A stretch of DNA of 64,000 nucleotides from Branchiostoma floridae (taxonomy: Eukaryota; Chordata; Leptocardii; Amphioxiformes; Branchiostomatidae). Where the stretch lies: the NCBI RefSeq assembly GCF_000003815.2, contig NC_049985.1, positions 14,017,185 to 14,081,184 on the forward strand, in the 5' to 3' direction. Each line of letters begins with the position of its first letter. Position 1 is the first letter of the stretch. This document shows positions 1-64,000 of the stretch, in pieces. The position numbers and the translations under genes were made by a program. The notes below the pieces were generated by a model that was given only the letters and a program-made list of their open reading frames with translations, did no database searches and was not told where the DNA came from.

Positions 1-430
1 GAATAATTAATCTGTTTCCTTGGAAATTTGTTTTACCTGGTAGAGTTTTTCCCTTTTCTTTGTGTGTATGCTGTTGTAAAAAAAAAAAAATAACAGAAAA
101 GTGTTATAGTTGAGGTGGCCATTACCATAGTTGAACATTTTAGTGCAGAAGTTGTTTATCAATGTATGTTACATTTGAGTTGATGCACATACCGAATGCT
201 TCAACTTTCAAGGCAAGGTCTGGAAATGGAATTTGGTATTCCTGCCAGCAGCTTAAATACATTTGTTGGGTACTATGCCAGGTATTGTGGGTTGGTGGTT
301 TGGAGTTTGTTGGTCCAGGTTTAGTCTTCTCTTTTGTTTATTAGAAGTAGTAGTGACATCTAAATTGTTCTGCCTTTCACTTGTGTGCACTGAAAATATT
401 CAATCTTACACTAACCTGGATGCAACATAC

Positions 431-574
431 TCTCCAAGCAGAAGTTGGTGAGGAACACTGTGACTTTTTACCACATGCTCCATTTTCTGTTTTCACATTG
501 GTGGGGAGTGGAGACAGAAAATGGTTCATATGATAAAAAGGTGACAATTTTCCCCACCAACCTCTGCTTGGAGA
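431..574. repeat. Palindromic MITE-like element
   Basis: The two halves are near-perfect reverse complements over about 70 bp each. The left end TCTCCAAGCAGAAGTTGG matches the reverse complement of the right end TCTCCAAGCAGAGGTTGG, and similarity continues almost to the centre. This is the structure of a small non-autonomous foldback or MITE insertion. No target duplication was recognised, so the superfamily is undetermined. Confidence 0.6.
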
Positions 575-3500
575 TAGGACACAACACACTTTGCTGGTTG
601 CTGAGATGTGAGATTACCGTATCAGTGGGTAGGGATTAACTACACTGGCGTTAATTCAGTGACATCTCATTTAATTACTGCAGATAAATACGCCAGTTAC
701 CTTATAAATAAGGTGGCTGCTGCCCCCGCTCTGTATGTAGAATGATAGTGATACAATTACAGTGATGTAATTGTATTTGTAGCTTTGTGTGCGATACGTT
801 TAGGTGCCAGGTTTATGGTCAGGAGTCAATGCAAGGAAAAAGACATAAAGCACTGGTCTGACAGGGAAGAAGCATTCAACGCTGCTACAAGTTGAGTACA
901 TGTATAAGAATACTTTGGAAATGACTACATGCTGTGTTCAATTTCAGATTAAGTAGTAGAAATGTTATAAATTTCTATAAGTACAAATGTTGGTAGCAAA
1001 TAGGTGAGTAGGTGTCTTATTGTGTCTGCCAGGCAAAGAGGACAGGGAACACTTGACTGACAGACCTGCATCCTGTTCTTTGAAAACACCACAACAGGAA
1101 GTAGTTCAAAAGGGCCATCCTTCCCGGTGTATTCTTCATTATTGTTGTTCATAGACCCAAAATAGGGCCATTTCTCAGGTGTTTATTGTAGTTATTTACA
1201 TTAAGAAATATTTTGAAATCTTTGTGAAAACTGTTTCCAAAAAAAAAAAGATTTGATGATTAGGATTAATAGGAAACAAAACTAGGTTTTGTCTTTCTCT
1301 TTGGAATTATTTTTCTTGATTTGTTGGAATTATAAGAATATGTTGACAATTTTCATTTTCTAAATAATGCTTTCCCCCATAATTAATCCCAGGTGTGTCA
1401 TTGAAATTATGAAAGATGTTTTCACACCTAAAATCTTTGTGATAGTGACAGATATTGATGGGTGGCTGACATTTTGCATGTCTGGGTCATGCAGAAAGCT
1501 GCCAGGAAGAGATATTTACTCCTGAAAAATTATCCCCAGAAACGTAATACCTGTTTTACTGCTGGTTCATTTGACTTGAGCTGTTATAGTGTTAAGAATC
1601 CGTGAATGTTTTCAAAACAACATGTGTTTCTAGATGGGACAGTTTAACCTTTGGTGTATTGTAATGGTTTCATATTCTGGGATAAGGCCTTGTGAATGCC
1701 CTGTTTTTAAAGGACCACTACAGCAAAATCCTTACCAGTTTGCTGCCTGTAACTGTGATCAAGTTTCACTACTTAAACATGGCAGACATTTTCAAAACAG
1801 GAGCCCCAGCAACTACTTGAGTCCTTACAGTTTGTCTTGGCATCATGCCAATCACTGGTGTGCATGCCCTGACCCAAAATCTGTCCCCTAAATCAATCAA
1901 GCAAAAATTCAAAACAGATTTGTTAGGTACAAGGATATCCATGCTACCTGACTGGTTGTGTCGTAAGGTATTGTGGACAAAGGTGTAAAAATCCAGTGGT
2001 GTTTGTTTTTGTGACGAAATGATTTGACTGGACTAAGGAAGTTTTTTGTCCATTTCCTGCTCCTAGTGGTAGCCCTATGAGCTCAGGTTACTTGTCTGAG
2101 GAAGGTAGACATTTTCTTATTGGCTGTCGTTGACCCCAAGGTCACCTGCCAATAAAGTCAGCAGGATGTGTATAAACTGTGCTTTGCTCAGTACAGGAAG
2201 TGATTGAAAGCTAAACAGAAGAGCCTTCCTGTCAGTGTCTTTTCTGAATGTTTGTAAATCTATCAAAAGATGGACCAATTATGATGGGTACATTAGATGT
2301 GGCAAAATGATTTCCAGACATTTAGAAATTTTTTTAATGAGAAGGCAATAGTAAGTATTACAGCTATTGCTTTTCAGCTATTACTTTATTAGTACGACTG
2401 CATATGTAATGGTTGACTTGGACATGTATATTGATAAACAGCAGTTATTTTTCTCTTTCCCAAGATTGACTTAGGAAACATATTCTGCTAGGCTTTTTCA
2501 TTTTTTTTTTGCTGTCTGAAAATTACTGTTCCTTGATGCAGAACAATACATTAGTGAAAAACTTACATACTTTAAACAGAGAATTCACGGTCTTGAAAAA
2601 CCTAACATATTTAATAGAGAATTTAGTCTTTTACCAAAGTCATGTTAAGGTACAAAATGAACAGATTACCATGGGAAACTTCTAAGTGGAGATAACTTAT
2701 ATCTTTTAAGATAATGAGACACATGGTTATGTGATAAGGTAATGTACTAACAGTGCCATTTTGTGATTTGTACAGAACCTTCTGTTGCTTTATAGAGCAG
2801 AGCAAAAACATGTTTAATGTTTTTGGCCTCTATTTTTGTCATAGTAGATTTTTTTGTGCACCATGCTTGTTCTATCTTATTTTGAAAAGTTTTGTAGTTG
2901 TCACAGTGTGTGTTACATAAGGACTTGAGTATACTGTGTAGTACTCATGCAGAGTGTAAGTAAACACAGGTCACATAACGACAGATAAAGTTGCTTGGAA
3001 ACTTAAAAAGGTCACCTTTAACCTGTCCTTTTAATCTGACATTACTCACTGAGTTATACACGGTAGAAAAGATTGAAACATAAAGTGTAAGTTGGTGTGT
3101 ATTAATATAATAATTCTTTTTTTATATGGAAAACACTTTTCAAAGAGCTAGTCTAAGATATTTGTTGCTAAACTATTCTAACACAATAGTCCTGTCATAT
3201 CTCAGACCCATTGATATTGATATTTTACCTGTGCCATTTTGTATCTTGTGTAAGTCGTGAATAGCACTAGATTTATAGAAGAACATTTTCAAGTACACCT
3301 TCCTTGCTGTAATACATAAACAAGTGACCGTAGGTAACATAGTCTGTGACGTCGGTTTGGTATTTTGTTGGTTGTTATGTTCTGTTTGCTTGTTATAGGG
3401 TCCACGTCCCCATTATAACGAAGAGAGCAAACACTACCTATTGAGCAACGCGAATTGTAAGATGTTGCGGCAACTTTCCAACGACTTTACACCTTATAAC

Positions 3501-3896
3501 CATAAAGGCATATGACTACCAACCACGCAAATTATTTTTTACTATAATATGTGATCCCAACCTCAATAATAAAGGCACAATGCGGGGAAAACAGCATAGT
3601 GCAAGAAAAATCAGTTACGTACTATTAACTGTAGTGCCAGGCATAAAGTAATATTCAACACGCGGAATTCATCGTCACACAAAAGACCTAAAAGTCAACT
3701 CACAGCCACACTGTAAAGGAGATCGGACAAGAGACTGATGTACAAGTATATATGAAGACAGCATTATCATAATAAAGGTACCAACCATGTTAATTTAAAA
3801 CGTAAATGGCGATTGGCCCGCAGCTACTTAGAATTACCGTAAATAGGTGATACTGTCATATTCAAAGTAGATTGATGTTATAAAACACTGTCATGA

Positions 3897-3966
3897 CCAG
3901 CTGGTCGCAGCTGTTGACAACATGCACAGCTGGTCACAGCTGGCCACAGCTGGTCACAGATGTTGA
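3897..3966. repeat. Short minisatellite
   Basis: About 70 bp are built from degenerate repeats of the motif CAGCTGGTCACAG, interrupted twice by TGTTGACAA-like segments. It lies just before the 254-bp tandem array and may be its degenerate edge. Confidence 0.6.
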
Positions 3967-4039
3967 CAAATTTTGAGCAACTTGGGTGAATGGTAAAATA
4001 AATATCCAACATATTTTGAGAAAGGTGAATAACTGTCAA

Positions 4040-5510
4040 AGTGCGGCCCAGAACCGAAACAAACCGCCAAAACAAACCCACGTGCATCATCGACAACCTC
4101 AGTGTACATAGCGGACCTGCCAAACCACATACGATTCACACAGAGAACATACAGATACAAATACGACCGCGCGTAAACGTGATAAAACGACAACAGAAAT
4201 ATGCAAATACAGATGAAAACGCGCGTAAAATTGATGTACATATCACGCATCTGCTTGAACAAGCAGACTTGGACCAATACATCGTGAAACGTACAAATTC
4301 AAGGGGTGATATCTGACATTATTACATCCATAATGAAAGCAACTAGCGCGACAAAAAACACCGTGCGTCATCGTCTAACACTGTGCAGAGAACCTGCCAA
4401 ACACAAACGTATGCGACAAATAAAAAGCAACGGAAACCACAGATACAAGTGCAAGAAAACATGACGCATCTGCTTGCAATATTTCATTATGGCAAGACTC
4501 ACACAAAGCGGCTCTGGACCAAAACACCACAAGACGAACAAATTGTAGGGGTGATATTTACCACAAGACGAAGAAATTGTAGGGGTAATATTTTTTATAC
4601 ATCCATAATAAAACCAGCAGCCGCGAAAAAAAAACCTGCGTCATCGTCAACCTCATTGCAAAGGACTTGCCAAACAGCGTACGTATGCGACAACGGGAAC
4701 ATGCAGATAAAGATGCGAACGGGAATTACTTTGACGATCCTATAAAACCACGCATCTGCTTGGTATATTTTATCATGGCAAGGCTCAAACAAAGCGGCCC
4801 TGGACCAAAACACCACAAGACGAAGAAATTGTAGGGGTGCTATTTTCATACATCCATAATAAAACCAGCAGCCGCGAAAGAAAACAACGTGCATCATCGT
4901 CAACCTCAGTGAAGAGGACCTGCCAAACAACGTAGGTATGCGACAACGGGAACATGCAAATACAGATGCGAACGCGAATAACTTTGACGATCCGATGAAA
5001 CCACGCATCTGCTTGACAATGTCCGATTACATCATGACCCACATGCAGGAGATCTGGACCAAAACACCGCAAGAAGAACAAATTGTAGGGGTGCTATTTT
5101 TATACATCCATAATAAAACCAGCAGCCGCGAAAAAACAAACAACGTGCATCATCGTCAACCTCAGTGCAGAGGTCCTGCCAAACAACGTAGGTATGGGAC
5201 AACGGGAACATGCAAATACAGATGCGAACGCGAATAAATTTTACGATCAGATAAAACCACGCATCTGCTTGACAATATCTGGTTACATGATGACCCACAT
5301 GCAAAGGATCTGGACCAAAACACCGCAAGAAGAACAAATTGTAGGGGTGCTATTTTTATAACATCCCTAATAAAACCAGCAGCCGCAAAAAAAAAATCAT
5401 GTGCATCATCGTCAACCCCAGTACAGAGGACCTGCCAAACCACATAGAATTCAGACAATGGGAACATATAGATACAGCTGCGAACGCGCGAAAACCTGAC
5501 AAAACTAAAA
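4040..5510. repeat. Tandem array of about 254-bp units
   Basis: The landmark AATTGTAGGGG recurs at 4541, 4574, 4828, 5081 and 5337, and a degenerate relative lies near 4296. Spacings are 245 to 256 bp, apart from one local 33-bp duplication at 4541/4574. Each unit contains the same order of blocks, including CATCGTCAACCTCAGTG, GGACCTGCCAAAC, CATGCAAATACAGATGCGAA and CATCCATAATAAAACCAGCA. The unit is not a multiple of three. Open frames of about 100-137 aa on both strands repeat the same peptide stretches in shifting frames, so they are shadows of the repeat and not genes. Confidence 0.85.
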
Positions 5511-6024
5511 GTCTGTCGACCAGAGGTTCTGGTCACAGACTAACTAGGATATAGCAATCAGTAATTTGGCTAATAACAAAACATTCATAGAGACAAGAAG
5601 TCACGACAAGGACCTGAATGTTAGTTATGAATATTACATCTGCTAGGCTTGTCATTTTCCCGGTAACCTAACGCTAGTCCTCATTAGAAACCACTCCAGC
5701 TTAATTCGTACTCTTTCCCTTGACATCGTCATGGCAACACTTCGGTCTCCACGGTAACCATCCTGTGATGTCATGAGGCATTCAGCCTTGTCTGATATCT
5801 GGGCAGTATGTGGGCACACTTGTGCGTCAGTAACTGCATGGAAATAGTGTAAGGGTCAGGTTATGTAAGGTCCCTCACCCTCCCTTGGGCTTGGGTTGGC
5901 TTTGTTTTTAGTCCACAGTCCAAATAACAAATGTATAGAACTGGTTGTAGTATCTCAAGAATTTTAAGTAAAAGTTGTACTAATACTAATAGGCTTATTA
6001 CACTAAAAAAAATGTTGTTACTAT

Positions 6025-7737
6025 ATGTATATGTCACAGGAGAGATGTCGATCCAGTAGAATCGTCGATTCTCCTAGGAGAGATCTCGATCAGAGCTGGT
6101 CCTAGGGCCAGCTCCGATCGGGGTCTCTCCTAGGAGAATCGACGATTCTACTAGTATAGATTGCGATCGGGGTCTCTCCTAGGGCCAACTCCGATCCAAA
6201 CTCAAATGATGCTAAGATATTGGAAACAGACTGCGATCGGGATCTTGTGAGTAATATCTTGAAACTCTGCATGGTATTTTGACACCTGTTGATCATGGTT
6301 ATTGTTATTCTAAAGCTATGAAATGATTCAGTACAAGTCTGACTAGTGTCAGTAGTGAGATGTACTCAATAGGTGTGAAATAGTGAGTATTATCTTGGAA
6401 CTCTACTTAATCTTTTGACACCTGTTTGACCACTTTACAGTTGTAATTGTTCTTCGAGTTCTTCCAAAGCTGTGAAATTTGCATACTGACACATTGATCG
6501 CCCGTTGGTGCCTTTCACATATTATAAGATTTTTGCCACTACTGTATCAGAAATTACTTTATCAGAAAACATACTCATTTACCATGAAAGTGATGCTACA
6601 TACTATAGTCTACCTTGAGTAAAGTTGAAGAAGCGACCCTATTGTGGTAGTCTTGAGTGAACATTGTAGACACAAGTAGGCTAGTGTGTAGTTGTTAATG
6701 AGTTAGTAGGTTTGCATTAAGGTATTTCGGTTGGCTAAATTGGCATTTTGACCTTCCACTGTTTTTCTTATGAATGAATTAAGAAAGAATGGAGCCGTAA
6801 CGAATGTTGATAGATGGGCATTCAAGAATTCTAAATCTGATTTTTTTGGGGCCAAATTGATGACGTCATCATTTTTATTGCCCCTAATATTATTTTTTTC
6901 TATGACAAAATACAGCACTATGGTACATACCACTGTAATGAAACTTCTTTTTTCGTTGCATAATGATGAAAGCTAGAAACACATGGTTGCGCAAATTGAT
7001 ATCTACTAATGATCTGTAGTAAGTAAGAAATGTCTGTTTTCATCTAATTAAAAAAAATTAATTCTTAATAACTACAGATTGTTAGTAGATATCAGTTTGC
7101 GCAACAGTGCGTTTGTAACCTTCATCATTATGCACATGAAAAACATAGTTTCATTGCAGTGGTATGTACCAAGGTGCTGTATTTTGTCATAGAAAAAATT
7201 AGATTAGGGGCAATAAAACCTGATGACGTCATCAATTTCGGCCTCCAAAAAAATCAGATTTAGAATTCTTGTATGACCATCTTTCAATATTCGTTATGGC
7301 TTAATTCTTTCTTAATTCATTAATAAGAGAACAATGGAAGGTCAAAATGCCAATTTAGCCAACCGAAATACCTTAATACTAAATAAAATCATTGTTTATC
7401 AAAAAAAGTATTGCTGTTTCCTATATCTTAGTATCATTTGAGTTTGGATCGGAGCTGGTCCTAGGGCCAACTCTGATCGGGGTCTCTCCTAGTAGAATCG
7501 CCGATTCTCCTAGGAGAGATCCCGATCGCAGTCTGTTTCCAATATCTTAGCATCATTTGAGTTTGGATCGGAGTTGGCCCTAGGAGAGACCCCGATCGCA
7601 ATCTATACTAGTAGAATCGTTGATTCTCCTAGGAGAGACCCCGATCGGAGCTGGTCCTAGGACCAGCTCCGATCGAGATCTCTCCTAGGAGAATCGACGA
7701 TTCTACTGGATCGACATCTCTCCTGTGACATATACAT
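6025..7737. mobile_element. Large foldback transposon with complex inverted termini
   Basis: About 200 bp at the left end (6025-6240) and about 290 bp at the right end (7440-7737) are inverted copies of each other. Both outer tips read ATGTATATGTCACAGG in inverted orientation. The arms are made of short palindromic sub-repeats such as GATCGGAGCTGGTCCTAGG and TCTCCTAGGAGA, giving many nested hairpins. No transposase is present. A related element lies at 26974-27217, so this is a family. No clear target-site duplication was seen. The superfamily cannot be assigned. Confidence 0.75.
6721..7372. mobile_element. 652-bp palindromic transposon with TTAA target sites, nested in the foldback element
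   Basis: The left arm (6721-7020) and right arm (7071-7372) are inverted copies around a 50-bp centre. The outer tips are GGTATTTCGGTTGGCTAAAT and its reverse complement. TTAA flanks both ends (6717-6720 and 7373-7376). TTAA target choice is typical of piggyBac-type elements, but the termini are not the usual CCC-type and no transposase is encoded, so that assignment is tentative. It sits inside the larger foldback element and therefore inserted later. Confidence 0.75.
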
Positions 7738-8859
7738 GCCTTACGTTGCATTTGATATACCTCCTGCAGGCACATTGGAAAACAAGTTTCCATGTTTGCT
7801 CTGTGAAAGGGACATAATGTAAAAAATAAAGTCACTGTTTTCGGTCATTTTTCTACATCATGAGTTGAATCTACCTTATTACACTACACAGCAATATTCA
7901 CTACGCATTGATACGACTTTACTGTGCCGTGAGGACATCTTGAAATATGCGCACTTCCCACCGCCGCTTTAGTTGTCCATTTTATCCAGTTCTCCGACGA
8001 ACCAAGTGCGCTTTAGAACACGTTCGCTGGTTCGCTCGAATCGTTACCGAAGTTTGTTGATTGCCCCCGCTAAGCTCCGAAGATCTGTGACCGCAACGGT
8101 CGATTCGGAAATCTACGGCCGGCTTACTTCCGGTAGGCTACCCGGAAGTAAGTGAATTTGGTCGCGGCTTACTTTGGCATTGTTAATTAGTGCTAGAAAT
8201 GTGATAAAATGATGCACATAAGTTGGAAATAAGTTACAAATTTCAATCTGACTGGAGATGTTAAGTTCAGAACATTTGAAATTTGGGCGCCAAATTTTTA
8301 CAATATGTCCCTTTAATGGATTTATACTCGTCTAGTTTTTGTGTGTTTGATCAGTTTGTTAGGCATGATAATTCTCCCAACCAGTTTATTGAAGGATAAA
8401 CAAGGCTTTTGCTCAGTGGTTGTCTTTGATATTTTGTTCAGGAATTTTTTCTGACATTTTGTTTTGTACTGGAATATGCTGATTGTAGAGTTTTTATAAT
8501 CACAGTTTTTCACTGGTGTACCTTGAAATCTGAATTGCCTGCACTTCAGAAAAGTTTAAAAGAGCTTCATGGGAAGCTACAAAAACATGTATATGTTCAA
8601 TTTATATGTTACTCAGTACATGTATATGGTAACCTTGTTTATTGCTGTTCTCCTTGATGGATTATCAGGGTACTAAAGAAACACAACTTATAAGTTATAT
8701 GTATACACTTATGTCAAGGTGTCGATTCTACACGAACTACATTGTAGGCACATTTAGAACGCCACCATTTAAAGCTATAAGTCTGCAGAGCAATTTGAGC
8801 TTCACTTGTGCCTGTGCTGTTTACACAAATTAAGGTTGTACTTTGTACTTGTTTTGCAG

Positions 8860-11800
8860 TTGAAGTGAGCGATAAGAAGGATGCTGAAGCGAGTGTTAGT
8901 CAGGAGAAGGGGAGGGCCATGATGGCAGCACAGGCACTGGTGGAGATGGACTCCCCCACTACAGCAGAAGCCAAACCCATCACCAAAATGGGTGAGAACC
9001 ACATGTCTTTGTCTTTTCACTCATGGCTAATGGTTTGAAATTGCAGGTCAGATCATCCACAATATTGTAACATAGGTCGTACATACAATATACATGTACT
9101 CTGGTATGTCATAGGTCGTACATACAATATGCATGTACTCTTGTGTGTGCAAAAACAGACATGGGACATACATTGTATAACAAATCAAGTGAAAATGTCC
9201 CTTTCTTAGATATTTTATTGTGTTGTAAGATTCCTTTTATTGGGTAGTTGGGTACTTTTGTATACATGTAGAACTGATGCTGATTGTTGATAAAACTAAA
9301 AGGTATTATGTTTAATGCCGATTGCCTATCAATTGGTTCAGAGGCCCTTTTACTTGTCACACTTATTGCTTGATGATTGCACATGTGTAGTTGTTTCTCT
9401 ATGCTTCAGTGGCCTTGTTCATGTATTTACCTATTGGTGATGCGGGTTGCTTCATTTTGCTTCATTTTGCAGAACCACCAAGTCCGACTGACAGTGGAGT
9501 GTCAGACATGGAGACAAACTCTCATGAGGAAAACAAGGCTAGATTGCATGGTAAATCTCCTTGCTCTCTGTGTAGTATGGGAATTATGATCTCATGTGTT
9601 CTCATGCTCTCATGGGAATTATGATCTCATGTGTTTCATGTCAAAGAAGTCTTTTCCCTAATTTTTTTCTTTGTTAAAATGACTAGATTATTTTACAACT
9701 ACATGTAGTTGCCATAGTCCATTGTTGGATATTCCTTTACAATTATGTCTGATGAAATTTGGAAGATAGGCAACATTGGTTACTATATATATGGAAAGAC
9801 TGAAAATTTGAAATATCCCATCCACTAAAGTCTGACATCTCTTTAGATATAAATGTCTTGTTTCTAAGGGTCCAGTGTCAGATGTTGTTTTTCAATCACT
9901 GTTGTTTATGTGTTTGTAAGTGGTGCCTGTATTTCCTGTAGCCATGGGCGTTCCGTTCATCCCACCGTGTGCCGCGGGGCCGCCGCAGGTCGCCATGAGG
10001 CCTGACGTGTGTGTGGAGGTTCCCCCCGTGATGCAGAGTGTACAGGTCCAGACCATGCCAACCCAGCTGGCTACAGCAGCAATACCCGTCACACCGCCTA
10101 AGGCCAAGAAAGTCAAGAAACGTGAGTTCTACAGTTTGTCTCACTGTTTAAACATTTCTCACTCTCCAAAAAGCTAGAAGCCCTCCAAGTATACAAATCA
10201 AGGTGTAAAATACCCTGGACCAAACCCAGACTTTTAACCAGTGCCAACAGGGAATTCGTTTGACCTTCTTTGGCTGCCAAACAAATTTTCTGCCGGCCCT
10301 GGATAAAGTCTGGATTCCAGGGTAGTTATAGAATTCCAACAGCCTGGGATTGAAACCTCTAAGTTAGGCTACATGATAAGAAAATGCTCTCTGGTCTATT
10401 TCTTAGCATCCCTACCTGTTGCTTGTCTATTTTTGTAAAATCAAGCAGAACAGGAACAACTTTATTCAAAAAGATGTCTTATCAAGAAACAGGACTCTTT
10501 TGCAGAGCTGTTTTGTTGATATACTGAAAGCGAGAGAGATTTGTTGTGATTGTCATTTAAGGTATTTGGGTAATGGTCCATAGTCTGATCTATTATTTCC
10601 AAAATATTACAATGTATAATTTATTGCAACTGAATACAGTTAGAAACACTATTAATGTCTGCATCCTTGTTTTCAAAATACAAACCTGGCAATAGGACAA
10701 AAACAGATCATCCCTTTGTTATCTTACAAACAAATAGTAACTGAGGGGTAGACTTTTCTGTCTTTTATTAATGTACTAAACTACACTGAGGACCGTGTAT
10801 ACCCAATATTAAGGTGTCAAAGTCCACTTAGGTCAAGTGTTCTACAAATGAAGTTATCAATTGCCTTTTATGTGATTTTGTTCTCTATTGTGCCATATCA
10901 AAGAGAGTAATACACTTAAACCCCATAGCATTGATACCTGTGTGGTGTTTCTATGACTGTCGCTGTTGATAAATGTATGACATTGTATATAACTGTTGCT
11001 TTCTCTCTTTGCCCCCCTCCCCTTCAGCCCGCAAGCCCAAAACTCAGAGACCAAAGTCGCCCACCAGCAGCAGTGGCAGCGACACAGGCAGTCCTGAACA
11101 CGGCGTGTCGTCCCCTCCCATGAAGAGAAGACGAGAAGGTCAGTATGTCATAGACATATTAGGAATGCAACTGACTACATACATAGGTAGGATTGGCAGT
11201 GTTTGAATGTGTGGGTTTAAATGCCTTGTTTTGAATGTATAGGTTTTAAATGCCCTGTTTTTACTGAGCAAAATCAGGCAGATACCTGTACCCTCCTTCC
11301 TGGTATCGAGACTTGTACCCATACCTACCTTCTCTATAGGAACATCTGGATTGGAACCCCCCATCATTCCATCTCCATGATTGGAGACTTATAGCTGTAT
11401 CCAAATTCTGTCCAAAGTAAAACGATAGACTGATAACCTGTGCCCCCTTCCCATGATAGCAGAACAGACCCCCTGTGCCCCCCTTCCATATTAAGACAAG
11501 ACTGACACCTGTGCCCCCCTCCCCCTTCCTCTGCAGGTAACACCATCTACCTGTGGGAATTCCTACTGGAATTGTTGCAGAACAAGGACACCTGTCCCAA
11601 AATCATCAAGTGGACACAGAAGGACAAGGGCATCTTCAAGTTGGTGGACTCCAAAGCCGTGTCCAAACTGTGGGGTCAGCACAAAAACAAGCCTGACATG
11701 AACTATGAAACCATGGGCAGAGCCCTGAGGTAATCAGGACATTATATACTTACAATTATCATATAGAGGACAGGGAAACATGCTGTTTTGCTGAGTTTCT

Positions 11801-12303
11801 TAAGCTTGTTTCAGTTATAGTCAAGGCTGTGCTGATAAAAGTGACTCCCTTTTACAAAATTGATTCTGATTTATTCAGAAATTTTGTTCATGTTGTTGAT
11901 TTTTGTTTGTCCTTCATTGTTGTTGACCAGAGTATCACATCAGATATGGCATGTCCGCCTGTGGTTTATCAGTCAGATGCATCTCCTCTTCATCGGAGAC
12001 GAGGACACATATTACAAATTTTAACGGCAATCGCAACATGTATGTCAGCAAAGATAGTAGATGGCCTCTCACTTGTCTTGGATGTGAAAACCTGACAGTA
12101 TTGGACAATGTCTGTTATTGTTAGTTATGTCACACATTGTCCTAAGACTATCCTCTGCCCCTTTCAGGTACTACTACCAGAGAGGGATCCTTGCCAAGGT
12201 TGACGGCCAGCGTCTCGTGTACCAGTTCAAGGAGGTGCCAAAGAACATTGTGGACGTGGAGGCCCTGGAAACAACTGTAGAGCACATGGTCACCTCAGAG
12301 TGA
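8860..12303 (+). CDS. ELF-type ETS-domain transcription factor, C-terminal part
   Basis: Six exons in a continuous frame: 8860-8991, 9473-9550, 9942-10121, 11028-11138, 11537-11729 and 12168-12303 (TGA). The last two exons encode a complete ETS DNA-binding domain, from [11 protein letters not shown] through [22 protein letters not shown] and [18 protein letters not shown] to LVYQFKEVP. The recognition-helix signature GRALRYYY is intact. The sequence is closest to vertebrate ELF1/ELF2/ELF4. An upstream LVEMDSP segment resembles the ELF1 N-terminal region, and a basic Ser/Pro-rich stretch ([15 protein letters not shown]) precedes the domain. The protein should bind GGAA sites in the nucleus. 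It ends only about 20 residues after the ETS domain, unlike ELF1, which has a long C-terminal tail. The first listed exon begins in phase 1, so the N-terminus is missing. An AATAAA near 14786 could end a long 3' UTR. Confidence 0.93.
9071..9148. repeat. Two-copy 39-bp tandem duplication
   Basis: The segment beginning CATAGGTCGTACATACAATA occurs at 9071 and again at 9110 with few differences. It is inside the first recognised ELF intron. Confidence 0.7.
11280..11530. repeat. Degenerate pyrimidine-rich intron repeat
   Basis: Several loosely repeated segments contain ACCTGTGCCCCCTTCC-like motifs at about 45-60 bp spacing, ending at the polypyrimidine tract before the exon at 11537. This looks like local expansion of a C/T-rich intron end. 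Confidence 0.4.
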
Positions 12304-15300
12304 ACCCACCAGGAGGCATGTCCTCTCCTACACAGTCTACCCCCCAAGATTGAGTGGAACTGTCCATTATAGTATAGTATCTGGACTTATGCTGGACTCT
12401 ACCACTTGATAAGTGGGTACACACATATATCTTCTTGTAGGTAGGCTACTGTGAAGGTGTGTATGATTTCTTTGGGATAACCTGGATGATTTCTTATCCT
12501 GTCTCGATCTCTGTTTTAACTATAAGTGAACAGAGAAAGATGTATATGATTGCTGTTTGATAATGTGCATGTATCTCGTTCAGTAGTAGAAAATTATTGT
12601 AAACTGTCATGTAGTTTGTCAATCCTTATTGTGCCCAGTGGCTATAAAGTATTTCTTCTCCGTACTATTTTTCTTACGTAACAAAACTGGGAAGACTTAC
12701 ATCTCCTGTAGACTATTGAAGTAGTGTTTGAACGAGAAATTCAAATTGATTTGTTTATTAAATGTTGATGTTTTTTTTGTAAAATCATGTCAGGATGAAA
12801 ATGAAATCAGTTTATCCCATGGAAAAACAAGATGAGACATTCAAAGACTGTAATGTTGACTGTAAATATAGACATTCTTTGAGTGGTGTATTTTTGAATA
12901 ATCTTGCCCAGAATATGATAATGGAGAAGTTTGAAGAAAAAAAACTTATTTTTTGTGTTCTCACTATCGTGAAGCTGGTTCCTTCCCACTTATATACATG
13001 TAATACAAGAAATTAGATCAGAAAAATAGAAAAGAAAATAATGTAGAACAATCAATCGTAAAGACAGGCCTTATAGGACAAAGAGAAATATTTATTATTA
13101 CACTTAGAGTTTTGATGCTTATTGTTGCCAGTCTTTTTATGTGTTGGACACTGAGTTAAACTGTTTCTGAACTTGTGCATAAGTTTGTGTAAATACTGGC
13201 TATTTTGTAAATATGATGGGTGATATGTTCACTTCAAAAACATGGAAACTTCTGGGAATGATGGAAAAGTAACATAATGACCAAATGAAATTTTGTGAAA
13301 TCCACACAACTTTTTAGATGGATTTAATTTTCTTGGAGAGCTCATAGCGAAATTCGAATTGCAGTGTATTGCCTTGCTTAGGCATCCTTCCCAGAATTCC
13401 TCTGAAGTAATCTCCGCACATTCTGTAACAAGTTGGATATTCTTACAAGTGAAATAGCTACATCTACTTGCACCTTATAAAGTAGAACAATTGTTTCCAA
13501 CCTTTATGAACTAAATTATCACAATCGTAAGTTTGATTCTGGTAAGGTTTTCTGTTGTTCTTCCATGTTTTATTATCATAGAAAGTGTGTGTGGTCACCA
13601 AAAGTTTTTAAAAAGTTTTCCCTTTGAGGGTGCAGTGTTTGTAGTGATGTTTTGTTGTTGTTACTCATATTATGGTGTGTCTTCATCTGTAGGTAAGAGA
13701 CCTACAAGAAATGATATTAACCCATGTCATTATGTAGTGTATGCATTTAACAGCAAAAAAAAAAAGAGAACTATAATGTAGGTATGCCTTGAAAGTGAGG
13801 GAATTACCTTAACAGAGAAGTGGTATATATGATGCCGATGTACAGATAGCTACCATGTGCCACAAATGCACATATCAACTTAAACCTTGACTGTAAAATG
13901 GCACATTATTGAAATGTCTCAAAAGAATGTATTGTCTACCCCTGTAGTTGAATGAACTTTACAAATGGACCAACTACATTTTTTCTTTTCCTAGATAGCT
14001 GGTTGCTTTACTGTATTAAGAGACAAATATTGAAATAAGGACAATTTGGTTTATACCAAACTAAGATAGAATCACACTTTTGATTCACCTTTGGTACGGT
14101 ATTCATGAAAGAACATTTTGTGAGTCTTAGTGATTTTGTGACTTGAACGATCTTCCGATATTTTTTCACTTTTCCGACATGTAACATTTGACTTCTTGAC
14201 AGTTCGTGTCACATTTTAGCTGAGGATTTTTCCATACTAACAGTATTGTTGTACCAACAGACTTAGATAAACTTGTATCTTGACTTCAGTCTTTGAAGCG
14301 ATCTTTAAGACTTTGGGAATAGCATCTTTTGTACATTTTGTGATGCAAATCATTATCAGAGAAAATGGAGAAATACAATCTATAGTATTTATAGTTCATC
14401 TTGCACCTTGGTCCAATACAAGTCAGTTGAGCACATGTTTGGTTCAACGTTACAACTAGCGACCACTTTTCATCAGTATGTATCAAATTGAGGTCTGTAC
14501 AAATAGTGACATCAATTCTAAAACGTATAGGAAAAAGACAGCAATAGATACTTAAAAAGATGTAAGTAAGAAATTTAATATTTTTCCATGTAATGGACTT
14601 TCTTTTCACATGAAGTTTAAGGTAACCTAGAATTTTGAACTATTTTGAGTGAAATTTTGACTAGTTAAGATATTTGCGACCATGCATTGTACATACTGCT
14701 GTGGTAGATAGAACCCTATTTTCCTGTGTCTTAATATCCTGGTCTAAGAACTATTTGTGTTCTTTTGTTGTTGTTGTTATAATGTTAAATAAAGAACCAC
14801 TTTGGTTTGGGAAATGTTTGTCAATTTTGTGTAATTACTCACCATCTCAAGAAGCCTTGGATGGATCTGTTGTTAGGTGGAAGACAAGAAAATGAAGTAC
14901 GTCAAATTTGATAATGAGCCTCCATGCGGCTTTATGTGGTATTGCAGCGAGGATTCTGGTTTTGATTACTCACATTTTGGACATAATAGTTGTGATTGTG
15001 GGGTGCTACATACTTAGCTGTTGGGGCAGAGAGTACATGTATTTAGATGGTATTAGATACTTATCAGTTGGTTCAAGAATTACAGTATATGGTGCTTGAT
15101 TTCTCTCTCCATTGTCCCACCTGTCTTACAGCCTCCAGTTTATTGGTCATTTTGTACATTATGCAAAGTCTGGACATTTTCCTTTTGTCATTAAGTGACA
15201 TCCACTGCAGTTCTGTTTCACTTTGGTAACACTAGCATCCCTGTTGAAATTGTACAGAATGAGGTCTTAAACATCTAACTTTACTTATGCTGTGTTTTAT

Positions 15301-16298
15301 TTTGTCAACCAAAAGCATGCAACATTGGGACATCCTGTGTTATTGTTTTAAGTTTTATTAGTTTTGTTTCATATCACACAAAAATCAACCTCAAGGAAAT
15401 TATGAGTACAGAACTTGAAAGATTTGACAACGCTTCAAACACTTTACACATCTTTGTGAAATACTTGACATGAATTCAGCTTCTTCATCACTCAAGGCTT
15501 AAATTATCCACGTATTGAAGAAATAAATATAAATACATGCTTGAACCTACAAAGTCTACCTAGCCAATTAGCTACTAAAGAGTATCTGGAATATTGGATC
15601 GTTGTGAAAAACATGTCTGACAAAACAGAACAGAAATTCACAGATAAGTCACTCTTCCCACATAAAAAAACATTCCTTTAGCCTTAAATTATTTTAACAA
15701 GAAAGCTTTTAAAAAAAGCTGGCCGGGGCGCATTTGGAAGGACTACCTCAAAATTTCATGTTGTGTTCCAGTAAAATGTGCATCATTATTAAACTAGAAG
15801 TTTATATCTAAAATCTATGGGAAGTTGGCTGGAAACCTTTGTTCACTGGTATAATTGGATTTTCCGGCGTACTTTTGTGGGCGGAATTGTATCCCTTGTG
15901 TGCGCTGTGTGCCGGATATAAAAATCGTAAAAGAAACTCCGGTGCGAGACCACAGCCAAAGGCGGGAAGAGGTCCCGGATGTGCATTGTCGTTCTTTCTT
16001 CGTGACAGAAATTTCACAGGCAGACATGGTACGAATATGTAATGAACAGATTATGGACGGTCAATACTTCTCAAGCTTCTGAATCGTTTGGATATGAAAA
16101 TTATCGTGCTGAAGATATTTATACGTGTCTGGGGGATCCTACCAGACAACTTGTATAACCAATCAGAAACCAGTCTGCGATTCTCCGCCAATCAACGATC
16201 AAATTGGCGTGTTGCTTTCTACCACGTCCGTAATAGGGATGTCTGAATCTTAATTTGCATACGGCAGCATATACACATGTTATGGTGGGTCCGGTGAT
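12304..16298. other. 3' UTR of the ELF-type gene and spacer
   Basis: No coding exon was recognised. The first part is probably the 3' UTR: it is AT-rich with an AATAAA near 14786. From about 15830 to 16040 a more GC-rich segment contains GGATATAAAAATCG, a TATA-like sequence, followed about 110 bp later by ATGGTACG. It could be a small promoter and first exon, but no continuation was found. Confidence 0.4.
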
Positions 16299-16438
16299 GC
16301 ACAGTGCTCAATGGCACGATAGGTCTGGTGTGTGCAAAATGCACAGTGCTCAGTGGCACAATTGGTCTGGTGTGTGCAAAATGCAGTGCTCAGTGGCACG
16401 ATTGAGTCTGGTATGTGCAAAATGCACAGTGATCAATG
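16299..16438. repeat. 42-bp tandem repeat, about 3.5 copies
   Basis: The motif GCACAGTGCTCAGTGGCAC recurs at 16299, 16341, 16383 (two bases shorter) and, in part, 16424. The units share GGTCTGGTGTGTGCAAAAT between the landmarks. Confidence 0.85.
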
Positions 16439-16829
16439 ATCTGTTAATAGGTCTCAAGGTCTAATTTGGTTGGATCAAGGACTCTCTTTCAAACCTCTTT
16501 GGTTGGATGCAAAATGTAATGCGTAGATTTCAGCAGAAGAAGTATAAATGTGTACTGTGTAAAATCTTATTGAGTACAGACTTTTGCTAGCTGTAAGTTT
16601 CTGTATATTACTGTGTCACTTGTATATATAGCAGAGAACAGTCTAAGGCGTCACTGAAACAGAAAGAAAATATTGTCTTGATCACATAACATCTTACTAG
16701 TACCAACAAAAAGCAAAAATCTACAAAAGTTCAGGTGTGACATCTTGCCAACTGCTTTGCTGATTGCTTAACAGTTAGCTACAATCCGTTGTTTTCTACT
16801 ATTCTTTGGAAATGTATGTTTTAATGTAT

Positions 16830-17320
16830 TAGAATCCGATCCATCTTTTCAACTTGTACGATATTTTTACAATCAAAAATGCCCTGCATAATGCCTCGCA
16901 TCGGCTCAAGCACAGTGCACCATTAAACTATCTAAATTCTCGTCAATCCCCACACACTGGTTTTACTAAAAAAACTATATACCGTTCCTTGGAAATATGT
17001 TTCAATGTGTCCGAATTCATGATCACTATCTTTTCAAATTGTACGTTACTCTTACGATCGAAAATGTCCTGCAGGACCTCCTGCAGCTGCATATATAGAC
17101 GCACGCCCCCCTCCCACCCGCACGTAAACTGTTCCAATCGTTGCACAATAAACTTGACTGTATACCCTCCACAAAATCTTTCGTCAAATGTCGTGCTCAT
17201 TTTACTCACATGACACTACGCCTTAGAATGTAATGTTATATTTTAATACATCCGAATTCCAGAAAGATAACTTTACAAACTGTACCAATTTCTGTACGAT
17301 AAAAATCTCACCTCCTCCGC
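16830..17320. repeat. Degenerate tandem repeats of about 180-240 bp
   Basis: Three diverged copies of a block start near 16830, 17007 and 17248. Each has a TCCGAATTC-like start, then CTTTTCAAATTGTAC, then ACGATCGAAAATG. Homology is visible but low. The third copy is interrupted by the palindromic insertion at 17332. Confidence 0.5.
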
Positions 17321-17331
17321 ACCGTCAACGC

Positions 17332-17556
17332 CCGTGAGGGTATTTACCGGAATAACCCGAAATGACCCGGAATAACCCGGAATAACCGTAATATTTCTTG
17401 TTCCCATGGCCATATATACATTATTTTATGCCAAAATATTGCATTCTGCGATCTTAACTTATCAAAGCACACTGTATTTCGGTAGCTTTCATCCTTTATT
17501 AAGGTTATTCCGGGTTATTCCGGGTTATTCCGGGTTATTCCGCTAAATACCCGGAC
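17332..17556. mobile_element. Palindromic transposon with a 10-bp target duplication
   Basis: The element is bounded on both sides by CCGTCAACGC (17322-17331 and 17557-17566). Its ends are inverted: GGGTATTTACCGGAATAACC on the left and the reverse complement GGGTATTTAGCGGAATAACC on the right. Each end continues into tandem GGAATAACCC units, about four on each side. There is no coding capacity. A 9-10 bp target duplication would fit a Mutator-like element, but the termini were not recognised. Confidence 0.75.
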
Positions 17557-17728
17557 CCGTCAACGCTATCGCAAAATGAACCGTGCGATTTAACGACAAC
17601 TCCTCAAATGTTACATGACCAGTGTTTTACTGCAAATCAAGAAACATTTTCCTTTCCTAGACTTTGCTAATGAGCGCTGCAATGTTTTCTGTACGAGTAG
17701 AGGTCATGGATAAACAGTATTCTTACAA

Positions 17729-17845
17729 CGTTTATTTGAAGGGCTAAGAAGGGCTGAGAATTGTCGTAAAAACGCACGGTACATTGCGTTTATTTGAAGG
17801 GCTGAGAAGGGCTGAGAATTGTCGTAAAAACGCACGGTACATTTT
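17729..17845. repeat. 58-bp tandem duplication
   Basis: Two nearly identical copies begin at 17729 and 17787 (GTTTATTTGAAGGGCT onward) and run through CGTAAAAACGCACGGTACAT. Confidence 0.85.
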
Positions 17846-17894
17846 GCGACCATAGCAGACCCATCCAAGGACGAACCATTAAACCGGGCACAAA

Positions 17895-17918
17895 GCCGGG
17901 CGCCTTCGGCGCCCCGGC
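17895..17918. repeat. Short GC-rich hairpin
   Basis: GGGCGCC and GGCGCCC flank a TTC loop, forming a perfect short stem in otherwise AT-rich sequence. It lies downstream of nocturnin on that gene's strand, but beyond a possible polyadenylation signal near 18164-18172, so a role in that transcript is doubtful. Confidence 0.4.
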
Positions 17919-18273
17919 AAAAATCAACTGGTTCCTAGATCAAATTTCTTCAACTGTCAACTATGCTCTTGTGTGCATCCTACCTTCATATGTGTTTTTG
18001 CTACTGTACTCATTTGTACATGATAACTGCTCCACATTCTGAATATACATGTATCTGCATGATTTGAGTCTATCATCCTGCTTTGTATACAGTTATATTT
18101 TGAGGTAACGGTGCATGTGCATGTCTTATCTAGATTAGATTGAATACCTGATTTCAGACTACACTTTATTTTATTGTACAATTTAGAGACTTTGTATAAA
18201 TTATGAGGAGTAAATCCTTATCTTATTGCTTGTTCCACTACTTTGGTGGACATCACATTGAATTTCTGTGATC

Positions 18274-20260
18274 CTAAATTTGCTTGAAGTCACAGACAAG
18301 GGACAGGTGATCGGATGGGTAAGTGTGAGAAGGTAACCTTGTCTCTCCCACCAACTCCTCTGGAGGAATCTCAAGACATGTTTCCACCTGGAACTTGTCT
18401 TTGGAGAAGAAGATGTAGTCTAACGTTTGGCGCCATTCCCCGTCAGTCCTGACAGTCCATGTCGTGTAAACTGGTTCTGATGTTTTGTCGTCACTCAGAC
18501 TCTTGTAAGCACTGTTTAACTTCATCTTACTTTGACTCATCACACTATAGACATGTTCTGTTGGTTCTGCATTGAAGTCCCCACACAAAACAACAGGCGT
18601 ACCTTTCCCCGAAAACTTCTGTGTCTGTTTCAGCAAATCCTTACCCTGTTCGGATCGAAGCCTTTCCCAACCTTTCCTTGCCTTGAGGTGGGTCACTCCC
18701 ACAACAAAGGGCTTTGCGCTCCCTGTGGATGGATCTGAGAACTGCAGTTTGGCAAACAAAGCCACTTGGTTTGTTTCGAAACCACGGGAGGATAACACAA
18801 TGCCATCTGCATCAACCAACGAGAATTTCTCCTTCTTGAAGAAGAGAGCACAGCCGTCTGGGCCGTTGTTATTCGGGCAGTAGAGCGCGGGAGAGTCAGG
18901 CTTGGGGTAAAACAGCCCGCGGTAGCCTAGACTCTTCAGGGCTGGTTCTAGGAAGTCGTGGTAGTGGTCAACTTCTTGGAAACACAGCACGTCCGAGTCA
19001 TAGGTCAGAATCTCTTCCAGGATTCTGAACTTCCTCACATCCCAGTTGAGCGCTGCCGGTGGGCAACGGACAAAACTGTCGTCTGCTTGGCTGAGTGCTG
19101 GAGAAAAGAACAAGAGCAGTTTTACCATTGGAATACATGATATAAGTCAAAAGTCATGGGCAGGGGAGACAAGACATCCAACAGGGGTTTAGGAACTACC
19201 AGTAGTGTCATGATACATGTACATTCATTGTGATAAGATTTGGGATACTTATCTGAGGTATTCAAAAATCTAGCCAATGATTGTGTGTGGTATATATGAT
19301 GGCATATATGCTCCTTTTACAGCCTCTTTGTTCTGTTACAGTACGGTAACAATTTGTTGCTAAAATAGATGAAAATTAATGCATGCGGAGATGTAATCTA
19401 CTCGTACATATACAATATATATCTATATATATACACGCCTTATTACTGTTTAACAGTCATCATGATTATGCAAACATGTTTCCTGTGGCACGCACGTGCG
19501 ATGTTATTAATAACGTCACAGTTTTGTTAAACATGACAAAATCTNNNNNNNNNNNNNNNNNNNNNNNNNNNNNNNNNNNNNNNNNNNNNNNNNNNNNNNN
19601 NNNNNNNNNNNNNNNNNNNNNNNNNNNNNNNNNNNNNNNNNNNNTGAATATTGTCCCGGAACTGTGACAATACCCGACTATGCCCTATGATTAACATTTC
19701 CACGTAAACAACACCTTTTTTTTTCCAAATATAGCTGTATGAACATGTCTCAAGTGAATCAAATTTAAGAGTATTAAAATCGCCAATAATGACACATAAT
19801 GCAATGATTGCTTGTAAAAAACATTTCAACCCTTCATATTAATCATTTTCTATACAACGCTAGAATAGGGACAGTGTCAATCTGAAATGTCATACCAGTT
19901 TGTTAATTTGTTTCAATCTTGCATTAAAATAATGCTTGGAATATTCTAGTTATTTTATTCAGTGTAAAGTAATGGACAAGTTAACAAATGTTACAATATA
20001 TTACCTTGTGCCAAGATGTTCCATTGCATCACGCGAAAAACATTTCCTTCTCTCACTTCCCCCTCCCCTCCTGCAATAGAAACAAACGACCTCTTCAGCA
20101 AAGGAGGCTGGTCCTTCAGAGCCTTCTCACAAGACTCCAGAAGCTTGTCCTTGGATGTTAAAGATGATGTTGCCATGACAACAGGATGTTGAGGAGTGGA
20201 GACAGTGTGCGGAAGCAACGGTTGATGTGTTTGACTCAAGATCTCCATAGAATTTGCCAT
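18274..20260 (-). CDS. NOCT: Nocturnin
   Basis: Two coding exons on the minus strand: 20260-20005 and 19097-18274, joined in phase 1, giving 359 aa. Nocturnin is an exonuclease-endonuclease-phosphatase family enzyme. It is now regarded as an NADP(H) 2'-phosphatase and was earlier described as a deadenylase. Visible catalytic motifs in order are RVMQWNILAQ (about residue 76), LCFQEVDHY with the metal-binding Glu near 127, NNGPDGCALFF, VTHLKARKGWERLR, CGDFNAEPTEHVY, and the C-terminal YPSDHLSLVCDF. The Leu/Arg-rich N-terminal segment KDKLLESCEKAL matches the vertebrate region before the catalytic domain. A splice acceptor lies 6 bp before the chosen ATG, so an additional 5' exon, possibly with a targeting sequence, may exist upstream. 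The intron contains the assembly gap. AATAAA on this strand at about 18164-18172 is a plausible polyadenylation signal. Confidence 0.95.
19545..19644. other. Assembly gap of 100 N
   Basis: A run of exactly 100 N lies inside the nocturnin intron. The round size suggests a placeholder, so the true gap length is unknown. The flanking exons are complete. Confidence 0.99.
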
Positions 20261-20315
20261 CCGATTCTGGAAACGAAAAAAGAGGAAGTTGAATAGTTAC
20301 AGAGGCACAAACATA

Positions 20316-20509
20316 CTGTAAATGCGTGGATCTAATTTCGCGGTAGCGGAAAAATGGACTTTTTGCGGTGGCTTTAAGTTTGCGGTAACACCATAGACTG
20401 CAGTCTAATACCGTGATAGAAAAATGTCCGCGGTGGTTTTAAGTTCGCGGTGAAGTGCACCACGAAAACCGCGAACATTAATCCACCGCGAACATTTCTG
20501 CATTTACAG
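20316..20509. mobile_element. MITE with TA target site
   Basis: The termini CTGTAAATGC (20316-20325) and GCATTTACAG (20500-20509) are perfect inverted repeats flanked by TA on both sides (20314-20315 and 20510-20511). Internally the sequence repeats TTCGCGGT and TTTTAAGTTCGCGGT motifs. The TA target suggests Tc1/mariner-type mobilisation. It lies upstream of the first recognised nocturnin exon. Confidence 0.75.
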
Positions 20510-21040
20510 TATATGGGAAGCACAGTTCAGAAAACCAGCAGTTCAGAAAACCTTAAGCTATACATATATATATACACTTGATATCATAGTTATTGAGTTA
20601 AGCAACATTATGATTATCTCTAAGTCTAACAACAAAGTCACACACAGTCAACTATCAAAGCTGACCAACAACCAAAATGAGATATTGTCGGACCATGTAG
20701 TACAAACCTTGCTGATTGTCGTGTTCAGAAAGAACGCTTCTGTACTCTAATTTTTACTCAGTTATGAAAGAGAATCCTGAATCCTTATGCAACGGGATCC
20801 GGGACATCAAATGGTTTAGGTAATCAGCTGTATAAACAATGCACCAACGCTGGTGATATCAAAAGAGAAACGTATTGGTACCTGTAGCGAGTGTACGTGC
20901 TCTCCGTGAGGAAGTTAGGCTCTAGTATACTATATATAGCAGCCAAAGACATATAAATACATAAACATATCGGTTAAGGAATGATTAAGCAGCACGTTAC
21001 TCGGCAACTCATTTGGTTGGCGCGAAAATGTGGGGATTTC

Positions 21041-21070
21041 CTGTCAGATGACGTAATCATGACGTCACGA
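21041..21070. promoter_or_regulatory. Paired CRE-like sites between nocturnin and SUGT1
   Basis: TGACGTAA (21049-21056) and a perfect palindromic cAMP-response element TGACGTCA (21060-21067) lie 4 bp apart. They are about 220 bp upstream of the SUGT1 start codon, in the interval separating it from the divergent nocturnin gene. Such sites bind CREB/ATF-type bZIP factors. Which gene they serve is unknown. Confidence 0.5.
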
Positions 21071-21280
21071 CAGATTTGCCCTCGAGCTACTCGATTTTTT
21101 TCGTCACCATGACATTAAGATTTATCCGGATTTTTACCGACGTCTACACTTAATACCAAAACAGGAGAAGGAGAATGTCTCTGTCTTCAAGTTTTTCCTT
21201 GCGTAGTCCAAGGATTGCTGGAGGTCAGAGGTCAAGAAATACCCACAGTACTTTGCGCGCGGAAAGAAAACTCTAGAAAG

Positions 21281-24200
21281 ATGGCGACTGAAATGTTTGG
21301 GTATGTGTTTACCTTGATTTTGTAATGATTTAAATGACTTTATTGGTGATTTATAGTCTTTTCACTTTGGTCCATGTTATGTAGATAATGTTAGAGTTTT
21401 TTGTACTTCTTTTTCAGCCAGGCGAATGAAGCGTTCGTCGATGAGAACTATGAGAAAGCATTAGAGGTAAGCTGAAAATTTCTGTGAACTTTTTTTCTCA
21501 AAATAGTCAACTAAAAAAAAATTAAGAATTACATGCTGCCGATGATGATGATGCAGGTATAATTTAGCACTGCGTGCAACATATAAAAGATAAATGTCGT
21601 ACATTGATTAATTTTACTTCCCCTTTGGTGACAGTTATACACCAAAGCAATTGAGCTGGATGGAGAGAAGTCAGAATTCTTCACAAAACGGGCTCAGACG
21701 TATATCAAGTTGGAGCAGTACATGGGTATGTATGTCACAAAGTCTCATCCATCCTTTGTACAAAAATGTACCATCCCTCAAGCTCACTGTGTGGCACTCA
21801 TGGGTCCAACTGCGCATGTGCAGGTCAGAGGTGAAAGCCCCTGACTTGTAAACAGTTTATGTGTTCATCATGCTGTATACATATTCATGCATGTTCCGCA
21901 AAAAGCCGGACGAACAAAAATTGGGTCCTGTAATATGCCAAGCACCATGACAATGTAGGGATAAAGTATAGCTCAAAAAGTCGTGGCTAATGGCCTCCTA
22001 GCCCTGGTGGATCTGTTTGTGTGGACATAATTTTCTGATTCTATCTACCACATCTAGTCTACCTATAAAAAGTTTCATTGGTGATACAAGGTTTTTGTAT
22101 AAGCCTTCTCACACTAGTTACCATGCATGTGTGGGTGAAAGTCCCTGTCTTTGCTGAAGTCTTACATAGTGTGCCGATGGATCAGTCGTCTTCAAAAACC
22201 CATATTAAAGCACTCCAAAATGTGACCTTTTGCAAATATTTCCTCTCCATATGAAATACCGTTTGGAGATGTTTGGTGCCCGTCGGTAACGATTCAGAGC
22301 GTCCCATTCGTGACCTAAATTTTACCGAAAATTACCGATGGCGCTTCAGGAAATTACCGGGAGCAGTAAAGACTCCAAACACTATTCAATATGGCGACTC
22401 AGTTGTTTGACAGTGAAAAATTTTTGCGTTGTGGAGTACTTAGGGGTTTTTGAAGACGGCTTATCCAAATGATGATTGTAAAATATATGTCATATCATGC
22501 TGAAATTGAATGTCTTGTGTTACTGACTACATGTAGATGCTGTGGCAGATGCTACAAAGGCAGTGGAGCTAGATCCCAACAGCTCAAAGGCTCACCTCAG
22601 AAAAGGGTTAGTTGTTTAATCTATTAGCTACGGCCGCGTGGCGCGTTGGTGCACCTGATCCCTCGATCTCGGAAGTTAAGCAACGCACGGTCCGGACAGT
22701 TCTTGGATGGGGGACCACCCAAGGACGACCGTATTGCTGTAGCCGGACCAAGCATGGTCATTCCACGAAGTCGTCTTCCGGGAGGGACGTAAAACGGGGG
22801 TCCCGTACTCGAGGAGGTGCCTCAACCATGTTAAACAGCCTCATTACTCAAAACACTGGGTACCTACTACCTACTGGCTGGCAAAATACACCAGATGATT
22901 ATGATTACAATATTAAGTGATATCACTTAGTTATTAGTCACATTTATACATTAGAAATTTGAAGAAACAAATATCTGACTCTTGTTGTTGTTGTTCCTCA
23001 CAGGGTTGCCAGTTTCCATCTGGATGAGTTTGAGTCAGCAAGAGAATCATTTGTGAAAGGTCAAGAGTTAGACAGTAGGTATCTTTAGACTCTATATATA
23101 TATATTCATTATTTTACATTTACTGAGCGAGATATTACCATTTTTAGGCATTATCATCACTGGTACAGTGGAATCCGCTTATTTGGATAGCTCATTTGTC
23201 ATCACATTGTACTACCCTAGTTAGGATGGGAGGCAGGGGTTTATAAGTGATGAACCACCTTAATGCAATGAAGTGGTGTTCTAAAGTAAGATAGATAGTT
23301 TAGTAATATTGATACATCTGATTGTTCATGCTGCAAAGTTGCTTTTAATTTAAAGTAGATATTTTTTATGTGCGTTTTTTTTTTTTTTTTTTGTGGTCAT
23401 AATCATGAATGCATTATTTTGCAGGTTCTGAGCCACTCTTTGCAAGATGGATCAGGAAATGTGATGCAAACTTGAACTGTGAGTGGCAAGCTTTGTCTGT
23501 TAGCCAACATTATAATACACTTGTTTTGCAGATTTTTGAAATGATAAGTTCGTTTGTAACAGATTCAAATAAGATTTGCATAGTACATTTGTGTCCTTAG
23601 GGTTGAATCGGTTTGAATAGTAAGACATTGGCAGTGTATGGGGATGTTTGTGCACGTGAAAATTTTCATTTGATAAATCTAGACCTGAAACTGTTGTGTT
23701 TGTTACAGTGGAAGAGAAGGAGGAATCAGGAACAGTGGCTGAAGATGGCAAGGTATCACAAACTGAAAAATATTCCTCGTATCTGTCATGTATGATAACT
23801 GTTTTCTTAAACATTTATCAGATACATTTGTACCAACCTGGCAATGCTAATGGCACACCATTTCAGACCTTGAAATGTGAAAGAGTCCTATTCAATTTAA
23901 ACATATATTTTTTTTAACCATATTTTTTCTCTGCCAAAGGCCAAAGTGATCTTCCTACTGATGCATTTGCCAATATGACTCTGCTTTGTGTCAAAAAACT
24001 ACAAACTACAAATGTATGTTGCATTGATTTAATATTTTACCAACCTGATGAAACTATCCTGATCACTTGTTTGTTATTTTTTCACAGCCCCTGCTTGGAG
24101 CAGCAGGAGACAGTAGCCCCTCCCCCCAGCCTGTCAATCAACCCCAGCCACAAGCTGCAGCCCCGCCCCCTGTCTCAAAGAGGTGCTGTCAATCATTTGT

Positions 24201-27200
24201 ATTGTCTGTATTGTAAGAGTTACCCCATGGGACATGGGTGCGGCCAGTTGAACTGTATATAGCACAGTCCCGCCCACTAAGGGGATTTCTAGTCTCTAGT
24301 CCCACACTATGTGCATATATCCACATATATTCAGGGCTTCTCATTCGCTGAGGGGAATTGTCATTGGCTTAGTCCTGTTATACAACAGCAGGAATAACCT
24401 GGAAACAAATAGTTAGAATGCAAACATATTTGAATCTGATGCTCAGGGTGTAGTTCTGGAGTTGGCTGCCAGGTGGCAGTTTTGAGACCACATATGCTCA
24501 TGTTGTCGCAGCTAAAGCTTCCTGTTTTCTTTGTTGCAGACATGACTGGTACCAGACAGAGACCCACGTCATCGTCACGGTCATGATCAAAGGGCTGAAG
24601 AAAGAAGATGTACAAGTCGACTATGATGCCACCACGGTACTTGTGACAAGTCTTTTTTACTTAGATAACAATTAATATTCATATAACTCACATTAATATT
24701 CCAGTAATCATAGGGTGTGTCAGTGTTTCCGCCAGACCTCAGCTGGGAGGCCGTCCACCTTGGGGCGCGAAAACCGCGAAAATTAAATTTAATTGCAAAA
24801 CCGCGAAAATTGAATTGAATTGTAAAACCGCGAAAATTAAAGTTAACTGTTAACTGTGGAAAGAAAAAACAAAAAAAACTAACGTCCGATTAAAGTTCAG
24901 TGCCGTAACAACAAGGATGTTTTGATTTGTGCTGCGTACCGGTATGCCGCACCGAACGGGTACTACTACTTTTAAAAAGTTCCAGAAACGGTTCTTGGAC
25001 TTTCCAAAAAGAAATAGCATTTGTATAAATTGTATTTTATGTTGTGGTATACTTATAAATTATCTAAAACCTTCCATAGATCGAGAAATTTGCGTTCAGA
25101 AATGACGAAAAACAGGCGCTCAAAACAGCGGCAATGGGCGTAATGGCGGCCGAAATCCCGCAAACACACGTGGTGACTTCTCGCGAGATCTGGGAAAGCT
25201 AGCGACGTCACGGGGAGCTAGCGCTGTGATTGGCCAGGATAAACAACAAGCTCTCGAGCGCCATTTTAGAGCGTATTTATCCCGAAAATTTCTGCCGTTT
25301 TCGGAGATTTTGCGGGCTCAAAACTCATATCAAAAGGAACCAAAGTTATACTTGATGTTTTTTACGTCCAGCACCTCTTATGTGAACACTTTATTTTTCC
25401 GCTGTGTTGCCGATAACGAACTTGAACGAGGTCGGCGATTTCCCGTGCCATGTACCCAGTGGACACATGTTTCTGTTCATCGTGTTTTGTTTTGTTTACG
25501 ATGATTGACGATGAAAACAGAGACTAAAATTGTTAATCTTGACAAAGTTAGTGTGTTGTCTTATTTCTCCCAATAACAAAGTTTAGTTTGTAGTGTTATA
25601 CTTATAGCGAGATCGGGTCCTACCGCCAAGTTTTTGAAATGTGGCAGCGCATAACTGAGACCTTGAAAAACGGGTTTTAATGAGATTATCATATGCGAAA
25701 GGCCGCCGACACACATTGTCAACAATCATAACAATAGCAAAACAAACAGTGAGCGGCTTTCTGACTGTGGACGGCGTCCCCTAAGCCTCTAGCTTCGATA
25801 CAAAACACAAAACTGCGGTTTACATTTATCGACTTTGTACAGATTTCTCGGCAAAATGTGGGTCGCAATTTTTTTATGAGGACGGCCTCTGTTTGTGTTC
25901 AAGCCGTCCAAAACGAAATGAGACCGTTGTTGGACGGGTGGACGCCCCTCTGGCGGAAACACTGGGGTGTGTTAAAATAAATCTGTTCATTTGGTCACCA
26001 TGACCCTCAAGTTTATATCTGTACTTTGCATTTATCTAGACTGCACTGCATATAATATGTATGTAAGTGAAACACTTTTAACAGGCTGTAAACAAACTGG
26101 TTATGATGTTGTAATGCTCCAGAAAAAACATTTGTACTTTTGCTAGTCTTAATGTATGGAAGTTAGAAGCTAAAGCATTAATCATCAGACATAAATATGT
26201 AACAATGTGTCTTTCTTTGACATATAGCTGAGTGCTGTGTTTAAACAACCCAGTGGGACAGACTATGTGTTAGACCTGGAGCTGGCCCACCCTATTGTTA
26301 AGGAGAAGTGTATCACCAAGGTCCTCAGTACCAAGGTGGAGATGAAGATGAAGAAGTCTGAAGGCATCAGGTGGCAGTGTCTGGAGGGGGATGGGAGGCC
26401 GTATCAGTACGCACAGTGGACATCAGGTAAGATTAAACCTTACTTAGGTGTTACTGTGTTATTGGTTCATACAGTAAGGATCTTTAGGCACAACCATGGA
26501 GTACTTGCTTCCAACGTTTCGGTGTCTATCAGACACCATCATCAGGGTTAGAATGGCGATAAGCGATAGTGTATTAGAACGTAACTTTACCACAATTTAC
26601 CTCCGTAATATTGGTGTCGTCTGTTGACCTTATATGACCTCGTTTGCCAGCGGGTATGGGTAGCACCAGTTTACGAAGTTTTGTTTTGAAAAGAAATTAA
26701 AGAGGTTTTAAATCCGGCGTAGGGTGACGATACGACCGCGATATATGGCCGAATGCGGTCCGCATGGCCGTAATCGGCAGTGTTTTTGACTGTACAAAGA
26801 TATTTACTTAAGTATACAAAGATGACATAAAAAAATCCATGTTGCGATTGTATGCTGTACTTGAATTGTGTATGTCTTTTCAGTCAGCTTGGTATTTACT
26901 TTGGAAAATGTGGTTGATCCATGTCAATTCTAGCCCTTGGTCTTATACTTGTATTCGATCCATGTTAGGGTCTATAAGTCACAGTAGAGAGATTGTCCTA
27001 GGACAGATCGCGATCGGAGTTGGTCCTAGGACAGGCTGCGATCGGGATCTGTCCTAGGACAATCAGCGATTCTACTAGTACAGATTGTGATCAGGATCTG
27101 TCCTAGGACCAACTCTGATCCAAACTCAAATAATGCTAAGATATAGGAAACAAACTGCGATCGGGATCTGTCCTAGTACAATCGTGGATTGGGATCTCTA

Positions 27201-28042
27201 CTGTGACATATACATAAGCAGCAGTGTATACAAGAGTTGTATTTTTGGACAGGTAACAAGGGAGCCAGTGGTGTGACACAGTACCCATCCTCCAGCCATT
27301 GCAAGCGAGACTGGAACAAGATCGTGGCAGATGTGAACAAGGAGGAGAAAGAGGAGAAATCTGACGGAGACGCTGCCCTCAACTCATTCTTCCAACAGAT
27401 CTATTCCGACGGCAACGAGGAAGTCAGGAAAGCAATGAACAAGTCATTCGTAAGTATTCTTCATCATGTATTGGACCTTTATAACAGTGCCTGGTTGTTC
27501 ACTTAACCATGCTGCGCTCAAAAGTTAGTTGGCCCTCATTTTAAAAAAAATAGATTTAGAATGTAACCCTAGTTTGCTTTTATTGGCAGACCAGGGAACC
27601 TATGTCCGTTGCTTTTAAAGACAGCGTATTTAGGATATCAGGTTGACAGACAACGTTTTCAAACCACATAATTTGAAAAAAATTTTGATTTGAAACCACA
27701 AACCACTATCTTGATATCCCTAAATCCTGTGTTTTAAAAACACACAAAAGGTGAACTAGCGTTATGTATGTATGTACTGTACTGTATCATGGTTAAGTAA
27801 TAAAAATGCAACCACTTTCCTTGTAAGGTATGAGAAGAGTTATTTTGCATATATGCCAGTTGTAAATTGCAAAAACTCAATATATGCCTGAAGATGAAAG
27901 TAACTGGGAACAATTTTGCTGTGTCCCCCCCTAGGTGGAGTCAGGTGGTACAGTCCTCAGCACCAACTGGAAGGACATCGGCAAGAAAAAGGTGGACATG
28001 AAGCCACCAGATGGGATGGAGTTCAAGAAGTGGGAGATATGA
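21281..28042 (+). CDS. SUGT1: SUGT1 (SGT1), HSP90 co-chaperone
   Basis: Twelve exons in one frame: 21281-21300, 21418-21466, 21635-21725, 22537-22606, 23004-23074, 23425-23478, 23709-23752, 24088-24182, 24540-24636, 26228-26426, 27253-27449 and 27935-28042. The product is 364 aa, close to the human length. Residues 1-118 form the TPR region ([37 protein letters not shown]). A Pro/Gln-rich linker follows. Residues about 165-255 form the CS domain that contacts HSP90 ([30 protein letters not shown]). Residues about 280-364 form the SGS domain ([35 protein letters not shown], ending EFKKWEI). The family supports HSP90-dependent assembly of kinetochore and SCF complexes and NLR-type immune sensors. 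An AATAAA at 29109-29114 probably ends the transcript. The introns hold a 5S-derived SINE, a hAT element and a foldback element. All exons are intact. Confidence 0.97.
22187..22458. mobile_element. MITE-like element in a SUGT1 intron
   Basis: CGTCTTCAAAAACCC at the left end is matched in inverted form at the right end (GGGTTTTTGAAGACG). Weaker inverted similarity runs inward (GCACTCCA against TGGAGTAC). No target duplication was recognised. Confidence 0.5.
22628..22917 (+). mobile_element. 5S rRNA-derived SINE
   Basis: Positions 22628-22744 align over their whole length with a 5S rRNA gene: CTACGGCCGCG start, CTGATCCCTCGATCTCGG, AAGTTAAGCAACG (box A region), TCTTGGATGGGGGACC (box C region), and end TGCTGTAGCC. 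The following 170 bp are a non-5S body that includes TTCCGGGAGGGACGTAAAAC, a motif recurrent in metazoan SINE bodies. A 5S head joined to a body, inside a SUGT1 intron, indicates a SINE3-type retroposon and not a functional 5S gene. Confidence 0.75.
24721..25964. mobile_element. Non-autonomous hAT transposon
   Basis: The 1244-bp element has inverted ends CAGTGTTTCCGCCAGA at both termini. It is flanked by a perfect 8-bp target duplication GGGTGTGT (24713-24720 and 25965-25972). An 8-bp duplication and CAGTG-type ends define the hAT superfamily. The longest internal open frame is 92 aa and has no transposase motif. It is inserted in the SUGT1 intron between the exons at 24540 and 26228. Confidence 0.9.
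26440..26720 (-). mobile_element. Possible Penelope-type retroelement fragment with a hammerhead-like core
   Basis: On the minus strand, 26545-26516 reads CTGATGA, one extra T, the hairpin GGTGTC-TGATA-GACACC, then GAAAC. This is the order of the conserved hammerhead ribozyme core (CUGAUGA, stem II, GAAA). Such cores occur in terminal repeats of Penelope-like elements. The extra nucleotide before stem II departs from consensus, and stems I and III were not convincingly found. The fragment boundaries are approximate and no protein is encoded. Confidence 0.4.
26974..27217. mobile_element. Short relative of the foldback element at 6025
   Basis: Ends GTCACAGTAGAGA and its reverse complement bracket arms made of GTCCTAGGAC palindromes and GATCGGAGTTGGTCCTAGG-like sub-repeats. 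They also carry the same AACTCAAATAATGCTAAGAT segment found in the larger element. It lies in a SUGT1 intron and has no coding capacity. Confidence 0.75.
27613..27738. mobile_element. Small inverted-repeat MITE, copy 1
   Basis: CTTTTAAAGACAG...ATTTAGGATATCA on the left is matched, inverted, by TGATATCCCTAAAT...GTTTTAAAA on the right. The centre carries inverted TTTCAAACCAC/GAAACCACAA motifs. A related copy lies at 50861-50991. Confidence 0.45.
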
Positions 28043-29251
28043 GAGCCCCCCTCCCCATCTGTCTGTTCTTCTGTCAAAAGGACTCTGCTACATATGATTG
28101 TTCCAATCTACATACATTCATTCATTTTTTGCCAATCAGTAGTGTTATTTCAGCTGCTGATTGTGCAGGCTTTAAATTCATCAACAGCTTTGAAAGTGTG
28201 TTGGGCCGGGTAGGTAAAAAATCATTTCTGCTGTCTTGTCATTGCTTGAAATTCTGTAAGACTGACTTTTATAAAGCATTGAGATAGTTATGACTTATGT
28301 ATGATTCCTTTGCATTTATTTGTGTTGCTACGTAGACATTGTTACACATTGTACATGTACTGATTATTTTTTTCTGACAAAACGAGGGAAAATGATATTG
28401 TCTACATCCTGAATACCAGCATGTGCAAATCAACACTAAAACTACACATACACGTACTCTAATAGAGTATAATGTATTCAAAATGGTTGCATTGTTATTA
28501 GAAGGAATATAGGAGAGACCTCGAACAATCCTTACAGAATGGAATCAGGATGATGGCTATCAAAGATTGAAGCAGTGCCATATTTAATAATATGTCTGCT
28601 CAGAGCACAATGTTATGGTCATGGTAATAGGTTGCAAAGATATGATTCATTTAGAGACCTTTTGGGAAATATTCTTCTTCTACATTGTCCAACTCCAAGG
28701 AAAGATAATAGTATGGTATCATGTCTTTGAAAGCCTGAAAACATCAAGCACTGCTTTTCCCCATGTGGGCACATGTTTTGTTTGCACATGTATTTTTCAA
28801 GTACATTTGTACAAGCTTTAAAGGGAAAGCATAATTACTTGCTATCCTATGTTCATTGTGATTGTCCTCACTTCATAATGATGAATTTTTTGGTCATCTG
28901 TACATACTGATGTATCTCTGCATCTTGAAAGAATACAGAATACACTTGACACACTGTTGTTTCTGTTTGTTTGTTCCCTCATGTTGTTGTTTTCACAAGA
29001 ATTACTAGAGCTACAGCAAAGAATAGATATGTACTCTGTGTGATTATTATACGTGAGAGAAAGATATTGTTGAGATTGTGATGAGCTGTCAATGGAAACA
29101 TGGATCATCAAATAAAGTATGGAATCTTGTTAATGCTTCAGAAACTCAACGACTTTGTATACAAGACAGTTGTCAACAGATATTATATCTGTCCGTCTAA
29201 GTTAACATTTTTAGAGTCATTTAGACGGAATCATCATTTCATGTGAAAGTG

Positions 29252-30249
29252 TCATCGGGCTCGAATGGATCGTAACATAGCCGAAATTCGTAGCTCGTTA
29301 GATTTAAGAGTTTCTCGTGATATCAGGGACAGGGCCTTGCTTTCCAGCCATGTTGCAGAGAACCGCCTGGCGAGATGCCAGAGAGGGACACAGTTGAGTT
29401 CGTCCAGTTCGGCAATAAGTCGCCGCTCACATGCTTCCTTCAGCTCAGTGAACTGAAACCTGTCCGCAGCTATCAACAAGGAGGGAACGAGACTATAGGG
29501 GCGTGGTCGGCCCGCCAACCTCCCCCGGAGCTCTCGTTCCTCTATCCTCATCCCGTAGGCCGCTTTCAGGACCAGCGTCATGACGTCATGTTCCACGTCA
29601 GGGATCACAGCTGTTTTCTCCCTGCTCTCCTTCCAGTCACTGCCCGAAAACATGTCCCTGGGGAATGCCGAGTACATGTCGGTATGCTTCAGGTGATAGA
29701 AAAATTTCCAGACGTTTCTCCTATAAGACGCGTCATCTGCAAGGCACTGTGAAACCAAGAGGACGTCTAACCCTAACCTCAACATTTTAACTCTTTACTG
29801 TATCATAACCATAACAATAGAAAGTTAGCTAGAAACAAAAATGTGTAAAAACTTAGATTTGGAGACCATCAGGAGCTAACGGTGAATTGTTTGACGGTGA
29901 AACGTATTTGCGGTGAAATATCCTGTACTATAGAACGTCGTAAAGATATTGTTGGAAAAGAACACTTTCCTTACCTGAAGTACCGACTTGCTTCTGCCAG
30001 AACATACCAGCTACAGCGCAGTTCCACCTTGCGTACTCCTACCACCAACAATACATCATCTACAACAGACCTCCTCTCCTCTGATTGGTTCGCATCTTGC
30101 TCTTCCTGCTCCCCCTCGTCTCTGACGCTGTCCCGGTATGTGACCCTGTGTCCTCTACCGGAAGAAACAGACATCTCTCCATTCACGCTGTTGTGACTAG
30201 CTGTGACTGAGGTAGACACACATGTCGAGTTTGTGGACATATCGTCCAT
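29252..30249 (-). CDS. BTB/POZ domain protein
   Basis: Two coding exons on the minus strand: 30249-29975 and 29657-29252, joined in phase 2, giving 226 aa. The joint restores the canonical BTB core YFRDMFSGSDWKESREK. Residues 1-60 are an acidic, Ser/Thr-rich leader. The BTB fold starts near residue 62 (VDDVLLVVGVRKVELRCSWY, where the usual His-Ala-x-L becomes RCSWYVLA), continues through VEHDVMTLVLKAAYG, and reaches LLIAADRFQFTELKEACERRL. The last 60 residues resemble the start of a BACK domain. There are no Kelch repeats or zinc fingers. BTB proteins of this kind are often adaptors for cullin-3, but the specific family was not recognised. It is divergent from the neighbouring gene at 30768. 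Confidence 0.82.
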
Positions 30250-30565
30250 GTTTCCTAAATTGTCTTCTAATTGTGTACCGAAGGTTGTAGTGTTTAGAGG
30301 GACGGGTTCTGTTATTTATCTGTAGGGAAGCTGTGATTGTTGCCAAATTCTAGAACACAAAATATTTGAGAATGAAATAAGTTCTAGAACATTATTTTGT
30401 CATTATTGACCACTCAAGTATGTTCAAGGTAGAATTTTCTTTCAATCTATTGTCCCACATGAAAACAATTTTACAATAGACGGCTTGTGCTTTTATCGAA
30501 AATGAAACTATATACAATCGCGCCCTTCTAAAGACGATATTCAAGAACGTAATTCAAACAAGATT

Positions 30566-30660
30566 CGTGGACGCCGGAAGTTCACATTCTAACCGGAAAT
30601 TGTCGAACAATCGACGATTGTTGTACCCAGGTAACAACTTCTTTGTTGTTGTCAGTTACA
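30566..30660 (+). promoter_or_regulatory. Conserved promoter core, unit 1
   Basis: This block is almost unchanged in unit 2 (34919-35010). It contains two ETS-type sites, GCCGGAAGT and ACCGGAAAT, an inverted-repeat motif GAACAATCGACGATTGTTG, and GTACCCAGGTAACAAC. It lies about 110-200 bp upstream of the start codon at 30768 and about 320 bp from the divergent BTB start. Confidence 0.55.
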
Positions 30661-30767
30661 AAGTCTTCATCGCTGACAACCACGCGGTTATTTTGGCTGA
30701 TGTCAGCAAGAGTGTGCTTTGTGAATAATTCAATTAATTGATTGTTATTCAACCTCGAGTTAATCTA

Positions 30768-32250
30768 ATGATGAACGCCTTCAGAACGGCGCTGTCTGTT
30801 ACATCGCGCGTCTGCCCCAGGACTGGCCTCGGTATTCTATCAAGGAAGAACGCAACACCTGTAACAGGTAAATTAAGCTACGTATATTTCAACTCTAGTT
30901 TGGTTATATAAAATCGGTGATCTGTAATGCACAAGTCTTCTGTACACACCACAATCGCAAGTGATGTATTTTGCTGCTGGTAGTACATATACTAGTAGAT
31001 GATTTAACTCGGTATCACTAATGGTTGTTTATAGATGTTTGTTGGTTTGTTTTATTTGGATCTTGTGCTTGATTTCTCGACGCCACAAACGGATACTAGT
31101 TCCAAATCATTGAAAGGTGGCTCATACATGTACCCTTTTTTCTTCTAACAGGAGATAAAGCCTCAGTTTAATAAAGGATACAATTATGTCATTAATTATC
31201 ATCATCTATTGTTGGACAATCCAGAACTATACATGTCCGCGGCGTACACCACGCCGCTCCGTACCCGTCCTGACGAAAACAGCATTAAGAACTGCCTGAA
31301 ACCCGACTTCCGGTACGCTGGCACTGGTTCTAAACATGCGGGCTGGACCGGAGCTGGACTGGCGGTCGGAGCGGGCGTCCTCTTCGGCGCAGGTCTTTAC
31401 AAGGTGAGCTTTTCAATACCAAACGTTACTGTTACCTACCTTCTCCTTTTCTATTCATCACATAGTGTGTTTTAGCAATCTTGAAAAGTAGCATTACTAA
31501 TTTCACAAAGTAGACAGAACGCAACTTGTTCTAGAAAAGCGACATTTCCGACGCTAACATGAAAATGATTTTTCATTTATACTTTGTATTTTGATTGATT
31601 GATTTAAAAACATTCTATCAACATGGCGATTTCTGTGACATTTTTATCATCAGACGACACTTCACAACAAGTCCCCCACGAAAGAGCCCGTTGACGATGG
31701 AGACGCGGTTGAAAAGACAGGCCTGAATCAGGTTGTCACGGTGGACAAGTCTCCAGTCGGAGTACTCACAAGGGCAGGCGCTACCTCTTCTTCAGCAGCG
31801 GGACTGCAGTCGGGAACAACAGTTGAGGCGGACGTGAAAGTTAACAATAGGAAGGATCCTGCAGAGGAAACTGAGAAGGATGCGGAGAACGAGGTTCCCA
31901 CAAAGGTTGGCGAAGTTGACAGATCATCACAGGAAGATCAATGTGCTGACGACAGTAATCTCTCATCAATGACCTCTCATGCCATCCTGGCAGCACTCCC
32001 GAAGAACGACCGCTTGTACCCTGCAAAGCCTCCGCAACAGCCACAACTACAGCTCCATGGCGACCACATTTGGATCCGCTTCTTAATGTATCTTCTAATT
32101 TACATGGGTTACGTAAAAATCCTCCCTGCACGATATTCGGCACAAGCAGCAAGCACCTATGGTAGGACGGCTGCTGAGCGTTTTGGCAGCAGAAGCCCGC
32201 AAGGGGGCGCCTCACGCGGATCAACTCGCAGACAGAGGCCATGGACATGA
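30768..32250 (+). CDS. Unrecognised membrane protein, tandem paralog 1
   Basis: Three exons: 30768-30867, 31225-31403 and 31654-32250, giving 291 aa. The family was not recognised. The N-terminal 33 residues are rich in Arg/Ser/Thr without acidic residues (RTALSVTSRVCPRTGLGILS), as in a mitochondrial targeting peptide. Residues 74-93 are a Gly/Ala-rich hydrophobic stretch (WTGAGLAVGAGVLFGAGLYK) that could span a membrane by a glycine-zipper packing. The middle is acidic and probably disordered. Residues about 233-250 (WIRFLMYLLIYMGYVKI) form a second hydrophobic helix, followed by a basic Ser/Gly tail. The exon joins are supported by the paralog, which uses the same sites and phases. Location in mitochondria is an inference from composition only. 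Confidence 0.75.
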
Positions 32251-33750
32251 ACACCTGTGAGATCTAAGATCTGAGGGCGTGTTTCACCTGCGGCAGCATA
32301 AGACGTGTTCGGGACCGACAAGTAGCCAGGACACGGAGATCTGTCAGTTACAGTCCGAGCGCGATCTTCCGATGGAAGAAAGAGACCGCATTGCATGGAA
32401 AATGCTTAGTGTTAAGTGGAAGCCATGGCGAAGTGTCCGACCTCTGGAACAGTTACGAACAGTGCACAGTCAACCTTGAGGCAGCTGATAATCACATCGA
32501 ACTTCTGCGAACCGTTATGCCGAACGCCTCTTCAGAGACTGTGGCGAATTTAGTGAGCCGATATGAACAGCACCGCAGCCAGTCAGCCCCATATTGAAGT
32601 CTGCGATAGTTTACATTATGGCTTTATCCCGGGTATCCTATGTATTTATGTAGTTTTACTCGACGGTTTAACGATAACTGTGCAGCATCTAAAGGTGTGA
32701 ATAGCGGGTTAGATTGACAAGGCATCAGCACCATGGCCAGCCACCACATGGAGTCATACAATATTGATGTTACATTGGCTCTCGAAAGAGTTTTGTTCTG
32801 TAAAACCTCTGTACGTTTGGATGTCATTAAAGATGTCTCGTTGTATGCGGTACCTTTCCAGTTGTTTTATTCCTCACAGAAGCGTTCAATTCTACTCCGT
32901 TTTCTGGTTTCATATTTGGAAGCCATGCCAAATTTCCCCATCCCAAGATGGGATAGTCTTCAACCTTTTTTATATCTTCCTAAATGTGTGATAGTCACTT
33001 GACGGGTTTGTCAAGCTTATTCCGACTACCATTTAGCGATAATACGGCGCAGTACATTAGAACCGGGTCCGTATGGGGGTGCTTTAATTTAGAAAAGAAT
33101 GTTGTCGCAAAGACAAATGAGGTAACTAAAGTCGGGTGCATTATATTCCCAAAAATATCATCTATCAGAAAATAACACTCACTTCTGGAGTGGAATGCAC
33201 CTTTAAAGTATCGCAGTTTTGGAAACAATGAGTAATGCAAAATTGTAAATTGTTATGTTGGGGTGACGTATACGTTTCTTCTTTTCACGGTTACATCAAA
33301 GACATACTGACAGAACCACGTGTTACGCATTTCCTTGCGGTGATTACTAACAAATGATGTTCCTTGCCCGTGTGAAGCCAGTTAACAGAGGGTTCAATTA
33401 GGCGCGGTGTACAAGGCACTTGACGAACAATCGCACTTGATTTGTGGTACAATCCTGACTGGCTGTTCTCTTACCGATTAAACCTGGAACAGAATGCTTT
33501 AATTACAGAACCAAGATAAAGTACAACGCACTGTCGGTAAATGTCATTTGTGTCGTTTCCGTACGGTAAAGGCATTTTACGTTTGGAATAAAAGAAGTGC
33601 TGACAAGATTTCACAGATGTAGATTTACATAAAGTTCCAATCTCTTTAAGATAAAGATATTGGGTCATCTTTTCGGTGACAAGAACAGGATATAGTCCAG
33701 GTTGTTTGTGAGGTACTATACAGAAAAACATCTAAATCATCAAGTGTTTA

Positions 33751-33768
33751 CCCCCCCCCCCCCCCCCC
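33751..33768. repeat. Poly-C tract
   Basis: An uninterrupted run of 18 C occurs here. The paralogous position at about 37872-37886 has a shorter run. Such G/C homopolymers vary in length and are prone to assembly error. Confidence 0.9.
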
Positions 33769-33796
33769 AAAGGACAAAACATTCACAACAGAAAGT

Positions 33797-34250
33797 ACAC
33801 GTGGGAATGTAGTACACGTGTTTAAGCTGGAGCCCTTTAAATCCCACATGAAGTGTAGTCGGAGTTGTTATTCCCCTGCCGCTGCCCCTCCCCGTACACA
33901 GTAGCACAAAGGCTGGAGAGCTTGTCCTATACAAGGAAACACACCAGCTCAACGGCAAACACTCCACTACAATTCTCCTCCCTCACAAATACGCTCTTAA
34001 TAAGGAAGCGGAGGGATGAGTTTGGAAACCCCGTTATTTTCGTCTTCTTGAACTCTTTGTGCTTTTGTGGTGAGAAGAATGCACGTGTGTTCTTAGGGTG
34101 GGGCGCACAATGTTCTCACAATGGAAGGGGTACGAATTAATCATTGTATTGTATGTTGGCATTGTGCTCGTGATGTAGCAGTGAAAGGCACGCACTGAAT
34201 AACATTTGTAAGGCATAACGGGATTTTCATACTGTGTTATGCGTATTTGA
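33797..34250. promoter_or_regulatory. Highly conserved non-coding block, unit 1
   Basis: About 450 bp match unit 2 (37915-38350) with only scattered differences, far better than the coding exons of the same duplication. Notable motifs are ACACGTGTTTAAGCTGGAGC (E-box CACGTG), CCTTTAAATCCCACATG, CTTGTCCTATACAAGG, and a GCACGTGTG E-box. No splice structure or convincing frame was found. It may be an enhancer, a non-coding RNA or a gene-conversion tract. Confidence 0.55.
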
Positions 34251-34918
34251 ATCATGCCACAAGTACATCCTTTTATGAAACAATTTCTAGAGGAAAAATT
34301 TTCAAATAAATTTGCAATTGAAACCCCGAAGTTACTACCACAAGTCACATGCTTACTCAATTGTTTCTTTCTACTATGTTTCCAAGACGCGGGTATAATA
34401 TTCAGTGACGCAAAGACAATATTTGTTTGGCTAAACTTAGGAGACTTCCTGACGTATCGTGATCGACGTATATGTGCTGCCACTAGTACGATCTTTCTGA
34501 AAACCCCGAAAGCCACAGTTTCATTAAAGGAACATTTGCCAGCTTCTTATAGTCTTAAATCTTAAATCTTAGTACCAAGTTTAATTGCACACCAAATGTT
34601 GTATTGTTTAATTGTTTAAAAGGGTGGTTGCTGTTGGTTGTCGTTAGGGAAGCTGAGATTATTAACAAATTAGGGAAGCTGAGATGGTTGCCAAATTCTA
34701 TAACACAGATGTTTCTGCACAAAATAAAATACATTTTAGAACATTATTTTGTAATATTGACAAAATATGCAAAGGTAGAATTTTCTTTCAAACTACACAT
34801 GTATTGTCCCCAAAAAAGAACTGTTTTACTATAACAGGCTTGTGCTTTTATCGAAAATAAAACAATATACAGCCACCTGTAGACGATGTTCTAGAAGTTA
34901 GAACGTACTCCAGACAAG

Positions 34919-35010
34919 ATTCGCGGACGCCGGAAGTTCACATTCTAACCGGAAATTGTCGAACAATCGACGATTGTTGTACCCAGGTAACAACTTCTTT
35001 GTTGTTGTTC
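34919..35010 (+). promoter_or_regulatory. Conserved promoter core, unit 2
   Basis: This is the copy of the block at 30566-30660, with the same paired ETS-type sites, the same inverted repeat and the same GTACCCAGGTAACAAC, upstream of the start at 35086. There is no BTB gene on the other side here, so the block is probably tied to the duplicated gene. Confidence 0.55.
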
Positions 35011-35085
35011 TCATTCACAAAGCTCGCTCAGAATAACGCGGTTATTTTTTACTGCTATCAGTAAGTGTAGTTTGAGAATAATTGA

Positions 35086-36702
35086 ATGATGAACGCTATA
35101 AGGTATGCGCTGTCCGTTACAGCGCGCGTCTGCCCCAGGACTGGCCTTGGCCTTTTAGCAAGGAAGAATCCGAAATCAGTCGCAGGTAAACTGGCCTACG
35201 TATTTTTCAACACTACGTTAGCTATCTATAGTCGACGGTTTTGTAAACCAATAAGCTGTTTTAGTATAAAGCACAAGTAAAATTGATGTATTCTGCTGCT
35301 GGATGTCGATGATTTACCTCAATATCACTAATGCTTGCTATTCGCCAAGAAGCGTACGTTTTCGGTTATGATGGGTCTATATGTAGGTCATGCAACAGCA
35401 TATAACTCGAGAAATTGTGAATGGAACTTTGGGATTTTTGGTAGGTGTGTAGCGGTTGTGGAAAGGAAGGCAAAGGAGGTTAAAAAACATTTTTTTAACC
35501 TCCTTGGGAAGACCAAGTTCGAAAACGGTTTACCTGGCGTTTTCCTACGGTACTCCAGCGAACTTTGTATTTCTTCCACATGTACGTGTATACTTGTTTT
35601 GCTTTCCCGAGACTTCAAATAGTTACCAGTTACACATGAAGGTGGCTCGTGCGGAGTCGTGCCTTTTCTTCTTCTTAAGGAGACAAAATATACAGCTATG
35701 TTTCTAATCATCATCCTCTATCATTGGACAATCCAGAGATGGCTTCGACTTTCTACCGCTCAGCACCCCGTACCCAGTCTGACAAGTCCAGCAGTAGTAA
35801 AGTCACCTCACAGTCACAAATGAACTGTCTCAGCCCGAACTTCGGGTCTCCTGGCGGACATGCACACTGGGCAGGGGCCGGGTTAGCCATCGGAGCGGGG
35901 GTCCTCTTCGCCGCAGGTCTCTACAAGGTGAGCTTGTACTCGGTTTTCAACATACAAAACGTTTCTGTTGGTAAACATTTCCCTTTTTCAAGTTATTAAA
36001 TTTTGTAATTGAAACTTAGCATTATAGTAGTTTTGAGAAGTTGACAGAACACAACTTGTTCTAGAATAGCGACATTTCGAATCCTAACTCGAAACTGGTT
36101 CGCATCCACCATTCATATTTAGTATTTTTGTACCCTTTTTTCATTTGTCAATTTTGTGACATTTCTACTATCAGACGACTGTGAACCCACCCAAGAAGAC
36201 AACAGATGACATAGATGATGTCACGAGTGAAAAGACGGGCCTGGAGCAGGCCGTGTTGGACAGTGAGTCTCCAACCGGAGTTCTCACAAGGACTGAAGCC
36301 ACCTCTTCCTCAGAAGGAGGGCTTGAGTCGGGAACAACAGGTGAGGCCAGCCAAGTTGAAACGGGGAGAGATCCTGCAGATGAACTTATCGCCCAAGTTG
36401 ATGATATTGAGGACAGTAGCGCACTGAAGACCGCTAGAGACATGCTAACAGTTTTACCGAAGAAAGACATCAGGTACGGCTCCAAGTCTTCGCAACAGCC
36501 ACAGCACCATCATTCTGCTGACCACATTTGGATAAGAATCCTCTTTTACCTACTAATGTACATGGGGTGCATAAAGATGGTCCCCGCTCGAGTTTCTGCA
36601 CAAGCATGCCGTAGGGCTGCTGCTGAGCATTTTTCAAGAAGTCCACATGGGGGCGCCTCAGACAGGTCAAGTTGCAAAAAGGGGTTCGGGCCACGTATCT
36701 GA
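35086..36702 (+). CDS. Unrecognised membrane protein, tandem paralog 2
   Basis: Three exons: 35086-35185, 35737-35927 and 36175-36702, giving 272 aa. It has the same architecture as the upstream paralog: Arg/Ser N-terminus (LSVTARVCPRTGLGLLARKN), Gly-rich segment ending exon 2 (AGAGLAIGAGVLFAAGLYK), acidic linker (EKTGLEQAVLD, GVLTRTEATSSSEGGLESGT), and a C-terminal hydrophobic segment WIRILFYLLMYMGCIKM at about 216-232. Exon 1 and both hydrophobic segments are the best conserved parts, while the acidic linker has diverged in length and sequence. Both frames are open, so both copies are probably functional. An AATAAA at 37279-37284 is a plausible polyadenylation signal. Confidence 0.75.
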
Positions 36703-37914
36703 AAACACTAGTCCACCAGGATAGACTGTTCTCACCTAGCTGAGGCAGCACAAGGCGTGTTCGGGGCCGAGTCAGGACTCGGAGAGTTCCAGTCCGAGAG
36801 CGACCGTCCATGAAAGAAAGGCAGCACATCGCATGAAATGCGTACAGAAGAAGTCGATGCCGCAAAACCGCTTAGCGATGGTCCTCGGGAAGATCGAAAT
36901 TGTGCCTCTGGAACATCGAGTAATATTACAAACTGTGGGAGTTATAGATTCTTTGAGCCGTTATGTCAAAGGGCCTTCAGATAGTTTCAGATACTGTGGC
37001 GATTTTAGTGTGGAGACCAGTGTCCACTGCTCAGCGTATAACGTTACATGTATATAAAAAAGTGAGATGGACATACCATCAGCACCATGGACAGTCATCA
37101 CGTGCAGGCGTGGAAAGATGTTACTAGTATCATGGAAACCGTGTTGAGACACGTGAAACTGTCTCCTTCTGTCTGTGGGCGCACTGTGATGGATTTTAGA
37201 GATGTAGGTTTGAATCTATATGTCGTTTGAGTGGAAAACATTTGCCTGTACAGTTTTGGCAAATACAATGTGGACATCAATAAAGTTGTTTAGTTGAATG
37301 TGGTGCCTTTCCAGTGGTTTTATTTATCGCAGAGACGTCTAATTGCAACCACCGTATTGGCTTCTTCTCTTTCTCTGACTGCCGTTTTCATGTTTCATTT
37401 GTAGAAGCCAGTTTGAAGTGAAGTAGTTTTGGAAACAATGAGTAATACCAAATTGTAAATTGCGTTACCCCGAAACCAACAACAACACAAAGACACACTA
37501 ACAAAACCACGTGTTGCAATGTTACGCACTTCCTTGTGATGATGATTAACAAACAACTTCCCTTGTTCACGTGAAGCTAGTAAACAGAGGGTTCAATGAG
37601 GCGCGGTGTACAAGCCACTTGACGAACAATCCCACTTAATTTGTGGTACATTCGCCACACAAAGGCTGTTCTCTCAACGATTAAACCTGGAACAGAATGT
37701 GTTAATCACTCGGTAGAAAGCATTTGTGTTGATTCCATACATAAAAGGCATTTGATGTTTGGAAAATATGTGGCGACAAGATTTTACTGAGAAAATTAAG
37801 ATATCGTGTTATCTTTTCAGTGACAAGTATCGAATATAGTCCACCTCGTTTGTGAATGTTCGTTGCCCACCGCCCCCCCCCCCCCCAACGGACAAAACTT
37901 TGACAACAGAAAAT

Positions 37915-38350
37915 ACACGTGAGAATGTAGAACACGTGTTTAAGCTGGAGCCCTTTAAATCCCACATGAAGTGTAGTCGGAGTTGTTATTCCCCTGTCGC
38001 TGCCCCTCCCCGTACACAGTAGCACAAAGGCTGGAGAGCTTGTCCTATACAAGGAAACACACCAGCTCAACGGCAAACACTCCACTACAATTCTCCACCC
38101 TCACAAATACGCTCTTAATAAGGAAGCGGAGAGTTTGGAAAACCCGTTATTTTCGTCTTCTTGAACTCTTTGTGCTTTTGTGGTGAGAAGAATGCACGTG
38201 TGTTCTTAGGGCGGGGCGCACAATGTTCTCACAATGGAAGGGGTACGAATTAATCATTGTATTATATGTTGGCATTGTGCTCGTGATGTAGCAGTGAAAG
38301 ACACGCACTGTATAACGTTTGTACAGCATAACGGGATTTTTCATACTTTG
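37915..38350. promoter_or_regulatory. Highly conserved non-coding block, unit 2
   Basis: This is the copy of the block at 33797-34250. Differences are few, including a short deletion near 38130 and single-base changes. Beyond about 38350 the two units diverge again. Confidence 0.55.
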
Positions 38351-38689
38351 TGACGCGTATTTAAATCATGCTACCAGTATATGATTTTTATGAAATGGTT
38401 TCTAGACGAGAGACTTTGAATGAAATTTTGACTGAAATTTCTCTCCATGTGAAACCAGGAAATCATTACCACAAGACTCGTGCCTACTACATTGCATGAT
38501 CAATAATAGACTCAATCGTTTTAACAATTTACGGCGTTTCCAAGACGCGGGTAACAGTGACGCAAAGACAATATTTGTACGGCTAAACTTAGAAGACTTC
38601 CTGAAGCGACCGGTGTACGTGTAGTGCTACGCTACTAGCACGGTATTTCTGAACACCCCAGGCCAGCTTCTTATAATCTTGAATCGGAG

Positions 38690-39955
38690 CACATGTACTG
38701 TTTGAAAACTATACTCAATATGTAATATGAGAAGAGGTGACCTAGATGAAGTACATTGTACCTGTCAATGTCCACAATATTATTCTGAAATAAGCAAGGT
38801 CTTGATAGAAAAGTCTAAATCTTCTTGCTCTAAGTTCAAACCCGTTTTTTTTACCGAAAAGTTGGATAATCAACCCCAACAGCACGCAGAGAGGTCATGC
38901 AAATAGTTAAAGTAGAAATAGACATAGAATACTCGCTTACAATTCATTTATATATTTCATTTTCCTTACCTTTTCAATGTCAAGCATGTAAACGTTATTT
39001 TGCTTCGTTAGCAATTGGCATGGTATTGCAATGAATTTTTATCATAAACATTGACGAATCAGTCCAAATCTCAAATTCAGTTAAAACACAAGTTATATAG
39101 AAATATTAATGCGATGTTCTATTTTTATTGTGATAGATTCACGTATACTCGTGACCTGTAGTTTACCAACTCACGACCAAATCTTCCCTTCAACAAAAGG
39201 AGTAAACTGTGATTTCGTCTGTAGGCACTCGAAAAACACTTCCGGTTTGATTTTCTCTAGGGTCGCAAATATCAGAACAGCAAACAGGAAACACAACACG
39301 AGTGGAGTTCCCACGGAATTTTTATTTCCATTCGAAAGAAAGGAACAAGTTCATCACGATTGTTACCGATGAAGAGTTGTTTTTTCCGGCTTAGCCGTAT
39401 TCACTGACAAATACAGAAACAAAAGCGCCAGTTAAACCTCACTTCAGATTGAATGACAATAATTATGACGTCACAAGAGTCGTGCTGATAAGATTTACTG
39501 AGAAGTAAATATTCATTTAAATAATGCGACACTCCAGAAATACCAGCACATAACAGGATATCAAGTTGTAGCATTTCTACAACTTCATGTACATCAAAAG
39601 ACCCACTTCTTTCTTAACGAGAAAAATATATACAAACACTCCGCAACAATTCACAATTTCTTATACAAACTATATCAGGTCTTTTATAATAAAGACATAC
39701 ATAGAGTGTTACTGACAAATATATACACATACGTTTACTCTTCGGTTAGCATTTTACGTACATGAAACTACAGGACGATATGTTTGATTGATTTTATCGT
39801 CAGCCCAAAAATCCTTGTACTTCTACCGTAACTATCGCACAACGATTCCAACTATACAATGCGCAATAAATACATGTACATACTGATATACCATATAGAT
39901 TGTCTCTGACAAGTACGGCAATGTGGGGAAGTACATACTGGCCGGTTAGGACGCG
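38690..39955. other. Intergenic, AT-rich
   Basis: No gene, RNA or clear repeat was recognised. The stretch lies between the tandem duplication and the 3' end of the Fer3-like gene and may include that gene's 3' UTR. Confidence 0.5.
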
Positions 39956-39958
39956 GTC

Positions 39959-40160
39959 ACATCGGTCGTGCGATCGTCGTACGATTTTGATGCCATAGGA
40001 TTTTCAAGCAGGCCGTGACACAACCAACCACAGACATGGATCCAAAACAGCATTTTGTGTATAAATGCAGTTGAAATTTGCAGGAGACTTACACTTTTGT
40101 CCTACAAAATGCCCGAACGCACGATCGTACGATGATCGCACGACCTATGTGACCGCGCCT
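39959..40160. mobile_element. MITE with TTA target site, PIF/Harbinger-like
   Basis: The 202-bp element has inverted ends of about 38 bp containing CGCGGTCACAT, GGTCGTGCGATC and GTCGTACGAT motifs. It is flanked by TTA on both sides (39956-39958 and 40161-40163). A 3-bp TTA/TAA duplication is typical of PIF/Harbinger elements. The right end is about 55 bp from the Fer3-like stop codon. Confidence 0.65.
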
Positions 40161-40214
40161 TTAGATGGTGTATTTACACCGACGTGAGCCCTACAGGTGG
40201 CGTGTCTCCTGCCT

Positions 40215-43200
40215 TCACACGGACCCGGGCCCCTCCGATGTCTCCGACAACTCGTCGGACGGGGAGTCGTTCTCCTCCCCCATGGCTGCCTCCATGGCCG
40301 TGCTCAGGTCTCTCCGGACACTGCGGATCTCAGCCTCACTGGGGAAGAAGAGTGAAATTCTTATTATGGGAAGAACGGGCGATCATGACACTACAAGTGT
40401 ATGTGCATTGTGTATGTAGTTCAAAACTGATGACGGATGTCTTGTAGATTGAGAGTGTTATATAAAATAACGAAGACTGCGCGCTCTAGGCCGTGGAAAT
40501 AAATTTGCAGATAAGATAATGTATATGTAATATTAGATTATGAAATGGACACTTCTACAGTTTATAAAAAATTACCCAATATGGTCGACGAAATGGCGGA
40601 CAGTACAGTTTAAATGTTTTTCGGATAAGGTACTGATGAATTTGACGTATCCATGGTGTCAACAAAAACAATTAAGATAGCTACAGGACATATATGATAA
40701 AAGACACACACCTGACAGTCTTTCCGGCCAGAACGTCCTTCATGAAGTGGATGTAGATGATGGCCAGTCTCAGGGTCTCAATACGGGACAGCCGCTTCTC
40801 GTAGGAAAACGTGGGAACCTGGAAGGAATTGGTGTCTTTTAGTTGTGATACTGATAAGCGATCATCGGACGATTCATAAGTAGCTTGAGTTGACAGAGCC
40901 ATAGAGTACTGCCAGACTGACTACACTGGCTATCATAGAGAGAATAATTTGCCTGGGGAGTTTTGCTAACAAAGAAGTTGTTTGTTTCGGAGAGGAAACA
41001 TTAACCTTAGCGTGGACTGACTCGCCTGGCCAATTTACCCCGTAGGAATGAAGGCCTGGCGGAGGTTAGAACCATAGTAGAGTCGTAGATAAAGATTGGA
41101 GGGTGAGAATTACGTATTAATAGTTTTAACATTTAGGGTAATGCGTACTGTCTTTTTTGCACAGCTTAGTACTGAGTTACATCTCTTACCCTCTTTCTGA
41201 GCTTGTCGAAGGCGTCGTTCAGGTTGAACATCCGCCGCCTCTCGCGGATGTTAGCGGCTTTCCGCTGGGCCAGGGTCGGGATGCGCCGCCTGGTCTTCGG
41301 TTTGGTCTGCCCGGGCTGGTGTGAAAAATCAAGCAAAAGATCACTCAAAATGAAATGAAATATGTCCTACTCTTTTAAGGCATTATTCTCATGATATATT
41401 CAACTGTAAGCGATATGGCATCGTGTGAGGCGTAACTGGTGGAACGTTGGACTCGGAATCTAGAGGTCCCGTGTTCGACACTCGCCGTGCCCCGACGTTG
41501 TGCTACTTTACACTACCTTCCTCACTGCACACAGGTGTAAAATGGGTACCTGACTTCGAATTCGGTCGGAGAGCTAAAAGAAAAGAGCAGTTCTGTTTGT
41601 GTATATGGCGCTGTTTAATATAAGTTACTAACTTGAGTGCAGCGCTACATTGTCTTCGTCTGTCCCAAAGCAAAATAAAAACAAAACTGTAAACGAATGA
41701 ATGAAATTCATTGCTCGACAGTTGAACATGGTACAATGTATGGTAGCAGATATTGCAGGTAAATGACCCTTAGCAACAAGTTAGGTTGTCGGACGTGTTT
41801 TGGGGACAGCGGTGTTTACTCATTCTTACTAATCCCTATCTAGCCACAAGGTAGATATTAAAGAATCAAGACGCATCAATCCAGGTGTTCCCGACGTTCT
41901 TGAGAAGTGTAGGTAAGCTGGCCAGATTTACTTAAGAACCCGACCAGATTTTCCTAAGAACCTGTCAAAGTTTTCAGATAAAACATTCGGTGCTAATGCT
42001 AGAGACACATTGTCTTGGTTTACTATTATCTTATAGAGCCTCTGCACGAGCCTGTACTATAGTACATGTGTATAAGCGGGGGCTCCTGTGATTAGTTAAG
42101 CGTGTAATGATGCACGCCTCCCATCTCTTTTATGTCCCACGCGTGTGCTAGATTCCGTACACAGGGTTGACACCGCATAACACACATAACAGGCGTACCT
42201 CACGTCTTTTCCCGATTGCTATTCGATCAAAATTACTCTGATATCGTCACATTTTATCGTAGCTTGACTGGTACGGAGCCACGCCTCGAAAATTAGAACA
42301 TAACCGAGGCGACACAGGATTGCAACTTTCCGTAAACTTCTGGTTGAAAGGAAAAGTCCGTTAACGTTTTCAGTAGACAAAGCATGCTCGCTGAGATTGT
42401 CTTCCTCACTGAAATCCTTCTTGTACCGTCTTCTAAGACGATTTGCCTTCTTTACTTAGTTTGTCTGTTTAAAAGCCCGATGTTATCTTAAGTAATTGAT
42501 GATATCCTAGGGGTACAGACGATCTTTGGCCCAAAGACGAAATAGCGCAAATGTGAGGGTTGCGAATGGTGTAAACGGGTCACTGTTTGATTCACGTTTC
42601 TTAAGTCTGTCTCTACAGCATTGTTTTATAACATGTACAGCAAAAGTTAGATTTGACTGAACCTTTTGAAAACCAATGTGAAAGTTAAGAACAATAGTTC
42701 TAATATAAATGCGGTTCTGGTGTCGTCTATGTGAAATTATCCTGCTCTATAAGAAAAATAGGCACCTTCCTCGACGTATACAACAGTTCTATATACACGC
42801 AAGATTTGTCTAATCGGACAGCATTAGAAAAAAAGTCCAAAAAGAGAAAAGCCCAACCTGTTGTTGTTGTTGAAGGGTTCCCTGTTGAGACTGTCCGTAC
42901 CCTACATGTACTGGAGGCTGTCCGCCGAAGTTGTACAGACCCTGTGCGGCCTGCGTCCCGTCGAAGTAGCCGGTTTGCTGCGGCACTTGTTGTGTCCAGC
43001 ACGACCAGGTCCCCGTCACCGTGGTGTTGAGGCTAGGATCGTGGCCTCCACTTGATGAGTCGTAAGAGCCTTGTGTGTAGTTGTTAGGTGTGTAGTTGGA
43101 CGGACTGTACGTGTTAGGGCTGTAGTTTCCACCGCTGGAGGACGAGGGGCTGTACGTGTTGACGTCGCCTGGGACGTACCCGGCGTCACCTGACGGGAAG

Positions 43201-43421
43201 CCGCCGCCGTAGAGAGGAACGTCGACGCTGGCCGCCAAGTCCCCAAGGTCGGCCAAGTCGAAGGCAAGACTGGCGAAATTGTAGGAGCTGTTGTCGAAGT
43301 CGCTGTAAAAGTCCGGCATTGGCGCCATATTTTGATACGAAGCTGACGCACCGTTCTGATCAGTGGTATCAGTTGCACCGCTGAAGCTATATTGATCCTC
43401 GTTATATTGCACAACTTCCAT
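40215..43421 (-). CDS. Fer3-like (NATO3-type) bHLH transcription factor
   Basis: Four exons on the minus strand: 43421-42858, 41315-41190, 40818-40712 and 40338-40215, giving 306 aa. The bHLH spans about residues 203-260: basic region [20 protein letters not shown], with helix 1 ending LRKR at the exon junction, loop [17 protein letters not shown] and helix 2 [27 protein letters not shown] and [19 protein letters not shown] are Fer3/FERD3L signatures, whereas PTF1A has a different loop (IPTLPYEKRLSKVDTLR). The N-terminal 188 residues are rich in Tyr, Ser, Asn, Pro and Gln (repeated TYSP/NYTP motifs, ending in a Gln run) and look like a disordered activation domain. The C-terminal exon is acidic ([16 protein letters not shown]). 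The family acts in neural and endodermal fate choice as an E-protein partner. An intron within the bHLH and the long N-terminus differ from the short vertebrate FERD3L. Confidence 0.9.
41423..41690 (+). mobile_element. tRNA-derived SINE in a Fer3-like intron
   Basis: The head resembles a tRNA: CGTAACTGGTGGAACG (box A region), a GGACTCGGAATC anticodon-arm-like segment, and GTGTTCGACACTC (box B region). The body carries CACACAGGTGTAAAATGGGT, as in many metazoan tRNA SINEs. The end is A-rich near 41690. Acceptor-stem pairing is poor, so it is a retroposon and not a working tRNA gene. Confidence 0.6.
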
Positions 43422-43804
43422 TGTGAGAGAGAAATGAAGGATTTTTGCCTTAAAAACAACACTTGTGCTCGAAAGTTTGCCAGCAAAACAGCCGGGAAGG
43501 AGAGTCAGTGGAACAGCTTGTGACTGAAGCCTGGATATCTGCAGCCAAACAGAGTGCAGAAGACTGTCCGTCCAGCGTTAGTCTGATGATAAAGAACAGT
43601 CGGATGACACTTGCGTCTTGCTGCGCAAGCTGTGTGCAACAAGTGGGCGCTGTGTAAACGTGGCAAAATTAAACCACAAGCTGGCCCAAGGGTTGACGCA
43701 CACGACAAGCTCTCTTCAACCTCCGCAGACCACGACTCGGGAACTTTCCAATCTCTCTTCCCTCCTCCACGACTTGTCGAGGACTGCACCCAACCCACGT
43801 TGTC

Positions 43805-43830
43805 CACTCGACTTTAAATATTCCTCCGCC
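43805..43830 (-). promoter_or_regulatory. Possible TATA-like element of the Fer3-like gene
   Basis: On the minus strand GGAATATTTAAAGTCG lies about 400 bp upstream of the start codon. It is a reasonable TATA-like match, but nothing else fixes the transcription start. Confidence 0.3.
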
Positions 43831-46192
43831 AGGCTATTTACTCAAGTTAACTACTGTGTAATTCCCCGGCCCATTCAGGCAAATTAGAACTTAATTGTTC
43901 CGCGCAAGTCATAGACAAACGGGGAGGCGCTTGTTGACACAATGTGTGTGAAGTACTGTAAATGGTTTTAATTCAGCCAATTATAATCGTACGGGTTGAG
44001 CTCCTTTTTTTTCATATCATAAGAGGAAACGCTGGTATAGTTTTCCTGAACTGTTGTTGTTTCCCTGTATTGTGGTACATGCTTTCTTATTGTGGGACGA
44101 AAATTGCATACTGTTTTTGTTGAACTAAAGCTGCGTAGATACCTCTCGTTATCTATCTTTCTTATGTTAAATTCGGGAGATAGAGGGATATTTTTGAAAC
44201 TCGTTATGTAAAATTGAGGTCCCTCGTACGCCTTAACCCAAACCCTGTGGTCTGCACTTTTCTGTGTCAAATTTTGTATAATTTGTCGGGTTTTAGGTCC
44301 TTGCTGTTACTCAGCGTCTGGTTTTGTGAAGAAAGATTAGACATATCCCATGATACACTTCGCCGTGCAAACTCCACAGCTGCGTTTTCCGCATTCGGTG
44401 GATTTTTGCTTAAGTTCAAGACATTTCGTCATTTTCAATTTGACTGCTCAATTGTCTGTATTGTTCGATCCTGGCAAGAACTACATGTAAAATTTATATG
44501 GGAAAATGTGCGTATGGGATATGTTAGCGTGCCGGTTAACATAACATGAGAATTTTGAAAAAAAATTAACGCCTGACAGCTGCAGGGTTCGTTAGGTGCT
44601 AATAATGAGGTCAACCCCAACATTTCAATTCAAACTAAATCATACGTATACTGTGTGAACTTGTATCTACATTTTGTATTTCATTTGTATTCATATTTCA
44701 GATGCGTTACTTTTGTTCTGTATATGTAAAGTTTGATATAAGATGTGATTCTCGAGTATGAAACCATGCACATCAAAACTACGTTACAGAATAGGACCAA
44801 GACGCTCATTTGAAATTATGACGGACAAACAGTAATATTTTCATTGCATTTCAAATACACATAAATAATCACATACAAGTACGTGGAAGCAGAAATGATT
44901 ACATAAATCGGAAAAAAAAGAGATAGAAAACAATAACTGTAACAAACTTTAACAAATACAAACAGTAATATTTGCTGTTACGGTAGATCCCTTCCCTTTG
45001 TATATAACGAATGACGCTGTAACCAGATGTTGTAGGCGAAGATCAGTCGGACAAAAGGCGGGTGTGCGCCGGGTGTGCGGGCCTTTCTCTCCCGGCGAGG
45101 ACGCCGTATTGTCCGGATGTGATTATATCGATCCTGGGATGTTTGCACTAATACAGGACGCGTGGCCTCTGTTTTCCGGTAGCCAACGCTCGTGGCGATT
45201 TTAGAGTTCTCTCAAACTGGAAATTCTTTTGTAATTCAGCGATAGAGACAAAGAACAAATCGTGAAATACTTATACATTAATACTCTTCAGTCGCACACG
45301 CTGGCAAGTTTTTATTTGTCCGATGATGTGACACCCAGTGTCATTGTAGGTATCAACTTTCTGTCAACACTTATGGATTATATAAATTATATATAAATTA
45401 TCGATATGCATATAGATATATATGTAATACAACAATTTTAGAGTAACATCACAATATCTATGTAGCCGCTGCGAATGGGATTGTCATTGTAGCCTGTTAT
45501 ATAGCTCTCACAAGAGGTTGTAATAGATTTGTAAAATGGCGTTTATAAACCCCACTTGTGAGATTGCCCTCCATGCGTTGCCACGACTAATAAGTTGACT
45601 TTATGACACATATGATTCAGACAATTGCAAAACCATGTCAAGACCGAAAGTCTACCTTATTTTCTCCTCAGGTATTTCTGCGATTTGCCGAGTGTTGTAT
45701 AACAATGTAGTTTTGTGGTCTCTGGGCTATCTTTTTGTCGTAAAAATCGCGATTCTTTCTCTCTCCAGTCCAATGATAACCAAAATCGGTATGCCATCGT
45801 CTAGACTGGGTTTCTTTTGATGTTTGAGGCTTGATATAGGCACAGCGCGTCTTCGCTTAGGACACTTGTACTTGTGGGGACATCAAAGGCCTGGCGGACT
45901 GATACAATCATGCCTGCGGGCACTACACGGGTAATTTCAAAGTGTCTGTTTCTTGTCTGAATATCGGTAACGGCTGGTGAACAGTGTATCTTTGTGTGCG
46001 GGGACCGGAAGATAGAAATATGAAAGGTAATAACTAAAAGTGAATAAATATGGGCGTGTGCGCACTTTGGATAAGAAGTAGAGGCTACAACAGTTAATGT
46101 TGAATGAAATGTGCACAGTCTTGCCTACGACAGAATCAACAGGGATTTTTCTAAAAACTTTTTGAATGTTACAAACAAGTGCAGAGCAATAA
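43831..46192. other. Intergenic upstream of the Fer3-like gene
   Basis: No gene was recognised. A GC-richer island at 45040-45210 contains a 68-aa open frame without family motifs or splice sites. An AT-rich TATATAAATTA run lies near 45375-45425. As the 5' flank of a developmental bHLH gene it may hold enhancers. Confidence 0.4.
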
Positions 46193-46240
46193 TGAATGAA
46201 TGATTGAATGAATGAGTGAGTGAGTGAGTGAATGAATGAA
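46193..46240. repeat. GAAT/GAGT microsatellite
   Basis: About 48 bp of GAAT units with an internal run of GAGT units. It directly adjoins the LINE fragment on its 3' side (minus strand), as is common for LINE tails. Confidence 0.85.
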
Positions 46241-46243
46241 GTT

Positions 46244-46492
46244 TCAAGTACAAGGTTTATCTAAGAGGATAAGAAATAGAAATTTATCCATTACATTAAG
46301 ATGTTCAAAGTACTGAAACTCTTCTTTGACGCAGTTATAAAGTACAATTCTTTCCTTATGATACAATCTACAGTCTGTGATAAAATGTCGTTCATTGTCT
46401 ACTTGATATAGGTCGCAGTATTGAAAAACTCTATAATCCTGATACGAATATGAAATCGATTTTCTTTTGACCACGACTTTGTAGTGAGACAA
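46244..46492 (-). mobile_element. LINE C-terminal fragment
   Basis: The minus-strand frame contains FQYCDLYQVDNERHFITDCR followed by LYHKERIVL. This is the C-terminal motif of many non-LTR retrotransposon polyproteins (Cys-rich, then DE-HF-x3-C-x2-Y-x3-R). One Cys of the usual CxxC pair is missing and no reverse transcriptase remains, so this is a truncated, decaying 3' end. The adjoining microsatellite fits a LINE tail. Confidence 0.7.
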
Positions 46493-49400
46493 TGTTGATG
46501 AGTCAAGTTGTTTTATAAATTTTGTGACACAGATAGACTTGCGTGTTGGCGGGTTTGTGTATCAGTCTTTCTAGACCTGCAAATAAAAGGTACAACAGGT
46601 TCTCGTATCAGACACAATGTACACTACAGTATTCACTATGCAAAACATGCTCCGATTTCGCTGGAATATAAGTAGTGTTTGTTTGTTTGTTTGTTTGTTT
46701 GAAGATTTGTTTTATTCATGAAAGCTCAAATCGGCCTGCAGGCCGCTTTTCATTGAGGCCATGGTGGAAGAGGCAACCGGTTGGTCCCCGGTTACAACTT
46801 GATAGTCATTAAAAGGCCAGTTCAACGATAAATATTTTGATGTAGAAGAGCAATGAAAAAAATGGTGAACTGCAAGACCTGTCTAGCAACCAGGATGGCA
46901 TACTAAGTATCAGGTTGATGCCTGTCACGTAAGTCTGTAACGTTATGCAAAGATACTACAGTGGCTTGGCGAGGAAGGTTGGTCTCTCTCTGGGTGCTTT
47001 TTCAACTATTGGCGTCTCAATGATTGCTTTGCAAAATGCTTGGTCTCTGATCGCTGTAAGTAAAAGTGTTTAAAACATGCTGCCGACAAATCGTTTTCGT
47101 ATCGTCAGTGCCTGTCGCGGTATGTGAAAATTAGTAGCCTGTTTATGTTCTCCATCGATGATGGCGGCAAGCCAAATCCTCGGTAACAACTTCGGCTCTT
47201 TTCGGCCGTCGGGTCGGTACTGTGATTACGAAGGCGTTCTATTGGTCTTCTACAAAGGAAATTGCCGAAGCACTTGGGTACTTTGTTTGAGATATTCTCT
47301 GTGCGGATTAAAAGAAGGTATCGTTGTCAACGGTAACGGTAGTAAAGAAAGAACAAAATTGAAACTGCTTTCGTCTTTGTGCTCTTCTGTCTTTGTATTT
47401 TGTCTAGACTACCTGTAACGGTTTCTGTATATTTCACATCTGGTTCGTGCACTCTATCACTGCACCCAGCCAGTTTGCATACTGTAAACTTGCGAAAATA
47501 TGAAAAACAAATTCTTCAAAGCCAGGACCACTACACATGTCCAAATCTTCTTTTCCGTGAGGAATGATATATTTACTTGACTTCAATGGAAAGATCTTCA
47601 TTGTGTCACAACATTCGATATATGTTCTATCTGAACAATTTGCATGCAAAGACGGACGGTTCTAAATTTGCTGCTACATAACTAAGTGACGGAAGACCAA
47701 CTAAGCGTATATTTTCTTTTCCTATATTTTTGTCATAACTCCACCAGCTCCCCTAGTGATCTTTTGAGAGTCAAGCTCTTTCGACAAAACATTGTGCGCA
47801 GTACATTGTGTGATCTACATGAAAATCCATCGCCATAACTGAATCTACCTATGAGAACACTTTTCTCGCTTTAACATTTTCGACATCTCTCTTTTTTTAT
47901 CAGTAAAATTTAAAAATATATTGTTATGTCAGACGGTTTCTTTTTGTCTTGGGTTTCATGCATTGGCAATAACGCACTGTGTACAAATGTAGCGCATAGT
48001 TACATGTAGATCTAAAATCATTTTATGATAATAAATTTCATTTATGTGCAGTACGAATAGAGTCTCTATTCCATGGTATAGCAAGGTTTTTCTATAGTTG
48101 ACCGTAAGGATGCCACAACACATTTTTTGCTTCAATAGAACCTGTATGTTTCCTTTGGGGTCCCCTGAGGTTTGTAGTTAAACCGAGACCCGTGGCCAAT
48201 TTTCTGGTCAGCGGGTAACTTCACAAGGCGCTCCCGACCAGAGCAGGGCAGGGTAGCCGTCAGAGACGCCGATGATATCAGCCTGTACCAAGATGGATGA
48301 ATCACTTTAGCACGTATCCTGTCGTCCAAAATGGGTGCCAATCATGCACCAATGTCCCCAAATGGTCCACGCTTGTCTGTCGATGGACGATACAAACTGC
48401 ATACCGTTCTGAGACAGATTAATGATCTAAGGAAATCTTGCGATATTTTGGATATTATGGATATTTTTTTTTGAAGATTCAAATGGACCAGATGTCGATA
48501 GATTTTCAAACGCCACGTTTTGACAATGGCTTAAAGAGAAGGAAGCGTAACGTGGAACGACATCGCTAAGAAAGATCACTTTAATTAAAGATCACTAGAA
48601 AGGACAACCGCATGTTGATACCATTCCTTGAAGCGAAACATTGTTTATACTTTTAGCGGCTCTAAATTGCTGATCTCGCTCTTGCTCCCAATATTCTGTA
48701 ACCAAGACATAGAATGGAATTACATAAAGAAAGTTCACTTCACACATTACCGCGTGCTCGCACTAGTAAAAGCTCATCACCTAGCGAAGAAGATTTTGGT
48801 GCGTTTGTAGTTAAAATTCACAGTTTCAGTATGACACCTTTTTTGAAGAGATAATTCTAATCCACGAACGAGCGGGATTAAACACAGAAAGACATAATCC
48901 CCTTCTAACAAACTTGATAGGAAAATGGCGGTCTTTTAGAGATAAACCAACTGGTTCTGTCGATAACCGCGGATAATTTTGGCCATCGGAGAATTTTTGA
49001 AAGATAAGTGTACTTTTGTTCAGGTTATCTCATAAGTGGGGGGAGCCGGGTGACGGCATTCTTTCAGGCGGCGACATAAAGCGGCATCGGGCCGGCGGTT
49101 TCAGAGGGCGACGCGCTGGCTGGTCTGTCGACTGAGACGGCGCGAAATTGGTGAGATCAGGTGAGCACGATCCAGGTGTTTTCCCTCAGAAAGTCGTCTG
49201 CAAACGACAGCAAATTTCAAAAGCCGCTGGGGCACTTTGAAGTCGCATCGGGAGCCATTGTTTCTGGCATTGTCCAAGATTATCGTGAAAATGAGAAGCG
49301 AAACGGCTGGTTCTTTCCAACAATTCCGTCCCATACGACTTCGGCATTTTATAATCACAGTTGATCCTGAGGATCAGAGGTGAAAGAAATAGTCGCGTGG

Positions 49401-50529
49401 CGCATTGTTTATCACTTTTCATGGCGGACAAACAGTAGGGTCAAAATAAGAAACTGAAACAAAGAACAAAAGTCTATGAGTAGACAAACCCGTTTTTGTC
49501 TATATTTGTTGGTTGCAGTTGGAAGTCTTGGTACATACTTAAGCTAACGTCACATTTCCTAACCGGGGCCCGGTCGGGGTGTTTGTGGAAATAAAAATAC
49601 AAATATACACGTAAGAATATCCACAGATAATGCGTCCTGTGTAGTTTGGTGTCTTCTATATCGGACTTTTCGTTCCCGAAAGGGATGGGGATGTGAGGAT
49701 GAGGGTGAAAGTTTCGGTATCTTTTTTTAACAATTGCAGACTGGACAAAATTGGAAACTACTTCAAAACAGGATTTTACTATTCTTTATGTCCAGAAACG
49801 TTAGCCTTTCTGTGAATATACCATATATCTGCTTCAGAAATTCTATTCTCTGATAAAGTATAATTGTGTGTAAAACTAAATGGTAAATCTTCTTAAGACG
49901 GATTAGAATGACTCACACGCTACAAGATGGAAAAATGCATTTGCTATATCGTCTTGTTGCCTTCATGCAAAGGACGCTGCGGTATATTGGATATAGAAAT
50001 AGTGTATCTGTTACAGTTTATCTCTAGTGTTAATCCTTAGTAATAGTAATGCACTGTAACGTAAACAAGTCAGATTACCAAGCTGTTTATTTCTGCATAA
50101 ACCCAAGTGGATAGCTTAGCTTGCTGAGATGGCGTCGATAGAACTAACAAAACAACAACAAAAAGTTTTGATTATCATAGGTGTCACGAAATTATAATAG
50201 TCGTTGTATCTAAGGTAAATATGAAGTAAGCTAGGATTATCTTAAGAATTTGCCTCTCTTATAATCCTCAGCGACACTCGCGGGTACAGATGTTGAGAAA
50301 AACGGAGTTGTCTATTAGTTTTGCTGTCCTTCTTCTGAACAGAAAAAGAAAACCCTGAAAGCTAAAGGCATTTATTGCTGACGCACTACTTTAGAAGCTG
50401 TAGAATATGTTATACTTGCGTTCTCTTGATATTTTGATGAAGTGTGTATGCTTACATATGTTGGCAAAAAATGTAATACTATTCACTTTTATCCGCAGGG
50501 TATCTAAACGCAGTTTCAATACTTCAGTT
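46493..50529. other. Intergenic, no gene recognised
   Basis: It contains a short GTTT microsatellite at 46677-46701 and a GC-richer patch at 49040-49260. Open frames are all below 90 aa, without motifs or splice pairs. No structural RNA was recognised. Confidence 0.4.
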
Positions 50530-50860
50530 CAAATTGTATTTGATTTACTATGATTTTGCTCGACCTCCGACCTCTCCCACTCTGTTTTTGAGTTGATATT
50601 ACCAAGTTTCTGTTAATTCAATTGGACATTTTGTTGTATATATAAGAACTAAGTTGATTTATTTGATTTTACTTCACGTATGCAAATCACTGTTTTTCAG
50701 TTTACCATATGTTTGCTTTCTGTTATTTCAAAGTTATAATGTGTATTATTTGTACATTTCTGTTGCTATTATTTCTGTATTGTTTTAATGTGGACTCCAG
50801 GAAGACTAGTGTATTTCACTAATGGAGATCTAAATAAACCAAACCAAACCAAACAAGTTG
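50530..50860 (+). mobile_element. LINE 3' end
   Basis: The segment ends TGGACTCCAGGAAGACTAGT, CACTAATGGAGATCT, AAATAAA and a short (CCAAA)n tail. This is the typical 3' UTR of L2/CR1-type LINEs, whose tails are short microsatellites. The 5' limit is approximate, and no reverse transcriptase is present. Confidence 0.6.
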
Positions 50861-50991
50861 TTTTAGGTTATTTAAGGATATCATGTCGACGGATGGTGGT
50901 TTCAAATTTCAGTATTTTGAAAATATTGCAGATTAACCAAAACCACAGTCCCTCAAGTCGATATCCCTAGATACCCTGATTTAAAAGAACG
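50861..50991. mobile_element. Small inverted-repeat MITE, copy 2
   Basis: It shares with 27613-27738 the inverted ends (TTTAAGGATATCA against GATATCCCTAGATA) and the central GGTTTCAAAT/AACCACAG pair. It lies directly after the LINE tail, so one may have inserted next to the other. Confidence 0.4.
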
Positions 50992-52464
50992 GAGATAGGT
51001 AACCCGCGGATAAAAGTGAAGTAACTACCGTTAAACATAAGCTTAAGCATACAAAAGCTTTAACAATGAAATCCATCGTATCTGTTTTGATCGTTTCTGG
51101 TTGTCGACGACTTAACTTAACTTATCATGAAGATGATCCCCGAGTTACTTGTGACGGACCATCGTGTGATAACAACACATTCCTACATTAGAATTAACGC
51201 AGAAACGTAATGACGTGATCGTCTTATCAAAATGACGAGGGCCACGGCTTAAAATGTTTGTTTGTTTTCCCCACTCAATGTCAGCTGCATCTGGCAACTT
51301 TTGAAATGGAGAAGAACAGTACATATACTAACGAACGAAAGGACAAGCCGCCAACTCAAACTGTTTTTGGTATTCCTGATTTTTTTTCACACTTCATCGA
51401 GCTACCACCATTACTATACATAACCATTACTATTGTGAAGACTAATGGTTTTCTCCCCTCCCTTCCTGTTTCCACCCCCCTCCCCAGGGAGAACCTTGTC
51501 CATCTTCACCACGTGTGTTCCCGTATCACACCCAGGCATCGACAGCTCCAATTGTAACCCACTCATTACAATTAACTAATTAAGTCCAGCAGGAGCTCGA
51601 TCCAATCGATAACATTTGTGTAATTGATTTTGGGTTCGATACGACACAGTTGGCTCCGCCTATCTGATTTCTAAGACAAAATTTCTGGTTGATGATAAAG
51701 CAAACACAACAACAAACTGTTCTCAGACGGTCTTTCATTCGAAGCCAACAAAGTACTCGTATAGATGACTGTAAAGGCTATCTTCTATATACACACATAA
51801 GTATGCCACTGTATATTTGTAGTTTGCATAAGGTTTTCAACATGAGATAGTATGTTCTTATCTTCATTTAGCCAATTACAACGTAATTAATCAAATTTAT
51901 CCGGAACTCAGACAGGCGATTGTCAGTGCATATTTCTCCCAGAAGAGATCCTCTTTGTTTATCTTAACTAAGACCACACCTTAAGAATTTTCTACAAAGA
52001 GAGAACGTGTAATTATTCAAATTCGTAATGAGTCCATTTAAATCGATACTGCAGTATGTGCTATCAGTTAAGTAAATGTACGTCATGTGAAGGCACATCA
52101 ATAGTTTTGTTGGCTCTTTTCCGTTTTAAATTAATCTGACACAATACCATTTCTTGCTCGGCTTTTCATTCAGCCTTGCAAATCTATGTAAAAATTTAGA
52201 AGTTGTTGGGAATAATGCCAGATATCTGTTATTTCGTTTGTCAATTCTTCAACAGTGTTCGTACCCTAACCACAAAGTTTTGTACGAATGCAACGTCACT
52301 ATCTCAAAGCATCTAACGTTACATCTTTTGTTTGGCTCGGTCAGCATCGTATATTCCAGAACAAGCACTGTTGGCCACAACGAATATATACGAATAAGGT
52401 TATAGAACAAACTGTCGAACGACATTCAAGATCAAAACAAAACACAATTTTTGGAGACATAACG
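50992..52464. other. Intergenic and probable 5' region of the TRIM-RanBD gene
   Basis: No coding exon was recognised. The frame of the first TRIM-RanBD exon is open upstream to 52288, but the extra residues do not resemble a TRIM N-terminus, so they are treated as 5' UTR. Confidence 0.4.
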
Positions 52465-55400
52465 ATGCCTTATAGGCTTGTAGCTTTATGGCCGATCGGT
52501 ATGGCGACAGAAATTGAACACAATATCGTCTGCAGTATCTGTTTGGAAACTTTCCACAGCCCAGTGATTTTGCCGTGCAGCCATTCTTTTTGTAAGAAGT
52601 GCATTTCGGACTGGATGGACATGACTGTACACAAACAACGCGCGGAGATTTTCACTTGTCCGGAATGCCGAATGCCGCTCAACTTGTCGCGGGGAGGAGC
52701 GGGGGCCCTCCCGTCCAACTACGCACTCTCTAGCCTGGTGGACGAGCACAGAAAGTCAGGAAATGGCGGGAATTTCAGCACAGACGGGAACGCTAGATTA
52801 TGTCAGGGTGTGGGGACTCAAGGGGTACAAATGGCCGGTAGGTGTAGGGAGCATGGCAAGAGTCTCCTGATGTATTGTATGGTCTGTGAGGAGGAATGCT
52901 GTTTGCAGTGTATGAAAGAGCCTGGAGGTAGACATCCGGCCAGCTCACCGCAACACAACGTCAAGAATAAGTATGTGGCGACGTCCTTGAGAAAGGTACG
53001 TCATCGTGCATAGATAGTGGCGTACGCGTATTTTATGAACATCAGTAATACATTCTTTTAACCAGGACGGTCTTTCTGCGACCTAAAGTTTTGACACGGA
53101 GCGCTCAACGAATTGTGTAAAAACACAACGGTCAAACATATCCGTTTTAGGTCGCTGTGAGAGCGCATCGCGATCGTCGTCTAGTGGAAAGGAGGCCTTG
53201 ATTACGAATATGTGTGTCCTAAGCATTGATTGGACAGCGCAACACATACTTAAAGCTCAGACATCATTTACACAGATAAAGTTTGTGACTTTTTTTAGGT
53301 GAGTTTGATGGACATCTCAATGGGCAGCAGGAAAACGCATATGAAAATCTTGGACATGGAGACTGCGTTGTCCGTAAGTACTGTCCATCATCTTTCGTTA
53401 CCATGTCAACTTTCAATGAAAAAAAACATCGACTCTTGAATTATAGACTTAGGATTGCCAATATAGCTACCGTTTAAGCTGTTGACGAAATTATCTTATT
53501 TTGTTCATAGAGCAATGCTGGAAAAGCTATAAACGAAATCAAATCGCAGATGAAAGACATTAAACTAGCATTGGACATGAAGGCGGAACAAATTGTGGAG
53601 GCAATACAGTCTGAGACAGCAGAGAAACAAGAGCGGATAGAGGCCATTAAAAGAGGTTTGAACACCATCCAAGACGATTCGAGATTTCTGCTGGGGGAGG
53701 GGGGCAACTCGGAGAAATTCCTAAAGGTAAATAGATACATTTTGTATTATTCTGTTGTTCAAACCCTGCAATGTCATTTTCACCTATGTCGGTCTACTTG
53801 TACTATCTGCTTTCGTAACTATCAGAAATAGAAATACATTGCTGGATTGCTACCGTCTAACGTTAGTCAAGATGCAATTAACAGCAATATCCTGTAAAAC
53901 ACTGATGCATTTATTCTCAACATCAACAGGAGGCGCATGCTGTCCAAGTTAGGTAAGCATCCGATAGGTAAAGGAAAATGCTTCGGTAACGTCGAAGATG
54001 ACATTTGTCTATGCTATTGAACAGGTTTTCATACCATTGAGAGCGGTGCCTGGCATTTTCTTCTGACGAAACTTGAAGCACATGCTTTGTTATGATTGCG
54101 TTAGCAATGAGAATGTCGTGACATTGCCTTTTTCTTGCTCATTAGAGCGCCAATGAGAATTTCAGGCAGACAATAGTAAAACAAAACAGAAATGATGGCA
54201 GGCACATTATAGACTTGTGTGTTTTTCTTCACAAACATTTAGGGCGGCAGCAATCTGCGCAAATCCAGACTGGAACGACCAGAGTTTGGTTAGTGTGCAA
54301 CAGATTCCCACAGAGCGACAACTACAGGCGGTAAAACGCGCCATTGACGACATTTTCTGTCAGAAAACCTCAAACAAGCTTCAAGTTCACGGCGATGGAT
54401 GGTCAAGTTTCGATCAAGCCAGATCTGAGTTCACATCAAGTAGTGTCCATGATGCTGGAGCGATGCCGCTACCATCTCAAGGCTTTGGCGGTAGTAAAAC
54501 ACAACAAAACAAGATAGCATCTGTTGCTTGTGAGGTAAAAAATTGCAAGGTATTTTTTTTTGTAAATCTGAACATGTAAAAGTAAGGTAATGGACTAACA
54601 GGTCAATGTTTGAAAATTTCTTTGCGTCGTCAATAATTTTCAAAAAGAAATAATATTTATTCATACTCAACCCAACAGGGAACGATTCGGATACTGACAA
54701 GACAACCAGAATCGACAGTTTCATGTTCAGAGAATCCACATCTGGAAGCCGGTTTACAGCTTTTCCCGAGTCTATCTGTTTCTGGTGCGTCATCACTTTC
54801 GACGATTGCCGAGGATATTCCGATCTCAGACGATGGTACGCCGAAAATGACCGAGTCGTTGCCCAACGTGCCATCGAATGTACACGAGAATCCTGGGCAT
54901 ACAAACGATAGAAGAGGACCCGAAGACACGCAAGCAAATGTATTTTCAAAGCTGACAGAGGACAACCAGAGGGAAGAGGGAATAATGTTTCAGCAAAGTG
55001 CTAAGTTATTTCTGTGGGATTCGGACTGCACGGACTGGAAAGAGCAGGGAGTTGGCGATCTGAAAGTGTGTACATACACTAGTAAGGTTATAACGTTACA
55101 TATACATGTACTCACGTAGTCTAGTAGTGCCTATGATCAGCCTATCACAGAATAATGCTGTTTCGTGTAAGAACATCCACTTTGTTAACACAAGCTTCCT
55201 ACTACCTAACCCTGTAACTAAATACAACTTTGGTGCAAAACTTTAGCAGGTAGATGTTAAGGTATCAAATTGTTAAAGTATCAAAATGTTACATAATGGT
55301 TACACATTACTTAAATGCATTATGTATTTTGAATGGAAACTAAAACCAAAGATTGGTTTATAACTTTGTAAACCTGCTGCAATTTTTCCATTATTGTAAA

Positions 55401-56440
55401 CCTTTGTACATCTTTGTAAAGCCATTATTTTCTCACTAAAGGTAGTATCTCACTGCACTTGGGGTACCTGTGCGGCACTGCGGGGTTCATTTACTGAGGC
55501 ACTGTTGTGTTATTTTCGCCGATACTTTATAATTCATATATTGCGTAATACGTAAAAGTATGACTAAGAAGACAACAAAGTACACAAAACGTAAGAAAAT
55601 ACGCTCTTCATCTCTGAAATTCGTTGAGTAATCTTTCGAACCCCGCAGCGCCGCACCGGTGCCCCAAGTGCAGTGAGATACCACCTTAACCCGCTGACCC
55701 CCCTTGTTCGCAGATTCTGCGCCATAACGTGACGGGTAAGGCGCGCGTGCTGATGTGGAGTGACGGGACGTACAGCGTGCAGGCGAACCACTACATCACG
55801 GCGGACATGACGCTGGTGGCCGACAGGATCGGCGGGGAGGACGCGCTGGTCTGGTCGGGCATCGACGCGGCCGACGGATCACGGAAGGTGTCGTCTGCGG
55901 AAGCATTCTATCTGTTTGAACGTTACTGAACTCAGTCATTGCTTTTTTTCTCTAAAAATGGAGGTATCATTTTTGCTGTGTCTGTCTGTGTGTGTTTGAT
56001 AGTCTGTTTGTGTGTGCGTGTCTACGTTTCAGGTTATTTGTGGTCAGCATAACTTCAGAACCTTTAAATGGATCGCGATAATATTCTTTCATGTGCGTAG
56101 TTGTTGTGAAGACAGAGGTCGAAGTCAATGTCATGGACATGATGTCATCTTGTTGCCTGTAACTATAACATGTTGCTGTTTTCACATGTGAATGACCATA
56201 CGGAAGGCGCTGTACCTTTGTTGTGACAGTATTTTACGCAACCTAATGTAGGGTGCTGTACCTACATAAAGTGTGTCATTGCAACTTCTTTGTCGTTATC
56301 GCCGTGTTCTCTAGGAGGCGTTCTTCGCAGCGACTTTTTCTCAGCCCGACGCTGCCACTGTTTACAAGAAAGTGTTCGAGAGATGTGTGGCGAGAGAGAT
56401 GGTGCAGGAACGGACGGCATCGACCAGCAGTACGCTATGA
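52465..56440 (+). CDS. TRIM-like protein: RING, B-box, coiled coil and C-terminal Ran-binding domain
   Basis: Eight exons: 52465 (or 52501)-52995, 53299-53373, 53511-53726, 53930-53952 (23-nt microexon), 54243-54534 (donor could be 54549), 54679-55065, 55714-55887 and 56315-56440. All phases agree, giving 595 aa from the ATG at 52501; the ATG at 52465 adds 12. RING C3HC4: C11, C14, C26, H28, C31, C34, C53, C56. B-box2: C115, H118, C126, C129, C134, C137, H145, H152. Residues about 170-260 are helical and charged (INEIKSQMKDIKLALDMKAE), as in a TRIM coiled coil. After a Ser-rich linker, residues about 470-585 match RanBP1-type Ran-binding domains: KLFLWD, WKEQGVGDLKILRH, ANHYITADMTL, ALVWSGIDAAD, then FSQPDAATVYKKVFERC. 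The family's RanBDs bind Ran-GTP; RING TRIM proteins are ubiquitin ligases. TRIM proteins usually end in B30.2, NHL, FN3 or similar; this C-terminus is unusual. Confidence 0.88.
55440..55686. mobile_element. MITE with TAA target site, PIF/Harbinger-like
   Basis: The 247-bp element has inverted ends of about 48 bp (AGGTAGTATCTCACTGCACT on the left; AGGTGGTATCTCACTGCACT as the reverse complement of the right). It is flanked by TAA at 55437-55439 and 55687-55689. It lies in the last-but-one intron of the TRIM-RanBD gene, ending about 25 bp before the acceptor at 55714. Confidence 0.75.
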
Positions 56441-56492
56441 CAATCATCTGGCGGATACAGCGGATTTGAATATGATAGGAGTATTACTAGTA

Positions 56493-57043
56493 CGAGGGGC
56501 GGTCAATAAGTAATGCCCCTGTATCCACTTCCAGTCGTCTGATCTAGATGAAATTTGTATGTGTAATGATTCATATCTTTATAGATTATGTTGCAAAAAA
56601 CAGCTCTGAACAAATTGTGGTTTCTGATTTACTGGTGTTTGAACTGAGTCAGGTGCGAAATGGACCAGGTGTGACCGCAGTGATCCGGTTTTTGTATTTG
56701 AAAGGACGCACACCAAAGAAGACTTTTGATGAAATGAAAGAAACTTATGGTGATGATGCCCCATCATATGACCTTGTAAAACAATGGCATCCTGAATTCA
56801 AACATGGCCGGTGGAAACAGCTCCCAGACCTGGCCGTCCCTCTTCTGCCATTGATGAGGCATCTGTTGGAGGACCAACCTGGGGTGTCCTACAAAAACGG
56901 TGTCCAGAGCTGCATCAAACGATGGGAGAAATGCATAACTCTGGGTGGTTCCTATGAAGAGAAAGACTAATAACTGTGCCAAGTTTCATTAATCTCCTGC
57001 TATGGAAAATGGGTCAAGGGCATTACTTATTGACCGCCCCTAG
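56493..57043 (+). mobile_element. Internally deleted mariner-type transposon
   Basis: The ends AGGGGCGGTCAATAAGTAAT and the reverse complement of the right end are identical over 24 bp. TA flanks both sides (56491-56492 and 57044-57045). The internal frame (56548-56970, + strand) keeps the N-terminal helix-turn-helix region of a mariner transposase (FLYLKGRTPKKTFDEMKETY, then PSYDLVKQWHPEFKHGR) and the extreme C-terminus (CIKRWEKCITLGGSYEEKD). The catalytic middle with the DDD/E residues is missing. It is therefore non-autonomous. Near-identical termini suggest fairly recent movement. It starts about 50 bp after the TRIM-RanBD stop codon. Confidence 0.88.
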
Positions 57044-57045
57044 TA

Positions 57046-58492
57046 AAGTTGTACAGACTGTTTCATCAACACTGACATCCAATGGCCCATCTCCACTTAC
57101 TATCTGCTAGCAATGTCAGTAACGGGAGTCCCACAGTTGTATTGTATGTTCGACAACAAAATTTGTATTTTTGTCAAAAAAGGAAATTTCCTAAGTTGAT
57201 GCATTAAACGGAAATGTTACACATTTTGCAAGGCTGTTCTTGTTCATTCAATCATAAGACACAATAAAAGTCAGACTCAGAGGCCGATATATGAATCTAT
57301 TCCCAAAAGATGCTAGATGGGGTGGGGTATGGTGTTCATATTCACCATTTTCAAAACATATTGGCCAGGTTTCGTACCGGAAAGGTTTTTCTACCAGGAA
57401 AGGAATATATGCTGGGGAGGTTGTAGTCTATCCTCGCGTCTGATATAGCCATGTCCGTCACCTGCCTCCTACTGCTGCATTGCATGTTATTTCTCTATAA
57501 CAATCTGTGTTTTATATAGGTTGGGGCCAGCTGACTCACCTCACCTGTTTCTCAACCTGCGCTTTAATTTGGATTACTTAATTTGAATACTAGCCGTCAG
57601 TGTGCTTAAAAAAGAATTTCTAGAGTTAATTGCGGGTACGTTGCCCCACGTCAAATGTGACTCGATGTTTCATATGAAATCCAAACCTAAGGGTTCCAAA
57701 TACCTGCACAGCTCCAATTTCACCCGTAACAACCTACATATGCAAGTGGTATTTCAAGCCATCCTGCTTACTAATCCAGGTGCTATAGCCATCACATTAG
57801 CACAACGAAACTGCACAAAAAAAGACACGATTGCTTTGCTTTTCGCCATCACCTTTTATCACCATTTCTCCAACAATAAATCAAATAGCCAGAGAGAAAA
57901 CTGTTCCCATAATATTTCAGATTTCACATTGCATAGTCTTATCGGGTATATCGATGACAAAAAACATCTAATTATAAACTATGATAGTAAGTTGCATCAG
58001 AAATCTTTAAGCTATTCATGTACACTATCTAGTCGCTTTAGCGCACATGAATGTTTTTGTTACAAGTGCCTTATGAACAGAAGGAGGTCGTAAGAATGCG
58101 AGACTTAAATCAGAAATTTAACATATGGACCGTAAGTATATGGTCCCTTCTTAGTATATATTAATACATTTGTATGATAGACCTACACATTTCCAGCTCT
58201 CTTTCTAAATAGCCATTAATCTATCCTACGATAAACTAAGCACTACCAAAGCAAGACGAAACATATGACACGAATTTCCAAAGTGTGTGCTTAAAATGAC
58301 CGAAAAAGAAAGCTAAATGCCAAGGCCTCATATTGGGCATTGCTATTGCATCAGAATACAAAACTGACTAATACTAAGGATAACATAAAACTTAATGTTG
58401 AAGTAAAACTGCCACTAGTGCTAAATAACCACACCGTGAGTCTAACCTGGGCTAAGGAATTATCATAATTAAAGAATTGAGCATTGTGTCAT
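57046..58492. other. Intergenic, no gene recognised
   Basis: A 163-codon open frame at 57602-58093 lacks an ATG at its start, has no recognised motif and has AT-rich composition like its surroundings; it is not called. It is otherwise featureless AT-rich sequence. Confidence 0.4.
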
Positions 58493-58673
58493 TAGGGGTG
58501 GGTAAAGGTACGATTTAAAAATACAAAACCGTTTTTTCTTGTTGGACTGGTCCAAAAAACGGACCTAAAATCAGTGAATCGGATTTTCGACCGAGTAGAA
58601 AAGGAACAGATTATATTGGCAGGAGTTTACACGTTATGGCGCTTACTGGTACTTTCTGTACCGTTACCCACCC
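58493..58673. mobile_element. MITE with hAT-like ends
   Basis: The left end TAGGGGTGGGTAAAGGTAC is matched by the reverse complement of the right end TAGGGTGGGTAACGGTAC. Flanking TGTGTCAT and GTGTACAT are imperfect but could be a decayed 8-bp duplication. Ends of the form (C/T)AGGGGTGGG are common in hAT elements. Confidence 0.5.
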
Positions 58674-59241
58674 TAGTGTACATAGTCATACTGTTTTATC
58701 ACAATTATTTCAAAACATGCCATACTACCAAGATGTTGTAGATTGCATACCACGTACCCATGTACTACATCCTGTGTTGTTTTCACCTCATTATACAGTA
58801 TTGTTATCGTTTGGTTACTTAAGTTTACTCATCACATTACTAGTATTAGATAGCCTAAGGGTTCACATTCTTTGACTATTGCCACCAAGCAGCATTATCA
58901 CATATCTTGTAAAGGTAGCTGTTTAACAATTATCCTATTTGATTAGGCAAGAGGAAACTCTATGATTTTTTTAGCATTAATTGTGGTCCCAGGCTGTGCT
59001 GTTAAGATGCTACGACTGTGTTACACTACACATGCTAAATTGTTGTCATGCTAAATTTGTTTCCACATGAATACTAGTATCTAGATTATATTAATTTGTT
59101 GTGCTGTTGACATGTTACAATCGTTCATGTGTGCTCTATGACTGCATGGCAGATTGTAGCGGGCAAGGATACCAATAAGCGTGTTCTCAAAAATCAAAAA
59201 GCAATGCAAATTGGATCATAACAATGATGACCATCAATTAC
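58674..59241. other. Sequence beyond the last recognised SRCR exon
   Basis: AT-rich sequence. The SRCR gene presumably continues here or further left, because its last recognised exon ends at a splice donor, but no further exon was recognised. Confidence 0.35.
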
Positions 59242-63961
<4,720 letters not shown>

Positions 63962-64000
63962 CTGCGAACGGTCGAATTTTAATCTTTGTAACTGTAAACC

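Follow-up and report, generated by a model that had tools for sequence, protein, structure and literature searches.

A predicted lancelet gene joins a TRIM-type RING region to a C-terminal Ran-binding domain with altered Ran-contact residues

The C-terminus of a TRIM protein is usually its target-recognition end, and the Ran-binding domain (RanBD) normally binds Ran, a switch protein of transport. The two have been found together in zebrafish ftr52, for which PMC3137616 describes an RBCC-RanBD-cyclophilin arrangement. The gene is spliced and a transcript of it has been cloned (JF295002); its RING exon contains a premature stop. The authors propose that the cyclophilin A (CypA) part could confer affinity to viral proteins, and they speculate that the combination may not become fixed in its lineage. 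A comparable exchange, according to the same source, is that of primate TRIM5-CypA (TRIMCyp), in which the C-terminal recognition domain was swapped for another host domain. Two further papers treat TRIM5alpha with RanBP2 (PMC6237768) and the fusion of the Nup358 cyclophilin domain (PMC3234246). Among the papers listed, we found no TRIM-RanBD case besides ftr52. The TRIM survey PMC2533329 nowhere uses the terms 'RanBP', 'RanBD' or 'Ran-binding' in its main text, and none of RING, B-box, RanBP or TRIM appears in the main text of PMC6071037, which deals with lancelet domain architectures.

Within a window of 64,000 nucleotides of Branchiostoma floridae DNA, a RING, a B-box-like zinc region, a helical region and a RanBD are all encoded on the forward strand at 52465-56440, and as read from the sequence a single intact gene joins the TRIM-type RING part to the RanBD, confirming the observation made in the preliminary description. 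The claim made there that no TRIM protein with a RanBD had been described does not stand, as ftr52 precedes it. Like ftr52 (PMC3137616), the lancelet protein has a TRIM N-terminus and a RanBP2-like RanBD in the place of B30.2. It differs in that ftr52 is a fish finTRIM with a CypA part and a stop in the RING exon, whereas the lancelet chain is open and has no CypA; the lancelet combination may have arisen independently. It also differs from TRIMCyp, whose cyclophilin came by retrotransposition, in that the lancelet RanBD is multi-exon.

The exons form one phase-consistent GT-AG chain encoding an open protein of 607 residues. Exon 1 (52465-52995), which starts at the ATG at 52465 or at Met13 (52501), encodes the RING and the B-box2. 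The helical region begins in exon 2 (53299-53373, 75 nt), which is missing in the B. lanceolatum model P0002, and exon 3 (53511-53726, 216 nt) encodes the presumed coiled-coil region. It is followed by a 23-nt mini-exon, exon 4 (53930-53952), encoding EAHAVQV plus two nucleotides, and by exon 5 (54243-54534), a TRIM-side segment. Exon 6 (54679-55065) encodes a linker and then the first RanBD strands from residue 478 (54973), exon 7 (55714-55887) the middle of the RanBD, and exon 8 (56315-56440) its end (residue 591, 56389), the C-tail and the TGA stop. One lancelet record, P0004, begins at Met13 of this chain, and residues 1-19 have 39-71% identity in P0002-P0004. A search of Rfam over 50000-58500 gave no match.

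The chain as first described lacked the 23-nt exon. A direct splice from 53726 to 54243 shifts the frame and runs into a stop at residue 291, and we rejected it; the mini-exon restores the frame. Its residues are found in three of the four lancelet records (P0001, P0002 and P0003), P0004 being spliced differently there. Between 53760 and 54240 there are 12 frame-open mini-exons, and 30 direct donor-acceptor pairs (53726 to 54202, for example) also leave the frame open. The sequence alone does not force the choice, and 53930-53952 is preferred because of its splice sites and its match to P0001-P0003.

The RING (residues 23-68, 52531-52668) is of the C3HC4 type and scores 37.1 bits against PF00097 (Pfam cut-off 21), with all eight Cys/His residues invariant in the five lancelet sequences, which are the window chain and four database records. 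The B-box2 (residues 127-164, 52843-52956) scores 17.4 bits against PF00643, below the Pfam cut-off of 24.1, but its probable zinc ligands C127, H130, C138, C141, C146, C149, H157 and H164, which we take to be the B-box2 ligand pattern, are likewise invariant in all five. Among the matches listed, this RBCC part aligned to the structures of TRIM2 (residues 15-159, E 6e-17) and TRIM3 (residues 20-255, E 4e-18, the best solved-structure match among them) and to an oyster protein, LOC133173040 of Saccostrea echinata (P0010), which is 24% identical from the RING into exon 5, up to residue 328. The TRIM3 and oyster alignments extend past the B-box into the presumed coiled-coil region. Of the RING, B-box2 and helical region initially assigned, the RING passes its threshold, the B-box2 is sub-threshold with its ligands kept, and the helical region is a presumed coiled coil.

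These relatives end differently. TRIM2 and TRIM3 (class VII) have filamin and NHL domains and no RanBD (PMC2533329), and the precomputed Pfam list of the oyster protein holds no Ran_BP1, unlike the lancelet protein. The C-terminal domain of the latter is Ran_BP1 and not a known TRIM type (SPRY, NHL, FN3, MATH, PHD-bromo, ARF or others). It matches PF00638 at 104 bits (cut-off 23.2, 8.3e-30) over residues 478-591, and Pfam finds no other RanBP2-type domain in the 607 residues. With a score of this size spread across three exons and the architecture recurring in four lancelet records, the joined chain is not a product of chance. The best PDB matches among those listed are RanBP2 and RanBP1 domains, with RanBP2 domain 4 first; phmmer gives 85.6 bits to domain 4 and 73.1, 75.4 and 74.0 to domains 1-3. 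These bits favour a possible origin from RanBP2 domain 4, but the tree does not: there the lancelet RanBD falls with RanBP3, and next with Yrb1, on poorly supported branches, which may reflect long-branch attraction.

Four Branchiostoma records, all of them gene models, are the same RING and RanBD protein, with 62-96% identity and lengths of 579-606 aa against 607 aa for the window chain. They represent three lineages (B. floridae type, B. lanceolatum and B. belcheri type), the highest identity being that of a B. floridae x B. japonicum record. Each of the four carries both the TRIM part and the RanBD in one protein, and none is split into two genes; P0004 deviates around exon 4 and is without part of exon 6. 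P0002 carries the name RanBP2/Nup358, but human RanBP2 has 3224 aa and four RanBDs, while the lancelet protein has one RanBD and a RING N-terminus. No other protein with both RING and RanBD was present among the matches listed, and the window holds no second TRIM or RanBD copy (search with the gene's own parts, E up to 1; with canonical RanBDs, E 0.01). Against the lanceolatum and belcheri-type records the RanBD shows 82-87% identity and the B-box 89%.

As a fold the lancelet RanBD is whole, but its Ran-contact signature is not. Its globular part is 36-43% identical to human, Nup358 and yeast domains. The RanBDs of RanBP2/Nup358 and RanBP1 belong to the same Pfam family, yet of 24 positions that do not vary among 13 canonical RanBDs, 11 or 12 are changed in each of the five lancelet sequences, compared with 0-4 of 24-28 invariants when each of the 13 controls, which are partly related to each other, is left out in turn. 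The contacts named in PMC3045386 (HFEPVV, the R of EWKER, and the residues aligned with R1284 and with Lys88, Arg90 and Lys130 of yeast RanBP1) are largely changed. HFEPVV is gone. In EWKER, W1211 and K1212 are retained and E1210 is conservatively D, but the R is replaced by Q, L or H, and the E of the same E/R pair is also Q in two of the five. W and S/N stand in place of R1235/R1236, T/A at the residue aligned with R1284, and G at 1238. Most replacements at Ran-clamping residues are fixed across the lancelet lineages. Over the globular part, the net charge lies between -3 and 0 for the five lancelet sequences and between 0 and +7 for the 13 canonical domains.

RanBP3 offers a comparison for such loss: its RanBD, 24% identical to the lancelet domain, is likewise divergent with weakened Ran contacts, including G at 1238, and changes 10 of 19 globular invariants. 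It retains 6 of 10 invariant Arg/Lys (R/K exchange counted) where the lancelet domain retains four, and in EWKER it keeps the E and R where the lancelet domain keeps the W and K. RanBP3 nevertheless binds Ran-GTP, with a Kd of 14 uM by ITC (PMC3045386), so residue loss would weaken Ran binding but need not end it.

We favour, as the probable reading, a TRIM ligase whose C-terminal RanBD was repurposed for some ligand different from Ran-GTP, or else binds Ran weakly with the help of dimer avidity. A charged E2 would be recruited by the RING, dimers would form through the helical region, and the RanBD, which has a PH-like fold and lies in the target-recognition position, would bring in the ubiquitylation target. 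Because many Ran-clamping residues are replaced, mostly by changes fixed across lancelet lineages, the domain is most likely repurposed and may well recognise something other than Ran. A natural RanBD with its fold kept and its predicted Ran clamp largely lost would be useful for probing other ligands of the fold.

The preliminary description had instead proposed that the RanBD binds Ran-GTP, so that the Ran gradient governs where the ligase acts or which partners it chooses, as at the nuclear pore or spindle. This we regard as doubtful. The RanBP2/RanBP1 structural matches speak for it, and since EWKER retains its W and K and has D for its first E, weak binding by the lancelet domain is possible, perhaps helped by TRIM dimer avidity, as the example of RanBP3 would allow. 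Against it stand the contact losses listed above, fewer basic invariants than in RanBP3, and a RanBP3 mutant with changes to the corresponding E and R, which is described as compromised for Ran binding (PMC3045386). Errors in which adjacent genes are wrongly fused by gene prediction, shared between species, have been shown for lancelets by Banyai and Patthy (PMC4967905), and with its intron retained exon 5 would meet a stop at 54577-54579. Such a misjoining is very improbable here: in the RanBD exon no in-frame ATG precedes 54847, the next being at 54985, and the 56 residues preceding 54847 (residues 380-435) are conserved as protein (38/56 identical to P0002 and 38/56 to P0003), so the RanBD exon requires an upstream coding exon, for which exon 5 gives the right phase; the records, themselves gene models, also agree on the join. 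A functionless decaying copy might be suspected from the lost Ran contacts and the stop of ftr52, but the window chain is free of stops and frameshifts, the RING and B-box ligands are invariant and the RanBD is strongly conserved, and we consider it exceedingly improbable.

The gene is the first unbroken TRIM-RanBD combination we have found, kept across three lancelet lineages where the earlier ftr52 was stopped. If transcripts confirm it, a TRIM joined to a nucleoporin-type domain would have arisen more than once and could persist, in contrast to the speculation against fixation in PMC3137616. A bolder proposal, which we think unlikely, is that chordate TRIMs acquired a RanBP2-type domain on two or more independent occasions, in ftr52 and in lancelets, and that the lancelet copy, kept through the divergence of the genus and turned from Ran, is an intact and fixed analogue of TRIMCyp that uses a nuclear-pore docking fold as its bait or receptor, either for a pathogen or for some other component of transport. 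Still less probable is an antiviral decoy, in which a TRIM captured a RanBP2-like nucleoporin domain used by a virus, much as primate TRIM5 took up cyclophilin A, so that the RanBD binds viral parts and the RING marks them for destruction. The RanBP2 matches, domain 4 first, and the union of TRIM with RanBD-CypA in ftr52 would fit, but a virus-binding surface is expected to evolve fast and the RanBD is highly and uniformly conserved, the tree does not resolve a domain 4 origin, and the antiviral argument for ftr52 concerns CypA and not the RanBD. A tblastn search of the window for a cyclophilin as in ftr52 gave eight weak matches, none convincing.

The best of these eight matches (E 0.077, 19 residues, on the opposite strand) is contained in a transposon relic.

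The predicted exon chain of the lancelet gene lies on the forward strand and consists of a RING and B-box exon of 531 nt (52465-52995), an in-phase exon 2 of 75 nt and 25 residues (53299-53373), exon 3 of 216 nt (53511-53726), a 23-nt exon 4 encoding EAHAVQV (53930-53952), exon 5 (54243-54534), exon 6 with the linker and the start of the Ran-binding domain (RanBD; 54679-55065), exon 7 (55714-55887) and exon 8 (56315-56440), which ends at a TGA stop. Each of the seven introns has GT-AG borders, and the reading frame stays open for 607 residues up to the TGA. The preliminary description drew one phase-consistent chain but missed exon 4, and its version runs into a stop at residue 291. Because several solutions keep the frame open (12 mini-exons and 30 direct donor-acceptor pairs), the choice of exon 4 was decided not by frame alone but by the Branchiostoma gene models P0001, P0002 and P0003, which have identical residues at the same place; in a fourth model, P0004, the splice differs and part of a similar stretch appears in another frame (RRRMLSK). 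A 23-nt exon is common among TRIM genes. Exons 1-3 (531, 75 and 216 nt) resemble the layout of finTRIM genes, in which a large RING/B-box exon of 555-594 bp is followed by short coiled-coil exons of 96 and 234 bp (PMC2657112). Exon 2 is absent from the B. lanceolatum record P0002, which may reflect alternative use of the exon or a discrepancy between gene models.

Pfam detects in the window protein a RING (PF00097, 37.1 bits), a B-box below the cut-off of 24.1 (PF00643, 17.4 bits) and a Ran_BP1 domain at residues 478-591 (PF00638, 104 bits), bearing out the earlier proposal of RING and RanBD in one predicted gene. Among solved structures, the RING/B-box/coiled-coil (RBCC) part best matches TRIM3 (residues 20-255, E 4e-18), with TRIM2 next, and the RanBD matches RanBP2/Nup358 first, then RanBP1/Yrb1, with RanBP3 far behind. 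Lancelet fusions, even species-shared ones, can be gene-prediction errors (Banyai and Patthy, PMC4967905). Three sequence facts speak for the TRIM and RanBD exons being one gene: homology to an RBCC protein of the oyster Saccostrea echinata (P0010) extends into exon 5, up to residue 328; the junction of exons 5 and 6 is phase 0; and the coding segment before the first in-frame ATG of exon 6 (54847) is conserved. The 56 residues upstream of this ATG share 38 identities with each of P0002 and P0003, at alignment scores of 183 and 181 and shuffle maxima of 43 and 44 (300 shuffles); in P0004 about half of the segment is missing, and 18 of the 29 aligned residues are identical.

A whole-protein search returned nine proteins out of 8000 scored candidates; four, all from Branchiostoma, combine RING and Ran_BP1, and the five others among the matches listed have either domain, never both. 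The four are P0001 (B. floridae x japonicum, 'isoform X1', 96% identical), P0002 (named RANBP2, 74%), P0003 (B. floridae x belcheri, named TRIM2-like, 68%) and P0004 (B. belcheri, 62%), so the architecture recurs in other lancelet gene models, a check that had been proposed earlier. The same four came from a search with the RanBD part (161 candidates) and from a profile search (8000 candidates), which added P0010, without Ran_BP1. All these searches take matches sharing 5-residue words among limited candidates, and the rarity holds for the matches listed. We count three lancelet lineages, since the RanBDs of P0003 and P0004 are nearly identical and P0001 groups with the window. The RING-RanBD gene is real at the level of sequence.

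The preliminary statement that no TRIM protein with a RanBD had been described gives way to zebrafish ftr52, in which an RBCC is spliced to a RanBD and cyclophilin A (CypA) and whose cDNA was cloned; in all fish tested, however, its N-terminal RING exon is cut short by a premature stop, and the authors' speculation is that such a fusion may be useful against some viruses yet carry drawbacks that impair its fixation (Boudinot and colleagues, PMC3137616). The lancelet gene is thus the first unbroken TRIM with a RanBD that we found, not the first TRIM with one. Its origin is likely independent, because its RBCC matches TRIM2/3 structures and the oyster protein, whereas ftr52 is a finTRIM (PMC3137616). 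No convincing CypA was found in the 64-kb window; TRIM5-CypA of primates offers a functional analogy.

The earlier view that Ran-GTP controls the ligase was set against published RanBD contacts: HFEPVV of the N-terminal extension, EWKER against the Ran effector loop, basic R1284 against the DEDDDL tail and one glutamine against the G domain (PMC3045386). In lancelets HFEPVV is lost (its placing depends on the alignment), EWKER becomes DWKEQ, DWKEL or DWKQH, and R1284 becomes T or A. The glutamine is printed as Q1248, but in our chain numbering the one aligned with RanBP3 G381 is 1238; the lancelet domain, like RanBP3, has G at this position. The RanBP1 residues Lys88, Arg90 and Lys130, which contact CRM1 (PMC3045386), correspond to Q, S/T and G; yeast residue numbers were placed on the alignment by our own count. 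A set of 13 canonical RanBDs has 24 invariant columns, from which the window sequence, P0001 and P0002 each depart at 11 and P0003 and P0004 each at 12; leaving out each canonical RanBD in turn, together with its human/Nup358 partner where one exists, gave 0-4 changes of 24-28 invariants in these partly related controls. Counting the globular part by itself, the five lancelet sequences change 7 or 8 of 19 invariants and RanBP3 changes 10 of 19; of 10 invariant Arg/Lys, 6 are changed in the lancelet domain.

Ran-GTP control is possible but disfavoured by this loss of contact residues. A RanBP3 double mutant in the E and R of SWVER (printed E352A/R352V) has compromised Ran binding (PMC3045386). 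Weak Ran binding could still matter, since W1211 and K1212 are kept with E1210 replaced by D, the lancelet protein should be dimeric, and the likewise much-changed RanBP3 binds Ran, if weakly (Kd 14 uM; PMC3045386). The RanBD is nevertheless firmly conserved, at 87% identity between the window and the lanceolatum record and 82% to belcheri-type records. These values approach that of the B-box (89%) and exceed those of the RING (83, 71 and 71%), exon 3 (79, 68 and 69%) and the exon 6 linker (68, 61 and 53%), and the stretch GDLKILRHNVTGKARVLMW(S/N)DGTYSVQANHYITADM has a single variable position across all five sequences. Since many old contacts are lost from a domain so conserved, it has presumably acquired a new ligand, and we consider the likeliest mechanism to be a RING ligase that would bind its target through a repurposed RanBD end.

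In the exon 6 linker, residues ~421-432 read TIAE(D/E)IPI(S/A)DDG in three of the five sequences and TIGEEITIAND in belcheri-type records; the former faintly resembles a SUMO-interaction motif, in degenerate form. Directly after the stop codon lies a short mariner-like transposon relic (56491-57045), whose 31-nt inverted repeats, 94% complementary, flank a frame with a Mos1 HTH domain (PF17906). Elsewhere in the window, two similar forward-strand frames ~4.5 kb apart (31639-32247, in which Pfam finds no match, and 36160-36699) share HFY(H/Y)QTT...GVLTR...ATSSS...SGTT and are perhaps a duplicated element. On the reverse strand are a 290-residue frame with an Endonuclease/exonuclease/phosphatase domain (PF03372; 18277-19146), a 180-residue BTB/POZ frame (29255-29794) and, downstream of the gene, three or more frames with scavenger receptor cysteine-rich (SRCR) domains (59237-59725, 60414-60923 and 62312-62938), perhaps one multi-SRCR gene.
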